DNA of 64,000 nt from Cryobacterium breve (lineage in GTDB: Bacteria; Actinomycetota; Actinomycetes; Actinomycetales; Microbacteriaceae), in the NCBI RefSeq assembly GCF_004402375.1, contig NZ_SOGJ01000011.1, positions 124,001 to 188,000 of the forward strand, in the 5' to 3' direction. Position numbers and translations under genes: made by a program. Below, piece by piece: positions 1 to 64,000 of this stretch. Numbering within the stretch: the stretch's first letter is position 1; each line of letters begins with the position of its first letter. The notes under the pieces were generated by a model. The model made no database searches, was not told where the DNA came from, and saw nothing but the letters and a program-made list of their open reading frames with translations.

Positions 1-2729
<2,729 letters not shown>

Positions 2730-2796
2730 CCGTCGAGTGTATTCGGGCGAACCGGAATGGCCAACGTGGGCGCACCGCGACGCGGCGCGGGGAGGG

Positions 2797-3036
2797 TCAG
2801 GGGATGTCGGTCAGGGTCCGCTCGATCGAGGCGAGACGGATGTCCAGCAGAGCCAGCCTGTCGAGCACGGCCTGGTTGCTCGCGGTGCTCTGTTCGACGA
2901 GTGCGCGGAGGTCCGCTGCTCCGGCGAACTCCGTCTGCTTCTCTCGCGACCGCAGTACGGCCGCCACGACGCTCGACGTGACTCCGGCGATGATGCCGAC
3001 AATGGCGATCCAAGCGAACCAGGGAATGTTGTCCAT
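2797..3036 (-). CDS. Small single-pass membrane protein with coiled coil
   Basis: A 79-residue protein of unknown function. One hydrophobic segment spans about residues 5-26 and is followed by a charged amphipathic stretch (about 30-76) that looks like a short coiled coil. Its ATG shares one base with the stop codon of the upstream ArsR-type regulator (TGATG), so the two are translationally coupled and probably work together, for example as a membrane sensor or target with its regulator. No family name can be assigned from sequence alone. Confidence 0.7.
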
Positions 3037-3341
3037 CAGTGTGTGCTTTCTGTGTCGGCTTCGACCGCCGCAACGATGCTTGCGACGGTGGTGGTGACCG
3101 CGAACGGAACGACCTCGAAGAACTTCAGGGCCTTGCCTTCGTCGGAGAGCTCGAGGTGCCCGGTCACGTAACCGGCCGATTCGAGTCGTTGCAGGTGCAT
3201 GTACAGCAGGGCCCGGGACATCCCCAGCCTGCGGGCAAGCTCACTCACATGGAGGGACTCCTTCGCCAGCAGGGCGATGATGCGGAACCGGTGCGGGTTG
3301 GCGAGGGCAGCCAGTCGGGCGATCTCGTCGTCGAGCGTCAT
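3036..3341 (-). CDS. ArsR-like winged-helix transcriptional regulator
   Basis: A small DNA-binding protein of about 101 residues. The core LAALANPHRFRIIALLA followed by HVSELARRLGMSRALLYMHL is the helix-turn-helix of ArsR-type winged-helix regulators, and a wing (SAGYVTGHLELSDEGKALKFFEV) follows. The ATG at 3341 is preferred over the upstream ATG at 3404 because GAGGGGAG lies just before it; the upstream start would put an imperfect palindrome (3379-3396) inside the gene. No metal-binding cysteine pair is seen. The effector is unknown. It is coupled to the small membrane protein downstream. Confidence 0.8.
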   Translation of the reverse strand: MTLDDEIARLAALANPHRFRIIALLAKESLHVSELARRLGMSRALLYMHLQRLESAGYVTGHLELSDEGKALKFFEVVPFAVTTTVASIVAAVEADTESTH

Positions 3342-3378
3342 GGTGCCCACGCTCCCCTCGACATCCGTTGACCCTACC

Positions 3379-3396
3379 TGCAAGTAGTAACTTACA
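3379..3396. promoter_or_regulatory. Candidate operator palindrome upstream of the ArsR-like gene
   Basis: The sequence reads TG-c-AAGT-AGTA-ACTT-a-CA, an 18-bp inverted repeat with one mismatched pair around a 4-bp centre. It lies 38-55 bp upstream of the preferred start of the ArsR-like gene, where an autorepressor would bind. The link to that regulator is inferred from position only. Confidence 0.35.
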
Positions 3397-3444
3397 CGTG
3401 ACACACTGCCCTGTCCAGTGCCGGCTGGTCAACCGCGCTGGAAC

Positions 3445-3497
3445 TGCGCCGCTACGCGCGTGGCGTGCCAGGCGCGCAGTGGCGCAGCACCCGCGCA
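3445..3497. repeat. Interspersed 53-bp repeat, copy A
   Basis: Aligns without gaps to 50063-50115 with 45 of 53 identical bases, in the same orientation. The core is the short palindrome TGGC-GT-GCCA flanked by GC-rich arms. It is intergenic, between the cysteine desulfurase stop and the ArsR-like gene. Confidence 0.6.
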
Positions 3498-3523
3498 AGG
3501 GCGATGGATGCCCAGCGGTGGGC

Positions 3524-4708
3524 TCAGCGCCCCGGCACCCGGTCAGCCAGGCCGGCCTTGGCCGCCCGGGCGTGCGCGGCCGGGAGAGCGGCGAGCAGAG
3601 CGTCGACGTCGGCCACGGTGTTGCTGCGCCCGAGGGTGATCCGCAGGGCGCCGCGCGCCTCCACCTCGCTGCGGCCCATGGCTCGCAGCACATGCGAGGG
3701 CTCGGGTACACCGGCCTGGCAGGCGGACCCCGTGGACACCGAGATGCCGGCCACGTCGAGCAGGAACAGGAGCGAGTCGCCCTCGCAGCCCGGAAAGCTG
3801 AAGTGCGCCGTGCCCGGTAGGCGGTTTTCCGGGGTGGGGTCGCCATTCACCACGGCCGACGGCACGGATGCGGAGACGCCGGCTACGAGACGCTCACGCA
3901 GCTCGGCGACCCTCGCGTTCTCCAGCGAAAGATCCTGCAGGGCGTTCGCCGCGACCGCGAACGCCACGGCCGCCGCAACATCCTGGGTGCCGCTACGCAC
4001 CTGGCGCTGCTGTCCCCCACCGTGCAGCAACGGCTCGACCGTCGCCCGGCGGGAGAGTGCGAGCGCACCGATCCCCACCGGGCCCCCGATCTTGTGCGCC
4101 GAGACGCTGAGCGCGGCCACGCCGGCCCGGCTGAGCGCATGGAAGTCGATCGGCACATGACCGTAGGCCGCCACGGCGTCCACGTGCACCGGGATGCCGC
4201 GCGAGGCGGCGAGTGCCGCCACCTCCGCCACGGGTTGCAGCGTGCCGACCTCGTTGTTGGCGCTGAGCAGTGTGACGAGGGCGATGTCGTCGGGGTTCGC
4301 CGCGATGGCGGCGGCAACCGCGGCCAGGTCGATCCGGCCGAGGGCATCCAACGGCAGCCATTCGACCACGGCACCCTCGTGGCGTTCGAGCCACTCGACG
4401 GTGTCCACGGTGGCGTGGTGTTCGCCGCCGGGAACGAGGATGCGGGTGCGCGGCTGCCTGGCCCAGAACAGCCCTTTGACGCCGAGGTTGATCGCCTCGG
4501 TGCCGCCGCTTGTGAAGACCACCTCGATCGGGTCGCAGCCGAGGCTGGCGGCGACCTGCTCGCGGGCTTCCTCGAGCATCCGTTTCGCGTTCTGCCCCTG
4601 GCTGTGAACGGATGCGGGGTTGCCCACCACAGCCAGCGCCCGCACATAGGCCTCGATGGCGGCGGGCAGCATGGGTGTGGTGGCCGCATGGTCCAGGTAG
4701 ACAGCCAT
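3524..4708 (-). CDS. Cysteine desulfurase (IscS/NifS-like)
   Basis: A PLP enzyme that removes sulfur from L-cysteine as a protein persulfide for tRNA thiolation and Fe-S cluster assembly. The 394-residue protein has YLDHAATTP at the N-terminus, the PLP lysine in SAHKIGG (K206) and the catalytic cysteine in STGSACQAGV (C330). The ATG at 4708 has a strong ribosome binding site (GGAAGGAAG); the longer reading frame upstream runs into the divergent glgX gene and lacks family similarity. Position upstream of mnmA suggests a role as sulfur donor for s2U34. No iscU or suf genes are nearby. Confidence 0.93.
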   Translation of the reverse strand: MAVYLDHAATTPMLPAAIEAYVRALAVVGNPASVHSQGQNAKRMLEEAREQVAASLGCDPIEVVFTSGGTEAINLGVKGLFWARQPRTRILVPGGEHHATVDTVEWLERHEGAVVEWLPLDALGRIDLAAVAAAIAANPDDIALVTLLSANNEVGTLQPVAEVAALAASRGIPVHVDAVAAYGHVPIDFHALSRAGVAALSVSAHKIGGPVGIGALALSRRATVEPLLHGGGQQRQVRSGTQDVAAAVAFAVAANALQDLSLENARVAELRERLVAGVSASVPSAVVNGDPTPENRLPGTAHFSFPGCEGDSLLFLLDVAGISVSTGSACQAGVPEPSHVLRAMGRSEVEARGALRITLGRSNTVADVDALLAALPAAHARAAKAGLADRVPGR

Positions 4709-4790
4709 GTAACTTCCTTCCGCGCGCGCTCGAATCCGGCGGGTGACAGCGTGGTAAAACTCTGCTTCCGCACTCATTACTCTAGAACGC

Positions 4791-6833
4791 ATGACACCGC
4801 CTGATCCCCTGCGCAACCTCGGCGTGCGTGTCACGACCCACGGCGGCGAACTCCGCGTATGGTCGGAGACCGCCGACGCCATCGACCTGTGCATCTTCGA
4901 CTCCACCGATCCCAACTGGATCATCAAGACCGTCCCCATGGTCAAGGATGAGCACGGCGTTTGGACCGGACGGTCCCGCACCCTCTCCGCCGGACGCCGC
5001 TACGGCATCCGGGTCTCCGGCCCGACCGCGCCCCGCAACTCCTTCCACCCCGAGAAAACACTGATCGAACCGTATTCCCGGGGGCTCGTGCGGGTCGGCC
5101 CCGACCAGTGGCAGTCCTCGGTCGTCGACGGCGACTTCGACTGGGCCGGTTCGATCAAGCCGAAGATCGCCCTGGACCACACGGTGGTCTACGAGGCCCA
5201 CGTGCGCGGCCTGACCAACCTCAGCCCCTCGGTGCCGCGGCACCTCCGCGGCACATACGCCGGGCTGGCCCACGAGTCGACCATCGCCTATCTGAAGAAC
5301 CTCGGTGTGACCTCGATCGAGCTGCTCCCGGTGCAGGCATTCGTCTCCGAGCAGCGTTTGATCAAACAGGGTCTGACGAACTACTGGGGCTACAACACCT
5401 TTAATTTCTTCTCTCCGCACGCCGACTACGCCACCCAGGCGTCCCAGGCCGCCGGTCCCGAGGCGGTGCTCCGGGAGTTCAAGGGCATGGTCAAGCTGCT
5501 GCACGAGGCCGGCCTCGAGGTCATCCTCGACGTGGTCTACAACCACACCGCCGAGGAGGGCCCGAACGGCCCGGTCAGCAGCCTGCGCGGCATCGACAAC
5601 GCCGCCTACTACCGGCAGAACAGTGCCGGGGGCTACATCGACGTGACGGGCTGCGGCAACACGCTGAACGTGTCCCACGACGTTCCGCGTCGCCTCGTGC
5701 TCGACTCGCTTCGGTACTGGGCGAACGAGCTTCAGATCGACGGCTTCCGCTTCGACCTGGCCGCCACTCTCGCCCGCGATGAGAATGTCGAGTTCCAGCA
5801 GGACAGTCCGCTGCTCGCCGAGATAGCAGCCGACCCGGATCTGTCTCAGGTGAAACTGATCGCCGAGCCCTGGGACATCGGGATGGGCGGCTGGCAGACC
5901 GGCAACTTCCCCTCCGAGTGGACCGAGTGGAACGACCGCTACCGCGACCGTATGCGGTCGTTCTGGCTGACCGACCTCGCGGCCGCCCGCGACGGGCACG
6001 CCGTTAGCGGGATCGGACGCTTCGCGACGCGCCTGGCCGGTTCGGCGAACACGTTCTCCCGCGAGCGCGGACCGCTGGCCTCCCTCAACTTCATCACGGC
6101 CCACGACGGTTTCACCATCGCCGACCTGACCTCCTACAACGTCAAGCACAACGTCGGCAACGGCGAGTCGAACCGGGACGGCACCGACTCCAACAATTCG
6201 TTCAACCACGGCGCGGAGGGCCCGACCCGCAACCGGAACATCCTGACCGCCCGTCGAAAGGCCATGCGAAACCTACTCGCCACCCTGCTGCTCTCGGCCG
6301 GAGTGCCGATGATCACTGCGGGCGACGAGTTCGGCCGAAGCCAGCGGGGCAACAACAACGCCTACTGTCATGACGGGGAGCTCACCTGGCTGAACTGGGA
6401 TCTCGACGACTGGCAAGAGGATCTCCACCGCGTGACGCGGCGCCTGCTCCAATTGCGCCGCGAGAACCCGGCACTGCGCCCGGTGCGGTTCGGACGCCCC
6501 GGCGAGACGACACTCAGTGCCAGCGAAATGGACTGGTACAACGTGGAAGGCCGGTCCATGTCCGAAGACGACTGGCACTCGTCCAAGGAGCGCACCCTGC
6601 AGTACCTGGCGGCCAGCACTCCGGAGCACGAGGAATTCAACCGGATCCTCCTGATCGTGCAGGGCCGCGAGGAAGAGGTGACGGTGACCCTGCCCGTACA
6701 CCCAGGTGTCACGTCGTACTCGCTGCTCTGGGACTCCAGCCACGACGACCTGAGCGACGCGGTCATCGAGCACACCCCGGGCGACCAGTTCCTCGTTCCG
6801 GCCGCATCGATGCAACTGCTCCGCGCGAACTGA
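4791..6833 (+). CDS. glgX: Glycogen debranching enzyme GlgX/TreX (GH13)
   Basis: Hydrolyses alpha-1,6 branches of glycogen limit dextrin. The 680-residue protein has an N-terminal CBM48-like domain (about 10-100), then the GH13 barrel with VVYNHTAEE, the nucleophile in GFRFDLAATL (D322), the acid/base in LIAEPWDIG (E359) and the transition-state stabiliser region NFITAHDGF. It diverges from the desulfurase gene, and ybaK starts 2 bp after its stop. No ribosome binding site is seen; a TACTCT hexamer at 4778-4783 lies 7 nt before the ATG, compatible with a leaderless mRNA (weak). Confidence 0.95.
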   Translation: MTPPDPLRNLGVRVTTHGGELRVWSETADAIDLCIFDSTDPNWIIKTVPMVKDEHGVWTGRSRTLSAGRRYGIRVSGPTAPRNSFHPEKTLIEPYSRGLVRVGPDQWQSSVVDGDFDWAGSIKPKIALDHTVVYEAHVRGLTNLSPSVPRHLRGTYAGLAHESTIAYLKNLGVTSIELLPVQAFVSEQRLIKQGLTNYWGYNTFNFFSPHADYATQASQAAGPEAVLREFKGMVKLLHEAGLEVILDVVYNHTAEEGPNGPVSSLRGIDNAAYYRQNSAGGYIDVTGCGNTLNVSHDVPRRLVLDSLRYWANELQIDGFRFDLAATLARDENVEFQQDSPLLAEIAADPDLSQVKLIAEPWDIGMGGWQTGNFPSEWTEWNDRYRDRMRSFWLTDLAAARDGHAVSGIGRFATRLAGSANTFSRERGPLASLNFITAHDGFTIADLTSYNVKHNVGNGESNRDGTDSNNSFNHGAEGPTRNRNILTARRKAMRNLLATLLLSAGVPMITAGDEFGRSQRGNNNAYCHDGELTWLNWDLDDWQEDLHRVTRRLLQLRRENPALRPVRFGRPGETTLSASEMDWYNVEGRSMSEDDWHSSKERTLQYLAASTPEHEEFNRILLIVQGREEEVTVTLPVHPGVTSYSLLWDSSHDDLSDAVIEHTPGDQFLVPAASMQLLRAN

Positions 6834-6835
6834 CC

Positions 6836-7330
6836 ATGGCGAAACGGGTGGAGGGAAGCGTCGGCACGCCGGCGACGGTGGCGCTGATGCGCGCCGGCAT
6901 CCCCTTCACCCCGCATGCCTACACCCACGAGGCGTCGTCGACGAGCTTCGGGCTGGAAGCGGCGGACAAGCTCGACGTCCACGCGGGCCGGGTGTTCAAG
7001 ACCCTGCTGACGGATGTCGACGGCAGGCTGGTCGTGGCCGTCGTGCCAGTCACGGGCCAGCTCGACCTCAAGGCACTGGCCGCCAGCGTGGGCGCCAAGA
7101 AGGCAGTGATGGCCGACCCGTCGCTCGCCGAGCGCAAGACCGGCTACGTGGTGGGCGGCATCAGCCCGATCGGGCAGAAGAGCAGACTCACGACCGTGGT
7201 CGATGAGAGTGCCCTCGCATTCGACACCGTGTTCGTCTCCGGTGGGCGCCGCGGCTTCGACATCGAGCTCACGCCGGCCGACCTGGCCCGGGCGGTCGCC
7301 GCGGTCTTCGCGGCGATCGCCCGCCCCTGA
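6836..7330 (+). CDS. ybaK: Cys-tRNA(Pro)/Cys-tRNA(Cys) deacylase YbaK
   Basis: Editing hydrolase of the YbaK/ProX superfamily that clears Cys-tRNA(Pro). The 164-residue length and the motifs VFKTLL, KKAVMADPSLAERKTGYVVGGISPIGQK and SGGRRGFDIELTPADL fit the family; the lysine in VFKTLL is the conserved functional one. It follows glgX by 2 bp and ends at a strong bidirectional terminator. The glgX-ybaK pairing is probably simple cotranscription, without a metabolic link. Confidence 0.92.
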   Translation: MAKRVEGSVGTPATVALMRAGIPFTPHAYTHEASSTSFGLEAADKLDVHAGRVFKTLLTDVDGRLVVAVVPVTGQLDLKALAASVGAKKAVMADPSLAERKTGYVVGGISPIGQKSRLTTVVDESALAFDTVFVSGGRRGFDIELTPADLARAVAAVFAAIARP

Positions 7331-7331
7331 C

Positions 7332-7377
7332 CACCAGAAAGGCACCTCCGTCGAGTGACGGAGGTGCCTTTCTGGTG
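7332..7377. terminator. Bidirectional intrinsic terminator between ybaK and glgP
   Basis: Perfect 21-bp stem (left arm from 7332, right arm to 7377) with the 4-nt loop GAGT. The arms carry an A-rich AGAAAGG run and its complement, so U-containing 3' ends form in both directions. It lies between two convergent genes. Confidence 0.92.
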
Positions 7378-7388
7378 CGTGAGGCTCT

Positions 7389-9962
7389 CTAGCCGGCGAC
7401 GGCGATCAGGCCCATTTCGGCAGGGCTGACCAGGAGCTCGTTGCGCGGCACGACGCGCACCGTGTAGCCGAAAGCGCCGCCTCGGTCGAGTTCGATCGTG
7501 CCGATGAAAAGCGTCGGCGCACCGGCATCCGTCACACTCGGCACGGTCGGTTCGGCCGCCAGCGGCATGCTGCTGACATCGGTCAGGTCATCGTTGACGA
7601 GGCTCTTCCCGTAGACCACCTCGACGGTGACGTCCTCAGGCGCGAGCCCGTTCAATTGCACGTGCGCGCGCAGGTGCAGCTCGTCCCCGACCTGCGGCAC
7701 CGAGGCGACGCCGCCGGATTCGACGTGGGCCACGGCGACGCCGGGCCACGCCGACACGATCCGCCCCTTCCAGGTGGCCAGTTCCCTGGCCGCCCGGTAG
7801 TTGTTCACGGACAGACGCGCCTCAGCCTTGCCGGCGGGCCGGTACAGCTCCTGCACATACTGGCGCACCATCCGCCCGGCATTCAGCTCGGGTGAGAGCT
7901 TCGCGAGGGTCTGCCGGATCGAGGAGACCCAGCGTTCGGGCACTCCTTCGGCGTTGCGATCGTAGAACTTCGGTGCGACCTGATGCTCGATCAGCTCGTA
8001 CAGCGCGTCTGCCTCGAGCCGGTCACGTTCGGCCGCATCACCGGCGGCGTCTGCGGTAGGGATCGCCCAGCCATTGTTGCCGTCGTAGTATTCCGGCCAC
8101 CAGCCGTCGAGGATGGACAGGTTGAGGGCGCCGTTCAGGGCCGCCTTCATCCCGGAGGTGCCGCAGGCCTCGAGCGGGCGCAGCGGATTGTTGAGCCACA
8201 CATCCGTGCCCGGGTACATCAACTGGGCCATCCCGATGTTGTAGTCGGGCAGGAACGCGATCTTGGTGCGCAGCGCGGGGTCGGCCGCGAACTGCACGAC
8301 GCGTTGGATGAGCCGCTTGCCTTCTTCGTCGGCCGGGTGCGACTTGCCCGCGATCACGATCTGGATGGGGTGCTCCGAGTGCAGCAGCAGGGCGCGCAAC
8401 CGCTCGGGGTCGTGCAGCATCAGAGTCAGGCGCTTATAGGTCGGCACGCGACGGGCGAAGCCGATCGTGAGCACGTTCGGGTCGAAGACCCGACCGATCC
8501 AGGAGGGCACGATGCCACCCGGATTCTGTACCTCCCACGCTGCGGCGATCCGTCGGCGGGCGTCCTCCACGAACTGCAGGCGCATCTGTCCGCGCACCTG
8601 CCAGAGGTCCGCGTCGGACACGGCGGGTGACGCCCAGTCTGCCTCGGAGGTGTCGCTGGTGCCCAGTCGGGTCTGCGCGAGGGCAAGCAGGGCCGGGTCG
8701 GTCCAGGTGGGGGCGTGCACGCCGTTCGTGATCGAGGCGATCGGCACATCGTCGGCGTCGAATCCCGGCCACAGGCCTTTGAACATGGCTCGGCTGACCT
8801 CGCCGTGCAGCTTTGAGACGCCGTTGGCGCGTTGGCCCAGCCGCAGGCCCATGAGGGCCATATTGAAAACGTCCGGGTTGCCGTCTTCGAAGCTCTCCGC
8901 GCCGAGGGCCAGGAGGTCGTCGACGGCGACGCCCGGAAGCAGGTCGGTCTCGAAGTAGCGACGCACCAGGCTGCGCTCGAACCGGTCGATTCCGGCGGCG
9001 ACGGGCGTGTGGGTCGTGAACACGGTTCCGGCCCGGGCCACCTGCAGCGCCTCCGAGAAGCTGAGACCCTCGCCGATCAGGCTGGAGATGCGCTCGAGGC
9101 CGAGGAACCCGGCGTGACCCTCATTGGTGTGGAACACCTCTGGGTCGGGCTGGCCGTTGAGGTTGCTCCACAGCTTCACGGCTCGCGCGCCGCCGATGCC
9201 GAGCAGCAGCTCCTGAAGCAGGCGGTGCTCGCCGCCGCCGCCGTAGAGGCGGTCGGTGACCAGGCGCAGGTCGTCGGCATTCTCCGGAATGTCGGTGTCG
9301 AGCATCAACAGACGGATGCGCCCCACCATGGCCTGCCAGACCCTGGCGTGCAGCGTGCGGTCGTCGGGCAGCGCGAGCGCGACCTGAACGGGCGAGCCGT
9401 CGGCCCGGCGCAGCACCGACAGAGGCAGGCCGTCGGGGTCGAGCAGCGGGTAACTCTCCAACTGCCAGCCGTCGGGCGAGATGGCCTGACTGAAGTAGCC
9501 GGCCCGGTAGAACAGGCCGACGCCCACCAGCGGCACGCCAAGGTCGGAAGCGCTCTTCAGGTGGTCGCCGGCCAGGATGCCGAGTCCGCCCGAGTACTGC
9601 GGGAGAGCGGCGGCAATGCCGAACTCCGGCGAGAAATAGGCAATGGATGCCGGCTTATCACCATCGAGCCCCTGGTACCAGCGGGGCTTTTCGAGATATT
9701 CGCGCAGTTCGTCCCTGGTGGCATTCGCCCAGGCCACATAACCGTCATCCTGTGCCAGCGCCTCCAGGCGGGCTGTGTCGACGGCCCCCAGCAACGCGAC
9801 GGGGTCGGTTCCGCTCTCACGCCACAAGTCAGGGGCGATGTGCTCGAACAGCTGGCGGGTCGGTTCATGCCAGGACCAGCGCAGGTTTCCGGCAAGCTCG
9901 TCGAGCGCGGCGAGCGACTCGGGCAGCACGGTGCGGACTGTAAATTTGCGGATCGCTTTCAC
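7389..9962 (-). CDS. glgP: Alpha-glucan phosphorylase (GlgP, DUF3417 type)
   Basis: Releases glucose 1-phosphate from alpha-1,4-glucans. The 857-residue length and the N-terminus (KFTVRTVLPESLAALDELAGNLRWSW) fit the actinobacterial phosphorylase class with an N-terminal DUF3417 domain. The PLP-binding lysine lies in GTSGMKAALNGALN near the C-terminal third, and FARRVPTYKR and VWLNNPLRPLEACGTSG are also conserved. Divergent from glgE and convergent with ybaK, it is the catabolic arm of the glycogen block. Confidence 0.95.
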   Translation of the reverse strand: MKAIRKFTVRTVLPESLAALDELAGNLRWSWHEPTRQLFEHIAPDLWRESGTDPVALLGAVDTARLEALAQDDGYVAWANATRDELREYLEKPRWYQGLDGDKPASIAYFSPEFGIAAALPQYSGGLGILAGDHLKSASDLGVPLVGVGLFYRAGYFSQAISPDGWQLESYPLLDPDGLPLSVLRRADGSPVQVALALPDDRTLHARVWQAMVGRIRLLMLDTDIPENADDLRLVTDRLYGGGGEHRLLQELLLGIGGARAVKLWSNLNGQPDPEVFHTNEGHAGFLGLERISSLIGEGLSFSEALQVARAGTVFTTHTPVAAGIDRFERSLVRRYFETDLLPGVAVDDLLALGAESFEDGNPDVFNMALMGLRLGQRANGVSKLHGEVSRAMFKGLWPGFDADDVPIASITNGVHAPTWTDPALLALAQTRLGTSDTSEADWASPAVSDADLWQVRGQMRLQFVEDARRRIAAAWEVQNPGGIVPSWIGRVFDPNVLTIGFARRVPTYKRLTLMLHDPERLRALLLHSEHPIQIVIAGKSHPADEEGKRLIQRVVQFAADPALRTKIAFLPDYNIGMAQLMYPGTDVWLNNPLRPLEACGTSGMKAALNGALNLSILDGWWPEYYDGNNGWAIPTADAAGDAAERDRLEADALYELIEHQVAPKFYDRNAEGVPERWVSSIRQTLAKLSPELNAGRMVRQYVQELYRPAGKAEARLSVNNYRAARELATWKGRIVSAWPGVAVAHVESGGVASVPQVGDELHLRAHVQLNGLAPEDVTVEVVYGKSLVNDDLTDVSSMPLAAEPTVPSVTDAGAPTLFIGTIELDRGGAFGYTVRVVPRNELLVSPAEMGLIAVAG

Positions 9963-10042
9963 ACGTTCAGCCTAGGGGCGGTGTGTGTCGCGTGGGTTAA
10001 GAGCACAAGCATTGGACCCACAATCCGCGCTACGGTCAGTAG

Positions 10043-12118
10043 GTGGCCAAGACAGCAAAACGCACAGGCGTAGCTCCTGCAACTCCCGACGCGGTTCAGG
10101 AACTCCAGACGACAGTCCCGGCAGAACCACGGATCGGCCGGATTCCGATCCTCGATCTGTCCCCTCAGCTGAACGACAATCTGTGGCCCGCGAAAGCATT
10201 CGTGGGCGAAGCGGTTCCCTTCGCGGCCACGGCGTTCCGCGAGGGACACGATCTCATCGGCGCCATGCTGCTACTGACCGCTCCGGATGGAACCGAGTCT
10301 CAGCATCCGATGTCCCCGGGGGCGCCGGGCACCGATCGATGGGAAGCCCTCGTCACCCTGGGCACGCAGGGCCGCTGGACCTATCGCGTGCGCGCCTACG
10401 CCGACGACTGGGCCACCTGGCGCCATAACGCGTCGCTGAAGATTCCGGCCGAGGTCGACGTGGAACTCACCTTCCTGATCGGCTCCGCCCTGCTCACGCG
10501 CGAAAGTGCCGACAAAAGCCGGCCTCTCCCCGAGCGCCGCGCGTTCACCACGGCCGCCAAGACCCTGATCGATCCGGCAGGGTCCATTGCCACCCGCTTC
10601 GCCGTGCTCTCCGACCCGAAGCTGAACGCCGCGGCCGCGGTGCGCCCGATGGCCGGCCTCGAGTCGGTCTCGGAACCCCGCACCGTATTGGTCGAACGCA
10701 CCCGGGCCGGCGTCGGGTCCTGGTACGAGTTCTTCCCGCGGTCCGAGGGAGCCGTGAAGCGTGCCGACGGATCCTGGCAGAGCGGCACTTTCCGCACAGC
10801 CGCGGACCGGCTGCCCGCCGTCGCCGCCATGGGCTTCGACGTGCTGTACCTGCCGCCGATCCACCCGATCGGCCGATCCTTCCGCAAAGGCCCCAACAAT
10901 ACGCTCAACGCCGGACCGAACGACCCGGGATCACCCTGGGCGATCGGATCCGCGGACGGTGGACACGACGCCATCCACCCTGACCTGGGCACCGTGGCGG
11001 ACTTCCAGTTCTTCCTCGCGGCCGCCCGCGACAACGGACTTGAAATCGCGCTCGACCTGGCCCTGCAGGCGTCTCCCGACCACCCCTGGGTCACCGAGCA
11101 CCCGGAGTGGTTCACCACCCTGCCGGACGGGTCGATCGCCTACGCCGAGAACCCGCCGAAGAAATACCAGGACATCTACCCGGTGAATTTCGACAACGAC
11201 CCTCTGGGCATCCGTGCCGAGGTCCTGCGCGTCGTTCGCCACTGGATCGGACTGGGCGTCAGCATTTTCCGAGTGGACAACCCGCACACCAAGCCACTCG
11301 ACTTCTGGGAGTGGCTGATCCACGAGGTCAACGCCGAATTCCCGGATGTCTTCTTCCTCGCCGAGGCCTTCACCCGACCGGCCCTGCTGCAGGGCCTGGG
11401 CAAGGTGGGGTTCCAGCAGTCCTACACGTACTTCACCTGGCGCAACACGAAGGAAGAACTGTCCGAGTTCTTCGAGGGCCTCGCCCACGAGACCGCGGAC
11501 TTCCTGCGCCCGAACCTGTTCGTGAACACGCCCGACATCCTCTCCGAGTATTTGCAGTTCGGCGGACCCGCGGCCTTCAAGATCCGGGCCGCCCTCGCGG
11601 CCACTGCGGCGCCGACCTGGGGCGTCTACACGGGCTTCGACCTCTTCGAAAGCGTGGCCCGCCCCGGCGCCGAGGAGAACATCGACAACGAGAAGTACCA
11701 GTACCGGCCGCGTGACTTCGACACGGCCGAGGCCGCCGGCGCCTCCCTGGCGCCGTATCTCACCCGCCTCAACCGCATCCGCTCCGAGCACCCGGCGCTC
11801 GGGCAGTTGCGCAACCTCGACATCCACAGCAGCGAGGACAACGACATCCTCGTCTACAGCAAGTTCCTCGACGCGCCGTTCACCGGCACCGGGCAGGCCG
11901 ACGCGCTGATCATCGTCGCCAACGTGGACCCGCACTCCGTGCGCCAGACCGTCGTGCACCTCGACGTCACCCGGTTCGGTCTCCCCCGCGGCTCCTCGTT
12001 CGAGGTCGAAGATCTGATCACCGGCGCCGTCTGGACCTGGTCCGCCGACAACTTCGTGCGCCTCGACGCATTCACCGAACCGGTGCACATCCTGCACGTG
12101 AAGGGACCTACACAATGA
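10043..12118 (+). CDS. glgE: Alpha-1,4-glucan:maltose-1-phosphate maltosyltransferase GlgE (GH13_3)
   Basis: Extends alpha-1,4-glucan from maltose 1-phosphate. The 691-residue protein has the N-terminal RIPILDLSPQL motif, an inserted N domain, and the GH13 barrel with nucleophile D412 (FRVDNPHTKPL) and acid/base E441 (FLAEAFTRP); the spacing of 29 matches characterised GlgE enzymes. The GTG at 10043 is the only start in reach and has no ribosome binding site; TACGGT at 10031-10036 could be a -10 of a leaderless transcript (weak). It overlaps glgB by 4 bp. The usual partners TreS and Pep2 are not in this window. Confidence 0.95.
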   Translation: MAKTAKRTGVAPATPDAVQELQTTVPAEPRIGRIPILDLSPQLNDNLWPAKAFVGEAVPFAATAFREGHDLIGAMLLLTAPDGTESQHPMSPGAPGTDRWEALVTLGTQGRWTYRVRAYADDWATWRHNASLKIPAEVDVELTFLIGSALLTRESADKSRPLPERRAFTTAAKTLIDPAGSIATRFAVLSDPKLNAAAAVRPMAGLESVSEPRTVLVERTRAGVGSWYEFFPRSEGAVKRADGSWQSGTFRTAADRLPAVAAMGFDVLYLPPIHPIGRSFRKGPNNTLNAGPNDPGSPWAIGSADGGHDAIHPDLGTVADFQFFLAAARDNGLEIALDLALQASPDHPWVTEHPEWFTTLPDGSIAYAENPPKKYQDIYPVNFDNDPLGIRAEVLRVVRHWIGLGVSIFRVDNPHTKPLDFWEWLIHEVNAEFPDVFFLAEAFTRPALLQGLGKVGFQQSYTYFTWRNTKEELSEFFEGLAHETADFLRPNLFVNTPDILSEYLQFGGPAAFKIRAALAATAAPTWGVYTGFDLFESVARPGAEENIDNEKYQYRPRDFDTAEAAGASLAPYLTRLNRIRSEHPALGQLRNLDIHSSEDNDILVYSKFLDAPFTGTGQADALIIVANVDPHSVRQTVVHLDVTRFGLPRGSSFEVEDLITGAVWTWSADNFVRLDAFTEPVHILHVKGPTQ

Positions 12119-14331
12119 AGCACGCGAAGGGGAAGGCTGTGAACGCGCTGCCCGTCGTCCCGGACCACGTTCTGGAGGCAGTCGGAGCCGGCAGCTACTA
12201 CAACCCGCACGAGGTGCTGGGCCAGCACCTGCTCGGCGAGGCCGGCGTCGCCGACCCGCTCACCGTCATCCGTGCCCTCCGGCCGCTCGCGACCGAGGTG
12301 TTCGCCGTGCTGCCCACAGGCGCGCACGTGGAAATGTCCCACCTGGGCCACGGGATCTGGCAGGGTGTGAACACGTTTGGCTTGCAGGACTACCTGCTCG
12401 AGGCCCGGTACAGTGACGCGCCCACCTGGATCGTCGACGACCCGTACCGCTACGCCCCCACCCTTGGCGAACTGGACCTGCACCTCATCGGCGAGGGCCG
12501 CCACGAGCGCCTCTGGGACGTGCTCGGTGCCCACTACCGGCCGACGGCCGGCCCGCTCGGCACCTCCGTCGGCACCTCCTTCGCCGTGTGGGCGCCTCAC
12601 GCGCGGGCCGTGCGGGTGATCGGTGACTTCAACCAGTGGAGTGGCATCCTGCACGCCATGCGCAACATGGGCAGCACCGGCGTCTGGGAGCTGTTCGTCC
12701 CGGGGCTGACCGCGGGCTCCAACTACAAGTTCGAGTTGCAGACCCGCGCGGGCGACTGGGTGCGCAAGGCCGATCCGATGGCCCGCTACACCGAGATCCC
12801 CCCCAAGACGGCCTCCGTGATCGGCGAGACCGCCTACGAGTGGGCGGATGCCGGCTGGCTCACCGAGCGCTCCGCCACCGACGCCCACAACCGGGCCATG
12901 AGCATCTACGAGATGCATGTGGGCTCGTGGCGTCCGGGGCTCAGCTACCGCGACCTCGCCGACCAGCTGATCGACTACCTGCACGAGCTGGCGTACACGC
13001 ACGTGGAGTTCATGCCGCTCACCGAGCATCCGTTCGGCGGTTCCTGGGGCTACCAGGTCACCGGCTACTACGCGCCGACGAGCCGGTTCGGCCACCCCGA
13101 CGACCTGCGGTACCTCATCGACCGGCTGCACCAGGCAGGCATCGGCGTGCTGATGGACTGGGTGCCAGGGCACTTCCCGAAGGATGACTTCGCTCTGGCC
13201 CGCTTCGACGGCGAGGCGCTCTACGAGCACCCCGACCCGCGGCGCGGCGAGCAGATGGATTGGGGAACGTACGTCTTCGACTTCGGTCAGAAGCAGGTGC
13301 GCAACTTCCTGGTCGCGAACGCGTTGTACTGGCTCGAGGAGTTCCACATCGATGGCCTGCGGGTCGACGCCGTGGCCTCGATGCTCTACCTGGACTACTC
13401 CCGCGAAGACGGCCAGTGGGAGCCCAATGTGCACGGGGGCAACGAGAACCTCGAGGCGATCAGCCTGCTGCAGGAGATCACGGCCACAGCGTACAAGCGC
13501 AACCCCGGCACGGTCATGATCGCCGAGGAGTCCACTAACTGGGGCGGCGTCACGGCGCCGACCAGCGCCGGAGGCCTCGGTTTCGGCTTCAAGTGGAACA
13601 TGGGCTGGATGCACGACACGCTGGAGTACATGGCGGTCGACCCGATGTACCGGGCGCACCACCACAACCAGATCACGTTCTCGTTCGTCTACGCGTTCAG
13701 CGAGAACTTCTTGCTGCCGATCAGTCACGACGAGGTTGTGCACGGCAAGGGCTCGCTCGTCGCGAAGATGCCCGGAGACTCCTGGCAGCAGCTCGCGAAC
13801 ATGCGCGCCTACTTCGCGTTCATGTGGGCACACCCCGGCAAGCAACTGCTGTTCATGGGCCAGGAGTTCGGGCAGCGCTCCGAGTGGAGCGAGGCACGCG
13901 GTCTGGACTGGTGGACCCTCGACCAGCCCGCCCACCGCGGTCTGTTCACGCTGGTCGGCCAGCTCAACCGGGTGTATCGCGCCAACCCGAGCCTCTGGGC
14001 CCTGGACAACGACCCGAGTGGATTCGAGCTGCTCGACGGCGGGGCCGCGGCCCAGAACGTCGTCTCGTTCCTGCGCTGGGACGCCGACGGCACGCCCATC
14101 GCCTGCCTGTTCAACTTCTCCGGTCAGCCGCACAACGACTACCAGGTGGGACTGCCGTTCGCCGGGGTCTGGGAAGAGATCCTGAACACGGATGCCGACG
14201 AGTTCGGCGGGTCCGGGGTCGGAAACCTGGGTGCCGTGACCGCGGTCGACGTTCCGTGGGCCGGGCGCCCGGCATCCACTGTGCTGACGCTGCCTCCACT
14301 GGCCGGTCTCTGGTTGCGCCTCACGCGCTGA
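12115..14331 (+). CDS. glgB: 1,4-alpha-glucan branching enzyme GlgB
   Basis: Makes alpha-1,6 branches in glycogen. The 738-residue protein has an N-terminal N1 domain (HEVLGQH), a CBM48 domain (FAVWAPHARAVRVIGDFNQW), and the GH13 barrel with nucleophile D418 (GLRVDAVASMLYLDYSRE), acid/base E471 (IAEEST) and ISHDEVVHGKGSL. The ATG overlaps the glgE stop (ATGA), so the two enzymes that elongate and branch the polymer are translationally coupled. A strong terminator follows. Confidence 0.96.
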   Translation: MKHAKGKAVNALPVVPDHVLEAVGAGSYYNPHEVLGQHLLGEAGVADPLTVIRALRPLATEVFAVLPTGAHVEMSHLGHGIWQGVNTFGLQDYLLEARYSDAPTWIVDDPYRYAPTLGELDLHLIGEGRHERLWDVLGAHYRPTAGPLGTSVGTSFAVWAPHARAVRVIGDFNQWSGILHAMRNMGSTGVWELFVPGLTAGSNYKFELQTRAGDWVRKADPMARYTEIPPKTASVIGETAYEWADAGWLTERSATDAHNRAMSIYEMHVGSWRPGLSYRDLADQLIDYLHELAYTHVEFMPLTEHPFGGSWGYQVTGYYAPTSRFGHPDDLRYLIDRLHQAGIGVLMDWVPGHFPKDDFALARFDGEALYEHPDPRRGEQMDWGTYVFDFGQKQVRNFLVANALYWLEEFHIDGLRVDAVASMLYLDYSREDGQWEPNVHGGNENLEAISLLQEITATAYKRNPGTVMIAEESTNWGGVTAPTSAGGLGFGFKWNMGWMHDTLEYMAVDPMYRAHHHNQITFSFVYAFSENFLLPISHDEVVHGKGSLVAKMPGDSWQQLANMRAYFAFMWAHPGKQLLFMGQEFGQRSEWSEARGLDWWTLDQPAHRGLFTLVGQLNRVYRANPSLWALDNDPSGFELLDGGAAAQNVVSFLRWDADGTPIACLFNFSGQPHNDYQVGLPFAGVWEEILNTDADEFGGSGVGNLGAVTAVDVPWAGRPASTVLTLPPLAGLWLRLTR

Positions 14332-14349
14332 GCGCAGTCCGGCTCAGGC

Positions 14350-14388
14350 AAGAAGGGTCCTCTCACCACCGGTGAGAGGACCCTTCTT
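14350..14388. terminator. Intrinsic terminator after glgB
   Basis: An 18-bp perfect stem (AAGAAGGGTCCTCTCACC and its complement) with a 3-nt loop, flanked by A and T runs on either side. It separates convergent glgB and the thioredoxin-like gene and can act in both directions. Confidence 0.9.
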
Positions 14389-14430
14389 CGCGCAGTTCAG
14401 GCGCGGAACCTCGAGGTCGGGCGCGGAGGT

Positions 14431-15417
14431 CTAGTAGAGCAGAGCGGTGAGGCGGGAGCGCGTGGGCGGCACCCGCGGGTCATCTTGTCCGACGACCTCG
14501 AACAGCTCCAGGATGCGCTGACGGATCTCATTGCGCCCGGCCGGGTCCTGCGCGGGGAAGAGAGCCAGCAGACGGTCGAAGGCGTCCTCGATGTGCCCGC
14601 CGGAGAGGTCGAGATCGGCCACCGTGAGCTGCGCCTGCAGGTCGTCGGGGGCGGCCGCGGCGGCTGAGCGGATTTCGGCCATGGTCTTGCCGTGCAGCCG
14701 GGCCAACAGGCTCACCTGGGCGAGGCCCGCGACAGCCATCTGGTCCCGCGGGTCCCGGGCCAGAGCGGTCTTGTAGAGCGCGATCGCGGCGTCGTAGTCT
14801 CCGCGCTCGATGGCGTCGTAGGCCTCCTGGTGCAGCGGCGGCACCTCGGGCTCGGCGGGGGCGGACGCCTCGGCGGCCTCGCCCTCGGCGCTGCCGGCGG
14901 CCTCGGGGGGCAGCGCCGTGGCGGTGACGCCGTGCTGCGCCGCGAGCTCGAAGACGCGGTGCAGAACCTCGCGCACCTGACCCTCCGGCAACGCGCCGCT
15001 GAAGAGCTGCACGGGCTGGCCACCGATGACGGCGGCCACCGTCGGGATGGATTGCGCCTGGAAGGCCTGGGTGAGCTGTGGGTTCGAGTCCACGTCGACC
15101 GTGGCCAGCACGAACCGACCCGCGTACTCCAGGACCAGCTTCTCCAGGATCGGGGTCAGCTGCTTGCACGGCTCACACCATTCGGCCCAAAGGTCGACGA
15201 TGACCGGAACGCTCATCGAGAGTTCCAGGATCTCGCCGAAGTTCGCATCCGTGCCCTCGAGTACGAGGCTGGGTACGGCGACGGGACCGGCCGCGGGCGC
15301 ACCGGGCGCACCGACCTCCGCCGTGGCACCGGGCGCCGGCGCCGCCGGACGGTTCACCAGGGAGGACAAGTCGACGGCACCGCGCAGGTTCATGCCGGAT
15401 GGGGGGACAACACTCAT
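14431..15417 (-). CDS. Thioredoxin-TPR co-chaperone (CnoX/YbbN-like)
   Basis: A 328-residue cytoplasmic protein. A thioredoxin fold with the active site WAEWCEPCKQL lies at about residues 55-165, followed by an Ala/Glu linker and TPR-like helices (about 195-320: EAYDAIERGDYDAAIALYKTALARDP). This layout matches YbbN/CnoX, which protects proteins under oxidative stress. Unlike E. coli CnoX it keeps a CxxC pair and so may be redox-active. Its ATG overlaps the stop of the upstream membrane-protein gene (ATGA). Confidence 0.85.
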   Translation of the reverse strand: MSVVPPSGMNLRGAVDLSSLVNRPAAPAPGATAEVGAPGAPAAGPVAVPSLVLEGTDANFGEILELSMSVPVIVDLWAEWCEPCKQLTPILEKLVLEYAGRFVLATVDVDSNPQLTQAFQAQSIPTVAAVIGGQPVQLFSGALPEGQVREVLHRVFELAAQHGVTATALPPEAAGSAEGEAAEASAPAEPEVPPLHQEAYDAIERGDYDAAIALYKTALARDPRDQMAVAGLAQVSLLARLHGKTMAEIRSAAAAAPDDLQAQLTVADLDLSGGHIEDAFDRLLALFPAQDPAGRNEIRQRILELFEVVGQDDPRVPPTRSRLTALLY

Positions 15418-17237
15418 GGAAGCTCCGTTGATGAGATCAGACCCTGGGAGAAGCCAAGGAGGACTATTTTTTCGTTCGAACCGGCGGCCGGCACGTGGAA
15501 CAGGAGCTGGTCGCCGTACGTGCTGGTGATGCCCTTGGCTGTGGCCGAGATGCCGGAGAGCGCCTTGCTGGCACCTTCGGTGCCGACCGTCGCTCCGGGA
15601 TCCACCGGCTTGACCGTCTCGGTCTCGGTCAGGCTCACGGCGACGATACTGCCGGAGTCATTGGTCGCCAATGCCACGGTGCGACCGGTACCTGCGGCTG
15701 CGGCGAATTCGATCGACGCGGTGCTCGGCAACTTCTCCCGGCGCGAGGTTTGCAGCTCGGCGACCTGCGTACGGAAGCTGTCGCCCTCCGCCTCGAACAG
15801 CGGGAAAGAGGTGCTGGCCTCACCCAGAGACAGCACGTCCGCATAGGCTGCCGCGACCTGGTCGGGCGAGAGTAGGAGGAAGGTCGAGTCCGGTGCGATG
15901 ACCGGGGCGCCGATGGTGGCCGGAGCGACCTTCGGCACGATGGCCGCGGCCTCGAGCTGGATCATGTACTCGACCAGGTAGTCGGCGCGGGGCGTCTCCT
16001 GGCGCAGGACCAGCGCCGTGGGAGCAGCGGAGGGGTCCGCCTCGTCCTGCAGGACGGTCATGACGACGCGAGGCCAGGTGGAGGACTGCTGCGGCAGGGT
16101 GAGCCGCAGGGACGTTGACGGCAGCGTCGGCAGGCCGGCTATGGCCGGGTCGGCGGCACGGATCGTGTAGTTCGCCAGGCGCTTCTCCAGGGCAGGCCCG
16201 GTGAACCGGGTGGCGAGGCTGTCCGCGTTGAGGTTCGCATCGGCATCCGCCGTCACCGTGGCGATCTCGGTCACAATGCGTTCCAGCTGCGGAACGGTTA
16301 CGGCGGGAGGCGGAACGTCCTGGGTCGGCGCCGCGGTTCCGGTCGGGGTCGGCGTCGCGCTCACCGCGGCCTCGGGAGACGTGCCCCTGGGCCAGAAGTC
16401 TGCCGAGCAACCGCTCAGCACGAGGCCGCTGACCAGTATCACCGGAATGGCGACCATGGACCGGGTGATGGGCTTGCGCGGGCCCGTGATCTGGCTCGCC
16501 TTGATCCCCTTCGGGCGCGGCACGCGCGGAAGCCGCGGCATCCGTGGGCCGCGGGGAAGGTTGCGGCGCGGTCCGTGGGAGCGCCGCAGGTGCAGCAGCG
16601 CGAGCAGGTAGATGATCAGGCCGATCACGCCGACGACACCACCGCCCACGATCAGCGGGCCGGCTAGCGGTGTGGAGTTGTCGGTGGGCCAGGACAGGCT
16701 CACCTCGGTCGGCGCGGGGGCCGTGCCGTCGGAGGCGAGGATCATCGAGATGCCGTCAGGCACCTTCACCGTTGTGGTCAGCGTGTCCGCTGCGGTGAAC
16801 TCCTGCAGCCAGAGGTCGGAGCCAGCGGGATTGGTGATCGTCTCCGGCTCGGCAGCAGGGGCGGTCGAACCGGGCTCGACGACCGGCTCGACGACCGTGC
16901 TGCTGAGCGTCGCTGCGTTCTTGGCCAGCCGGATATCGGCGTAGGGTTCGTCGCCGAGCCACGCCTTCACGTCGCCGGTGCGGCCGTAGGCCATGAATAC
17001 CGTGTCGGAACCGCTGATGGTGATGGTCTGGCTGCCTGGGCGGGCATTGAGCGCACTGGGCGCGACGACCGCGAACCGGGCGTCTGCGGCAACGGTGGCA
17101 CTCAGGCTCACCGAGGCAGGCTCGAGGAAAATGGTCCGTTGGGCGATTCCGAGAACAATCATCGCCGCCGCTAGGACGAATGCCGCAATGGCAAGAACAA
17201 AACGCACGTCAACCCTCCTGTGTCGCCGGCCGCTCAT
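15414..17237 (-). CDS. Uncharacterised membrane protein with internal lipobox
   Basis: A 607-residue protein with no recognised family. The start at 17237 (MSGRRHRRVDVRF...) puts a membrane segment at about residues 12-32. An extracytoplasmic domain follows, then a second membrane segment (about 192-217), a very basic Arg/Pro-rich cytoplasmic loop, and a third hydrophobic stretch ending in LVLSGCSADF, which reads like a lipoprotein lipobox (Cys about 276). After that come a Thr/Pro linker and a C-terminal domain of about 300 residues. An internal ATG at 16457 could start a separate lipoprotein, but no ribosome binding site is seen. It is coupled to the thioredoxin-TPR gene. Confidence 0.75.
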   Translation of the reverse strand: MSGRRHRRVDVRFVLAIAAFVLAAAMIVLGIAQRTIFLEPASVSLSATVAADARFAVVAPSALNARPGSQTITISGSDTVFMAYGRTGDVKAWLGDEPYADIRLAKNAATLSSTVVEPVVEPGSTAPAAEPETITNPAGSDLWLQEFTAADTLTTTVKVPDGISMILASDGTAPAPTEVSLSWPTDNSTPLAGPLIVGGGVVGVIGLIIYLLALLHLRRSHGPRRNLPRGPRMPRLPRVPRPKGIKASQITGPRKPITRSMVAIPVILVSGLVLSGCSADFWPRGTSPEAAVSATPTPTGTAAPTQDVPPPAVTVPQLERIVTEIATVTADADANLNADSLATRFTGPALEKRLANYTIRAADPAIAGLPTLPSTSLRLTLPQQSSTWPRVVMTVLQDEADPSAAPTALVLRQETPRADYLVEYMIQLEAAAIVPKVAPATIGAPVIAPDSTFLLLSPDQVAAAYADVLSLGEASTSFPLFEAEGDSFRTQVAELQTSRREKLPSTASIEFAAAAGTGRTVALATNDSGSIVAVSLTETETVKPVDPGATVGTEGASKALSGISATAKGITSTYGDQLLFHVPAAGSNEKIVLLGFSQGLISSTELP

Positions 17238-17370
17238 CACGCGCTCAGGCGCGCACGACCCGGATTCGGACCGGATCAGCAACAGACAGGACGTCTCACG
17301 ATACTGGATGCCCCTGAGAGGCACCTAATAGCCCCTCAAGTTGGGACATGCCACCTCCGTCACAACAGAC

Positions 17371-17376
17371 TAAAAT
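17371..17376 (+). promoter_or_regulatory. Possible -10 element for the coiled-coil gene
   Basis: TAAAAT, 62 bp upstream of the GTG start at 17438, in a stretch more A/T-rich than its surroundings. No convincing -35 lies at 16-18 bp, so this is only a candidate. Confidence 0.35.
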
Positions 17377-17437
17377 CATGGGGGCTCCCCTTGTAAGTCC
17401 ATAAACAGGGGTCAGAGCTCCATTTTGAGGAGATAGC

Positions 17438-19060
17438 GTGGCGAACGAAGAAGCCGATTTCACCCAGGTATTCCGGGGATATGACCGGGATGAGGTCGAC
17501 AAATCCATCCAGGGGCTGCGCCGCGACCTGATCCAGGCGAACACTCTCGGTACCGAGGCGAAGAAGGAGATCAAGCGCCTCAACACGCACATCGACGACC
17601 TGAACGCTGAAATCGAAGAGGTGGGAAGTCCCACATTCTCGGGCCTCGGCACCAAGCTCGAGAACACCCTGCGCGTTGCCGAGGAGCAGTCGACTCGCGT
17701 GATCGCCCAAGCCGACATCGACGCCGAGCGGCTGCGCGCATCCGCTGCCAGTGAGGTGCAGACGCTGCGCCGGGAGGGTAAGGAAGCTGTCGATCGGGCG
17801 TTGTCGGACGCCGCGGTGAAGGCCGGGCGCATCCTCGACGACGCCGTCGCCGAGGCCGACGACCTTCTCGCCCGCGCCCACGACGACTCCACCACCCTGA
17901 CCGGGGACGCCGTACACGAAGCGGCGGCCATCCGGGGCGCCGTGGCTACCGAGGCCGCCGAGTTGCGTGCCACCGTGAAGCGGGAGGTGGCCGCGATCCG
18001 CTCCGAAGCGGAGCGCGAGGCCTCCGAGATGCGCGTCGTGGCTCAGCGTGAGGCGACTGAGGCCCGCGAGGTCGCTGCCGGACTTACCAGCGAGACCGAA
18101 CTGACCCGTGCCGAGGTCGCCCACGAACTCGATCAGCAGCGTGCCGACCTGGCCAGGGAGACCGAGCAGGCCCGCATCGACCTCGCCTCCGAAACGGACC
18201 AGCACCGCATCGACCTGGCCAGGGAGACCGAGCAGGCCCGCATCGATCTCGCTCACGTGACCGAACAGGCCAACACCGACCTGGCCATCGAGATCGAGCA
18301 GGCCCGGACAGACCTCGATCGAGAAATCGAACAGTCCCGCGCCGAGTTGGCAATCGAGCGCGACCAGGCCCAGACCGAAGTGACGCGCGACCTTGAACGC
18401 CAGCGCGCTGACCTCGCCCGCGAGATCGAGAAGGCGCGCGCCGACGTCGTCGCGGAGATCGAGCAGTCCCGAGCCGACCTCGGCCGCGACCACGAGCAGA
18501 CCCGGGCCGATTTCGCCGCCGACAGCGAGCAGTTGCGCATCGACCTGGAGAATCACCTCACAGCCGCACGCAAGCGCGGTGAGCACGAGGCCGCGAAGCT
18601 CAAGCGGGAGATCGATCAGACTCGCGCCGACCTCGACGTTGAGCTGAAGGCCCGCCGGGACGAAGCAGAGCAGGGCCAGCTGGTCCGGCACCAGGAAGCC
18701 GTGGCCCAGACGCAGAAGTTCGTCAGCGACGCCACCCGGCAGCTGACCGAGACCAACCAGCGCACGGTGGAGTTGCGCGCTCTGAACGACCAGCTCGACG
18801 CATCCGCCCGGGACGAGGCCAAGGTGTCCAAAAAAGCTGCGGAGGACACCTCCGAGCGCATCGTCAGGGACGCCGAGGCGCGGGCGACCGCCCTCGTGAG
18901 CGAAGCCGAAACGCGCACTCGCGTTCTCGTAGCGGATGCCGAGGAACGCCTCTCCCAGATTAGGATTGAGCGTGACGCTGTTGCAGGCTACTTCGAGAGC
19001 CTGCGCGGACTGCTCACGCAGGCGGAGAAGGTCACCGCCGGCGACGGCGACGAGTCCTGA
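17438..19060 (+). CDS. DivIVA-like long coiled-coil protein with hendecad repeats
   Basis: A 540-residue protein that is coiled coil nearly throughout. The N-terminus (DFTQVFRGYDRDEVDKSIQGLRRDL) resembles the DivIVA/GpsB lipid-binding start. Residues 229-371 are thirteen back-to-back 11-residue repeats (consensus REIEQARADLA), and the C-terminal third is again charged helix. This recalls the actinobacterial cytoskeletal proteins FilP and Scy and the cell-division protein Wag31, so a scaffold role at pole or septum is inferred. The GTG start is preceded by GAGGAGA. There are no cysteines and no membrane segments. Confidence 0.85.
   Translation: MANEEADFTQVFRGYDRDEVDKSIQGLRRDLIQANTLGTEAKKEIKRLNTHIDDLNAEIEEVGSPTFSGLGTKLENTLRVAEEQSTRVIAQADIDAERLRASAASEVQTLRREGKEAVDRALSDAAVKAGRILDDAVAEADDLLARAHDDSTTLTGDAVHEAAAIRGAVATEAAELRATVKREVAAIRSEAEREASEMRVVAQREATEAREVAAGLTSETELTRAEVAHELDQQRADLARETEQARIDLASETDQHRIDLARETEQARIDLAHVTEQANTDLAIEIEQARTDLDREIEQSRAELAIERDQAQTEVTRDLERQRADLAREIEKARADVVAEIEQSRADLGRDHEQTRADFAADSEQLRIDLENHLTAARKRGEHEAAKLKREIDQTRADLDVELKARRDEAEQGQLVRHQEAVAQTQKFVSDATRQLTETNQRTVELRALNDQLDASARDEAKVSKKAAEDTSERIVRDAEARATALVSEAETRTRVLVADAEERLSQIRIERDAVAGYFESLRGLLTQAEKVTAGDGDES
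18122..18550 (+). repeat. Thirteen 33-bp in-frame repeats (hendecad coiled coil)
   Basis: Each 33-bp unit encodes 11 residues of the pattern [RH]-E-x-[ED]-Q-x-R-x-D-L-A. Units 2 and 4 encode identical peptides (RETEQARIDLA); the others vary at the b, c and f positions. Spacing is constant with no spacer, which fits internal duplication of a hendecad coil. Confidence 0.93.
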
Positions 19061-19143
19061 CACCCGCAGTCGTCACGACCAGCACCACCAGCACCCGCCC
19101 AGCACCGCCGTAATACCGACGTCCAGGCGTCGTGGGGAGAACC

Positions 19144-20193
19144 GTGAAGATTCAGAATGCCTTTCGCGTCGGGCTGATCGGGACCCTCGGCGTCGGCGTC
19201 GGTCTGTTGATCATCTCCTCGGTGATCACCTTGCAGACGATCATCACCTACATCGGTGCGGCGCTGTTCCTCGCGCTCGGGCTCGATCCGGCCGTGTCCT
19301 GGCTGGAGAAGAAGAAATTTCCCCGGTGGGCTGCCATCCTCACGGTTCTCGTCGCCGTGATCGGGGTGCTGACCGGAGTTATCTTCGCCGTCGTGCCGAT
19401 CATCGTCGACCAGGTCTCCAAGCTCTCCAAGGCCGTCCCGGACCTGATCGAGTCGATCAACACCTCCACCTTCCTCTCCGATGTGCAGAAACAGTTCCCG
19501 GCCCTTCCGCTGTCGAAGATCACCGAGTCGGTCACCGAATTCGTCGGTGGCAACATCAGCAGCATCACCAGCACGATCATCCAATCCGGCCTGGCCATCG
19601 TTAGCGGGCTTTTCGGCGCCCTGATCATCCTGATCCTCACGCTTTACTTCACGGCGTCGCTGAACAGCATCAAACAGGCCATGTATCAGCTGGTACCGGC
19701 CTCTAAGCGCGCTCGGTTCGCTGATCTCAGCGAGCAGATCACGACATCCGTCGGCCGCTTCGTCATCGGCCAAGGTGCCTTGGCGCTCTGCAACGGTGTG
19801 CTGAGCTTCATCTTCTTGTCGATCATCGGCGCGCCGTTCCCGGCACTGCTCGCGCTGATCGCGTTCCTCTTCTCGCTGATCCCCCTCGTCGGCACTATCA
19901 CCGGCTCGATCATCATCGTGCTGACCTGCCTCATTCCCGGGATCGGCAGCTCGACGTTCACCGCACTGGTCGCCGGGATCTACTACCTGATCTACATGCA
20001 GGTGGAGGCATACCTGCTCAGCCCCAACATCATGAACCGGGCCGTGGCCGTTCCCGGCGCAGTCGTCGTGGTTGCCGCCCTCGCCGGCGGCAACCTTCTG
20101 GGCATTCTGGGCGCTCTGATCGCCATTCCTGTCGCCGCGGCGATCATCATGATCATCAAACAGGTCGTGATCCCCCGTCAGAACGAGCTCTAG
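19144..20193 (+). CDS. AI-2E family transporter (TqsA/PerM-like)
   Basis: A polytopic membrane protein of about 349 residues. An N-terminal pair of membrane helices is followed by the soluble segment typical of the family (PIIVDQVSKLSKAVPDLIESI) and several hydrophobic helices with PLVGTITGSIIIVLTCLI and the C-terminal GALIAIPVAAAIIMIIKQV. GTG at 19144 with GGGGAGA just upstream is preferred to the GTG at 19132. The substrate cannot be told from sequence; many members are uncharacterised exporters. The stop codon shares CTAG with the convergent hydrolase gene. Confidence 0.88.
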   Translation: MKIQNAFRVGLIGTLGVGVGLLIISSVITLQTIITYIGAALFLALGLDPAVSWLEKKKFPRWAAILTVLVAVIGVLTGVIFAVVPIIVDQVSKLSKAVPDLIESINTSTFLSDVQKQFPALPLSKITESVTEFVGGNISSITSTIIQSGLAIVSGLFGALIILILTLYFTASLNSIKQAMYQLVPASKRARFADLSEQITTSVGRFVIGQGALALCNGVLSFIFLSIIGAPFPALLALIAFLFSLIPLVGTITGSIIIVLTCLIPGIGSSTFTALVAGIYYLIYMQVEAYLLSPNIMNRAVAVPGAVVVVAALAGGNLLGILGALIAIPVAAAIIMIIKQVVIPRQNEL

Positions 20194-20918
20194 ACCGGAG
20201 TGGTCCACTCCTGCGGCAGCGGTGCGGCCGCCGGATTGACGACCGCGACGATCTCGTCGAGCACCCTCCGTGTGGCACTCTCTCCCACCCACAGGTGTTT
20301 CCCGCCCTCCACGGCGATGAAACGAGTGCCTGGCACGCTCGCGAAGCGCTGCCGGGCCTCCTCTGGGCGAAGGTAGTCGTCGAATTCGGGGATGACCGCG
20401 ACCAGCTGTGCGCCGCGGCCCGCCCACGCGGCCAGCTCGGCGCCGGTCGCCCGGTGCAGGGGCGGCGACAGCAGAATTGCGCCCCGGATCGGGTGCTCAA
20501 GACCGTACTTGACGGCCAGTTCGGTGCCGAACGACCACCCGAGCAGCCAAGGGTCAGGCAGGCCGCGCTCGGCGATGAACGCCATGGCCGCCGCCACGTC
20601 CAGCCTCTCGGCCACGCCGTCGCCGAAGCTGCCGTCGCTCGTGCCGCGCGGCGAACTCGTGCCGCGGGTGTTGAAACGCAGCACCGCCAGGTCTGCGAGG
20701 GCCGGGAGTCTCGCCGCCGCCTTGCGCAGAATGTGCGAGTCCATGAAGCCGCCGTGGGTGGGCAGCGGATGCAGCGTCACGAGAGTCGCGACCGACGGCC
20801 GGCCGAGTGGGGTGGCCAGCTCACCGACCAGGGTGAGCCCGTCCGCCGTGTGCAGCTCGATTTCTTCGCGCACGGCCGGCAACTCGATACCGCCACGAAT
20901 CTCGACGCTGGAACCCAT
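20190..20918 (-). CDS. Alpha/beta-hydrolase
   Basis: A 242-residue hydrolase close to the dienelactone-hydrolase/YpfH-like group. The nucleophile elbow is GWSFG, the oxyanion segment is VTLHPLPTHGG, and the likely acid and histidine lie in VIPEFDDYL and VEGGKHLWVG. The start at 20918 excludes an upstream extension of no family character. The stop codon lies on the opposite strand of the AI-2E stop, and the two genes overlap by the palindrome CTAG. Substrate unknown. Confidence 0.85.
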   Translation of the reverse strand: MGSSVEIRGGIELPAVREEIELHTADGLTLVGELATPLGRPSVATLVTLHPLPTHGGFMDSHILRKAAARLPALADLAVLRFNTRGTSSPRGTSDGSFGDGVAERLDVAAAMAFIAERGLPDPWLLGWSFGTELAVKYGLEHPIRGAILLSPPLHRATGAELAAWAGRGAQLVAVIPEFDDYLRPEEARQRFASVPGTRFIAVEGGKHLWVGESATRRVLDEIVAVVNPAAAPLPQEWTTPV

Positions 20919-20943
20919 GGTTTCTCCCTCGGTGCCGAATCGG

Positions 20944-21240
20944 CTATTTGATCTTCCAACAGTGCGAGTGCCAGTGGCGCCTCGCGGCAAGGTCTGCTGC
21001 CTCACCCATCACGCCGTCGCCACGCCAAGCCACGACGTGCGCGGTTCCCGGGGACACCTCGCCGTGGCAGCCCGGACAGACGTACGATTTCACGGCCTGG
21101 GGGCCGGATACGGGCTGCACCGTCCAGAGTCCGTCCCGACGGGTCTCCGTGCGCCGCCAGCCGGCACGCATCCGTTCGATACCGTCGTCACCCGAAGCCG
21201 GACCGGGCTTACGGCCACGGGGTCGGTTGCTGCGGGCCAT
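20944..21240 (-). CDS. Small zinc-binding-type protein, actinobacterial conserved hypothetical
   Basis: A 98-residue basic protein of unknown function. The central VCPGCHGEV and C-terminal RRHWHSHCWKIK provide three cysteines and several histidines that could bind zinc, as in a small treble-clef or HNH-like fold. Database entries of this type are often labelled ATP/GTP-binding without support in the sequence. It sits 26 bp upstream of the hydrolase gene on the same strand, so the two are probably cotranscribed. Confidence 0.75.
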   Translation of the reverse strand: MARSNRPRGRKPGPASGDDGIERMRAGWRRTETRRDGLWTVQPVSGPQAVKSYVCPGCHGEVSPGTAHVVAWRGDGVMGEAADLAARRHWHSHCWKIK

Positions 21241-21277
21241 TGGGACAGTCTACGTGCGGCCTCGGAATGGACGAGCG

Positions 21278-21901
21278 CTAGTACCAGCCGACGTCGCCGG
21301 AGTGCGCCCACGCGCCGCACGGAGTTCCGTAGCGACCGGAGATGTAGCCGAGGCCCCAGTCGATCTGGGTGGCGGCGTTGGTCTGCCAGTCATCGCCGGC
21401 CGTGGCCATCTTGGAGCCGGGGAGGGCCTGCGGAATGCCGTAGGCGCCGCTCGAGCTGTTCTCGGCGTTGACGCGCCAGCCGGACTCCTTGTTCCACAAC
21501 GACACCAGGCAGTTGAACTGATCGTCACCCCAGCCACGGGCGGCCACGGCGTCAGCCGCGATCGCCTGGGCGGAGCCCGGGTCGGGGACTGCGGCGGACG
21601 GAGCGGTGCTCGACGTCGACTTGGCTGCGGAAGGCGCTGCCACCGGAGCAGCGACGGGAACGGGCTTGGGCTTTTCCGTGACGGTGAATCCGTCACGAGT
21701 GAACGTGTTCGCGGCCACGGCACCGGCCACTTGGATCTGCTGAGTGGCCTCACCCCCGAAGCGGTCACCGGCGACCTGGAAATAGGGGGACGCAGTCGCA
21801 CCGGAATACGGGTCCACGACGCTCACGAGAACGAAAGCCGCAGCAGCCGTGAAAGCGAAGACGAAGAGGGACACTTCCCCGCGGGAGCGAGACCTGTTCA
21901 T
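21278..21901 (-). CDS. Secreted lytic transglycosylase (SLT-like domain)
   Basis: A 207-residue exported protein thought to cleave peptidoglycan. A hydrophobic signal/anchor lies at about residues 10-30 (SLFVFAFTAAAAFVLVSVV), followed by a Val/Pro/Ala-rich linker and a C-terminal transglycosylase domain (about 135-207). The catalytic Glu is in LWNKESGWR, with SSGAYGIPQA and the C-terminal IDWGLGYISGRYGTPCGAW. ATG at 21901 places the positively charged n-region directly before the hydrophobic core; an upstream start at 21961 would bury it. Confidence 0.88.
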   Translation of the reverse strand: MNRSRSRGEVSLFVFAFTAAAAFVLVSVVDPYSGATASPYFQVAGDRFGGEATQQIQVAGAVAANTFTRDGFTVTEKPKPVPVAAPVAAPSAAKSTSSTAPSAAVPDPGSAQAIAADAVAARGWGDDQFNCLVSLWNKESGWRVNAENSSSGAYGIPQALPGSKMATAGDDWQTNAATQIDWGLGYISGRYGTPCGAWAHSGDVGWY

Positions 21902-22029
21902 TCTGACCTTGACGGGTCTGGTGGCGTGTTCGGACGAAATGATCTCTAGATGTCTACCCACGATTTGTCGATCTTATCTGAAATCCGCCATAACAGCCAG
22001 ATAACGGGCCGATCGACCACAGGGTTGAT

Positions 22030-22578
22030 TCAGCGGACGGCCAGGATGACGTCGACTACACCGTCGAGAACCACGTCTACCTGGGCTTCGCGGTAGCCAC
22101 CGCGCTGCGGGCGGAAAACGGCGCAGCGCACATCATCGACCGTGATCGGGGAACCATCTTCGAAATACCGCACCAGTCGCTGGGAGAACCGGTCGACATC
22201 CGCCCGGTTGTAGCCGACATTCAGAATGCTCACCCGGTGGAAGCGGTGACCGTCTGCGCGGCTGAGCCGGTTCACGAGCACCTGGGCCACATCGTGCACC
22301 TCGGCGAGCCAAGCCTCTCGGCCCTGGGTCTGCGCCGCCCGGTCACGGTCGCGGGTTGCGAAGGCGTCCTCCAGCCGCTCGAGGGCCGCGTCCACATGTG
22401 CGGGCGAGTAGCCGCCCTTGTGCATGTTGAACGCGGTGTGACGAATGTCTTCGGCCGTCAAAACGGCACCGTCGTCGACGCCGTCATAGGCCCTGCGTGC
22501 AACGGCGAGGAACTCATCGACCTGCACAGCGCTGTAGCCGAGCGTCTTCTTGCCGGTGCGGGGGAACGTGGTGGTCAC
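22030..22578 (-). CDS. Protein with two DivIVA-type domains
   Basis: A 182-residue protein made of two similar halves. Residues about 5-70 (GYSAVQVDEFLAVARRAY... IRHTAFNMHKGGYSPAHVDAAL) and about 108-180 (GYNRADVDRFSQRLVRYF... VRCAVFRPQRGGYREAQVDVVL) both carry the GY-x4-VD motif twice, as in DivIVA-domain repeats of actinobacteria. No long coiled coil follows, unlike true DivIVA. The GTG at 22578 is chosen. It lies 48 bp downstream of cdsA on the same strand, which hints at membrane or cell-pole biology. Confidence 0.8.
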   Translation of the reverse strand: MTTTFPRTGKKTLGYSAVQVDEFLAVARRAYDGVDDGAVLTAEDIRHTAFNMHKGGYSPAHVDAALERLEDAFATRDRDRAAQTQGREAWLAEVHDVAQVLVNRLSRADGHRFHRVSILNVGYNRADVDRFSQRLVRYFEDGSPITVDDVRCAVFRPQRGGYREAQVDVVLDGVVDVILAVR

Positions 22579-22625
22579 CGCTTCATTCTGCCTCACGTGC
22601 TCTCGCCTCACGAATCCGACGGCAG

Positions 22626-23624
22626 CTAGGCGAAGATCAAGTAAAGGGCGTATGCGGCCGCGGCAGACGGCAGGATCGAATCCAGCCGGTCCAGGAATCC
22701 GCCGTGGCCTGGCAGCCAGGAGCTCATGTCCTTGATGCCGAGGTCACGTTTGATCAGGGATTCCGCCAAATCGCCGAAGGTGGCGCTGAGCAGGATGACT
22801 GCCCCGAAGATCAGGCCGAACCACCAAGGCTGACCGAGCATGAAAACGGAGAGTAGAACGCCCACGCCGAGGCAGGCCACACCGGCGCCGGCGAATCCTT
22901 CCCAGGTCTTCTTCGGGCTGATCGTGGGAACCATGCGGTGCTTGCCGAAGCTCAGGCCGGCCGCATACGCCGCCGTGTCGGAGGAGATCACGAGCAGGAG
23001 AAAGGCGAGGGTCCACCACTGTCCATCGGGTTGGGCGACCAGAAGCACCGAGAAACTGCCCAGGAACACGACATAGGACTGGATGAGGAAGCCGCCGCCG
23101 ATGTCACCACGCACGTCCCTCGCCGGGGCGCGGTGTTCCTTCCGGAGCAGGAGCGCAAGGCGCCAGAGCCCGATCAGCACGATGCCTGCGAGCGTGGCCA
23201 GCCACTGCCCTGCCGCACCGAGGTAAAATGCCGCTGGCACGACGCCCACGGATGCCAGCACCACCGGTACCCGAGGAACGTTGCGACCGGCGTGACGGAG
23301 CGCCTGGGCCAATTCAAACGCCGTGAAGCCCACGAAGGCGATCGCGCAAACCATGAACAGGTCTTTGATGAAGATCAGGCTGAACAACATGAACAGCCCC
23401 AAGGCGAGACCGATCAGGGTGGCCAGGATCAGGTTGCGTCCTGTGCGCGCCTGGATGCGTTCCTGGGTAGCGTCCAATTGCGCCCGGGTCGCCAGCATCT
23501 GACGTTCGATGTCGGCACGTTTCGACTGCATCTGGGCGCGGAATTCGGCACGGCTGACGCCACGCTCGCGCTTGCCGGGCAGCCCCTGGCGTGAATCGCC
23601 TGAATCGCCTGAATCGTCCGTCAT
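22626..23624 (-). CDS. cdsA: Phosphatidate cytidylyltransferase CdsA
   Basis: Makes CDP-diacylglycerol from phosphatidate and CTP in the membrane. Many hydrophobic helices follow a charged cytoplasmic N-terminus of about 60 residues. The CDP-DAG synthase signature is clear: KHRMVPTISPKKTWEGFAG and DLAESLIKRDLGIKDMSSWLPGHGGFLDRLDSI. At 332 residues it is longer than E. coli CdsA because of the charged N-terminal region with coiled-coil character. It is last of the rpsB-tsf-pyrH-frr-cdsA series. Confidence 0.95.
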   Translation of the reverse strand: MTDDSGDSGDSRQGLPGKRERGVSRAEFRAQMQSKRADIERQMLATRAQLDATQERIQARTGRNLILATLIGLALGLFMLFSLIFIKDLFMVCAIAFVGFTAFELAQALRHAGRNVPRVPVVLASVGVVPAAFYLGAAGQWLATLAGIVLIGLWRLALLLRKEHRAPARDVRGDIGGGFLIQSYVVFLGSFSVLLVAQPDGQWWTLAFLLLVISSDTAAYAAGLSFGKHRMVPTISPKKTWEGFAGAGVACLGVGVLLSVFMLGQPWWFGLIFGAVILLSATFGDLAESLIKRDLGIKDMSSWLPGHGGFLDRLDSILPSAAAAYALYLIFA

Positions 23625-23639
23625 GAGGCTGGCTCGTCC

Positions 23640-24194
23640 TTAGATCTCGAGGAGTTCGGCTTCTTTACGCTTGAGGGCGTCGTCGATCGCGTCCACGTGG
23701 GCCTTGGTGATGAGCTCGAGTTCCTTCTCAGCGCGAGCCACGTCGTCGTCCCCCACTTCGCTCTTCAGGGCGTCGAGCTCGTCCTTCGCCTTGCGGCGCA
23801 GGTTGCGCACGGACACCTTGGCGTCTTCGGCTTTGGTGCGTACGATCTTGACGTACTCCTTGCGGCGGTCGGCGGTCAGCTCCGGCAGTGTGGCACGGAT
23901 GACGTTGCCGTCGTTGCCGAGGTTGGCGCCCAGGTTCGGCGTGTCGCGGATGGCTTGCTCGATGTCGCGCAGGGCACCCTTGTCGTACGGGCCGATCAGG
24001 AGCGTGCGCGCTTCCTGGTTCTGAAGGGACGCGAGCTGCTCCAGCGGCGTCTGGGTACCGTAGTAGTTGACCAGGATCTTGGCGAACATCTGCGGGTTCG
24101 CTCGTCCGGTTCGAACGGTCGCGAAGTCGTCTTTGGCGGCTTCGACGGCCTTGTTCATGCGGGCGGTGGCGTCGGACAGAACATCCGTGATCAC
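23640..24194 (-). CDS. frr: Ribosome recycling factor
   Basis: Splits post-termination ribosomes together with EF-G. The 184-residue length, the N-terminal [23 protein letters not shown] and the C-terminal long helices with [23 protein letters not shown] identify it. It lies between pyrH and cdsA in the conserved actinobacterial order. Confidence 0.98.
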
Positions 24195-24225
24195 GGTGAC
24201 TCCTTCTTCGATGGCAGTGACAAGC

Positions 24226-24942
24226 TTAGTTGGAGACGAGGGTTCCCAGATCGGCGCCGAGAATGGCGGCCGTCACGTTGCCGTGGGGAGCCATGCCGAA
24301 AACCTGCATGGGCATCCCGTTGTCCATGCACAGGCTGAACGCGGTCGAGTCGACGACCTTGAGACCGCGCTGCAGGGCATCCTGGTACGTGATGCGGTCG
24401 ATCTTGTGCGCATCGGGGTTGGTGCGCGGGTCGTCGGAGTAGACGCCGTCGACGCCGTTCTTGGCGACAAGCACGATGTCCGCGTCGATCTCGAGGGCTC
24501 GCTGCGCGGCGACGGTGTCGGTTGAGAAGTAGGGCAGCCCGGCGCCGGCACCGAAGATGACAACTCGGCCCTTCTCGAGGTGGCGCTCCGCGCGACGCGG
24601 GATGTACGGTTCGGCAACCTGTGTCATCGCGATGGCGGACTGAACCCGCGTCTCGGCCCCGGCCTGCTCCAGGAAGTCCTGCAGGGCGAGGGCGTTCATG
24701 ACGGTCCCGAGCATGCCCATGTAGTCGGCCCGCCCGCGGTCCATGCCGCGCTGCGACAATTCGGCGCCGCGAAAGAAGTTGCCACCGCCGACGACGATCG
24801 CGATCTCGACCTGCTTGGCCGCTTCGGCGATCTCTCGGGCGAGGGCGCTGATCACGTCGGGGTTGACACCGAGGCTGCCTGCCCCGAACGCTTCACCGGA
24901 AAGTTTGAGGACGACCCTGCGCTTCTTGACCGTGTCTGACAT
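24226..24942 (-). CDS. pyrH: UMP kinase PyrH
   Basis: Phosphorylates UMP to UDP; hexameric and usually regulated by GTP and UTP. The 238-residue protein has [24 protein letters not shown] and [32 protein letters not shown], all of the bacterial UMP kinase family. ATG at 24942 (MSDTVKKRR) is chosen because the 26 codons before it have no family counterpart. A hairpin upstream (25024-25061) may reduce its expression relative to tsf. Confidence 0.97.
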
Positions 24943-25023
24943 GCTGTGCGCTTCTTCCCGTTGTGCTCTGCGTTCTGTGCTTCTTCTAAAGCTACTGTGT
25001 GGACTACTGGGTGCCCACACAGA

Positions 25024-25061
25024 GAAGGAGACCGGATTGCGATTGCAACCCGATCTCCTTC
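25024..25061 (-). terminator. Hairpin between tsf and pyrH, probable partial terminator
   Basis: A 17-bp stem with a 4-nt loop. Two of the pairs are mismatched as plus-strand RNA (C-A and A-C) but become G-U wobbles in minus-strand RNA, so the structure is intact only in the direction tsf to pyrH. It is followed by CUUCUCUGUGU, a poor U-tract, so attenuation is more likely than full stop. Confidence 0.8.
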
Positions 25062-25079
25062 AGTGAATCAAACGACCGG

Positions 25080-25907
25080 TTACGCGCCGACCTTGAACCG
25101 GGCGAAGCCCGACACGGTCAGTCCGGCGTCGGCCAAGACCTTGCTGACGGACAACTTGTTGTCCTTTGCGTAGTCCTGCTCGAGAAGTGCGACCTGCTTG
25201 AAGTACGCGGTGACGCGACCCTCGACGATCTTGGGCAATGCCGCTTCCGGCTTGCCCTCGTTCTTCGAGATCTCAGTGACGATCCGGCGTTCGGCCTCAA
25301 CGGCGTCGGCGGGGACGTCTTCGCGAGCGAGGTACTCGGGGTTCGCGAAGGAGATGTGCTGGGCCACGCTGCGCGCGGTGTCTGCGTCGTCTCCGGTATA
25401 GCCGAGAACAACGCCGACCTGCGGGGGCAGGTCCTTGCTGGTCTTGTGCAGGTAGATCGCGAACTTCTCACCGGTGACGGATGCGACGCGGCGAAGTTCG
25501 AACTTCTCGCCGATGATCGCGGCTTCGCCGTCGATGAGCTGGCCGACGGTCTGGCCGTCAACCGGAGCGGCCAGGCCTTCCTCGATCGTGGTGGCGCCGG
25601 CAGCGGCGACCGCGTCCAGAACCTTGTCCGCCAGCGCGACGAACTTGTCGCCCTTGGCGACGAAGTCGGTCTCGCAGGCGAGCTCGATCAGGGTGGCGAC
25701 GGTGCCCAATTCCTTGGCAGCGACGAGTCCCTCGGAGGTGGAACGGTCGGCGCGCTTGGCGTTGCCCTTCGCACCCTTCATCCGGAGGAGTTCGACGGCC
25801 TTTTCCATGTCGCCGTCGGCTTCAACGAGGGCGTTCTTGGTGTCGACCATGCCGGTACCGAGACGCTCGCGCAGCGCTTTCACGTCTGCGAGGCTGATGC
25901 TTGCCAT
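25080..25907 (-). CDS. tsf: Elongation factor Ts
   Basis: Guanine nucleotide exchange factor for EF-Tu. The 275-residue protein starts with the UBA-like domain (DVKALRERLGTGMVDTKNAL) and contains the conserved ELACETDFVAKGDKF segment that contacts EF-Tu. It follows rpsB by 9 bp and is followed by a hairpin before pyrH. Confidence 0.98.
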   Translation of the reverse strand: MASISLADVKALRERLGTGMVDTKNALVEADGDMEKAVELLRMKGAKGNAKRADRSTSEGLVAAKELGTVATLIELACETDFVAKGDKFVALADKVLDAVAAAGATTIEEGLAAPVDGQTVGQLIDGEAAIIGEKFELRRVASVTGEKFAIYLHKTSKDLPPQVGVVLGYTGDDADTARSVAQHISFANPEYLAREDVPADAVEAERRIVTEISKNEGKPEAALPKIVEGRVTAYFKQVALLEQDYAKDNKLSVSKVLADAGLTVSGFARFKVGA

Positions 25908-25916
25908 GCGGGGTCC

Positions 25917-26822
25917 TTACTTGGTTTCTTCGGCGGAAGCGTCAGCTTCAACGACGGGTGCGGCTTCTGCTTCTGCGGCGGGGGCTTCGGCGGCGACCTC
26001 TTCGGTGGCCGGCTCGGCGACGACGGCCTCGGTGGCGACGGTCTCGTCGGCAGCCGGGGTGGCCTCGGCCGGAGCGGCCAGGAGTTCGGCTTCCCACGCG
26101 GCGAGAGGCTCGATTTCAGCCTCCGGCTTGGCGTGACGCTGAATGAGGCCCTCGGCTGCGGCGTCCGCGATGATGCGGGTCAGCAGGCCGACGGAGCGGA
26201 TGGCGTCGTCGTTGCCCGGAATCGGGTACTGAACGTCGTCCGGGTCGCAGTTGGTGTCAAGAATTGCGATGACGGGGATGCCGAGCTTGCGGGCTTCGTC
26301 AATGGCGAGGTGCTCCTTGTTGGTGTCCACAACCCACAGCGCCGACGGCGTCTTCGTGAGGTTACGGATTCCGCCGAGGCTCTTGTGAAGCTTGACGAGC
26401 TCGCGCTTCTTGATGAGCATTTCCTTCTTGGTGAAACCACTCTTGGCGGTGTCCTCGAAGTCGAGCTCTTCGAGCTCTTTCATGCGGGCCAGGCGCTTGG
26501 AAACGGTCTGGAAGTTGGTGAGGAGGCCACCGAGCCAGCGCTGGTTGACGTAGGGCTGGCCCACGCGGATAGCCTGTTCGGCGATCGATTCCTGAGCCTG
26601 CTTCTTCGTTCCGACGAAGAGAATGGTGCCGCCATGGGCAACCGTCTCCTTGACGAAGTCATAGGCCTTGTCGACGAACCCGAGCGACTGCTGCAGGTCG
26701 ATGATGTAGATGCCGGACCGCTCCGTGAAGATGAAGCGCTTCATCTTCGGGTTCCAACGGCGGGTCTGGTGCCCGAAGTGCACGCCGCTGTCGAGCAGCT
26801 GGCGAATGGTTACGACGGCCAT
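25917..26822 (-). CDS. rpsB: 30S ribosomal protein S2
   Basis: Small-subunit protein. [27 protein letters not shown] at the N-terminus and [22 protein letters not shown] are diagnostic. At 301 residues it exceeds the usual 240-260 because of an Ala/Glu/Val-rich acidic tail (about residues 245-301), as in many actinobacteria. ATG at 26822 is the family start; 25 in-frame codons upstream have no counterpart. Confidence 0.98.
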
Positions 26823-27143
26823 GAGCCGTTCTCCTTGTCCGGCGCGCGCTGCGAAGCAACGAACGCCAATCGGTTTGTGTCGTGATCGGATGACCACTAC
26901 TCCTGGTGCCCGGCACAGAACCGCCCAGCTTCTGGAAGAAGCGAGGACCGAGTGGATCTGGAGGCCGAATGGGCACGCGTAGTCAGCGCATGAAGCGCTG
27001 CTCCAAGGAGTTTAGCACCCATGCCAGGTGGCCTGCGCGCGACGACGGGTGCGGGCATCCCTCCCCAACCGGCGCGGTCGCGGCGTCGCCACGAATGATG
27101 CACCCGTCGGTGTCTGGCGTATCGAGCGCTGCACGGTGGGAAC
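26823..27143. other. Intergenic region between rpsB and the M23 peptidase gene
   Basis: 321 bp without a gene, holding the leader and promoters of the two divergent genes. A 17-bp hairpin (CAGCGC-ATGAA-GCGCTG) lies at 26986-27002, and its minus-strand transcript would sit in the rpsB leader, where autoregulation by S2 is known in other bacteria. No promoter hexamers could be assigned with confidence. Confidence 0.5.
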
Positions 27144-27842
27144 ATGAATCCCTCCCGACTCTTAGTCGCGGCGCTGCTGGTGCTGCCGCTGGCCGTCCTG
27201 TTCACCGCCAGCCCCGGTGGTGCGAGCGCCGACGGCCGGGTTTCGCCCGGGGGCAGGGTCACTCACGCCGACCCGGGTGCCGCAGTGCTCGCTGAACCGG
27301 ACCCGGCGGACTCCTGGGTGTGGCCGCTGGCTCCGCCGCACCCAGTGCTGCGGTCCTTCCAGGCGCCGGTCACCCGCTATTCTCCCGGTCACCGGGGTCT
27401 GGACCTCGAGGCGCGGCCGGGCCTGGAGGTGGTCGCTCCGGCCGACGGCGTCGTCTCCTTCGCTGGCGTGGTGGTGGATCGTCCTGTTCTCTCCGTCGAG
27501 CACGCCGACGGGCTGGTGTCCAGTGTCGAACCGGTGTCGGCCGTCGTCGCCGTCGGCGACCGGGTCTTCGCTGGACAACCCGTCGGCCAGGTGGCCGACG
27601 GCGGTCACTGCGCCGGGCGGTGTCTGCACTTCGGTGCCCGGCTGCACGGGGGCTATGTGACCCCGCTGCTGTACCTGGTCGGCGTTCCGCGCGCGGTGCT
27701 GCTGCCACCGCCTCCCTCGGCGGCAGCCGCGCACGGAGACGGGCACGGAGACGGGCACGGAGACGGGCACGGAGACGGGCACGCGGAGCCCACCGCACCC
27801 GGGGTCAGGCGCGCGGGTGCGCGGTGCGGTAGCTCTGTTTGA
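27144..27842 (+). CDS. M23-family peptidase-like secreted protein
   Basis: A 232-residue exported protein. A signal peptide (residues 1-29, LLVAALLVLPLAVLFTASPGGASA) precedes an M23/LytM domain with GHRGLDLEA, which supplies the zinc ligands H and D. The HxH motif reads CLH (RCLHFGARLHGG), so the first histidine, usually a catalytic base, is cysteine. The tail carries four HGDG repeats. Near rpsB such genes are common in actinobacteria. It could be an inactive or regulatory LytM protein. The last 38 bp overlap xerC on the other strand. Confidence 0.85.
   Translation: MNPSRLLVAALLVLPLAVLFTASPGGASADGRVSPGGRVTHADPGAAVLAEPDPADSWVWPLAPPHPVLRSFQAPVTRYSPGHRGLDLEARPGLEVVAPADGVVSFAGVVVDRPVLSVEHADGLVSSVEPVSAVVAVGDRVFAGQPVGQVADGGHCAGRCLHFGARLHGGYVTPLLYLVGVPRAVLLPPPPSAAAAHGDGHGDGHGDGHGDGHAEPTAPGVRRAGARCGSSV
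27732..27779 (+). repeat. Four tandem 12-bp repeats encoding HGDG
   Basis: Four identical copies of CACGGAGACGGG, in frame in the M23 gene, followed by one more CAC. They encode a His/Asp/Gly-rich tail that could bind metal. Identical copies suggest recent slippage expansion and likely length variation between strains. Confidence 0.95.
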
Positions 27843-28728
27843 GGCGCTCCGCGGAAACGTGCGTATAGATCTGGGTGGTACCCAGGCTCGCATGGCCCAG
27901 GAGCTCTTGAACAGCGCGGAGGTCCGCTCCGCCGTCGAGCAGGTGTGTGGCGGCTGTGTGCCGCAGCGCGTGCGGGCCAGCCGGACCGTTGCCGGGAACA
28001 TCGGCGAGCAGGGCGGCGACCAGCCGATAGACGGCCCGCACCCCGAGGCGCTGGCCGCGGGATCCGAGGAACAGTGCGCGGGTCTGAGCCACCGTGCCGG
28101 GGTGTGCGGCGAGTGAGGGCCGGCCCCGGTCAAGATAGCCGAGAATCGCAGCCTGGGCAGGCACGCCGAAGGGAACCACACGGTCCTTGTCGCCCTTGCC
28201 GGTGACCCGAACGGTGAGGCGGTGGAGGTCGACGTCGGCAACGTCAAGGCCGATCAGTTCGGAGACCCGAAGCCCCGACGCGTAGAGCAGTTCGACGAGC
28301 GCGAGTTCGCGCAGGGCCGACGGGTCCTGGCCCGCCGCGCGCAGTTCGAGGTGGGTGAGCAGCTCCTGCATCTGGTCGTGGTTGATCACTCGCGGAAGCG
28401 GGCGTCCGGGCTTCGGTGAACGCAGCCGCACGGCTGGGTCGACCGCACTGCCGCCCGTGCGGGCCAGCCAGGCCGTGAAACTCCGCGCGGATGCGGACCG
28501 TCGCGCGATGGTGGCCCGGGCGAGCCCCGCCTGGTTGCCCTCCCAGAGCCAGTCACGGAGCAGGTCCAAGTTCAGATTATTCGCTGCGTCCACGTTCCTC
28601 CCGGCGGCGAACGCAACCAGGCCGACCAGATCGGTGCGGTAGGCGCGCACGGTGTGAGGTGAATAGCCTCGCTCCACGGCGAGGTAGACCATGAAGTCGT
28701 CGAGCTGCGCCTGCAACGGCCCGGGCAC
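27805..28728 (-). CDS. xerC: Tyrosine recombinase XerC
   Basis: Resolves chromosome dimers at dif with XerD. The 307-residue protein has an N-terminal SAM-like core-binding domain (about 1-95) and the catalytic domain with the R in SGLRVSELIGLD, HALRHTAATHLL (HxxR), the H in LLGHASLGTTQIYTHV and the tyrosine nucleophile in IYTHV. The GTG start lies 2 bp after the phosphodiesterase stop. Its place in the dprA-xerC-rpsB region points to the housekeeping enzyme and argues against a phage integrase. Confidence 0.94.
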   Translation of the reverse strand: MPGPLQAQLDDFMVYLAVERGYSPHTVRAYRTDLVGLVAFAAGRNVDAANNLNLDLLRDWLWEGNQAGLARATIARRSASARSFTAWLARTGGSAVDPAVRLRSPKPGRPLPRVINHDQMQELLTHLELRAAGQDPSALRELALVELLYASGLRVSELIGLDVADVDLHRLTVRVTGKGDKDRVVPFGVPAQAAILGYLDRGRPSLAAHPGTVAQTRALFLGSRGQRLGVRAVYRLVAALLADVPGNGPAGPHALRHTAATHLLDGGADLRAVQELLGHASLGTTQIYTHVSAERLKQSYRTAHPRA

Positions 28729-28730
28729 GG

Positions 28731-29630
28731 TCAGACCTGCCGTGAGAACGCTTCGGTGCGGTCGTCGGGGGTGAGCGCCTCGATGCGGGCAACGAAGGCG
28801 GCGTCGAAATGGGTGGCCCCCGGGAAATCACCGAGCGGAACCAGTGAATGCACGACCTGGTCCTTGTAGACGTGCACGAGGTTGATGGACTGGCCGCCTC
28901 GTACCCCGGTGAGTTCTCGGCTGGGACCCGTGGGGTCGATCGTGTAGCACGTGGCCGCCGCGACCGAGACGGGAATTCCAGCGAAGAGCCCGGTAGTGGC
29001 GTGGTGCAGGTGACCGCCCAGAATCGCGCGAATATCGGAGCCAGCGACCACCTCGGCCAACCGCGCCTGTCCCCGCAGCTCGAGAATGCTCATCAGAGGC
29101 AGCAGCGTGGGAAGCGGCGGGTGATGCAGCGCGAGCAGGGTGCCCTGCGGTGCCGGTTCCCTAAGCACGTCGGCCAGCCAGTCCAGTTGCGCACCGGAGA
29201 GATCGCCGTGGTGGTACCCGGGCACGCTGGTGTCGAGGGCCACGACGCGCACTCCCCCAAGGTCGACGACCCGGTCGACCGGCGACCCGGAACCGGGCTC
29301 ACGGAGAAGCTCGGTGCGGAATGCCTCGCGGTTGTCGTGATTGCCCATCACCCAGATCACCGGGGCGCCGAGGCGCTCGGCCGAGGCCTCCACGATGTCG
29401 CGAACTCGGCGGTAGGCGTCGGCCTCCCCCCGGTCCGCGATGTCCCCGGTGAAGAGCAAGGCGTCGGGGCGCAGTCCGGATCGTTCCAACTGCTCCATGG
29501 CCCGGCGTACGGGTCCGTCGGTGTCGACTGTGCCGTACAGTGCCCGATTGTCGCTGAGAAAGTGGGTGTCGCTGATGTGCGCGATGAGGTGGGAAGCGGG
29601 CGGGTATTGGCCCAGTTGCACGGCGGACAT
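28731..29630 (-). CDS. cpdA: Metallophosphoesterase, CpdA-like cyclic nucleotide phosphodiesterase
   Basis: A 299-residue calcineurin-like phosphoesterase related to 3',5'-cAMP phosphodiesterases such as mycobacterial Rv0805. All metal-binding blocks are present: ISDTHF, FTGDIADRG, VMGNHDNR, ALHHPP and GGHLHH. AAAGG precedes the ATG. It is cotranscribed with xerC. Activity on cAMP is family inference; other phosphodiesters are possible. Confidence 0.88.
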   Translation of the reverse strand: MSAVQLGQYPPASHLIAHISDTHFLSDNRALYGTVDTDGPVRRAMEQLERSGLRPDALLFTGDIADRGEADAYRRVRDIVEASAERLGAPVIWVMGNHDNREAFRTELLREPGSGSPVDRVVDLGGVRVVALDTSVPGYHHGDLSGAQLDWLADVLREPAPQGTLLALHHPPLPTLLPLMSILELRGQARLAEVVAGSDIRAILGGHLHHATTGLFAGIPVSVAAATCYTIDPTGPSRELTGVRGGQSINLVHVYKDQVVHSLVPLGDFPGATHFDAAFVARIEALTPDDRTEAFSRQV

Positions 29631-29676
29631 GGCTTACCTTTCTTCGGTCCCGCCAGACTACGGTGTGCCGCCGACG

Positions 29677-29808
29677 TCAGGCCCGCGTGAAGACCGCGTC
29701 CACGTTCAACGGCGCAACCTCAGCCTCGGCGAGAGCCTCAGAATCCGCGCCAGACGCACCGAGACGAGCATCCGTCATCTGCCAGACGTCATCCGCGGTG
29801 GTGGTCAT
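29677..29808 (-). CDS. Possible 43-residue ORF in the cpdA-dprA gap
   Basis: An ATG at 29808 opens 43 codons (MTTTADDVWQMTDARLG... NVDAVFTRA) ending at 29677, just upstream of cpdA. It is acidic, soluble and resembles no known family. No ribosome binding site is visible, so it may not be translated. The rest of the 306-bp gap 29631-29936 holds nothing else recognisable. Confidence 0.25.
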   Translation of the reverse strand: MTTTADDVWQMTDARLGASGADSEALAEAEVAPLNVDAVFTRA

Positions 29809-29936
29809 GATCGGTGAATCGCGAACACGACACATACCGTCGATAGCCTGTCGCCTATTCGTCGACTGGGCTCAGAAATCATGTTCTACCGGTGCGACTG
29901 CAGTCTTGCCCGATCTCGATAGGCTCGACCACCCGT

Positions 29937-31205
29937 CTAGCGTTGGCGTACCCAGCCGGTCTCCTTCTCTCGCACCACCCCCTCGAGGTCGAGGGCACCG
30001 AGCGACCCCTGCACGGCCCCGACCGAAAGGCCGGCCCGGCGGGCAATGTCGGGCACGGTGCGCGCTGCCCGCGTGCTCAGTGCATCGAACACGCGCACCT
30101 GGTCACTCGTGCGGGCGCCGAAACCCGCCGTCTCGCCGTCGGTGCCCGGCAGATCGAGGGTGAGGCTCAGCATCCGTTCGCCCACGAGTTCGGCCATCTC
30201 CTCGGCCGTGGTCACGCACATGGCGGCGTACTCGCGGATCAGCCGGTGGCAGCCGGCTGAGGTGGGCGAGGTGACCGGTCCCGGCACGGCGCCCAGAGGG
30301 CGCCCGAGGGCCGCCGCATGCCCGGCAGTGTTGAGCGAACCGGAGCGCCAGCCGGCCTCGAGCACGACGGTCGCCGCACTCGAGGCTGCGATCAGCCGGT
30401 TGCGTTGCAGAAACCTCCACTTGGTGGGAGCGGCCCCGCACGGCAATTCGGACACGATGGCTCCGACGGTTGCGATGCGGCTCAGCAAAGCGTCATGGCC
30501 GCTGGGATAATAGCGGTCCACTCCCCCGGCAAGGAACGCCACGGTCAGTCCTGAGCTGGCCAGCGCCGCCCGGTGCGCCATCCCGTCGATGCCGTAGGCG
30601 GCCCCGGAGACGATCAGGAAGCCACGGTCGACGAGCCCCGCGGAGGCCTCCATGGCCACGTGCTCGCCGTAGCCGGTAGCAGCGCGTGCGCCGACCAGGG
30701 CGATCGAGTTGGAAAGCGCGCTCAGAGCCGTCGGGACGCCCCTCCACCAGAGCGCGATCGGCGCGTGCAACCCGAGATCATCGACGCCCGCAGGCCAGCA
30801 CGGGTCGGTGGGCACCAGTAGACCGGCGGATATACGGGCCGCCTGTTGCAGGGACCGGATCACCTCGGCCGAGGACAGCCGGGGCCGCCAACGCTGCAGT
30901 CCCTGCTCGAGCAGGGCCGGGAGGTCGTCGGTCAACGGCACCCCCGTGGCGGCCACGGCATGCGCGAGCCGGGTGCCCGACCAGACATCGAGCACTGCGG
31001 TCAGCGCCGGCCCGGCCCCCAGCCCCTGTAACAACAGGCCGGCGGCGGCGTCCCCCGGCTCTGCGATACCGGTCCACGCCGCGCGCGCGAACAGGTCGGC
31101 GGCGGACGCGGCATCCGCGGCATTTGTCGACGCAGTCCCGATGGATGCCCGCACGCGCCCGGTCAACTCGACAACCGTGGATTCCTCCAGCCCGAATAGC
31201 GTCAT
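29937..31205 (-). CDS. dprA: DNA-processing protein DprA/Smf
   Basis: Loads RecA onto incoming single-stranded DNA in transformation. The 422-residue protein has an N-terminal helical region, the Rossmann-like DprA core (VGARAATGYGEHVA, SGAAYGIDGMAHRAAL, GGVDRYYPSGHDALL, FLQRNRLIAASSAATVVLEAGWRSGSLNTA) and a C-terminal winged helix (DQVRVFDALSTRAARTVPDIARRAGL). ATG at 31205 overlaps the comM stop (ATGA); the longer upstream frame is a shadow of comM. Confidence 0.95.
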   Translation of the reverse strand: MTLFGLEESTVVELTGRVRASIGTASTNAADAASAADLFARAAWTGIAEPGDAAAGLLLQGLGAGPALTAVLDVWSGTRLAHAVAATGVPLTDDLPALLEQGLQRWRPRLSSAEVIRSLQQAARISAGLLVPTDPCWPAGVDDLGLHAPIALWWRGVPTALSALSNSIALVGARAATGYGEHVAMEASAGLVDRGFLIVSGAAYGIDGMAHRAALASSGLTVAFLAGGVDRYYPSGHDALLSRIATVGAIVSELPCGAAPTKWRFLQRNRLIAASSAATVVLEAGWRSGSLNTAGHAAALGRPLGAVPGPVTSPTSAGCHRLIREYAAMCVTTAEEMAELVGERMLSLTLDLPGTDGETAGFGARTSDQVRVFDALSTRAARTVPDIARRAGLSVGAVQGSLGALDLEGVVREKETGWVRQR

Positions 31206-32737
31206 GATGTCATTCCTTTCCGCAGGTAGAGGGCCTGCCCTACCTGCTCGATGCCCGGCCGGGTGACGCCGTCGAGGTCGGCGATAGACCAAGCCACGCG
31301 GAGCACGCGATCGTAGCCGCGCATGGTGATGCCACCGCGTTCGAGCGCGCGATCGAGGGTGGCCGTGGCCGCGCCGCCGAGACGGGCCTGAGGGCCGCGC
31401 AGCCAGGGCCCTGGCACATCGGAGTTCAACGTCCACGGGGTTCCGGCGAGGCGTTCAGCGGCGGCGGACCGGGCCTCCACCACCCGTTCCCGGGCGACGG
31501 CGCTCGTCTGTCGAGGTGCCTCGGCGGCGAGACGCAACTGGGCCGCGGTGATGCGCTGCACCTTCAGCTGGATATCGATGCGGTCGAGCAACGGGCCGGA
31601 GATGCGAGCAAGGTACCGCCGCCTGGAGCTCGGCGGGCAGGTGCAGTCCAGGTCGGGTGCGCCGTACTGACCGCAGGGGCACGGGTTGGCCGCCATCACA
31701 AGCTGGAATCGGGCGGGGAAGTGGGAAACCGCGTTGGCGCGGTGGATGCTGATCACCCCCGATTCCAAGGGTTGCCGGAGCGCGTCGAGCACCGCCGAAG
31801 CGAATTCAGGAGCTTCATCGAGAAAGAGCACGCCGTGCGAAGCCCGGGCTGCGGCCCCCGGCCTGATCTGCCCACTGCCGCCGCCGACCATGGCCGCCGC
31901 CGTGGCCGTGTGGTGCGGAGCCTCGAGCGGCGGCCGGGTGATCAGCGTGCGCCCGACGGCGCGCCCGCTGAGCGAGCACATGGAGCTGACCTCGAGGGAA
32001 GCCTCGGGGTCGAGGTCCGGTAACAGCCCCGGCAGCCTGGCGGCCAGCATGGTCTTGCCTGCTCCGGGCGGCCCGACCATAAACACATGGTGACCGCCGG
32101 CGGCCGCGATCTGCAGGGCCAGGATGGCGTCATCGTTGCCGATGATATCGGCCAGATCCGGTTCGACCGCCTCCGAGGTCGCATCGCCGGGTGCACAGAT
32201 GGTGTCGACAGGCACGGGTTCGAGTTCGGCGCCGTGCCAGATGGCGGCGTCACGGAGGGAGGCGACGCCGATCACGCGCACACCCGGCACGAGCGATGCC
32301 TCCTCCACATTGCCGGCCGGGACCATGACAGTGTCGTGCCCGAGCCGGGACGCCGCGATCACCGCCGGCAGCATGCCCGGCGTCGGCCGTAGCCGCCCGT
32401 CGAGGGCCAGCTCGCCGATGTGCACCACCCGGCCTACGGAGGCCGCCGAAACCACCTGGTCGGCCCCGAGGCAGGCCAGCGCGATGGCCAGGTCGAAGCC
32501 CGATCCGTGTTTGGGCAACGATGCCGGGGACAGGTTGATTGTGAGCTTGTTGCGGGTGAGCGGGCAGCCCGAGTTCTTCGCAGCCGCACGCACCCGTTCC
32601 GTCGCCTCTGACAGAGCCGCATCGGGCAGCCCGATCAGGATGATGCCCGGCAGCTGGCCGGAGATGTCTGCCTCCACCTCCACCAACGCCCCGGTCAGCC
32701 CGACCAAAGCCACCGCATGCGTGCGCGCGAGCCCCAT
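31202..32737 (-). CDS. comM: Mg-chelatase-like AAA+ protein ComM/YifB
   Basis: A helicase-related AAA+ ATPase that in Haemophilus and Vibrio aids branch migration during transformation. The 511-residue protein has an N-terminal Lon-like domain (IILIGLPDAALSEATERVRAAAKNSG), Walker A GPPGAGKTML, Walker B LFLDEAPEF, a zinc-finger-like set of cysteines (NPCPCGQYG... DCTCPPSSRRRY) and the sensor region LLDRIDIQL. It shares one base with yraN upstream (TGATG) and four with dprA downstream, giving a tightly coupled DNA-uptake operon. Confidence 0.95.
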   Translation of the reverse strand: MGLARTHAVALVGLTGALVEVEADISGQLPGIILIGLPDAALSEATERVRAAAKNSGCPLTRNKLTINLSPASLPKHGSGFDLAIALACLGADQVVSAASVGRVVHIGELALDGRLRPTPGMLPAVIAASRLGHDTVMVPAGNVEEASLVPGVRVIGVASLRDAAIWHGAELEPVPVDTICAPGDATSEAVEPDLADIIGNDDAILALQIAAAGGHHVFMVGPPGAGKTMLAARLPGLLPDLDPEASLEVSSMCSLSGRAVGRTLITRPPLEAPHHTATAAAMVGGGSGQIRPGAAARASHGVLFLDEAPEFASAVLDALRQPLESGVISIHRANAVSHFPARFQLVMAANPCPCGQYGAPDLDCTCPPSSRRRYLARISGPLLDRIDIQLKVQRITAAQLRLAAEAPRQTSAVARERVVEARSAAAERLAGTPWTLNSDVPGPWLRGPQARLGGAATATLDRALERGGITMRGYDRVLRVAWSIADLDGVTRPGIEQVGQALYLRKGMTS

Positions 32738-33093
32738 CAGAACACCCCCGTCAGGTGCTCGATCACGGGCTCGGTGCCGGGACGGATGATCACGGCGATA
32801 GCGTCGACGCGGATGCGGGCGGGCCGGGCATCCGCCTGCTCGCACCAGGCCGCCGCGAGGCGACGCAGCCGAGCGAGCTTGGTGACCGTGATTGCCTCGA
32901 ACGGATGCCCGTAACGCGTTCCCGACCGTGTCTTCACCTCGACGAAGACGACCTCTCCCCCGACCTCGGCGATCAGGTCGATCTCACCCTGCGTGCACCG
33001 CCAGTTGCGCTCCACCACCCGGTAGCCGGCTGCGGCGAGAAAGACCGCGGCGCACTCCTCGCCCTGCCTGCCCAGTTCGTCTTTGCGTGCCAC
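32737..33093 (-). CDS. yraN: UPF0102 endonuclease-like protein YraN
   Basis: A 118-residue protein with a restriction-endonuclease-like fold: GRQGEECAAVFL, WRCTQGEIDLIAE and VVFVEVKTRSG carry the E, D and ExK residues typical of that fold. Its function is not settled, but it is nearly always beside comM and dprA. The GTG at 33093 is chosen since GGAGG lies 5 nt before it and protein similarity starts there; the longer frame to 33219 adds unrelated residues. Confidence 0.9.
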   Translation of the reverse strand: MARKDELGRQGEECAAVFLAAAGYRVVERNWRCTQGEIDLIAEVGGEVVFVEVKTRSGTRYGHPFEAITVTKLARLRRLAAAWCEQADARPARIRVDAIAVIIRPGTEPVIEHLTGVF

Positions 33094-33221
33094 GAGCACC
33101 TCCGCCCCCAGCGTGGCGGGCAGCCATTCCCCGCACTCGCGGGGCCGGAAAGCTGTGCGCTCGCCTGAACGGCCCTCCTTGGGGAGGACCGGCCCCAGCC
33201 TGGAATTCAGCGACTCCATCC

Positions 33222-33323
33222 CGAACGGATTCGACGGAGATTTTGCCGGAATCGGGCGATAATCCGCCGAAATGGCGGTTCTGACCGCAAATCTCCGTCG
33301 AATTGGTTCGACGCCGATTCCGG
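33222..33323. repeat. Interleaved inverted repeats (candidate structured element)
   Basis: Arm A (33222-33246) pairs with A' (33287-33310) around the 14-bp core TTCGACGGAGATTT. Arm B (33246-33255, CCGGAATCGG) pairs with B' (33314-33323). The order A-B-A'-B' cannot form a simple nested hairpin. Inside lie two overlapping hairpins that exclude each other: CCGCC/GGCGG (33264-33278) and GCGGT/ACCGC (33275-33288). The element occupies most of the gap between the SGNH hydrolase stop and yraN and matches no terminator or riboswitch class known to me. Confidence 0.75.
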
Positions 33324-33336
33324 TGCCCCACCTCCG

Positions 33337-34038
33337 CTACAACGTGAGGGCGGCCAGCTCTGCGTCCATCCGCGACGCGAAGGCGGCGTTGCCTGCGTCG
33401 TTGGGGTGCAGTCCGTCATCGGCCATCCATTCGGGGTGCCCGTCGAGCCAGTGCGAGGCTCCGGCGATGTAGTCGGCATCGACGGCGAGCGCGGCCGCCC
33501 GCACCCAGCCGATGATCTGCTCCACGGATTCCGGTCGCTCGTCGGTATACCAGAACGGCTCCAGGACGACTATGCGCGCCTCCGGCAGGGCCGCCCGGAT
33601 CCGCTCGAAGTCACGCATGATCGCGACCTCGATCTCGTCAGCACGGGCCGGCATCGAGAAGTTGTCGTTGAGTCCCATGGTGCAGATCACGATGTCCGGC
33701 CCGGCGGCGATCACCTGGTCGACGATGTCGTCACCCATCCTGCGGTTGTTCACGAAGCCGAGGCCGTCACGGCTCGGGTTGACCTCGGTCCACCCGCGCT
33801 CGGACGAGACGATGGTCGACCAACGTCGGTCCGGCGCCGACGTCCCCGTGCCGCGCGTGTAGGAGTCTCCGTAGAAGGCCACCACGGTCTCACCGGGGGC
33901 GCGGTTCGCGGTGTCGGGATCGGCCTCGCCCGACCCGCGGCTCAGGTTGCCGCCGGCGACGACCAGGGCGACGATCGCCGCCACCGCCAGCATCACGGCC
34001 GCGGCGATCCAGAGGGCAGGGTGTCGAGGGAAGGTCAT
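33337..34038 (-). CDS. Membrane-anchored SGNH/GDSL hydrolase
   Basis: A 233-residue esterase-like protein outside the membrane. A membrane anchor lies at residues 9-30 (WIAAAVMLAVAAIVALVVAGG). The catalytic blocks are YGDSYTRGTG (Ser), GLNDNF (block III Asn) and DGLHPNDAG (Asp/His). It may act on acylated surface polymers, which is a guess. ATG at 34038 begins the n-region of the anchor; upstream frame sequence has no family match. Confidence 0.87.
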   Translation of the reverse strand: MTFPRHPALWIAAAVMLAVAAIVALVVAGGNLSRGSGEADPDTANRAPGETVVAFYGDSYTRGTGTSAPDRRWSTIVSSERGWTEVNPSRDGLGFVNNRRMGDDIVDQVIAAGPDIVICTMGLNDNFSMPARADEIEVAIMRDFERIRAALPEARIVVLEPFWYTDERPESVEQIIGWVRAAALAVDADYIAGASHWLDGHPEWMADDGLHPNDAGNAAFASRMDAELAALTL

Positions 34039-34096
34039 GACACTGATTCGGAGCAGCACACCACACGGGTTGGTCGCCCGCGCCGGCCCGTCATGA

Positions 34097-35254
34097 TCAG
34101 CGCACGAACAGGGGGACCGAAGCACCGGATGCCGCTTGCCCGGCGGCCGCGAACGCAGCATCCGTCTCCCGCAGCACGCGCAGCACGTTGGCGCCGGCAA
34201 GCGCGGCAAGGTCCGCGGCCGGCCAGCCGCGCCGGGCCAGCTCGCCCAGCAGTGCGGGGTAACCGTCGACGCCCTCGAGGCCGACGGGAAACTCGTCGGT
34301 GCCGTCGAAGTCGCCTCCGAGGCCGATGTGGGCCACCCCGGCGACGCGGCGGGCGTGCTCGACGTGGTCGGCGACATCCGACAGCGTCACGACGGGCGCG
34401 GGCGCGGCCTGGTCGCCCTCGAACCAGACGGAATGACCCGCGGACAAGAACTGGGGCACAAAAGTGAGCATGATCACGCCGCCGTTGGCCGCCAGGCGCC
34501 GCAGCACATCGTCGGGCACGTTGCGCGGGTGGTCGCTGAGGGCCAGGCAGCAGCTATGGCTGAAGATGACGGGCGAGTCGGTGGTATCGAGCGCCGCGTG
34601 CGCCGTGGCCGGGGACACGTGGGAGAGGTCGACGAGCATGCCCAGCCGGTTCAGTTCGCGCACGTAGTCGCGGCCCCGTGCCGCGAGGCCGCCGTGCACG
34701 GGTTCGTCCGTGCCCGAATCGGCCCAGCTCGTGTTGTGCACATGCGTGAGGGTGAGGTAGCGCACGCCGAGCCGGGCGAACATGCGCAGCACGGCCGGGG
34801 AATCGTTGAGGCTGTGCCCACCCTCTGCGCCGAGTAGGGAGGCGATGCGCCCGGCGGCCCGGGCGGCCTCCACATCGGCGGCGCTCAGCGCAATGCCGAA
34901 GTCGTCGGGGTAGCGCGCGGCGAGGCGGTAGACCCAGTCGATCTGCTCGAGCGTGCCCTGCACGGCGTCGGCGCCGGCGTGGTCGTCGCTGACGTAGACC
35001 GACCAGAACTGGGCCCCGACCCGCCCGGCGCGGAGCCGCTCGATATCGGTGTCGGTAGCCAGCCCGTGCTCGAGTCCCTCCACGGAGTAGTCCCGGCTCT
35101 GGCGGCACTCCCACGCCCAGTCGTTGTGTCCGTCGATCAGCGGGGCCAGCGCGAGGGCCTGTTCCACCACGACGGATGCCCGGGCAAATTCGGCGGCAGA
35201 CGCTGCGGCGGATGCCGCGGCCGACGCGGGCCCGGAGGGAACTGGTGTGCTCAT
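34097..35254 (-). CDS. Membrane dipeptidase (peptidase family M19)
   Basis: A zinc dipeptidase of 385 residues. Metal-binding and core motifs are LIDGHNDWAWE, LGAEGGHSL, LTHVHNTSW, LVDLSHVSP, VIFSHSCC and HIGLGGDFDG. The N-terminus is an Ala/Ser-rich stretch without a clear signal peptide, so it is probably cytoplasmic. It stands alone, 58 bp upstream of the SGNH hydrolase gene on the same strand. Confidence 0.93.
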   Translation of the reverse strand: MSTPVPSGPASAAASAAASAAEFARASVVVEQALALAPLIDGHNDWAWECRQSRDYSVEGLEHGLATDTDIERLRAGRVGAQFWSVYVSDDHAGADAVQGTLEQIDWVYRLAARYPDDFGIALSAADVEAARAAGRIASLLGAEGGHSLNDSPAVLRMFARLGVRYLTLTHVHNTSWADSGTDEPVHGGLAARGRDYVRELNRLGMLVDLSHVSPATAHAALDTTDSPVIFSHSCCLALSDHPRNVPDDVLRRLAANGGVIMLTFVPQFLSAGHSVWFEGDQAAPAPVVTLSDVADHVEHARRVAGVAHIGLGGDFDGTDEFPVGLEGVDGYPALLGELARRGWPAADLAALAGANVLRVLRETDAAFAAAGQAASGASVPLFVR

Positions 35255-35383
35255 GACACCACGCTAGTGCCGGCCGGCACGGCGGGGAATGGAAGCAACC
35301 TACAGTTGTACCGGCCCGGTCGGGGGGTTCGGCATGCCCCCGTTGGCCGAAAACAGACAGCCTGAACCAGATAGGACCCTCTC

Positions 35384-36196
35384 ATGATGGGTGCGCACCA
35401 TGCCATGACCGGCGCCGCCGCCTGGGTCGCCGTGACGGCGACCGCCGGGCACGGCCTCGGCCTCTTCCCCGTGACCCCGGTGGGCACGATCGCTGGCGCT
35501 CTGCTCTGCGCCGGAGCGGCACTCCTGGCCGACGCCGACCACAACTCGGCTACCATCTCCCAGTCCGTGCCGGTGCTCGGCCGGCTGGTCACCACCGGCA
35601 TCTCCCGGGCCTCCGGCGGGCACCGGCACGGCCTGCACAGCCTTCTCGGCCTCTTCTCGGCCTGGCTGCTCGCCACCGTGATCGGGCGCGTGCTCTGGGA
35701 ACCGGTCTGGGTGACGGAGCCGCTGCGCGTGGGCCCGGCCCTGCTGAGCGCCGCCGCGATCGCGTTCGCCGCGAAGGCGCTGGGCCTGTCGAACAAGTCG
35801 TGGGGTGTGGCCTGGCTGATCGGCTTTTCCGTGGCGGCCTTCATCGCCGTCTTCGCCCCCGAGCAGCAGTCGTGGTTCGTGGTCTGCTTCACGTTGGGCT
35901 ACGGCGTTCATCTGCTCGGCGACCTGCTCACCACGGGCGGGCTGCCCCTGCTCTGGCCCTGGATTCCCAAGCCGCCCCGATGGTGGCGGAAAGTGCCGGT
36001 TCTCGACAACGTGTGGTCGTCGGGCGGATACCTGGCCGTGCCGCTGCTCGGCAACGCCGGTTCGCTCCGGGAATGGCTCCTGCTCATCCCGGTCACCGTC
36101 TACGTGGGCTACGGCATACTGTTCGCCCTGCTGGAGACCTGGCACGTGAACCTGGAGTCGGTGCTCATGGATATCGCGGCCGCGCTGCCGCTGTAG
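35384..36196 (+). CDS. YdjM-like membrane metal-dependent hydrolase (DUF457 family)
   Basis: A 270-residue integral membrane protein. The N-terminal HHAMTGAAAW, the LLADADHN and HRHGLHS motifs and the later VHLLGDLLTTGG supply the His/Asp set typical of the YdjM/DUF457 family, between about six hydrophobic helices. The reaction is unknown; E. coli YdjM is LexA-regulated and hydrolase activity is predicted only. The gene is isolated between divergent and convergent neighbours. Confidence 0.83.
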   Translation: MMGAHHAMTGAAAWVAVTATAGHGLGLFPVTPVGTIAGALLCAGAALLADADHNSATISQSVPVLGRLVTTGISRASGGHRHGLHSLLGLFSAWLLATVIGRVLWEPVWVTEPLRVGPALLSAAAIAFAAKALGLSNKSWGVAWLIGFSVAAFIAVFAPEQQSWFVVCFTLGYGVHLLGDLLTTGGLPLLWPWIPKPPRWWRKVPVLDNVWSSGGYLAVPLLGNAGSLREWLLLIPVTVYVGYGILFALLETWHVNLESVLMDIAAALPL

Positions 36197-36259
36197 CGCC
36201 GGCGTGGTCCGCTCCCGTCATCCGTCCCCCGACGCGCGGGCACCTCGTAGGCTGGGGGC

Positions 36260-36706
36260 ATGGGACTGCGCAATCGACTGACGGATCTGCAGATGAAGAC
36301 GATGAGCGTGCTGCACCGCGCAGTGTTGACGGCCTCCGGCGGACGTCTGCTCGCCTCGTTCGGGTCGATGCCGGCGGTCGAGCTGCACACGATCGGGCGA
36401 TCCAGCGGCAAGCGTCGCACGACCATGCTCACCGCCCCCGTGCACGGGAGCCGGCGCTTCGTACTCATCGCGTCGAAGGGCGGCGACGACCGGCATCCCC
36501 AGTGGTACCTCAACCTGGTCGCGAACCCCGACATCGAGTTGACCGTGCACGGCAGCACCCTGAAGCTCAGGGCGCGCACCGCCTCCCCCGAGGAAAAGGC
36601 CGAGCTCTGGCCACAGATCGTGGCCGCCTACCGTGGCTACGACGGCTACCAGCAGAAGACCGACCGGGACATCCCGGTCGTCATCTGCGAGCCCCGACCC
36701 CGCTGA
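36260..36706 (+). CDS. Deazaflavin (F420)-dependent nitroreductase-family protein (DDN-like)
   Basis: A 148-residue split-barrel protein of the DDN family, whose members use reduced F420 to reduce quinones or nitro compounds. Diagnostic motifs are LHTIGRSSGKRRTTML, FVLIASKGGDDRHPQWYLNLVANPDIEL and the C-terminal AAYRGYDGYQQKTDRDIPV. A second likely F420 enzyme is at 45819-46610, which supports F420 use by this organism. The substrate is unknown. Confidence 0.9.
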   Translation: MGLRNRLTDLQMKTMSVLHRAVLTASGGRLLASFGSMPAVELHTIGRSSGKRRTTMLTAPVHGSRRFVLIASKGGDDRHPQWYLNLVANPDIELTVHGSTLKLRARTASPEEKAELWPQIVAAYRGYDGYQQKTDRDIPVVICEPRPR

Positions 36707-36746
36707 CCCGTAGCCCTCTGATCCGACTTGGCCAGCGGGGCGGTGA

Positions 36747-38216
36747 TCAGACCAGGACAGCGGATGCGCTGTGCACCCTCGGGAACACCGGCGGGTGCAC
36801 GCCCGCCATCTCCTCCAGCACCCGGATGACCTGGCAGCTGTAGCCGTATTCGTTGTCGTACCAGACGTACAGCACGGCCTTGTTGTCGGTGCAGATGGTG
36901 GCGAGGCCGTCGACGATGCCGGCCCGCTTGGAACCCAGGAAGTCGCTGGAAACCACGTCGGGCGAGTCGATGTAGTCGATCTGCTTGTGCAGCTCGGAGT
37001 GCAGCGACATGGTGCGCAGGTACGTGTTGAGCTCGTCCCTGGTGGTGCCCCGCTCGAGGGTGAGGTTGAGAATTGCCATGGACACGTCGGGCGTGGGCAC
37101 CCGGATGGCGTTGCCGGTGAGCTTGCCGGCCAGCTCGGGCAGGGCCTTGGCCACCGCTTTCGCGGCCCCTGTCTCGGTCAGCACCATATTCAGGGCGGCG
37201 CTGCGCCCGCGACGGTCGCCCGAGTGGAAGTTGTCGATCAGGTTTTGGTCGTTGGTGAACGAGTGCACCGTCTCCACATGGCCGTCCCGAATGCCGAACC
37301 GGTCGTTCACGGCCTTGAGCACGGGCGTGATTGCGTTGGTGGTGCAAGACGCCGCCGTGACGATGGTGTCGTCAGCGGTGATGGCGTCGTGGTTGATGCC
37401 GTGCACGATGTTCTTCAGCGCACCCTTGCCCGGTGCGGTGAGCAGCACCCGGGCGACACCCGGGCAGGCCAGATGCTGGCTAAGGCCTCCGGCGTCGCGC
37501 CAGCGTCCCGTGTTGTCCACCACGACCGCGTCGTGGATTCCGTACCGGGTGTAGTCGACGGTGGCCGGGTCGCTGGAATAGATGACCTGGATCAGCGTGC
37601 CGTTGGCGAGGATCGTGTTGCCCACCGGGTCAACGGTGATGGTGCCCTCGAAGGGACCGTGCACCGAATCGCGGCGCAGTAGGCTGGCCCGCTTGACGAG
37701 GTCGTTGTCGGAGCCGCGGCGCACCACGATAGCCCGCAGACGCAGGCCCTGGCCGCCTCCGGCATGATCGATCAGGATGCGCGCCACGAGACGGCCGATC
37801 CGACCGAAACCGTAGAGAACGACATCCGTGCCGGCACTGTCGACGTCATCCTGGCGGTCGACGACGTCCGCGAGTTCGGTGCGGAGGAACTCCTCGAGGC
37901 TTCGCCCGGAACCCTCCAGCTTGTACGCCATGGCGAGTCGCCCCAGGTCGATCGAGGCCGTGCCGAGCCGCAGCGTGCTGAGCATCTGCAGCAGCGGCAG
38001 AGTCTTCTCGAGGGGCAGTTCGACGTCGTCGATATGCCGTGCGAAGCGGTGCGCCTTGAGAAGCCCGATCACCGACTGGTTGACCAGCCCCCGCCCGTGC
38101 ACGCTCGTGACAACGTGGTTCTCCCGATACAGCCGGCCGATCAGTGGAATCATCGCTTCCGCGAGTGCCTCCCGGTTGATCCACGTGGCCCTGGCGCGAT
38201 CGGATTCCTGAAGCAA
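36747..38216 (-). CDS. gap: Long-form glyceraldehyde-3-phosphate dehydrogenase (GapB type)
   Basis: Interconverts glyceraldehyde 3-phosphate and 1,3-bisphosphoglycerate. The catalytic cysteine is C291 in AASCTTNA, with YGFGRIGRLVARI as nucleotide-binding loop and WYDNEYGY near the C-terminus. At 489 residues it carries about 125 extra N-terminal residues compared with the 335-residue glycolytic enzyme, as in the gluconeogenic GapB of Corynebacterium glutamicum. A gluconeogenic role is inferred from this form. A separate glycolytic gap probably lies elsewhere. Confidence 0.93.
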   Translation of the reverse strand: MLQESDRARATWINREALAEAMIPLIGRLYRENHVVTSVHGRGLVNQSVIGLLKAHRFARHIDDVELPLEKTLPLLQMLSTLRLGTASIDLGRLAMAYKLEGSGRSLEEFLRTELADVVDRQDDVDSAGTDVVLYGFGRIGRLVARILIDHAGGGQGLRLRAIVVRRGSDNDLVKRASLLRRDSVHGPFEGTITVDPVGNTILANGTLIQVIYSSDPATVDYTRYGIHDAVVVDNTGRWRDAGGLSQHLACPGVARVLLTAPGKGALKNIVHGINHDAITADDTIVTAASCTTNAITPVLKAVNDRFGIRDGHVETVHSFTNDQNLIDNFHSGDRRGRSAALNMVLTETGAAKAVAKALPELAGKLTGNAIRVPTPDVSMAILNLTLERGTTRDELNTYLRTMSLHSELHKQIDYIDSPDVVSSDFLGSKRAGIVDGLATICTDNKAVLYVWYDNEYGYSCQVIRVLEEMAGVHPPVFPRVHSASAVLV

Positions 38217-38260
38217 AAGACATACCCTTCGTTCTCGACCGCATCGTTGCGCCGAGTGTG

Positions 38261-38276
38261 CAGGCCTTGCGGCCTG
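38261..38276 (-). terminator. Short hairpin downstream of the DUF2469 gene
   Basis: A perfect 6-bp stem (CAGGCC / GGCCTG) with a 4-nt loop, between the DUF2469 stop and the gap start. No U-tract follows in either direction, so it is a weak terminator or a leader structure of gap. Confidence 0.4.
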
Positions 38277-38289
38277 AGTATTCGTTGTG

Positions 38290-38613
38290 CTACTCGTCGA
38301 GCGCGAGTTCCTTCGGGAGTTCGAATTCCTTGGAGGCGAGCTCCTCGACGTTGACGTCCTTGAATGTCAGAACGCGCACAGATTTCACGAACCGGTCGGA
38401 ACGGTAGACGTCCCAGACCCAGACATCCTTCATGGTCAGTTCGAAGTAGAAGTCATGCTCCGTGTCACGGCGCACCAGTTCCACCTCGTTCGCGAGATAG
38501 AAGCGTCGCTCGGTCTCGACGACGTACTGGAACTGCCCCACAACGTCTCGGTACTCGCGGTACAGGGCCAGCTCGACCTCGCGGTCGTAGTCCTCGAACT
38601 CTTCTTCTTCCAT
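38290..38613 (-). CDS. DUF2469 protein (Rv2901c-like)
   Basis: A 107-residue acidic protein conserved in actinobacteria directly downstream of rnhB. MEEEEFEDYDREVELALYREYRDVV at the N-terminus and DVWVWDVYRSDRFVKSVRVLTFKDVNVEEL are typical. Function unknown. It begins 12 bp after rnhB and ends the lepB-rnhB series. Confidence 0.9.
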   Translation of the reverse strand: MEEEEFEDYDREVELALYREYRDVVGQFQYVVETERRFYLANEVELVRRDTEHDFYFELTMKDVWVWDVYRSDRFVKSVRVLTFKDVNVEELASKEFELPKELALDE

Positions 38614-38625
38614 GGTTCCTCAATC

Positions 38626-39270
38626 TTACGCTGTGATCTTGAGCCAGGATTTGCGGTGCAGCACGCTGGGGCCGAGCAGGGCGATGGCATCCATGTGGGC
38701 AGCGCTGCCGTAGCCCTTGTTGCCGGCCCACTGGTAGCCGGGCGTCACGGCATCAGCCTCGATCATCAGCGCGTCGCGGTGCACCTTGGCGATCACGGAT
38801 GCCGCCGCCACCGACGCGCAGTCCTGGTCAGCCCGAACCCGGGTCACCACGTTCAGCGGGGTACTCAGCGCCTTGTTCAACCAGTCGTCGTTCCCGTCCA
38901 GGAGCACCACGGCGCCGGTCACATCGACCCCGGCCGCGTGCAGCCGGCCGAGGGCGCGCTTGCCGGCCAGGCCGAGCGCGGCGATGATGCCGAGCCGGTC
39001 GACCTCCAGCGGCGACGCAAGGCCCACCGCGGAGTGCAGGGCCCACGCCATCGCCAGCGGGGCGAGGAGCTCGCGTCGGCTCTGGCTGAGCATCTTGGAG
39101 TCACGCAGTCCGGCTGGGAAGGCCGCGGCGGCGGCGTTCACGACGGCCACGCCCACGCCCACGGGCCCGGCGAGTGCACCCCGGCCGACCTCGTCGCAGC
39201 CGATGACGCAGGTTGCCCCGGCGGCCAGCAGCGCCAGTTCGACGTCGAGGGTCGGATCTACGACCGCCAC
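38626..39270 (-). CDS. rnhB: Ribonuclease HII
   Basis: Removes ribonucleotides and RNA primers from DNA. The 214-residue protein has GCDEVGRGALAGPV (catalytic D and E), DSKMLSQSRREL, and the later ASVIAKVHRDALM. The GTG start directly abuts the lepB stop (TAG then GTG), with GAGGTAG as ribosome binding site inside the end of lepB. Confidence 0.96.
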   Translation of the reverse strand: MAVVDPTLDVELALLAAGATCVIGCDEVGRGALAGPVGVGVAVVNAAAAAFPAGLRDSKMLSQSRRELLAPLAMAWALHSAVGLASPLEVDRLGIIAALGLAGKRALGRLHAAGVDVTGAVVLLDGNDDWLNKALSTPLNVVTRVRADQDCASVAAASVIAKVHRDALMIEADAVTPGYQWAGNKGYGSAAHMDAIALLGPSVLHRKSWLKITA

Positions 39271-40017
39271 CTACCTCGTCTCCGTGGGGACGCCCTGGAA
39301 GACCGCCGGGTAGTCGTCGAGCCAGGTCCAGCGGGACATGGGCCAGCTGATCACCATGGCGCGTCCGACGACGTTGTCGATCGGCACGAATCCCTTGCCC
39401 GGGGTCTCGGTGTTGTAGCGGGAATCCTTGGAGTTGTAGCGATTGTCGCCCATCACCCAGAGCGACCCCTCCGGAACGACGGTGTCGAAGTCATCCTTGG
39501 ACACGATCGTTTCGCCGGCAGGGAGGGAGACGTAGGGTTCGGCGATCGGAACGTCGTTCACGCTCATCTGGCCGAGCACGTTGCAGCACACGACATGGTC
39601 TCCCGGCAGGCCGATGACGCGCTTGATGAGGTGGTCGTTGCTGTCCGGCGCGGACAGGCCCACCACGGACATGACCCAGTCCGCGGCGGCGACGACGGGG
39701 TTCTGCTCGAGCGGGGTCTGCGGCAGCAGCCATCCGCCCGGATCCCGGAACACGACGACGTCCCCGCGCTCGATCGCGATCAGCTTCGGCTCGAGCTGGT
39801 TCACGATGATGCGGTCGTTGACCAGCAGCGTCGTCTCCATCGATCCGGACGGAATATAAAACGACCGGATGAGGAAGGTCTTGATCAGGAACGAGATGAG
39901 CAGGGCCACCACGAAGATGACCAGGAGGTCGCGAATAAAGCGTGCAACGCCGCGCTTGGTGCGCTTCGTTTCTGTTCCCCGGCGATTGGATCGCAAGGGC
40001 AGAGGATTGTCTGTCAT
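39271..40017 (-). CDS. lepB: Signal peptidase I
   Basis: Cleaves signal peptides outside the membrane. The 248-residue protein has one membrane anchor (about residues 30-48) and the Ser-Lys dyad S59 (PSGSMETTL) and K133 (HLIKRVIGLPGDHV), plus VMGDNRYNSKDSR. ATG at 40017 starts just after a hairpin that follows rplS; the spacing suggests that the lepB ribosome binding site (AGGCGG) lies at the foot of that hairpin. Confidence 0.95.
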   Translation of the reverse strand: MTDNPLPLRSNRRGTETKRTKRGVARFIRDLLVIFVVALLISFLIKTFLIRSFYIPSGSMETTLLVNDRIIVNQLEPKLIAIERGDVVVFRDPGGWLLPQTPLEQNPVVAAADWVMSVVGLSAPDSNDHLIKRVIGLPGDHVVCCNVLGQMSVNDVPIAEPYVSLPAGETIVSKDDFDTVVPEGSLWVMGDNRYNSKDSRYNTETPGKGFVPIDNVVGRAMVISWPMSRWTWLDDYPAVFQGVPTETR

Positions 40018-40024
40018 TAAACCG

Positions 40025-40063
40025 CCTGAGCTCCTGACCCAGTGTACGGGTGAGGAGCTCAGG
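40025..40063 (-). terminator. Hairpin between rplS and lepB
   Basis: An 11-bp outer stem (CCTGAGCTCCT / AGGAGCTCAGG) extended by a 4-bp inner stem across one mismatch. In the minus-strand transcript it lies after rplS and is followed by GGUUUA directly before the lepB start. It could attenuate transcription into lepB or hide its ribosome binding site. Confidence 0.75.
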
Positions 40064-40102
40064 GGGAATCCAGCTCGAGCTGGGAGTCGACTGCGACAGG
40101 TG

Positions 40103-40447
40103 TTAGTCGCGCTTCTCCTTGATCTTGGCCTTCTTGCCACGCAGGTTGCGCAGGTAGTACAGCTTCGCGCGACGCACGTCACCACGGGTGATGACCTCGA
40201 TGTGGTCGATCACCGGGGAGTGCACCGGGAAGGTACGCTCGACGCCGACCTGGAAGCTGACCTTGCGAACGCAGAACGTCTCGCGCACGCCTTCGCCGGA
40301 GCGTCCGATGACGACTCCCTGGAAGACCTGAACACGAGAGCGGGTGCCCTCAACGATGTTGACGTGGACCTTGACGGTATCGCCGGCGCGGAACGCCGGG
40401 ATGTCCGTGCGGAGGGATGGTGCATCCACCTGGTCGAGAATATGCAT
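40103..40447 (-). CDS. rplS: 50S ribosomal protein L19
   Basis: Large-subunit protein at the subunit interface. The 114-residue sequence has [33 protein letters not shown] and the C-terminal [24 protein letters not shown]. It has its own promoter and a leader of about 150 nt, and is separated from trmD by a membrane-protein gene. Confidence 0.98.
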
Positions 40448-40590
40448 ATTGATTCGCTCTCTGTACCCGCCACAGGACGACTACGGCTTATGCTGCGCGA
40501 CACGCGAAGCGTGCGGAACAGCAAATGAATGAGTGTGTTTCATGCCGATACGGTGCAGCTCCCCTGTGGCAGAGGCATGCTACGGCACAG
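40448..40590 (-). other. rplS leader RNA region
   Basis: Predicted 5' leader of the rplS mRNA, downstream of the promoter at 40597-40626. It contains a perfect hairpin CACGC-GAA-GCGTG (40501-40513). Ribosomal protein leaders often bind their own product; whether this one does is not known. Confidence 0.4.
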
Positions 40591-40596
40591 TCGATC

Positions 40597-40626
40597 ATTA
40601 TGTCACGAAAGAGACCGCGCCTGCAA
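40597..40626 (-). promoter_or_regulatory. Sigma-70-type promoter of rplS
   Basis: On the minus strand, TTGCAG (-35, 40621-40626) and CATAAT (-10, 40597-40602) are separated by 18 bp in an A/T-richer island upstream of rplS. This is the best match to a vegetative promoter noticed in the window. Confidence 0.65.
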
Positions 40627-40673
40627 AAGGAGCAGGCAGGCCGAGGGAATATACCGGAGCCGAGCCTCCGGAG

Positions 40674-41222
40674 CTATCCGGCTCTGTTGCTGTCTGTGCG
40701 ATCGTCGTCATCGAGCGGGCTCTCCCGCACGATGATCACCGATGGATCCGGCGTGGGGATGAAACCGTCGGGCGGCGGGATCGTCGGCGGCACCCCGTTC
40801 ACCGAGACGGGACCGCGGGCCGTCTCCTCGACGAGCAGCATCATGGCTCGCATGCTGCGCCGGGCGGCGGTGACCAGTTCCCGGATCGAGAACCAGAAGG
40901 CACCAAGCCCGACCAGGACCACCAGGGCGGCGAGTCCCGGCGCGACGCCGTCGGTGAACCCCATGGCAAAGATAAGACCGTGCCAGAGCGTGAGGATGCC
41001 CACGTCCGGCCACGACACCATCCGGGCGCTGCGCACCTCGGAGCGGGCGAAAAAGATCAGGCTCACGACCAGCAGGCTCACCCCGACCACGAGGCCGGTG
41101 AAGAAGCTGCCGACCACGTCCCAGCCGCCGCTGCCGTAGACGGAGGCGCCGATCAGGAGCCACGCCGGAAGAGCGACGACGGCAATGAACTGCCAGTAGT
41201 AGAAGACCCTGCGTACGAACAC
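40674..41222 (-). CDS. Four-helix membrane protein of unknown function
   Basis: A 182-residue protein with about four hydrophobic helices in its first 115 residues (IAVVALPAWLLIGASVYG, FTGLVVGVSLLVVSLIFFA, ILTLWHGLIFAMGF, LAALVVLVGLGAFWF), then a soluble tail rich in Pro and Asp. No family recognised. It follows trmD by 36 bp on the same strand and separates trmD from rplS, which are usually closer. Confidence 0.72.
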   Translation of the reverse strand: MFVRRVFYYWQFIAVVALPAWLLIGASVYGSGGWDVVGSFFTGLVVGVSLLVVSLIFFARSEVRSARMVSWPDVGILTLWHGLIFAMGFTDGVAPGLAALVVLVGLGAFWFSIRELVTAARRSMRAMMLLVEETARGPVSVNGVPPTIPPPDGFIPTPDPSVIIVRESPLDDDDRTDSNRAG

Positions 41223-41258
41223 GAGATCAGACTACCCGGGCAGTCCGGGCGGAGCCCC

Positions 41259-42023
41259 TCAGTTCGCTGGCGGCAGAAGGTCCGGGCGCACCCGCGCGGT
41301 GCGCTCGAGCTGCTGCTCGCGACGCCAGATGGCGATGGCGCCGTGGTTGCCGCTCAGGAGCACCGGGGGAACTCCGAGTCCCCGCCAAGCCGACGGCTTC
41401 GTGTAACTCGGGTATTCGAGCAGGCCGTCCTCGTGGGACTCCTCGACGAGGCTCTCCGGATTGCCGACGACGCCAGGGATCAGACGGCCGACGGCCTCGA
41501 TCATGGCCATCACCGCTACCTCTCCCCCGTTCAGCACGTAGTCGCCGAGGCTCACCAGGCGCACGCGTCCGGTCACGGCGAAGTGATCGAAGACCCGTTG
41601 GTCGATGCCCTCGTATCGGCCGCAACCGAAGATCAAGTTCGACTCCCCGGCCAGTTCGCGTGCCATGGCCTGGGTGAACAGCTCACCGGCCGGAGACGGG
41701 AAGATCAGGAGCGGAGCGGCATCCGGTGCCGGAACGCCTGCTGGAGGTGCGTCGGTGGTCGACAGGTCCACCTCGGGCGCTGCCGCGGTCTGAACGTTGG
41801 TGAGGATCGCATCGATCGCGTCGCCCCAGGGCTCCGGCTTCATCACCATGCCGGCGCCGCCGCCGTAGGGCGTGTCGTCGACGGAGTGGTGCCGGTCGTG
41901 CGTGTGGTCGCGCAGGTTGTGCACCCGCAGGTCGATCAGGCCCGACTGCCGGGCCTTTCCCACCAGGGAGACGTCGAGGACGGAGAAGAACTCCGGAAAG
42001 ATCGTGATGATGTCGATGCGCAC
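41259..42023 (-). CDS. trmD: tRNA (guanine-N1)-methyltransferase TrmD
   Basis: Methylates G37 of tRNAs with S-adenosylmethionine. The 254-residue protein has [47 protein letters not shown] and [28 protein letters not shown], the trefoil-knot SAM site. A short Ala/Pro/Asp insert lies at about residues 75-100. A formate/nitrite transporter gene stands upstream where rimM would normally be. Confidence 0.97.
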
Positions 42024-42032
42024 GGGAGAAGT

Positions 42033-42887
42033 CTACGATCGAACGAGCACGGACTCGGCAGGCACGGAAACCGGTGCGGCGACCGGTTCCTCGACCCGGT
42101 TCACGCGCGTTCGGTGGGAGAAATAGACCGGCAATGCGGTGAACAGGATGGCGCCGAGGAAGTTGCCGACGAGCACCGGTGCCTGGTTCCAGACCCACCA
42201 CTCACCGATCGTGACGTCCGCACCGACCATGATGCCTGCCGGAATGGCGAACATGTTGACGACCGCGTGTTCGAATCCGAGGCTGAAAAAGATGGTCACC
42301 GGAAGCCACATCGCAACGATCTTGCCCCCCGTTGACTTCGACGTGTAGAACATGATGGTGCCGATGGCCACCATCCAATTGCACAGCATCGCTTTGATCA
42401 CCACGACGAGGATGCCGCCGGCGCCGACCGCCTCATAGGGCAGCACCTTGTGCTCGGCCAGGTTGATCAGGGCCTGGACCATCGGGTCGGACATGTCCGT
42501 GCCGAGGTAGGTGATCGACGTGGTGTAGAGGACGGCGTAGAGAACGGCTCCCACGAGGTGGGCGAGGATCACCACGAAGAAGTTCCGCAGCCCCCGAGCG
42601 AGGGTTGCGCGCCCCTCCATGATTGCGAGCGGGATAAGGGCGAAGCTACCGGTGACCAGTTCGAGATCCAGCAGGAGGATCACCGCGAAGCCGACGGGGA
42701 AGAGCACGGCCCCGACGATCGGCAGGCCGGTCTGGGCTGCGGCGGTTAATGCGACTGTCGTGGCCGCTCCGAGGATGGCCCCGGCGAGCACACCCCGCAC
42801 GGCCATTTGACCTAATGTCAGTCTCGTTTTCCGGAGACCGGATTGAATAATGTCATCGATGAGTTGGTTCGGTTTGACGTACGACAT
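42033..42887 (-). CDS. Formate/nitrite transporter family protein (FocA/NirC)
   Basis: A pentameric channel of the FNT family for small anions such as formate or nitrite. The 284-residue protein has six hydrophobic helices; GAILGAATTVALTAAAQTG, the FNT signature LVTGSFALIPLAIM and AMLCNWMVAIGTIMFY are visible, as is the central histidine in LGFEHAVVNMFAIPAGIM. AAGGAG precedes the start. It is inserted between rimM and trmD, only 9 bp before trmD, so it is cotranscribed with translation genes. Confidence 0.93.
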   Translation of the reverse strand: MSYVKPNQLIDDIIQSGLRKTRLTLGQMAVRGVLAGAILGAATTVALTAAAQTGLPIVGAVLFPVGFAVILLLDLELVTGSFALIPLAIMEGRATLARGLRNFFVVILAHLVGAVLYAVLYTTSITYLGTDMSDPMVQALINLAEHKVLPYEAVGAGGILVVVIKAMLCNWMVAIGTIMFYTSKSTGGKIVAMWLPVTIFFSLGFEHAVVNMFAIPAGIMVGADVTIGEWWVWNQAPVLVGNFLGAILFTALPVYFSHRTRVNRVEEPVAAPVSVPAESVLVRS

Positions 42888-42975
42888 GCGACGGTACTCC
42901 TTGAAAAGGGTCTGCCGCGTCGTGACGAGGTGGGGAGCCGGTCGGGCGCGGCGCGCCTCTCCCCAGAGGGGTGCT

Positions 42976-43662
42976 TCAGCTCTGGCCGGGGACTCCGTCG
43001 ACTTCGGCCTGGGATTCTGATTCGGTCTCGGGGGCAGCCGTGGCTGCGGTGCTGGTGCCAGCGGCGTCGGCGACGTGGTCGCTGTCGTCGTCGTCGTCCG
43101 GTTCCTCCGGGAGCTCTTCGAGCAGGCCGGGAGGCGGGGTGATGGTCACGATACCGGTCTTGATGTCCACGGACGGCACGATGGCCTTCACGAACGGGAT
43201 CATGACTTCGCCAGCGGGGGTCTTCACAATCAGCAGGTCCTGCGCGGGGAGATGCTCCAGCCGGGCGATGGTGCCGATCTTCTCACCGTCGCGAACGACG
43301 GAAAGGCCGATTAGCTGATGGTCGTACCAGGCGTCTTCTTCGCCGGACTGTTCCGCGTCGTCCTGGTCGATCCAGAGGATCGCTTTGGCGAGGGCCTCAG
43401 CCGCTTCGCGGTCGGGGACATCCTTGAAGAAGCCCACCGCGTGCTGGTTGTACCAGCGGAGCTCGACGAGCTCGATTTTCTTGCCGTGCCACGGGGAACC
43501 GGTGGGCACCTGCAGGGTGAACACGGCGCCCGGGACGAAACGCCGTCCCGGGTCATCCGTGAACAATTCCAGCTTGATCGCTCCCTTGAGTCCGTGCGCC
43601 TTGGTCAGGCGCCCGACTCTCAACTGGCTGCGAGGGGTCGTGCCGTCGTTCACCGAACTCAT
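42976..43662 (-). CDS. rimM: Ribosome maturation factor RimM
   Basis: Assists assembly of the 30S head domain. QLRVGRLTKAHGLKGAIKLELFTDDP is the N-terminal RimM domain and AWYDHQLIGLSVVRDGEKIGTIARL with GEVMIPFVKAIVPSVDI is the PRC barrel. An Asp/Glu-rich tail of about 50 residues follows, making 228 residues against about 175 usual. ATG at 43662 is preferred to a TTG two codons upstream. Confidence 0.95.
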   Translation of the reverse strand: MSSVNDGTTPRSQLRVGRLTKAHGLKGAIKLELFTDDPGRRFVPGAVFTLQVPTGSPWHGKKIELVELRWYNQHAVGFFKDVPDREAAEALAKAILWIDQDDAEQSGEEDAWYDHQLIGLSVVRDGEKIGTIARLEHLPAQDLLIVKTPAGEVMIPFVKAIVPSVDIKTGIVTITPPPGLLEELPEEPDDDDDSDHVADAAGTSTAATAAPETESESQAEVDGVPGQS

Positions 43663-43684
43663 ATCCAACTACTCATTTACCAGT

Positions 43685-43921
43685 TCAAAAATCGGTGTCG
43701 ACGACGTCGACGCGCACACGCCGGCCGTCGGCCAGCGCGGCCACGAGGGTGCGCAAGGCCTTGGCGGTGCGCCCGGAGCGCCCGATCACGCGACCGAGGT
43801 CCTCAGGGTTCACGCGAACCTCGAGCACCTCGCCCCGAGGGGACGTCTGGGCGGCAACATGCACATCGTCCGGGTGATCAACGATCCCCTTGACGAGGTG
43901 CTCAAGCGCGGGAGCGAGCAA
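43685..43921 (-). CDS. khpA: KH-domain RNA-binding protein KhpA
   Basis: A 78-residue single KH-domain protein (formerly YlqC) with the GxxG loop in VIGRSGRTAKALRTLV. In other Gram-positives it partners with KhpB in RNA binding and cell elongation. The start is TTG at 43921, 2 bp after the rpsP stop, with AAGGCG as ribosome binding site in the end of rpsP; no ATG or GTG fits. Confidence 0.92.
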   Translation of the reverse strand: MLAPALEHLVKGIVDHPDDVHVAAQTSPRGEVLEVRVNPEDLGRVIGRSGRTAKALRTLVAALADGRRVRVDVVDTDF

Positions 43922-43923
43922 AA

Positions 43924-44349
43924 CTACGCCTTGTCCTCTTCGGATGCCTCTGCGGCAGCCTCTGACTCCTTGGGTGCCTCTTCCTTGGCCACGGGCTTAT
44001 CAGCCTTCGGCTTCAGAACCGGCTTCTTCTTCTCGTCGGCGACGAAAGGAACCTTCGGCTCCTTGAACTTGACGGTGGAGACGGCGTTCTTGTCACCCTT
44101 GAAGATGCCCCAGTCGCCGGTCAGCTTGAGGAGAGCCTCAACCTGCTCGGTCGGCTGTGCGCCTACGCTCAGCCAGTACTGGGCACGCTCTGACTTGACC
44201 TCGATGACGGAGGGCTCCTGCGTGGGGTGGTAGATGCCGATCTCTTCGATGACACGACCGTCGCGCTTGGTACGCGAGTCGGCAACGACGATGCGGTAGT
44301 ACGGTGCACGGATCTTACCCATGCGCTTCAAACGAATTTTGACAGCCAC
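43924..44349 (-). CDS. rpsP: 30S ribosomal protein S16
   Basis: Small-subunit protein. [26 protein letters not shown] at the N-terminus is diagnostic. The GTG at 44349 matches the family start. A Lys/Glu/Ala-rich tail makes it 141 residues against about 85 in E. coli. First gene of the rpsP-khpA-rimM-FNT-trmD series. Confidence 0.97.
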
Positions 44350-44645
44350 AATTCTCCTGTGTATTTGATTTTTGGCGAACTGAGGGCCGTGAGCGTGGGG
44401 GCACACTCGGCACAAGCTCAATATGGTTTTTTCCTGCGTCTGAGTAGAGGGTCGGACGCAAGAGAACTCGACTAATCATTCTGTCAGACATCCGTGACTT
44501 TCTGATAATCGGCAGCCTCGACGGTGCGGTCGACGGTGCGGTCGCGGCGGTCGGGGGCTGGGACTGTGGCGCCGGTCCGTCAATCAATGTCAGGATTGTC
44601 ACACAACCACACCCGAACGGGTGCACCAGAACGGGAGGACCGCGC
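44350..44645. other. Divergent intergenic region between rpsP and ybdK
   Basis: 296 bp that must hold promoters for both rpsP (minus) and ybdK (plus). A/T-richer islands lie near 44430-44515 and 44580-44610, but no hexamer pair with good spacing could be fixed. No gene or strong hairpin is seen. Confidence 0.4.
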
Positions 44646-45788
44646 ATGGGTATCGAATTTGCCCGGTCAGAACGGTCAACCATTGGCATCGAGTGGGAAC
44701 TGGCCCTCGTCGACCGCGAGTCGGGCGATCTGGTGTGCCTGGCCGACGATGTCCTGACGGCGTTGGCCGCGCCCGACGGCACGCCGCATCCGAGTATCAC
44801 TGGGGAATTGCTTTTGAACACGGTCGAGCTCGTGTCGGGGGTGCACCACACGGTCGCGGGCGCCGTCGCGGATGTTGCCGCCCAGGTTGACGAGGTACGA
44901 GCGATCACCGATCCCCTGGGTGTCGAACTCATGTGCAGTGGCTCGCATCCGTTCAGCCAGTGGTTCGACCAGGAGGTCACGGACAAGGCTCGGTACCACC
45001 GTCTGATCGACCGCACCCAGTGGTGGGGGCGCAACATGATGATCTGGGGCATCCACGTGCATGTGGGGATCGAGGATAGGGCGAAAGTCATCCCGATCCT
45101 GAACGGCCTGCTCGGCTATCTGCCGCATCTGCAGGCCCTGTCCGCGTCGAGCCCATTCTGGGCCGGTGTGAACACGGGCTATGCGTCCAACCGTGCCCTG
45201 ATGTTCCAGCAGCTGCCCACCGCAGGGCTCCCGTGGATCCTGGAGGACTGGGAAGCCTGGGAGCGCTACGTGGCGGACATGGAAGCCACGGGCGTGATCG
45301 ACGACGTGACCGAGGTGCGCTGGGACATCCGTCCGTCGCCGCGGTGGGGAACCATCGAGGTGCGCGCCTGCGACGGCGTGTCCACCACGGAGGAACTCGG
45401 GGCGATCGCCGCGTTCATCCAGTGCCTGGTCGACTGGATGAGCGAACGGCTCGACGTCGGCGAGACGGTGCCGTCAATGCAGCCGTGGTTCGTGCGCGAG
45501 AACAAATGGCGGGCGGCCCGCTACGGCCTGGACGCCGAGATCATCACGGATGCCGCGGGCTCGGAAAGCCTGGTGATCGACGATGTGCGCCGGCTGATCG
45601 GCGTCCTCTCCCCCGTCGCCGAGCGGCTGGACTGCCTGGACGAGCTGCGGAGTCTCGACCGGATCACAACCGAGGGCGCCAGCTACCAGCGGCAGCTCCG
45701 GGTCGCCGAGGCGCACGGAGGAAGCCTGCCGGCCGTCGTGGCGTCCCTGACCCGCGAATTGCGCACGGGCATCCCCGCCACCCCCTGA
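44646..45788 (+). CDS. ybdK: Carboxylate-amine ligase, YbdK family (GCS2)
   Basis: A 380-residue ATP-grasp-like ligase of the glutamate-cysteine ligase 2 family. Motifs are STIGIEWELALVD, TGELLLNTVELVSG, WGIHVHVGI and WDIRPSPRWGTIEVRACD. YbdK of E. coli shows weak gamma-glutamylcysteine synthesis; actinobacteria usually lack glutathione, so the true product here is uncertain. GGGAGGA precedes the ATG. It diverges from rpsP. Confidence 0.9.
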   Translation: MGIEFARSERSTIGIEWELALVDRESGDLVCLADDVLTALAAPDGTPHPSITGELLLNTVELVSGVHHTVAGAVADVAAQVDEVRAITDPLGVELMCSGSHPFSQWFDQEVTDKARYHRLIDRTQWWGRNMMIWGIHVHVGIEDRAKVIPILNGLLGYLPHLQALSASSPFWAGVNTGYASNRALMFQQLPTAGLPWILEDWEAWERYVADMEATGVIDDVTEVRWDIRPSPRWGTIEVRACDGVSTTEELGAIAAFIQCLVDWMSERLDVGETVPSMQPWFVRENKWRAARYGLDAEIITDAAGSESLVIDDVRRLIGVLSPVAERLDCLDELRSLDRITTEGASYQRQLRVAEAHGGSLPAVVASLTRELRTGIPATP

Positions 45789-45818
45789 TGCGTCTTCCTG
45801 CCGCGTGTCCGCGGATGT

Positions 45819-46610
45819 TCAGACGTCGTTTTTGCTGTCACGCCAGGCGAGCCAGTCGGTGAGCGGGGCCAAGTCGTACTGCGGCCCGGACAGACCGAGG
45901 GTGAACAGGCGTGCGCCGAGGTCGTAGAGCTGGTCGGCCTCTTGGACAGTGCGCCCCCGCAGCTCGGTGGAGATTTCAATCTCGGCCAGGTTCCGGCCCA
46001 CGGTGTGGCACCACCCGGAGAGCACGCCGAGTTTATGCTCGAGCACGGCCGGCGTGGAGAATGAGTGCCAAATGTCGGCGTGCCGGGCCACGATTCGCAG
46101 GGTCTTCTTCTCCCCGCCTCCGCCGACCAGCACCGGAATGTCCCGCAGGGGCGCCGGGTTCAGCTTCGCCCAGCGCGCCTCGATCCGCGGCAAGTCGTCG
46201 GTCAGGGCGTTCAGGCGAGTGCCGACACTGCCGAACTCGTACCCGTACTCGTCGTAGTCGCGCTCGAACCAGCCGGAGCCTGTGCCGAAGATGAACCGAC
46301 CGCCGCTGATGTGGTCGATGGTGCGCGCCATGTCGGCCTGCAAGTCGGGGTTGCGATAGCTGTTGCAGTTCACCAGCGCGCCGAGCTGAATGGTCGTGGT
46401 CTGCTCGGCCCAGGCCGCCAGGAGCGTCCAGGACTCGAAGTGGAGACCGTCCTTGTCGCCGGACAGCGGGAAGAAGTGGTCCCAGTTGAACGCAATGTCT
46501 GTGCCCAACGCCTCGACCTCGGTCAAGGTCTCCCGGATCTTCGGATACAGGGCGTGCTGGGGCGCGATTTGTGCGCCGATGCGCACCCGGCCGGCGGATG
46601 AGGACGTCAT
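45819..46610 (-). CDS. LLM-class (probably F420-dependent) oxidoreductase
   Basis: A 263-residue luciferase-like monooxygenase-fold protein. RIGAQIAPQHALYPKIRETL, FNWDHFFPL, GALVNCNSYRNPDLQADMARTIDHISGGRFIFGTGSGWFERDYDEYG and IPVLVGGGGEKKTLRIVARHADIW are typical of F420-dependent members. Substrate unknown. It is convergent with ybdK and 71 bp from ffh. Confidence 0.9.
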   Translation of the reverse strand: MTSSSAGRVRIGAQIAPQHALYPKIRETLTEVEALGTDIAFNWDHFFPLSGDKDGLHFESWTLLAAWAEQTTTIQLGALVNCNSYRNPDLQADMARTIDHISGGRFIFGTGSGWFERDYDEYGYEFGSVGTRLNALTDDLPRIEARWAKLNPAPLRDIPVLVGGGGEKKTLRIVARHADIWHSFSTPAVLEHKLGVLSGWCHTVGRNLAEIEISTELRGRTVQEADQLYDLGARLFTLGLSGPQYDLAPLTDWLAWRDSKNDV

Positions 46611-46681
46611 GCGCTCATTCTAAACCGCCGGCCGGGGGCATCCGCTGGGCCGTCTTTGCTCACGGTCGGGAGGGCGGGGTC

Positions 46682-48253
46682 CTACCGACCGAGCATCTTC
46701 TGCAGGGCAGCCATCTCGTCTTCGGTTGGTCCGCCGGCCTTCTTGGAGCCACCGAGGCCAAAGCCGGTTCCGCCGCCGGCACCCGGGGGCAGGGCCGCCT
46801 TCTCGCCGGACGCGAGTGCCAGGTTCTCCGCGGCCCGCTTGGCCGGGTTGCCCGACTTCGAGCCCTTCTTCTTGGGCTGAGGCTTGCCTCGGCCGCCACC
46901 GCCCATTCCGCCGGGAACCGGGCCCATGCCGGGGATATTGGGCATGCCGCCCTTGGCCACCGTCTTCATCATCTTGGCGGCCTGTTCGAAGCGGGACACG
47001 AGCTGGTTCACCTCGGTCACGGTGGATCCGGCGCCGCGCGCGATGCGCAGGCGGCGGGATCCGTTCAACAGCTTTGGGGTGGTGCGCTCGGCCTTGGTCA
47101 TCGACTGGATGATGGCCTCTGTGCGCACGATCTCGCGTTCATCGAAGTTCTCGAGCTGCTGCTTCATGGCGCCGGCGCCTGGGAGCATGCTCATCATCTT
47201 CTTGATCGAGCCCATGTTGCGCAATTGCTGCATCTGGCCGAGGAAGTCGTCAAGGGTGAAACTGTCGGTGGAGAACTTCTCCGCCATCTTGCGGGCTTCG
47301 TCTTCGTCGAAGGCACCCTGCGCCTGCTCGATCAGGGTGAGGATATCACCGAGGTCGAGGATGCGGCTGGCCATGCGGTCGGGGTGGAACGGCTCGAAGT
47401 CGTCCAGGCTCTCGCCGGTCGACGCGAACATGATCGGACGGCCGGTGATCGACGCCACCGACAGGGCTGCCCCGCCTCGTGCGTCGCCGTCGAGCTTGGA
47501 GAGCACCACCCCGGTGAAGTCGACACCGTCCTGGAACGCCTTGGCGGTGGCCACGGCGTCCTGGCCGATCATCGCGTCGATCACGAAGAGCACTTCATCG
47601 GGATCGATGGCCTTGCGGATGTCCGCGGCCTGCTTCATCATCTCGGCGTCGACGCCGAGGCGGCCGGCAGTGTCGACGATGACCACGTCGTGCATCTTCT
47701 GCTGGGCGAATTTCACGCCGTCACGGGCGACCTTGACCGGGTTGCCGACGCCGTTGCCTGGCTCCGGCGCGTAGACGGGCACGCCCGCCTGGGCACCGAC
47801 GACCTCGAGTTGGGTGACCGCGTTCGGGCGCTGCAGGTCGGCCGCGACCAGGATCGGGGTGTGGCCGTCTTTGACGAGCCACTTGGCCAGCTTGCCGGCG
47901 AGGGTGGTCTTACCGGCACCCTGCAGCCCCGCCAGCATGATGATGGTCGGCGGCTTCTTGGCGAACTCGAGCCGGCGCTGCTGGCCGCCGAGGATCTCGA
48001 CGAGTTCCTCGTTGACGATCTTGACGACCTGCTGGGCCGGATTCAGCGCTTTGCTGACCTCGTCGCCGAGGGCACGCTCGCGCACCTTGCCGGTGAAGTC
48101 CTTGACCACCTCGAGGGCGACGTCGGCGTCGAGCAGCGCGCGCCGGATCTCGCGAACGGTGCCGTCGACATCCGCAGCGCTGAGCTTGCCCTTGGTGCGG
48201 AGATTCTTGAACGTCTCGGCCAGGCGATCTGAGAGGTTTCCAAAAGTAGCCAT
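46682..48253 (-). CDS. ffh: Signal recognition particle protein Ffh (SRP54)
   Basis: GTPase that binds signal sequences and 4.5S RNA. The 523-residue protein has the N domain, the G domain with GLQGAGKTTLAGKLA, DTAGRLGVDAEMM and TKLDGDARGG-like VLSKLDGDARGG, and a methionine-rich M domain (MMKTVAKGGMPNIPGMGPVPGGMGGG) with a Lys/Gly tail longer than in E. coli. It stands between ftsY (upstream, minus) and rpsP, with accessory genes on both sides. Confidence 0.97.
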   Translation of the reverse strand: MATFGNLSDRLAETFKNLRTKGKLSAADVDGTVREIRRALLDADVALEVVKDFTGKVRERALGDEVSKALNPAQQVVKIVNEELVEILGGQQRRLEFAKKPPTIIMLAGLQGAGKTTLAGKLAKWLVKDGHTPILVAADLQRPNAVTQLEVVGAQAGVPVYAPEPGNGVGNPVKVARDGVKFAQQKMHDVVIVDTAGRLGVDAEMMKQAADIRKAIDPDEVLFVIDAMIGQDAVATAKAFQDGVDFTGVVLSKLDGDARGGAALSVASITGRPIMFASTGESLDDFEPFHPDRMASRILDLGDILTLIEQAQGAFDEDEARKMAEKFSTDSFTLDDFLGQMQQLRNMGSIKKMMSMLPGAGAMKQQLENFDEREIVRTEAIIQSMTKAERTTPKLLNGSRRLRIARGAGSTVTEVNQLVSRFEQAAKMMKTVAKGGMPNIPGMGPVPGGMGGGGRGKPQPKKKGSKSGNPAKRAAENLALASGEKAALPPGAGGGTGFGLGGSKKAGGPTEDEMAALQKMLGR

Positions 48254-48329
48254 GATGCGTTCAGTTTAACCGGTCGCGGAGCCTACGGTTGTTCGGGTGC
48301 GCAAACCGCACTCAAAGTCAGGAGTCATC

Positions 48330-48641
48330 ATGTCCGTTGTCGTCGTCGCCATCCTCACCCCGAAGCCCGGTCGCAGCCAGGAGATCCTCGACGCGTTCGC
48401 CGTGGTCTCCCCCCTGGTGCACGCCGAACCGGGCTGCGAGCTGTACGCCGCGCACACCGACGGTGACCTGGTGGTCATGGTTGAGCGCTGGGCCAGCCCC
48501 GCCGACCTCGCGGTGCACGCGGAGGGCGCGGGCATCGCACAGCTCGGCGCTCTCACCGACGAAGCCCTGGCCGCTCCCACCGTCGTCAAGGTGCTGCAGA
48601 ACGTTCCGCTCGGTGACCCGACCAAGGGCACTATCCAGTAG
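48330..48641 (+). CDS. Antibiotic biosynthesis monooxygenase-like protein
   Basis: A 103-residue dimeric alpha/beta-barrel (ABM) protein: VVVVAILTPKPGRSQEIL, VHAEPGCELYAAHTD, VMVERWASPADLAVHAEG. Such proteins include quinol monooxygenases that need no cofactor, but many have no known substrate. ATG at 48330 with AGGAG upstream is preferred to a start 33 bp earlier. It is divergent from ffh. Confidence 0.87.
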   Translation: MSVVVVAILTPKPGRSQEILDAFAVVSPLVHAEPGCELYAAHTDGDLVVMVERWASPADLAVHAEGAGIAQLGALTDEALAAPTVVKVLQNVPLGDPTKGTIQ

Positions 48642-48647
48642 GAAGCG

Positions 48648-49151
48648 CTACTGCTCGACAGTGATCAGAACGGGGTCGCCTTGCACGTCGATCGTGACCA
48701 CGAGCAGGGCGTCGGTGTCATCGGGGCTGATCGAGTATTCGAGCACCGCGAAGTGCTCCTCGCGGCGGAAGTGGTGGGGGTGGAACCCAATCCGTTGAAG
48801 CTGGATGGAACGTAGGAAGTCGATCTGCTTGTCGCCGGAATCCCAGATCATGGCGTCGTCGAGGACCTCGGGATCCATCTCATCGAGTTCGGTCGTGATG
48901 TAGGCGCTCGTGACCGACGCCTCCTTGCTGAGGTCGGCCACGAGCGATTCTCGGGCCTGAGAGTCGAGCTCTTCGATGGCGTTGACCATGGCAGCTGCGA
49001 TGTCGAGCGCCTCCGTCGAGACGGAATCCTCGTCCGGCGAGCTGAGGTCGATCTGCACGTCCTGGTCGCCGAGTTCGGCCGTGTCCGACCAGTAAACCTC
49101 GCCAGCGTCGTCGCTGCCGAGGATTCCGAAGAAATCGTGTTCGATGGTCAT
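48648..49151 (-). CDS. Acidic conserved hypothetical protein (DUF2004-like)
   Basis: A 167-residue very acidic soluble protein (EHDFFGILGSDDAGEVYWSDTAELGDQDVQIDL... FRREEHFAVLEYSI). The layout resembles DUF2004 proteins, whose function is unknown; the assignment is from memory and tentative. ATG at 49151 is 7 bp after the ftsY stop, so it is probably cotranscribed with ftsY. It is convergent with the ABM gene. Confidence 0.7.
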   Translation of the reverse strand: MTIEHDFFGILGSDDAGEVYWSDTAELGDQDVQIDLSSPDEDSVSTEALDIAAAMVNAIEELDSQARESLVADLSKEASVTSAYITTELDEMDPEVLDDAMIWDSGDKQIDFLRSIQLQRIGFHPHHFRREEHFAVLEYSISPDDTDALLVVTIDVQGDPVLITVEQ

Positions 49152-49158
49152 GGATTTC

Positions 49159-50034
49159 CTATCCGACGAGTTTTTGTGCGAAAACGTGCGGCGTGAAACC
49201 GGTGAGGTCGTTGATGCCCTCACCCTGGCCCACGAGCTTGATGGGGATGCCGGTCTTCTCCTGCACGGCCAGAACGAAGCCGCCCTTCGCGGATCCGTCG
49301 AGCTTGGTGAGCACGAGCCCGGTCACGCCGGCGTGCTGGATGAAGGCTTCGGCCTGCGCGAGACCGTTCTGGCCGGTCGTCGCGTCAAGCACGAGGAGAA
49401 CCTCGGCGATCGGGGTCTGCTTCTCGATCACCTTGCGAATCTTGGTCAGCTCGTCCATTAGGCCGCCCTTGGTTTGCAAGCGCCCCGCGGTGTCGATGAT
49501 GACGATCTCCGTGCCGTCCTTCATGGCCCGCTCGACCGTCTGGAAAGCGACGGATGCCGGGTCCTGGCCGTGTGCCTGCGGCCGCACGATGTCGGCGCCC
49601 GCGCGTTCGGCCCAGGTGGCGAGCTGTTCCACTGCGGCCGCGCGGAACGTGTCGGCCGCCCCGATCAGCACGCTGCGGTCGTACGTGCGCAGGAACTTCG
49701 CGAACTTGCCGATGGTCGTGGTCTTGCCGACACCGTTGACGCCGACGACGAGCACGACAGCGGGCCGGGCACTGAGGTTGAGAGTGGAGTCGAGCGTGGA
49801 GAGCCGTTCCTCGAGACCTTCGCGCAGCATCCGCTGCAGGTCGGTCGGGTCTGTCGTGTTGTACCGGGCGACCTTGGCCCGCAGTTCGCTCACGATCGCA
49901 TCCGTGATGCTGGGCCCGAAGTCGGCCTGGATGAGTGCGTCTTCGAGGTCATCCCAGGTCTCCGCGTCGATTGTCTTCTTCGCGAACATTCCGCGCAGAG
50001 CGCCGGAGAGAGACCAGGGGGTGCGTTCTGCCAT
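49159..50034 (-). CDS. ftsY: Signal recognition particle receptor FtsY
   Basis: SRP receptor GTPase that delivers ribosomes to the translocon. The 291-residue protein is the NG core only: GVNGVGKTTTIGKFA, GAADTFRAAAVEQL, DTAGRLQTKGGLMDEL, TKLDGSAKGG and VGQGEGINDLTGF. The acidic A domain of E. coli is absent, as is common in actinobacteria. It would normally follow smc, but here a 12.5-kb sulfur cluster lies between them. Confidence 0.97.
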   Translation of the reverse strand: MAERTPWSLSGALRGMFAKKTIDAETWDDLEDALIQADFGPSITDAIVSELRAKVARYNTTDPTDLQRMLREGLEERLSTLDSTLNLSARPAVVLVVGVNGVGKTTTIGKFAKFLRTYDRSVLIGAADTFRAAAVEQLATWAERAGADIVRPQAHGQDPASVAFQTVERAMKDGTEIVIIDTAGRLQTKGGLMDELTKIRKVIEKQTPIAEVLLVLDATTGQNGLAQAEAFIQHAGVTGLVLTKLDGSAKGGFVLAVQEKTGIPIKLVGQGEGINDLTGFTPHVFAQKLVG

Positions 50035-50062
50035 GCCTATAGCCTATGGCTCGCGCGGTCTC

Positions 50063-50115
50063 TGCGCCGCTGCGCCTGTGGCGTGCCACGCGCGCAATGG
50101 CGGAGCTTCCGCGCA
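50063..50115. repeat. Interspersed 53-bp repeat, copy B
   Basis: Aligns without gaps to 3445-3497 (45 of 53 identical). Its core is GTGGC-GT-GCCAC. It lies 29 bp upstream of the ftsY start codon, so it may be in the ftsY promoter or leader. Confidence 0.6.
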
Positions 50116-50193
50116 CGACGTAGCCCCCACCCCCCGCACCGGATTTCTGACATGTAGGGTCACACGCCAGACCTGACCCGGCAGAATGGTGGG

Positions 50194-50904
50194 GTGCCAG
50201 CCCAGTCCTCCCCCGCGCTCGTCGGCATCGCCCATGGCACGTCCTCCCCGCACGGCCAGGCGGCGGTCGCCGGCCTGATGCGCGCGGTGGCGGCGGCACA
50301 GCCGGAGTTGACCGTGGTCCTCGGCTTCGTCGACGTGCAGCACCCGGACACGCCGGAGACCCTGGCCGCGCTGGCGCCAGGCCTCCCCGCCGTCGTGGTG
50401 CCCCTGCTGCTCTCGGCCGGGTACCACGTGCACGTCGATCTGACGGATGCCGTGGGCGCCGAGACCGAGCGCCCGGTCGTGCTCGGCCCTGCCCTCGGCC
50501 CCGACGACCGATTGATCGCCCTGCTGCGGCAGCGGCTCGATGAGGCCGGCCTCGCCGAGGACGACGTGGTGGTGCTCGCCGTCGCCGGATCGAGCGATGC
50601 CCGCGCCGTTGCGGACTGCCGGATCGTGGCCGCGGGGCTCGCCGCGGCATCCGGTCGCGTCATCGCGCTCGGGTTCCTCTCCGCCGCCCGCCCGCCACTG
50701 GCCTGCACGGTCACGCGCAGCCGCATCGAGAATCCCGGTCGCCGCGTCGTCGCGAGCAGCTACCTGCTGGCGCCCGGGTACTTCCAGGGTCTGGTCGAGA
50801 AGGCCGGGGCGGATGTCGTGACCCGCCCGCTCCTCGTACCCGACGAACCGGCACCGCAGTTTCTCGTCGATGTGGTGGTCAGCCGGTATCTCAGCGCGGT
50901 ATGA
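50194..50904 (+). CDS. CbiX/SirB-type chelatase (sirohydrochlorin ferrochelatase-like)
   Basis: Inserts iron into sirohydrochlorin to give siroheme, the cofactor of sulfite reductase. The 236-residue protein has two CbiX-like halves: GIAHGTSSPHGQAAVAGLM and VPLLLSAGYHVHVDLTDAV, then LAVAGSSDARAVADC and VVASSYLLAPGYF. Its GTG start follows GGTGG. It precedes the sulfite reductase operon by 957 bp but belongs to it in function, since the fused siroheme synthase downstream lacks a proven chelatase in actinobacteria. Confidence 0.87.
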   Translation: MPAQSSPALVGIAHGTSSPHGQAAVAGLMRAVAAAQPELTVVLGFVDVQHPDTPETLAALAPGLPAVVVPLLLSAGYHVHVDLTDAVGAETERPVVLGPALGPDDRLIALLRQRLDEAGLAEDDVVVLAVAGSSDARAVADCRIVAAGLAAASGRVIALGFLSAARPPLACTVTRSRIENPGRRVVASSYLLAPGYFQGLVEKAGADVVTRPLLVPDEPAPQFLVDVVVSRYLSAV

Positions 50905-51068
50905 GGGTGCTGCTTGGCGGAAGACTTTCGGTCCGAGGACGGTCGACCAGCCGGCCAGACACAGCGAGCAAGTCCACGGACGCCGCGACCCCGCCACCCG
51001 ACCAGCACCGGTCGCCCGCTCGGCTCGACTCGACTCGGCTCGGCTGGTCTGCACGATCGTCCTCGTGA

Positions 51069-51346
51069 TCACTCGCCGTGTTCCGGGGCGAAGAGCCCGT
51101 TCAGGCGCACGGTGCGACTGTTGATTCGGTAGACCTTGATGCAACGGTCGTCGCGTGGCTGCTTCTCGCGGACGGCGGTGCCAGCCTCGTCGTCCTGGTC
51201 GCGCATCCGTCGGGCCCATTTGAGAACCTCGTCGGCGGTCAGGCCCGACGACTCCGCCCGCACGGCGCATCGGGCAGGGCTTCGTAGTCCGCGCTCGAGG
51301 AGCCCAGGCGAGCGACGACATCCGTTACCTGCCTGAGGTCTTCCAC
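51069..51346 (-). pseudogene. Decayed reading frame, unknown gene remnant
   Basis: Frame 1 from a GTG at 51346 reads MEDLRQVTDVVARLG... YEALPDA and stops at 51239. A second frame then carries on smoothly as AESSGLTADEVLKWARRMRD and runs to 51069. Joining them near 51255-51275 by a one-base shift gives a continuous helical, charged protein end. The family is not recognised. It could also be chance in GC-rich DNA. Confidence 0.3.
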
Positions 51347-51750
51347 GAGGCTGGTCTGGTTCGGAGATTACCTCACGGGATACACGGAGCCGAGGAATGC
51401 TCCCCAAATGTGGAAAGAATGTTCGCATGTCTGTTCCCCGCACCCAAAGCTGATCCGGCGCGGCCCCGGTGCCGGCTCGGCACCGGCTCGGCACCGGCCT
51501 CGGCCGCACTGTGGCGCAGGTTGTGGATCGCGGCGGACGTTGTATCGTGCGCCCGGTTCCAGAACATGCGCCACGACGGGCGGAACCTCCGGAGCGCGTC
51601 TCGACGGGCTCGACCACCGGGACGAGGGCCGACCGAGGCCGGGTCACCTGGGCGGGGTCGGCACGCGCCCCGCTTGAGGCACCGAGTGGGTGCACCGTAG
51701 GGGCGCGAGCGCGTCGGCGCGGTTGTGTGACGGTTCGCTACGGCACGTGA

Positions 51751-51767
51751 CCGGCCGTTACGGCCGG
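51751..51767. promoter_or_regulatory. Perfect palindrome upstream of sir, candidate operator
   Basis: CCGGCCG-TTA-CGGCCGG, 95 bp before the sir start. A dyad of this size near the presumed promoter could bind a sulfur-status repressor. No regulator gene is in the cluster, and the role is inferred from position only. Confidence 0.35.
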
Positions 51768-51861
51768 AAGTGACGCTATCCCCCCGTTCTCGGTACGTTT
51801 TCCCCCACGCAAGCTCGGCATCCGTTGACGCCGGCACAGCGACCAAGAGGAGGAACCCACC

Positions 51862-53586
51862 GTGTCACCGAGTCAGGCAGAAACGAGTCAGACAGAAGCG
51901 GCCGTACTGGTGCGTCCCTCTCGCCAGGCCTCACGCCCGAACGGGCAGTGGAAGGTCGACGGCACAGCCCCACTCAACGGCAACGAAGCCTGGAAGCAGG
52001 AGGACGGCGGCCTGAACGTGCGGAAGCGGATCGAAGAGATCTACTCCAAGCAAGGCTTCGACTCGATCGAGGGCACCGACCTGCACGGCCGCTTCCGGTG
52101 GTGGGGCCTGTACACGCAACGCAAGCCCGGAATCGACGGCGGCAAGACCGCGACTCTCGAGCCGCACGAGCTCGAGGACAAGTACTTCATGCTGCGGGTG
52201 CGCATCGACGGCGGGCAGCTCACAACGGATCAGCTGCGCGTCATCGGCCAGATCTCCGAGGAGTTCGGCCGGGACACGGCCGACCTCACCGACCGGCAGA
52301 ACATCCAGCTGCATTGGATCCAGGTCGAGGACGTGCCCGAGATCTGGCGACGCCTCGAAGCCGTCGGGCTGCAGACCACGGAGGCGTGCGGCGACGTGCC
52401 GCGCGTCGTGCTCGGTTCCCCCGTGGCCGGAATCGCCGTTGACGAACTCCTCGACCCGACGGACGCGATCGCCGACATCACGGCACGTTACATCGGCGTC
52501 CCCGAGCTCGCGAACCTCCCTCGCAAGTTCAAGACGGCCCTGACCGGGCACCCGAGCCAAGACGTCGTGCACGAGATCAACGACGTCGGCTTCGTTGCCC
52601 TGCGGCACCCGGAGCTCGGCCTCGGCTACGACCTCTGGGTCGGCGGCGGCCTCTCCGCCAGCCCCCGCCTCGGCGAGCGCCTGGGTGCCTTCGTCACCCC
52701 CGACAGAGTCGCCGACGTCTGGCTCGGCGTCGCCTCCATCTTTCGCGACTACGGCTACCGGCGGCTGCGTAACAAGGCCCGGCTGAAGTTCCTGCTCGCC
52801 GACTGGGGGCCGGCGAAGTTCCGTCAGGTGCTCGAGGACGAGTACCTGCACGAGGCGCTGCCCGACGGCCCGCCCGCCCCGACACCGACGCAACAGGGTG
52901 ACCACATCGGTGTGCACAAGCAGGTCGACGGCCGGTTCTACATCGGCGTCACACCCTTCGTGGGCCGCGTCTCCGGCACCATGCTCACCGAACTCGCCGA
53001 CCTGCTCGAGCAGCACGGCTCCTTCCGGTTGCGCACGACACCGCACCAGAAGCTCGTACTGCTCGACGTCAGCGACGAGAACGTCGAGCCACTCATCACC
53101 GCCCTCGACACGCTCGGCCTGGCCGCTCGCCCCAGCCTGTTCCGCCGCTCGACCATCGCCTGCACCGGGATCGAATTCTGCAAGCTCGCCATCGTCGAGA
53201 CCAAGCAGGCCGCGACCGACGCCGTTCTCGAACTCGAGAAGCGCCTGGCCGGCATCGACGTGCCGCAGCCGATCAGCCTGCATGTGAACGGATGCCCCAA
53301 CTCCTGCGCCCGCATCCAGACCGCCGACATCGGTCTCAAGGGGCAGCTCCTGCCCGACGGCAACGGCGGCCAGGTGCCGGGGTTCCAGGTGCACCTGGGC
53401 GGCGGACTGGCCTCCGTCGGCCGGGGCGCCGCGGGCCTCGGCCGGACAGTGCGCGGACTGAAGGTCACCGCGGACGACCTCGCCGACTACGTCGAGCACA
53501 TTGTGTTGCGCTTCCTGGCCGACCGGGGCGACTCGGAGTCCTTCGCCGTCTGGGCCCACCGCGCCGACGAGGAGGCATTGCAGTGA
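51862..53586 (+). CDS. sir: Ferredoxin-type sulfite reductase (Sir/NirA family)
   Basis: Reduces sulfite to sulfide with six electrons from ferredoxin. The 574-residue protein has the two ferrodoxin-like half domains and siroheme/[4Fe-4S] cysteines C434, C440, C478 and C482 (ACTGIEFCKLA and GCPNSCARIQ), the C-x5-C...C-x3-C pattern of the family. The siroheme-binding TDRQNIQLHWI is also present. Absence of nitrite genes and presence of cysDN argue for sulfite over nitrite as substrate. The GTG start has AAGAGGAGG upstream. The stop overlaps the cysH start (GTGA). Confidence 0.94.
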   Translation: MSPSQAETSQTEAAVLVRPSRQASRPNGQWKVDGTAPLNGNEAWKQEDGGLNVRKRIEEIYSKQGFDSIEGTDLHGRFRWWGLYTQRKPGIDGGKTATLEPHELEDKYFMLRVRIDGGQLTTDQLRVIGQISEEFGRDTADLTDRQNIQLHWIQVEDVPEIWRRLEAVGLQTTEACGDVPRVVLGSPVAGIAVDELLDPTDAIADITARYIGVPELANLPRKFKTALTGHPSQDVVHEINDVGFVALRHPELGLGYDLWVGGGLSASPRLGERLGAFVTPDRVADVWLGVASIFRDYGYRRLRNKARLKFLLADWGPAKFRQVLEDEYLHEALPDGPPAPTPTQQGDHIGVHKQVDGRFYIGVTPFVGRVSGTMLTELADLLEQHGSFRLRTTPHQKLVLLDVSDENVEPLITALDTLGLAARPSLFRRSTIACTGIEFCKLAIVETKQAATDAVLELEKRLAGIDVPQPISLHVNGCPNSCARIQTADIGLKGQLLPDGNGGQVPGFQVHLGGGLASVGRGAAGLGRTVRGLKVTADDLADYVEHIVLRFLADRGDSESFAVWAHRADEEALQ

Positions 53587-54329
53587 GCAAGCGGACCACC
53601 GGCACAGGGACCACCGGCACCACTGAGAGCACCCGCCGCTCCCCCGACGCGCTGCGCGCCCTGGCCGCGGCCGGCGCGGCCGAGCTCGGCGAGGCATCCG
53701 TCGACGAGGTCATCGTCTGGGTCACCCGCAATTTCAACACGGATGCCGCCGCCGTCGCCTGCTCGATGGCCGACGCGGTGCTGCCTCACCTGGTGTCCCG
53801 GCAGCTCCCCGGCGTCGACGTTCTGTTCCTCGACACCGGTTACCACTTCGCCGAGACGCACACGACGCGGGACGATGTGGCCCGGCTGCTGCCGGTGCGC
53901 ATCGTGGACGTGCTGCCCGAGCAGAGCGTGGCCGAGCAGGACGCGGCACACGGCGCCGACTTGTTCGGCCGTGACCCCAATCTCTGCTGCGCCCTACGCA
54001 AGGTGGAGCCGCTGCACCTGGTGCTGGCCGGATACGAGGTCTGGTTCACGGGGGTGCGCCGCGACGAGGCACCCACCCGGGCGAACACGCCCCTGATCGT
54101 GTGGGACGAGCGCAACGGCCTGGTCAAGGTGAACCCGGTCGCGGCCTGGAGCTTCGACGAGATCCTCGACTACGCCCGTCAGCACGGCGTGCCGGTGAAC
54201 CCACTGCTCGGCCGGGGCTATCCCTCGATCGGCTGCGCGCCGTGCACGAAACCCGTCGCCGCCGGCGACGACCCCCGATCCGGACGCTGGGCCAGCCTGG
54301 CGAAAACAGAATGCGGACTCCACCTGTGA
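53583..54329 (+). CDS. cysH: Adenylylsulfate (APS) reductase CysH
   Basis: Reduces APS to sulfite and AMP with thioredoxin. The 248-residue protein has C135-C136 (NLCCALRK) and C218/C221 (GCAPCTKP), the four ligands of the [4Fe-4S] cluster found in APS but not classic PAPS reductases, and the catalytic cysteine C244 in ECGLHL at the C-terminus. No cysC kinase is in the cluster, which fits direct use of APS. GTG at 53583 overlaps the sir stop. Confidence 0.95.
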   Translation: MSKRTTGTGTTGTTESTRRSPDALRALAAAGAAELGEASVDEVIVWVTRNFNTDAAAVACSMADAVLPHLVSRQLPGVDVLFLDTGYHFAETHTTRDDVARLLPVRIVDVLPEQSVAEQDAAHGADLFGRDPNLCCALRKVEPLHLVLAGYEVWFTGVRRDEAPTRANTPLIVWDERNGLVKVNPVAAWSFDEILDYARQHGVPVNPLLGRGYPSIGCAPCTKPVAAGDDPRSGRWASLAKTECGLHL

Positions 54330-55294
54330 ACGCTCAGCCTGACCTCACCGAGGCACACCACTCCGGCGCCCTCGCGTCCGCGAGCATCAACCCCTCTGCC
54401 CACCGCCTCTCGCAGCTCGACGTGCTCGAGAGCGAGGCCATCCACATCATCCGTGAGGTCGTCGCTGAGCTCGAACGCCCGGTGCTGCTGTTTTCCGGTG
54501 GCAAGGATTCCGTGGTCGTGCTGCACCTCGCGGCGAAGGCATTCTGGCCGGGGAAGGTTCCGTTCCCGCTGCTGCACGTGGACACCGGGCACAACTTTCC
54601 CGAGGTCATCGCCTTCCGCGACGAGACGGTGGAGCGCCTCGGCCTGCGGTTGGAGGTGGCTCGCGTGCAGGACTACATCGACGACGGCCGCCTGCACGAG
54701 CGCGCCGACGGCACCCGCAACCCGCTGCAGACCCTCCCCCTGCTCGACGCGATAGCCGCCGGACGGCACGACGCCGTCTTCGGCGGCGCCCGCCGCGACG
54801 AGGACAAGGCCCGGGCGAAGGAACGCATCCTCTCGCTCCGCGACGAATTCGGCCAGTGGGACCCGCGCAACCAGCGCCCCGAACTCTGGAACCTCTACAA
54901 CGGCCGCCACACGGTGGGCCAGCACGTGCGCGCGTTCCCGATCAGCAACTGGACCGAACTCAACGTCTGGCGCTACATCGAGCGCGAGGGCATCGTCCTC
55001 CCGCCGCTGTACTACGCGCACGAGCGAGAGGTCTACCGCCGCGACGGGATGTGGCGCTCGGTCGGCCCGGTGAGCGCGCCCCGAGGCACCGAAACCGTCG
55101 AGAAGCGAACCGTGCGCTACCGCACGGTGGGGGATATGAGCTGCACCGGCGCGGTCGACTCGGACGCGGCATCCGTGGCCGCCGTCGTGCGCGAGATCAC
55201 CGTGAGCACCATCACCGAACGCGGCGCGACCCGCGCCGACGACCGCATCTCCGAGGCCGCCATGGAAGATCGCAAGAAAGACGGGTATTTCTAA
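54326..55294 (+). CDS. cysD: Sulfate adenylyltransferase subunit 2, CysD
   Basis: Catalytic subunit that makes APS from sulfate and ATP. The PP-loop motif LFSGGKDSVVVLHLA, HVDTGHNFPEVI, GGARRDEDKARAKER and the C-terminal EDRKKDGYF are diagnostic. GTG at 54326 overlaps the cysH stop (GTGA), matching the style of the whole operon; an ATG 15 bp upstream is an alternative start. The stop shares one base with cysN (TAATG). Confidence 0.96.
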   Translation: MNAQPDLTEAHHSGALASASINPSAHRLSQLDVLESEAIHIIREVVAELERPVLLFSGGKDSVVVLHLAAKAFWPGKVPFPLLHVDTGHNFPEVIAFRDETVERLGLRLEVARVQDYIDDGRLHERADGTRNPLQTLPLLDAIAAGRHDAVFGGARRDEDKARAKERILSLRDEFGQWDPRNQRPELWNLYNGRHTVGQHVRAFPISNWTELNVWRYIEREGIVLPPLYYAHEREVYRRDGMWRSVGPVSAPRGTETVEKRTVRYRTVGDMSCTGAVDSDAASVAAVVREITVSTITERGATRADDRISEAAMEDRKKDGYF

Positions 55295-56637
55295 TGGAGC
55301 AGACACCGATTCACCCCCTCGCCGACGGCGCCCAGGGCACCCTGTTCCGCTTCGCGACGGCCGGCTCGGTCGACGACGGCAAGTCCACCCTGGTCGGCCG
55401 GCTGCTGCACGACTCCAAGGCGATCCTCGCCGACCAGCTCGACACCGTCACCCGCACCTCCATCGAGCGCGGCTTCGGCGGCGCCTCGGGCGGCATCGAC
55501 TTCGCCCTGCTCACCGACGGCTTGCGAGCCGAACGCGAGCAGGGCATCACCATCGACGTCGCCTACCGATACTTCGCCACCGATCGGCGCTCGTTCATCC
55601 TGGCCGACTGCCCCGGACACGTGCAGTACACGCGCAACATGGTCACCGGCGCCACGACGGCGGACGCCGTGATCATGCTCATCGATGGGCGCAAGGGCGT
55701 GCTCGAGCAGACCCGCCGGCACCTCTCGGTCGTGAAGCTGCTGCGGGTGCCGCACATCGTGATCGCCGTGAACAAGATCGACCTGCTCGACTACGACGAG
55801 GCAGCCTTCAGCTCGGTCGCCGCCGCCGTGCGCGCCGTCACCGACGAGCTGGCGCTCGGTGCGGTGCACGTCATCCCTGTCTCGGCGCTCGCCGGCGACA
55901 ACGTCGTGGGACGGTCCGCGAACACACCCTGGTACACGGGCCCGAGCCTGCTCGAACTGCTCGAGACCCTGCCGGGGGCCGACGAGGTCGACAGAGCCGT
56001 TGAGGACTTCCGGCTGCCGGTTCAACTCGTCGTGCGCCCCCAGGGCGCCGTCGCAGTGGCAACGGATGCCGCGCACGCCTTCCGCGACTACCGGGCGTAC
56101 GCCGGACAGGTGGCCTCGGGCAGCGTGCGGGTCGGCGACGCCGTGACCGTTACCCCCGGCGGCGCCTCCACCGTCGTCACCGGGATCGACTTCGCCGGCC
56201 AGGATCTCGATCAGGCGATCGCGCCGCAGTCGGTGTCACTACGCCTGCGGGACGAGCTGGACATCGCCCGCGGCGCTGTGATCGGCGCGGCCGGCACCCT
56301 GCCCGCACCGGTGCGGGACCTCACGGCCGACCTGTTCTGGCTCGACCCGCAGCCTCTGAACCCCGGCGCCCGGGTGCTGGTCAAGTTCGGCACCAGCACG
56401 GTGCAGGCCCTCCTGAGCACGGTCACCGGCCGGCTGAACCTCGACACGCTGAGCCTGGAGACAGCGAGCAGCCTCGACGTGAACGACATCGGCCAGGTCA
56501 CCGTGCACCTGGCTGCCGCGCTCCCGGTGGAGACGTACGCGGAAAACCGCCGATCCGGCGCGTTCCTGGTCATCCACCCACAGGACGGCGCGACCCTCGC
56601 CGCCGGCATCGTGACCGTGGCCGGGGTGCCGGCGTGA
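55294..56637 (+). CDS. cysN: Sulfate adenylyltransferase subunit 1, CysN (GTPase)
   Basis: GTPase partner that drives APS formation. The 447-residue protein has the G1 motif GSVDDGKSTLVGRLL, EREQGITIDVAYRYF, G3 DCPGHVQYTRNM, G4 NKID and then EF-Tu-like beta domains. It has no fused CysC kinase domain, unlike mycobacterial CysNC. Its ATG shares an A with the cysD stop and its stop overlaps the next GTG. Confidence 0.97.
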   Translation: MEQTPIHPLADGAQGTLFRFATAGSVDDGKSTLVGRLLHDSKAILADQLDTVTRTSIERGFGGASGGIDFALLTDGLRAEREQGITIDVAYRYFATDRRSFILADCPGHVQYTRNMVTGATTADAVIMLIDGRKGVLEQTRRHLSVVKLLRVPHIVIAVNKIDLLDYDEAAFSSVAAAVRAVTDELALGAVHVIPVSALAGDNVVGRSANTPWYTGPSLLELLETLPGADEVDRAVEDFRLPVQLVVRPQGAVAVATDAAHAFRDYRAYAGQVASGSVRVGDAVTVTPGGASTVVTGIDFAGQDLDQAIAPQSVSLRLRDELDIARGAVIGAAGTLPAPVRDLTADLFWLDPQPLNPGARVLVKFGTSTVQALLSTVTGRLNLDTLSLETASSLDVNDIGQVTVHLAAALPVETYAENRRSGAFLVIHPQDGATLAAGIVTVAGVPA

Positions 56638-57692
56638 CTCGGCGCGCCGCCCTCGGCCTGATCGCCGCCGCCGCCCTGCCGGGACTGCTCGGCGGCTGCG
56701 CCAGCGCGGGCAACGCCGCCGAAACTCCCGGACCGGCCGCAGCGCTCCGGCTCGGCTACTTCGACAACGTCACCCACGCCCCGGCCCTGGTCGGGCTGGA
56801 TCAGGGCCTCATCGCCGACGCACTCGGCAACACCATCCTGCAGACGCAGGTGCTCGGCGCCGGCCCGGCGGCCGTCGAGGCGCTCAGCGCCGGGGCGATC
56901 GACGCCGCCTACCTCGGTCCGAACCCGGCCGTGAACAGCTTCGTGCAGAGCGCCGGCCAGTCGCTGCGGATCGTCGCCGGAGCAGCCGGCGGCGGGGCAG
57001 CCCTCGTCGTTCGCGCCGGCATCACCGACCCGTCCGACCTGGCCGGCGCCACCATCGCAACCCCTCAGCTGGGCAACACGCAGGACGTCGCCCTGCGCTC
57101 CTGGCTGGCCACGGAGGGCTTCGAGACCAGCACCACGGGCGGCGGCGATGTGGACATCGTGCCGACCGAGAACGCGCAGACGCTCGCCCTGTTCCAGAAC
57201 GGCGCGATCGATGGCGCTTGGCTGCCGGAACCATGGGTCTCCCGCCTGGTGCTCGAGGCCGATGCCACCGTGCTCGTCGACGAGGCGTCGCTCTGGCCCG
57301 ATGGAACGTTCCCCACCACCGTTTTGGTCGTGCGCAGCGACTACCTGGCCGCGCACCCCGACACCGTGCGGGGCCTCGTGGCCGGGCACGCTGCATCCGT
57401 CGACTGGCTCACCCGCCATCCCGACGAAGCCGCCCGCGTGATCAACCGCAAGCTCACCGCCGACACCGGCAAGCCACTGCCCGACGCCGTGCTCGCCCGC
57501 GCCCTCACCACCGTGACGTTCACGACCGACCCCTACGCCGCCGCTTTCCCGGTGCTGCTGCTGGACGCCGTCGATGCGGGCACCGCGAAACCGGGCACAC
57601 TCGACGGGCTCTTCGACCTCACCCCGCTGAACGCTGTGCTCGCTGAGGCAGGCGGGGCGCCCGTCTCCGCCGCCGGACTCGGAACGGAGTGA
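56634..57692 (+). CDS. ssuA: ABC transporter substrate-binding lipoprotein, SsuA-like
   Basis: A 352-residue lipoprotein of the nitrate/sulfonate/taurine-binding family. The signal peptide ends in the lipobox LLGGC (Cys about 22), followed by LRLGYFDNVTHAPALVGLDQGLI, GAGPAAVEALSAGAIDAAYLGPNPAV and ENAQTLALFQNGAIDGAWLPEPW. GTG at 56634 overlaps the cysN stop. In a sulfate operon with no CysPTWA or SulP it may import sulfate or organosulfonates; no SsuD monooxygenase is near. Confidence 0.92.
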   Translation: MTRRAALGLIAAAALPGLLGGCASAGNAAETPGPAAALRLGYFDNVTHAPALVGLDQGLIADALGNTILQTQVLGAGPAAVEALSAGAIDAAYLGPNPAVNSFVQSAGQSLRIVAGAAGGGAALVVRAGITDPSDLAGATIATPQLGNTQDVALRSWLATEGFETSTTGGGDVDIVPTENAQTLALFQNGAIDGAWLPEPWVSRLVLEADATVLVDEASLWPDGTFPTTVLVVRSDYLAAHPDTVRGLVAGHAASVDWLTRHPDEAARVINRKLTADTGKPLPDAVLARALTTVTFTTDPYAAAFPVLLLDAVDAGTAKPGTLDGLFDLTPLNAVLAEAGGAPVSAAGLGTE

Positions 57693-57694
57693 CC

Positions 57695-58501
57695 ATGAAC
57701 ACCACGACGGATGCCCCGATCGCCGCCCCCGCGACTCCCGTCGCCGCGGGCACCACCTCCCATGCCCCCGCGATCCGCATCGAAGGGCTCGGCAAACGCT
57801 TCGGCGCCGCCGGCCCGGTCGTCCTGGAGGATATCGACCTCACCATCGAGCCGGGCGAGTTCGTCTGCCTGCTCGGCGCCTCCGGCTGCGGCAAGTCGAC
57901 CCTGCTGGGCATCATCGCCGGCCTCGAACTCCCCACGACCGGCACAGTCACGGTCACCAGCGGCAGTGCCGCGGTCATGTTCCAGGAGTCGGCCCTATTC
58001 CCCTGGCTGACCGCCGGCCGCAACGTGGAACTCGCGCTCAAGCTGCGCGGGGTGCCGCGCGCCGATCGACGCGCCCAGGTCCTCGACCTGCTCGATTTGG
58101 TCAACCTCGCGGATGCCGCCGACAAGCGTCCCCACGAACTCTCCGGCGGCATGCGCCAGCGCGTCGCCCTCGCTCGCGCGCTCGCTCAGGACCGCAAGGT
58201 ACTCCTGATGGACGAACCGTTCGCGGCCCTCGACGCCATCACCCGCGACCTGCTGCATGAGGAACTGGAGCGCATCTGGCGGGAAACCGGCCGCACCATC
58301 GTCTTCGTCACCCACAACGTGCGCGAAGCTGCCCGGCTGGGTCAGCGGGTGCTGCTGATGAAGAGCCGACCGGGACGCATCGCCAACGAGTGGCGCATCG
58401 ACGACACCGGTCCCCGCCGGATCGAGTCCCCCGAGGTATCCCGACTCTCCGTCGAAATCACCGACCAGCTGCGAGAGGAGATTCGCCGCAATGCTTCCTG
58501 A
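57695..58501 (+). CDS. ssuB: ABC transporter ATP-binding protein, SsuB-like
   Basis: Energises the SsuABC-type importer. Walker A GASGCGKSTLLG, Q-loop FQESALFPWL, signature LSGGMRQRVALARAL, Walker B VLLMDEPFAALDAITR and the H-loop FVTHNVREA are complete. ATG at 57695 with GGAG 6 nt upstream is preferred to a GTG two codons earlier that would overlap the ssuA stop. It overlaps ssuC by 11 bp. Confidence 0.95.
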   Translation: MNTTTDAPIAAPATPVAAGTTSHAPAIRIEGLGKRFGAAGPVVLEDIDLTIEPGEFVCLLGASGCGKSTLLGIIAGLELPTTGTVTVTSGSAAVMFQESALFPWLTAGRNVELALKLRGVPRADRRAQVLDLLDLVNLADAADKRPHELSGGMRQRVALARALAQDRKVLLMDEPFAALDAITRDLLHEELERIWRETGRTIVFVTHNVREAARLGQRVLLMKSRPGRIANEWRIDDTGPRRIESPEVSRLSVEITDQLREEIRRNAS

Positions 58502-59432
58502 CCCGAGCACCACCTCGGCCGCAGCGACCAGCACAGGTGCCACCACGCCCGCTCCCGCTTCCTCTCCGCACGACGAATTCCGCCGCCTCGAATCCGGTCT
58601 GGACGCCCTGCAGACGGTTCCCCCCACCGAGCGAGGCCCGTTCCGCCGCGCCCTCGACGGCGTGCTGCCACCCGTGCTGCTCCTGGTCGCTCTGGTCTGT
58701 GCCTGGCAGTTCTACACCGTCGTCGCCGAACCCCGGCCCGACCTCTACCCCGGCCCGCTGAACGTGGCCGCGGCGATCGGTGAACGCTGGGCTGACGGCC
58801 GGCTCCAGCAGGCCGTGGCCACCAGCATCGCCCGCGGCGGCGCCGGCTTTCTGATCGCGGTCGCTATCGGCACCCCCCTCGGGCTACTGCTCGCCGAGTG
58901 GCGGCTGCTGCGGCGAGCGCTCGGGCCGCTTCTGTCCGGGCTGCAGGTGCTTCCCTCCGTGGCCTGGGTGCCGGCAGCGATCATCTGGTTCGGCCTTACC
59001 GACGCCACGGTCTACTTCGTGGTGCTGATGGGCGCGGTGCCGTCGATCGCGAACGGGCTCGTCTCCGGCATCGACCACGTGCCGCCGCAGCTGCGCCGGG
59101 TGGGCACCGTGCTCGGGGCCTCCCGCAGCCAGCTCGCCACCCTCGTCATCTTGCCGGCGGCCCTGCCCGGCTACCTCTCCGGTCTCAAGCAGGGCTGGGC
59201 CTTCTCCTGGCGGTCCCTGATGGCCGCGGAGATCATCGCCATGGGCGGTTCGATCGGCTTCGGCCTCGGTTCGATGCTGCAGCAGAGTCGCGAGCTCGCC
59301 GACCTGCCCGCCGTGCTGGCAACCATCCTGATCATCCTTGCGGTGGGCATTCTGGTGGAGCTCGTCGCCTTCGCACCCGTAGAACGCCGTCTGCTGCGCC
59401 GCCGCGGACTGAATCCTGGAGCACACCGATGA
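58491..59432 (+). CDS. ssuC: ABC transporter permease, SsuC-like
   Basis: A 313-residue permease with about six membrane helices after a soluble N-terminus of 50-60 residues. The EAA loop typical for binding to SsuB is GTVLGASRSQLATLVILPAALPGYLSGLKQG. WQFYTVVAEPRPDLYPGPLNVAAAI and VAWVPAAIIWFGLTDATVYFVVLMGAVPSI fit the nitrate/sulfonate group. Its stop overlaps the siroheme synthase start (ATGA). Confidence 0.93.
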   Translation: MLPDPSTTSAAATSTGATTPAPASSPHDEFRRLESGLDALQTVPPTERGPFRRALDGVLPPVLLLVALVCAWQFYTVVAEPRPDLYPGPLNVAAAIGERWADGRLQQAVATSIARGGAGFLIAVAIGTPLGLLLAEWRLLRRALGPLLSGLQVLPSVAWVPAAIIWFGLTDATVYFVVLMGAVPSIANGLVSGIDHVPPQLRRVGTVLGASRSQLATLVILPAALPGYLSGLKQGWAFSWRSLMAAEIIAMGGSIGFGLGSMLQQSRELADLPAVLATILIILAVGILVELVAFAPVERRLLRRRGLNPGAHR

Positions 59433-60697
59433 TCACGGACCTCTATCCTCTGGGCCTGCATCTGGCCGGCAAGGCCGTGCTCGTCGTCGGCGGCGGGGCA
59501 ATCGCCGCCCGCCGCGCCTCCGCCCTGGTCGAGGCCGGCGCGCGCGTCACCGTCGTGGCCCCCGTCGCCGGCCCCGACCTGCGGGCCCTGCTGCAAACGG
59601 GCGCGCTCACCTGGCGCGAGCGCGCCTATGAGACCGGCGATCTCGACGGCACCTGGCTCGCCCACACGGCGACCGGGGTGACGGATGTCGACACCCGCGT
59701 CGCCGCCGACGCCGACGCCGCCCGCATCTGGTGCGTCAACGCCGCCGCTCATCGCGCTTCCGCAGCCTGGATTCCCGCCGTGGCCCGCCGGGGCGAGGTG
59801 ACCGTCGCCGTGTCCGCCGGCGGCGACCCACGCCGCGCGATGGCTCTCCGCGACGCCGTGGCCGACGCCCTCGACGCCGGTTCCCTGCCCCTGCGGCACC
59901 ACCGCCGCGCGCCCGGCCCCGGCACGGTGCACCTGGTCGGCGGCGGCCCCGGCGACCCGGGCCTGATCACTGTTCTGGCGCGTCGTCTGCTCTCCGAAGC
60001 AGATGTCGTGATCGCCGACCGGCTCGGCCCGCGCGGGCTGCTGCGTGAACTCGACGCCGATGTTCTCGTGATCGACGTGGGAAAGCTGCCGGGCCACCAC
60101 CCGGTGCCCCAGGACGAGATCAACGCGCTGCTGGTCGAGCACGCCCTGGCCGGGCGCCGAGTGGTGCGACTCAAGGGCGGCGACCCCTACGTGCTGGGCC
60201 GCGGCGGCGAGGAAGCGGCGTTCTGCCGCAGCCACGGGGTGCCGGTCGAGGTTGTCCCCGGCGTCACCAGCGCCATCTCGGTGCCGGCGGCGGCGGGCAT
60301 CCCGGTTACCCACCGCGGAGTCGCGAACGGCTTCACGGTCGTCACCGGCCACGAGCAGATCACCGCCCTGCCCGGCGGCTCCGATCACACCGTGCTGCTC
60401 CTGATGGGCGTCAACGCCCTGGCCCGCTCGGCGAGCGTGCTGGCCACCGGCAGCCGCGGTGACGGATGCCCCGTCGCCATCATCGAGGACGGCTACGGTC
60501 CGAATCAGCGCGTCACCATCGGCACCCTCGGCACCATCGCCGCTCAGGCGGCGGAGCGGGGTGTGCGATCTCCCGCCGTAGTCGTGGTCGGCGACGTGGT
60601 CAGACTCAGCCCGCACGTCGCCTCGGCCCACCGGCGCGGCTCCTCCGTCTCCGCCCCCTCCACCCCCGCACCCCCACTTCGAAAGGCCCACTCATGA
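59429..60697 (+). CDS. cysG: Fused siroheme synthase (precorrin-2 dehydrogenase / uroporphyrinogen-III methyltransferase)
   Basis: Makes the sirohydrochlorin precursor of the Sir cofactor. Residues 1-150 are the NAD-binding SirC-like domain (GKAVLVVGGGAIAARRASALVEAGA); residues about 165-405 are the SAM methyltransferase (VHLVGGGPGDPGLITVLARR, VVRLKGGDPYVLGRGGEE, VPGVTSAISVPAAAGIPVTHRG). The order is as in E. coli CysG, at 422 residues. Whether the N-domain keeps ferrochelatase activity is open, since a CbiX-type chelatase lies upstream. Confidence 0.95.
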   Translation: MITDLYPLGLHLAGKAVLVVGGGAIAARRASALVEAGARVTVVAPVAGPDLRALLQTGALTWRERAYETGDLDGTWLAHTATGVTDVDTRVAADADAARIWCVNAAAHRASAAWIPAVARRGEVTVAVSAGGDPRRAMALRDAVADALDAGSLPLRHHRRAPGPGTVHLVGGGPGDPGLITVLARRLLSEADVVIADRLGPRGLLRELDADVLVIDVGKLPGHHPVPQDEINALLVEHALAGRRVVRLKGGDPYVLGRGGEEAAFCRSHGVPVEVVPGVTSAISVPAAAGIPVTHRGVANGFTVVTGHEQITALPGGSDHTVLLLMGVNALARSASVLATGSRGDGCPVAIIEDGYGPNQRVTIGTLGTIAAQAAERGVRSPAVVVVGDVVRLSPHVASAHRRGSSVSAPSTPAPPLRKAHS

Positions 60698-62190
60698 CCC
60701 GGTCGCCCTCCGCGCCCCAGCCACTGCGCAAGCCCGAGCCGCTGCGCAAGCCCGAGCCGCTGCGCAAGCCTCAGCCGACACGCGCCGGCCCGCTGCGCGT
60801 CGCCATCGTCGGCGCCGGCCCGGCCGGCATCTACGCCGGCAACATCCTCCGCACAATGGTGCGGGCCGCGGGCGACGAGGTCGCCATCGACCTCTACGAT
60901 TCCCTTCCGGCCCCCTACGGCTTGATCCGCTACGGCGTCGCCCCCGACCACCCCCGGATCAAGGGAATCGTGAAATCCCTGCACGAGATGTTGGATGCCG
61001 GCACCATCCGCTTCCTCGGCAACGTGTCCTTCGGCATCGACGTCGACCTCGCCGACCTGCAAGCGCACTACCACGCGGTCATCTTCGCGACCGGAGCCAT
61101 CCGCGACACCGACCTCGACATTCCCGGTATCGACCTGCCGGGGTCCTACGGGGCCGCTGACTTCGTATCCTGGTTCGACGGGCATCCGGACGCCCCGCAC
61201 GACTGGCCGCTCGACGCCACCGACATCGCCGTGATCGGCAACGGAAACGTGGCCCTCGACGTGGCACGGATGCTGGCCAAGCACCCGGCCGACCTGCTCA
61301 GCACCGACATTCCCGCCACTGTGCACGCCGGGCTGCTCGGGTCCCCGGTCACCGATGTGCACGTGTTCGGCCGTCGCGGGCCCGGCCAGGTGAAGTTCAC
61401 CCCGATCGAGCTGCGTGAACTCGGCGACGTACAGGGAGTTGACGTGATCGTCTACGGGGAGGACTTCCCCCGGGACGAGAACTCCGAGGCGCGCCTGGCG
61501 GCGTCCAACAACCAGGTCAAGGTGATGAGCCGCACACTGAACGGCTGGCTCACTCGGGAACCCACGGGCGCCTCCCGGCGGCTGCACCTGCACTTCCTGC
61601 ACAGCCCCGCCGAGGTGTCCGGCACCGACCGGGTCGAGGGGATGCGTTTCGAACGCACCGCTCCCACCGAAGACGGCGGCGTGCGCGGCACCGGGGAGTT
61701 TCTCGACTACCCGGTGCAGGCCGTCTACCGCGCGGTCGGCTACCGCGGCAGCGCTCTGCCCGGGGTGCCCTTCGACGCGGTGCGCGGCGTGCTGCCCAAC
61801 GACGGCGGCCGAATCCTGGCTGCCGACGGCACACCGCTGCCCGGGCTCTACGCCACCGGCTGGATCAAACGCGGCCCGGTCGGCCTGATCGGGCATACCA
61901 AGGGCGACGCCGTGGAGACCGTGACCCGGCTGGTCGAGGATCTCGCGCTGCTGCCGGAGCCGGCGGCCGAAACCGGAGGCGACGCCGGGGAGGCGATCCT
62001 CCGTCTGCTCGGCGAGCGCGGCATCCGTCACACGACGTGGTCGGGCTGGCTTGCCCTCGACGCACACGAACGGGCGCTCGGCGACGCCGACGAGTCCGCC
62101 GTGCTGCGCGAACGCGTGAAGGTCGTGCCTCGGGGGGAGCAGGTGGATATCGCTTCCGAGGCCGTGCTGGTGACCACGTGGCGTAGGTGA
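60694..62190 (+). CDS. Ferredoxin/adrenodoxin-type NADP+ reductase (FprA-like)
   Basis: Passes electrons from NADPH to ferredoxin, here presumably for sulfite reductase. The 498-residue protein has FAD-binding VAIVGAGPAGIYAGNIL, YGLIRYGVAPDHPRIK, the NADP-binding IAVIGNGNVALDVARML with VFGRRGPGQVKFTP, and ATGWIKRGPVGLIGHTKGDA, as in mycobacterial FprA. The N-terminus carries three LRKP[EQ]P repeats of unknown purpose. ATG overlaps the siroheme synthase stop. A ferredoxin gene is not seen in the cluster. Confidence 0.93.
   Translation: MTRSPSAPQPLRKPEPLRKPEPLRKPQPTRAGPLRVAIVGAGPAGIYAGNILRTMVRAAGDEVAIDLYDSLPAPYGLIRYGVAPDHPRIKGIVKSLHEMLDAGTIRFLGNVSFGIDVDLADLQAHYHAVIFATGAIRDTDLDIPGIDLPGSYGAADFVSWFDGHPDAPHDWPLDATDIAVIGNGNVALDVARMLAKHPADLLSTDIPATVHAGLLGSPVTDVHVFGRRGPGQVKFTPIELRELGDVQGVDVIVYGEDFPRDENSEARLAASNNQVKVMSRTLNGWLTREPTGASRRLHLHFLHSPAEVSGTDRVEGMRFERTAPTEDGGVRGTGEFLDYPVQAVYRAVGYRGSALPGVPFDAVRGVLPNDGGRILAADGTPLPGLYATGWIKRGPVGLIGHTKGDAVETVTRLVEDLALLPEPAAETGGDAGEAILRLLGERGIRHTTWSGWLALDAHERALGDADESAVLRERVKVVPRGEQVDIASEAVLVTTWRR
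60721..60774 (+). repeat. Three 18-bp tandem repeats in the fpr 5' end
   Basis: Three near-identical 18-bp units encode LRKPEP-LRKPEP-LRKPQP in the N-terminal extension before the FAD domain. The extension is absent in typical FprA proteins and is basic and proline-rich. Confidence 0.9.
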
Positions 62191-62321
62191 TCGCGTTGCC
62201 CTGCGACGTGGGCTGCTATCCCGAGTCGGACACTTTCGGAGAGGCCGCGGGGATCGGCGTGCAGGCCGTCGACCATCCTCTCATCGCCGCACTGCCCGAT
62301 CAGGTTTCCGAGCAGCGCTGA
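62187..62321 (+). CDS. Possible 44-residue ORF coupled to fpr
   Basis: GTG at 62187 overlaps the fpr stop (GTGA), the same junction used throughout this operon, and opens 44 codons (VIALPCDVGCYPESDTFGE...) to 62321. It has two cysteines in C-x3-C and no recognised family. Coupling supports translation, but the ORF is short and could be chance or a gene remnant. Confidence 0.4.
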   Translation: MIALPCDVGCYPESDTFGEAAGIGVQAVDHPLIAALPDQVSEQR

Positions 62322-62376
62322 TCGCGGCCCGCGCAAGCCCCCAGACAACCGTCCGGTCCGGGTTTAAGGTGTCGGC

Positions 62377-62757
62377 ATGGCAGTCAGAACGGGATCCGAC
62401 AGCGAGCGCACCGCGGTCAACCGGTGCGTCGCCGCGTGCGACGCACTGGTGACGGTGAGCGAGGACTGCGCGGACGCCTGCCTGCGAACCGACGGCAACG
62501 GTGACGTCACCCGCTGCTTCCTCGCCGACCTGGACTGCATTGAGGTGTGCTCGTCGACGACCCGGGTGTTGTCGTGGCATGCCCGCTGGGACGGCCCGAC
62601 GACCGTCGCCCTTCTGGAGACCTGCCGTGAGGCTGCCCGGGCATCGATGCTGGCCTGCGAGTCCATGGCCCGGCTTCATCCGGCCTGGCAGACCTGCACC
62701 ATGGCCTGCCGCCGGGTCGACGATGCCTGCGAGCGGCTCCTGGCCATGCTGCGTTAG
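62377..62757 (+). CDS. Cysteine-rich four-helix-bundle protein (DUF326/Csp-like)
   Basis: A 126-residue protein with 12 cysteines, most spaced as CxxxC in amphipathic helices (NRCVAACDAL, EDCADACLR, RCFLADLDCIEVC, TCTMACRRVDDAC). This matches the copper-storage (Csp) and DUF326 four-helix bundle proteins. No twin-arginine signal is seen, so it is cytosolic like Csp3. AAGGTG precedes the ATG. It follows the sulfur operon by 186 bp, where cysteine supply is encoded; copper storage is family inference. Confidence 0.87.
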   Translation: MAVRTGSDSERTAVNRCVAACDALVTVSEDCADACLRTDGNGDVTRCFLADLDCIEVCSSTTRVLSWHARWDGPTTVALLETCREAARASMLACESMARLHPAWQTCTMACRRVDDACERLLAMLR

Positions 62758-62781
62758 TCGGTGGCCAGCACGGACGACATG

Positions 62782-64000
62782 TCAGGATGCCTGTTCGTCA
62801 TCTTTCGCGATGCGCTGCCCGACCACGGCCGAGACCCCATCGAGACGCATCGACACCCCGTAGAGGGCATCCGCGATCTCCATCGTGCGCTTCTGGTGCG
62901 TGATCACAATGAGTTGGCTGGTGGCGCGCAGGTCCTCGAAGATGGTCAACAGCCGCCCGAGGTTGGCGTCGTCGAGGGCGGCCTCCACCTCGTCCATGAT
63001 GTAGAACGGGCTCGGTCGGGCCTTGAAGATGGCGATCAGCAGGGCCACCGCGGCGAGCGAGCGCTCCCCGCCTGACAGCAGCGAGAGCCGCTCGATCTTC
63101 TTGCCGGCGGGCTTGACCGATACCTCAATGCCGGTCGTGAGCAGGTTGTCGGGATCGGTGAGGCGGATGCTGCCGCTCCCGCCCGGGAACAGCACCGGGA
63201 ACACCTCGGCGAACGCCGCCTGGGTGTCGTCGAAGGCACTGCCGAAGATGACGCCCATCTTCTCGTCGATCTCCTCGATGATGGTGAGCAGGTCGAGGCG
63301 CGTGTTCGTCAGGTCGGTGAGCTGCTCCGTGAGGAAGCGGTGCCGCTGCTCGAGTGCAGCGAACTCCTCGAGGGCGAGCGGGTTCACCCGGCCGAGCTGG
63401 GCGTACCGGCGTTCGGCGACTCCGAGGCGGCGCTGCTGGTCGTCCCGGTCGAAGCAGATGGGTTCGGCACTCGGTTCGGCGTTCGGGATGGGCTGGTCGG
63501 GCCCGTACTCGGCCACGAGCACGTCTTCGGTCAGGCCGAGGTCGCTGACGGCGCGTTCGAGCAGCCCGGACAGGTGCAGCTTCTTCTCGTAGATGGCCAG
63601 TTCCAAACCGTGCACGGTCTCGGTGACGGCCTGCAGCCGGGCGCGTAGGGTGTTGTCCTCCCGGCGCAGCGCCGCCAGTTCCTCGTTCTGGCTGCTGCGC
63701 TCGGCCTCGGCAGCGGCCAGACGCGTCCGGGCCTCGCTGACGGAGGCGTCGACCGAGGCGAGCACCAGTGGAAGCGCCTCGGCCACCCGGCTCGCGGCAT
63801 CCACCTGGCGTCGACGGATGACCGCACGTCGTGCTGCCTCGTCTGCCGCCGCACGTTCGGCATGCTGCTGCTTCGCGAGCGCATCGGCGCGCGCCTGACC
63901 GGCGCGCACGCGTTCGCGGGCGGTCTCAGCCTGCAGTCGGGCTTCAACCTCGGTTTCCCGGGCGCTCTCAAGGGCAGCGTCAAGCACGTCGCGTAATCCG
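62782..64000 (-). CDS. smc: Chromosome partition protein SMC (C-terminal part; N-terminus beyond window)
   Basis: Condensin ATPase for chromosome segregation. The frame is open to position 64000 and shows about 406 C-terminal residues: coiled coil (about the first 200), then the head half with NPLALEEFAALEQRH, the ABC signature LLSGGERSLAAVALL, Walker B FYIMDEVEAALDD and the switch histidine region VITHQKRTME. It is partial because of the window edge. It is convergent with the Csp-like gene and separated from ftsY by the sulfur cluster. Confidence 0.96.
   Translation of the reverse strand, partial: GLRDVLDAALESARETEVEARLQAETARERVRAGQARADALAKQQHAERAAADEAARRAVIRRRQVDAASRVAEALPLVLASVDASVSEARTRLAAAEAERSSQNEELAALRREDNTLRARLQAVTETVHGLELAIYEKKLHLSGLLERAVSDLGLTEDVLVAEYGPDQPIPNAEPSAEPICFDRDDQQRRLGVAERRYAQLGRVNPLALEEFAALEQRHRFLTEQLTDLTNTRLDLLTIIEEIDEKMGVIFGSAFDDTQAAFAEVFPVLFPGGSGSIRLTDPDNLLTTGIEVSVKPAGKKIERLSLLSGGERSLAAVALLIAIFKARPSPFYIMDEVEAALDDANLGRLLTIFEDLRATSQLIVITHQKRTMEIADALYGVSMRLDGVSAVVGQRIAKDDEQAS

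Follow-up and report, generated by a model that had tools for sequence, protein, structure and literature searches.

A dispersed palindromic element of Cryobacterium whose fixed-length spacer appears to be selected for DNA shape

About 100 bp of noncoding DNA in front of yraN in Cryobacterium breve hold interleaved inverted repeats, which raises the question of whether they encode a structured RNA or belong to a repeated DNA element. The window analyzed here is a 64,000-nucleotide stretch of contig NZ_SOGJ01000011.1, and gene coordinates within it are codon-usage gene calls made in this analysis. The first-pass annotation of this DNA had proposed a pseudoknot, a switchable RNA, or a MITE/REP-like unit. 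The main inverted repeat that it described was confirmed: A (33222 to 33243) and A' (33289 to 33310) are 22 nt long, 91% complementary, and separated by 45 nt. They are far beyond chance, the next-best copy in the same genome matching at an E value of 5e-16 in BLAST. The second pair, B (33246 to 33255) and B' (33314 to 33323), is also present over 10 nt at 100% complementarity in the order A-B-A'-B', but it is not a feature of the repeat family described below.

In family terms, the window copy comprises a left arm of the CCCGAACGAATTCGACGGAGATTTTG type on the plus strand (33220 to 33245, with a 13-mer core at 33230 to 33242, position 33230 being 157230 on contig C26 of the C. breve genome, G000), a variable 41-bp interior (33246 to 33286, within the 47 bp between the 13-mer cores, 33243 to 33289), and a right arm on the minus strand that is the left arm inverted (33287 to 33312, core at 33290 to 33302). 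No T run lies beside either arm, as read from the sequence. The adjoining segment that contains B' (33313 to 33337) may be a weak remnant of the right tail of a MITE with IS982-type ends that formerly enclosed the core; the residual similarity was judged by eye and the window gives no tail match, and the orthologous site in a related genome (G058, locus L226) carries such a tail at an E value of 3e-22. The 3' end of a gene for a GDSL/SGNH-type hydrolase (33337 to 34059, minus strand) adjoins the element; its end at 33337 is 24 bases beyond the right arm and 14 bp from position 33323. On the other side lies yraN (UPF0102; 32737 to 33219, minus strand), which starts at 33219 or later. Residues before position 43 show no family similarity; translation therefore probably begins downstream of the ATG at 33219, near 33093 to 33099.

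The annotation had considered that the arms might have no other copies. Instead, they define a dispersed family, F1, in this genome and its genus. The annotation had suggested a BLAST search of the same genome; with the element as query and 40 of 126 candidates scored, the C. breve genome (G000) yielded 50 matches scattered over about 40 places. The 13-base arm core occurs at 91 + 87 sites in this genome with at most one mismatch, whereas the reversed pattern occurs at none, and F1 itself has 83 copies there against none for a reversed control. When both cores were required to lie 47 bp apart with up to 3 mismatches, F1 was found in 22 of 57 Cryobacterium genomes at 1 to 119 copies each (reversed control, 0 in all 57), including 118 copies in G058 and 118 in G012. 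Exact arm pairs, among the matches listed, fell on contigs of Cryobacterium and of Glaciibacter superstes. A shorter core pattern matched 7 of 398 sampled Microbacteriaceae genomes, 10 of which were of the same genus: G000, G045, G047, and G054 had 17 to 79 copies, and G040, G075, and G190 had one copy each, with the rest of the arms absent by eye. As far as these searches see, F1 is confined to Cryobacterium and its neighbor Glaciibacter and is patchy within them. Its absence from 35 of the 57 genomes at this sensitivity argues against an essential general function. Because F1 elements were detected via their arms, decayed copies are under-counted in these figures.

Comparison among copies bears directly on the RNA possibility. 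At the window locus, plus-strand RNA folds at -56.8 kcal/mol (z of -4.56, 0 of 200 shuffles as good), and the minus strand gives a z of -2.30 (5 of 200 shuffles as good). Across 168 distinct copies with a 47-bp spacing, however, B/B' is complete in one, the window copy itself, and its mean pairing (3.08 of 10) is no better than that in re-paired copies (3.21). The two inner hairpins that the annotation had described as mutually exclusive fare similarly. Hairpin 1 (CCGCC/GGCGG) can form in full in 2 of 168 copies, with a mean pairing of 1.73 versus 1.82, and hairpin 2 (GCGGT/ACCGC) is complete in 1 of 168, with a slight excess in mean pairing (1.49 versus 1.34, standard deviation 0.065). Interior pairings symmetric about the dyad showed a mean excess of at most 0.013. 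The covariance check advised in the annotation was made with RNAalifold on the window copy and 19 further copies from its genome, and it recovered the arm stem alone, with a kept two-sided change in 0 of 14 pairs and a covariation term of +0.25. Rfam returned only four matches in 32900 to 33600, all far below gathering scores, and no gathering-level match in five related loci. The arms are paired at 19.4 of 22 positions on average; one-sided changes number 364, and compatible two-sided cells 45. Their conservation also fits a long RNA stem, because invariant pairs cannot tell DNA from RNA. With B/B' and the hairpins private or nearly private to the window copy and no covariation in the interior, a pseudoknot or switchable RNA was rejected as a feature of the family.

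The aligned F1 copies have nearly invariant arms, CCCGAACGAATTCGACGGAGATTTTG and CAAAATCTCCGTCGAATTGGTTCG, of about 24 bp each in a core of 93 to 95 bp. The 218 profile hits were reduced to 185 distinct copies by removing 4 without an arm pair and 29 that were repeats or too near an end. Core-to-core spacing among the 185 was 47 bp in 168, 48 in 12, 49 in 3, 46 in 1, and 54 in 1, as searched over 35 to 61 bp with ties resolved toward 47; the 17 copies with other spacings were excluded to give the 168. Since other loci were fetched by fixed-gap patterns (exact arm cores 44 to 50 bp apart for the 107 loci L083 to L189; a pattern fixed at 47 bp for the groups G041 to G054 of the spacer comparison), only the copies of the C. 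breve genome speak freely on spacing, and 50 of 54 of these have 47 bp (48 in 2, 49 in 1, 46 in 1). In the analyses of alignment, base replacement, placement, and spacer identity, C. breve copies means 42 (or 45) copies, and 8 more from that genome (L001 to L008) were counted in the other group. Measured from the arm start, similarity among copies is lost near -11 and +84 in G044 (14 copies), G041 (9), and G042 (11), so that in these three genomes the roughly 93-bp core is itself the unit. In G042, G050, and G056 loci, a CGACGGA that hardly varies is surrounded by arm variants that differ by species (GGAGTTT, GGACTTT, GGACATT, and ATCGACGG), as would be expected if the arms coevolved with a binding protein.

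The interior between the arms is free in sequence and regular in composition. Its pairwise identity is about 0.39 to 0.51 in six-column steps, compared with about 0.30 in the flanks, and mean spacer identity in groups from other species is 0.33 to 0.44 (33% for G042 spacers). The A/T fraction ranges from 0.08 to 0.89. It reaches 0.68 to 0.89 at positions 20 to 21, 30 to 32, 40 to 42, and 50 to 51 and is mostly 0.1 to 0.3 between them, with maxima near 5, 15, and 24 bp on either side of the dyad and the greatest power at a period of 10; the flanks are flat. The window copy carries four such tracts, placed from its sequence and the family profile: AAT at 33250 to 33252 (about -15 from the dyad), ATAAT at 33259 to 33263 (-5), AAAT at 33270 to 33273 (+5), and TTCT at 33279 to 33282 (+15). 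Of the nonconsensus bases at the A/T positions, 46 of 108 are the other W base (expected 0.167, P = 2e-10), as are 129 of 315 in a second count (expected 0.153, P = 7e-28). TpA makes up 7% of WW steps in the interior versus 19% in the flanks. The strongest interior covariation is between neighboring bases within a tract, where AAA and TTT both occur.

The A/T phase is kept in G041 (10 copies), G042 (11), G044 (14), and a mixed set (27), at 0.37 to 0.54 against a null standard deviation of 0.035 to 0.055, with 0 of 2,000 permutations as good in each group. The positions for this test were taken from the C. breve copies alone, whereas an earlier version had chosen them after the same groups had been seen. 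The species groups share some ortholog loci and are not fully independent, and common descent may account for part of the A/T phase. Such a rhythm is what phased A-tracts and nucleosome-type wrapping predict. A/T tracts every 10 bp are the signature of bent or wrapped DNA, and the F1 spacer would be shaped in this way.

Arms and interior also differ in their history at shared loci. The annotation had envisaged that the arms might decay freely among close strains. In 58 ortholog pairs with 47 bp in both members, the arms are 90.8% identical and the interior 56.6%; the flanks, mostly coding, are 88.1% identical over 70 pairs (1 of 71 was skipped, both members being in one locus). Spacer length is equal in 60 of the 70 pairs and different in 10. 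Detection always relied on the arms, yet the difference between arms and interior cannot be put down to chance survival of detectable arms.

Turnover was followed along G000 contig C26 and G058 contig C33, which are collinear at about 86%. Nine of the 14 G000 elements scoring above 30 bits have a counterpart in the matching G058 interval (8 places), and a tenth lies opposite a 26-bit partial element at a G058 contig end. The remaining G000 elements have none above 30 bits in G058, where the window locus is a scar. Reciprocally, 8 of 17 G058 elements are common to G000. The seven of nine shared pairs with equal spacing have arms 82 to 93% and interiors 39 to 76% identical, and spacing differs by one base in the other two. 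Insertion boundaries were unreadable at most non-shared places, the intergenic DNA being too diverged. These gains and losses, together with the many copies in C. breve and its relatives, bear out the MITE/REP-like side of the annotation.

The annotation had also tied the repeats to a yraN-comM-dprA operon. The window locus was recovered as 30 loci from 57 genomes, 19 of them with both flanking genes together. Among those 19, G000 and G012 carry the element, G058 has the scar, and 16 have nothing; the link of F1 to yraN-comM-dprA looks incidental. The G058 scar (L226), at the site orthologous to 33220 to 33330, consists of CCCGAACGAATTCGACGCCGG plus an intact MITE tail, and the core there was apparently lost by deletion between two TTCGACG repeats. 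In locus L227 (G008), the gap between yraN and the hydrolase gene holds a different palindrome, CGAACCGACACCTTTGAGGGG and its inverse, where G000 has F1.

F1 copies are concentrated near gene 3' ends and between convergent genes. Among 158 classified copies, 68 lie in convergent, 78 in tandem, and 12 in divergent gaps, compared with 99, 316, and 106 of the 521 gaps in loci L083 onward, element-bearing gaps included. The convergent excess (P = 4e-9, Fisher) and the divergent deficit (P = 1e-4) are both significant; the 158 exclude elements fewer than 700 bases from a locus end, as well as 4 located within genes and 1 that lacked a neighbor. In the C. breve set, 29 of 57 distances to a neighboring gene end are 50 bp or less. 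According to excerpts of PMC3733652, REP elements elsewhere have the same placement.

Several G058 cores form the middle of a longer unit, and three units with both terminal repeats measure 327, 358, and 424 bp. Four units were compared, and their ends match those of a 1,024-bp element of G005 that encodes a 303-residue protein of the IS982 transposase family (197 bits against a cut-off of 130). Three complete IS982-family copies lack the F1 core. CTAG stands at both ends of these three copies; the three MITE units do not carry it at both ends. The complete elements (L392 and L406 in G005, L398 in G066) are 1,024 to 1,026 bp long, with repeats close to AGATGAGTGAGTCCTAAT. In G054 (L395, 1395 to 1485), about 10 bp separate an IS982 end from an F1 core, possibly a stage of core capture. 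Of 13 MITE tails in the 2.03 Mb of loci examined, 11 adjoin a core. Several copies thus demonstrate that in the G058 lineage the core travelled inside an IS982-ended MITE, and in this lineage the MITE parts fade while the F1 core persists. No shared flanks surround the cores of G041, G042, and G044, where the core stands alone.

An IS982 C-terminus was found in 15 of 57 genomes. It was not found in the copy-rich G000, G058, and G012, and IS982 was rejected as the current mover; this absence is not firm, because drafts often break at IS copies. An autonomous element bounded by F1 arms was likewise rejected, since in L083 to L189 no distance up to 2,500 other than 47 to 48 occurs more than twice. 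Among 5,324 combinations of offsets, none revealed a target duplication of the core; the highest z (4.7) was inside the arms, and the best symmetric end offset, at z of 2.2, was not significant. RAYT transposase genes (Y1_Tnp, PF01797) were found in none of 15 genomes of the genus, C. breve included, and in 5 of 14 control genomes.

A second palindromic family, F2, with arms TGTGGCYAACTCAGGA, has 39 + 48 arm sites in the C. breve genome versus 3 in the control. In the loci examined, its 41 arm pairs 20 to 110 bp apart have spacings of 55 (1), 66 to 67 (10), and 76 to 78 (30), and none between. A step of about 11 bp between classes suggests helical phasing; because the concentration is 0.85 to 0.92 at every period between 9.5 and 12, the exact period is not fixed. 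The F2 interior has a weak 10-bp A/T signal. Examples are G000:C15:7884-7981 and C28:198638-198746 (L255 and L265). Some F2 copies lie near F1 copies and have an inner GGAGAT motif in common with them, and G000:C13:14719-14934 is a tandem array of the F2 arm with a 50-bp period and five minus-strand arms in a row.

The window palindrome is thus real and is not an RNA switch, and the spacer of this dispersed palindromic DNA appears to be selected for shape. On balance, F1 is probably a lineage-specific, dispersed, intergenic element that serves as a double-stranded nucleoprotein site and spreads in the manner of a REPIN or MITE. A putative dimeric or multimeric protein would bind both inverted 24-bp arms, and the 47-bp spacer between the arm cores, whose anatomy and conservation pattern are observed directly, would be bent or wrapped. 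Bending or wrapping would explain why, in the proposed model, length and A/T phase are kept while sequence drifts. On this reading, F1 spread as a REPIN/MITE-like repeat, in part (as several copies show) as a passenger of the IS982-ended MITE of the G058 lineage, and may persist at gene 3' ends and in convergent gaps either because it pins supercoils or because it is simply tolerated there. A bolder version can be entertained only tentatively: that F1 represents a new class of repeat under selection for DNA shape, with about 100 sites per genome at which a putative protein would hold two specific arms and wrap the 47-bp loop of phased A-tracts like a nucleosome, contributing to host chromosome architecture at gene 3' ends and hitch-hiking on insertion sequences.

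The alternatives differ in which of these observations they leave aside. A pseudoknot or conformational switch in RNA that controls yraN is suggested by the A-B-A'-B' order of the window copy, yet the near-uniqueness of B/B' and both hairpins and the presence of the element at only 2 of 19 comparable yraN loci make it almost certainly wrong. A simpler RNA element, a long hairpin acting as a bidirectional terminator or as a stabilizer of mRNA 3' ends, would account for the stem that the arms can form and for the location of F1 near gene 3' ends; the left ends CCCTGA (12 of 168) or CCCTAA (8 of 168) could even supply a stop codon, frame permitting. However, with no T run at either window arm the sequence does not qualify as an intrinsic terminator, the primary sequence of the arms is itself conserved beyond mere pairing, and the interior consists of A-or-T tracts that swap AAA for TTT without covariation. 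We consider this explanation quite improbable.

It is possible, though we rather doubt it, that F1 is a purely selfish REPIN or MITE whose arms are transposase-binding ends without a host function, the length and bend of the spacer being needed only for one transposase complex to join ends 47 bp apart. The inverted arms, the sharp unit boundaries in G041, G042, and G044, the turnover between G000 and G058 (counterparts for 9 of 14 and 8 of 17 elements), the patchy distribution, carriage within an IS982-ended MITE, and the restriction of F2 to spacings of 55, 66 to 67, and 76 to 78 are all consistent with this. Nevertheless, none of the 15 genomes tested has a RAYT/Y1 transposase, no IS-like arm-to-arm distance was conspicuous, no target duplication was detected, and a decaying insertion should not keep its arms intact at shared loci as its interior diverges. 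A wrapping site for gyrase or a nucleoid protein, BIME-like and absorbing supercoils between convergent genes, would fit the convergent-gap bias of F1. Gyrase is, to our knowledge, universal in bacteria, and F1 is patchy. The composition of F1 is also flat outside the arms. Excerpts of PMC6379681 describe an Escherichia coli gyrase motif that likewise has 47-bp regions, two of them, with a 10.75-bp GC periodicity that is interpreted there as wrapping of DNA around the GyrA C-terminal domain. In that description, however, two periodic regions surround a central cleavage region, whereas F1 has one between specific arms, and we regard a gyrase-type site as unlikely.

We found no published account of such a repeat among the papers listed on Cryobacterium repeats or among the best-ranked papers on MITEs with phased A-tracts and on IS982 and MITEs in Microbacteriaceae, and a search on actinobacterial REPIN/RAYT systems returned no papers; in the excerpted text of PMC7381226, on Cryobacterium, "palindromic" is used only for CRISPR. 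Several known systems nevertheless resemble F1 in part. The gyrase motif and BIME-2 share an A/T-G/C periodicity of about 10 bp over 47 bp, as given in the same excerpts of PMC6379681, whereas F1 has specific 24-bp arms and a single periodic region. REPINs, as characterized in excerpts of PMC3116915, have many intergenic copies with inverted conserved ends and a less conserved spacer whose length matters, and F1 has two such ends around a less conserved spacer of constant length. That account calls compensatory changes common and stresses length plus hairpin capacity; the F1 spacer, in contrast, has phased A/T tracts without compensatory pairing, and F1 differs from REPIN/RAYT systems in having no PF01797 gene in the 15 genomes. 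CGTC-tagged REP dimers are dimers as F1 is, and the F1 arms contain a conserved CCGTCGAA with the CGTC tag. However, G044-type arms (CCCTAACCAATTCGACGG) lack, by eye, a stem of 8 to 9 bp with a loop of 4 to 5 bases, and A/T phasing, present in F1, goes unmentioned for these dimers in the excerpts available. IS-derived MITEs resemble the G058 copies, in which the core lies within 327-, 358-, and 424-bp units with IS982-family ends, but the G041, G042, and G044 copies are the core alone and the IS of 1,024 to 1,026 bp lacks it. According to excerpts of PMC3116915 and PMC3733652, REPINs and REP dimers have fixed-length spacers with free sequence; the purpose of such spacers is unsettled. In F1, the combination of helical A/T phase and fixed length distinguishes selection on DNA shape from RNA folding; taken with F2 spacer classes about 11 bp apart, it makes DNA bridging testable with short synthetic DNA.
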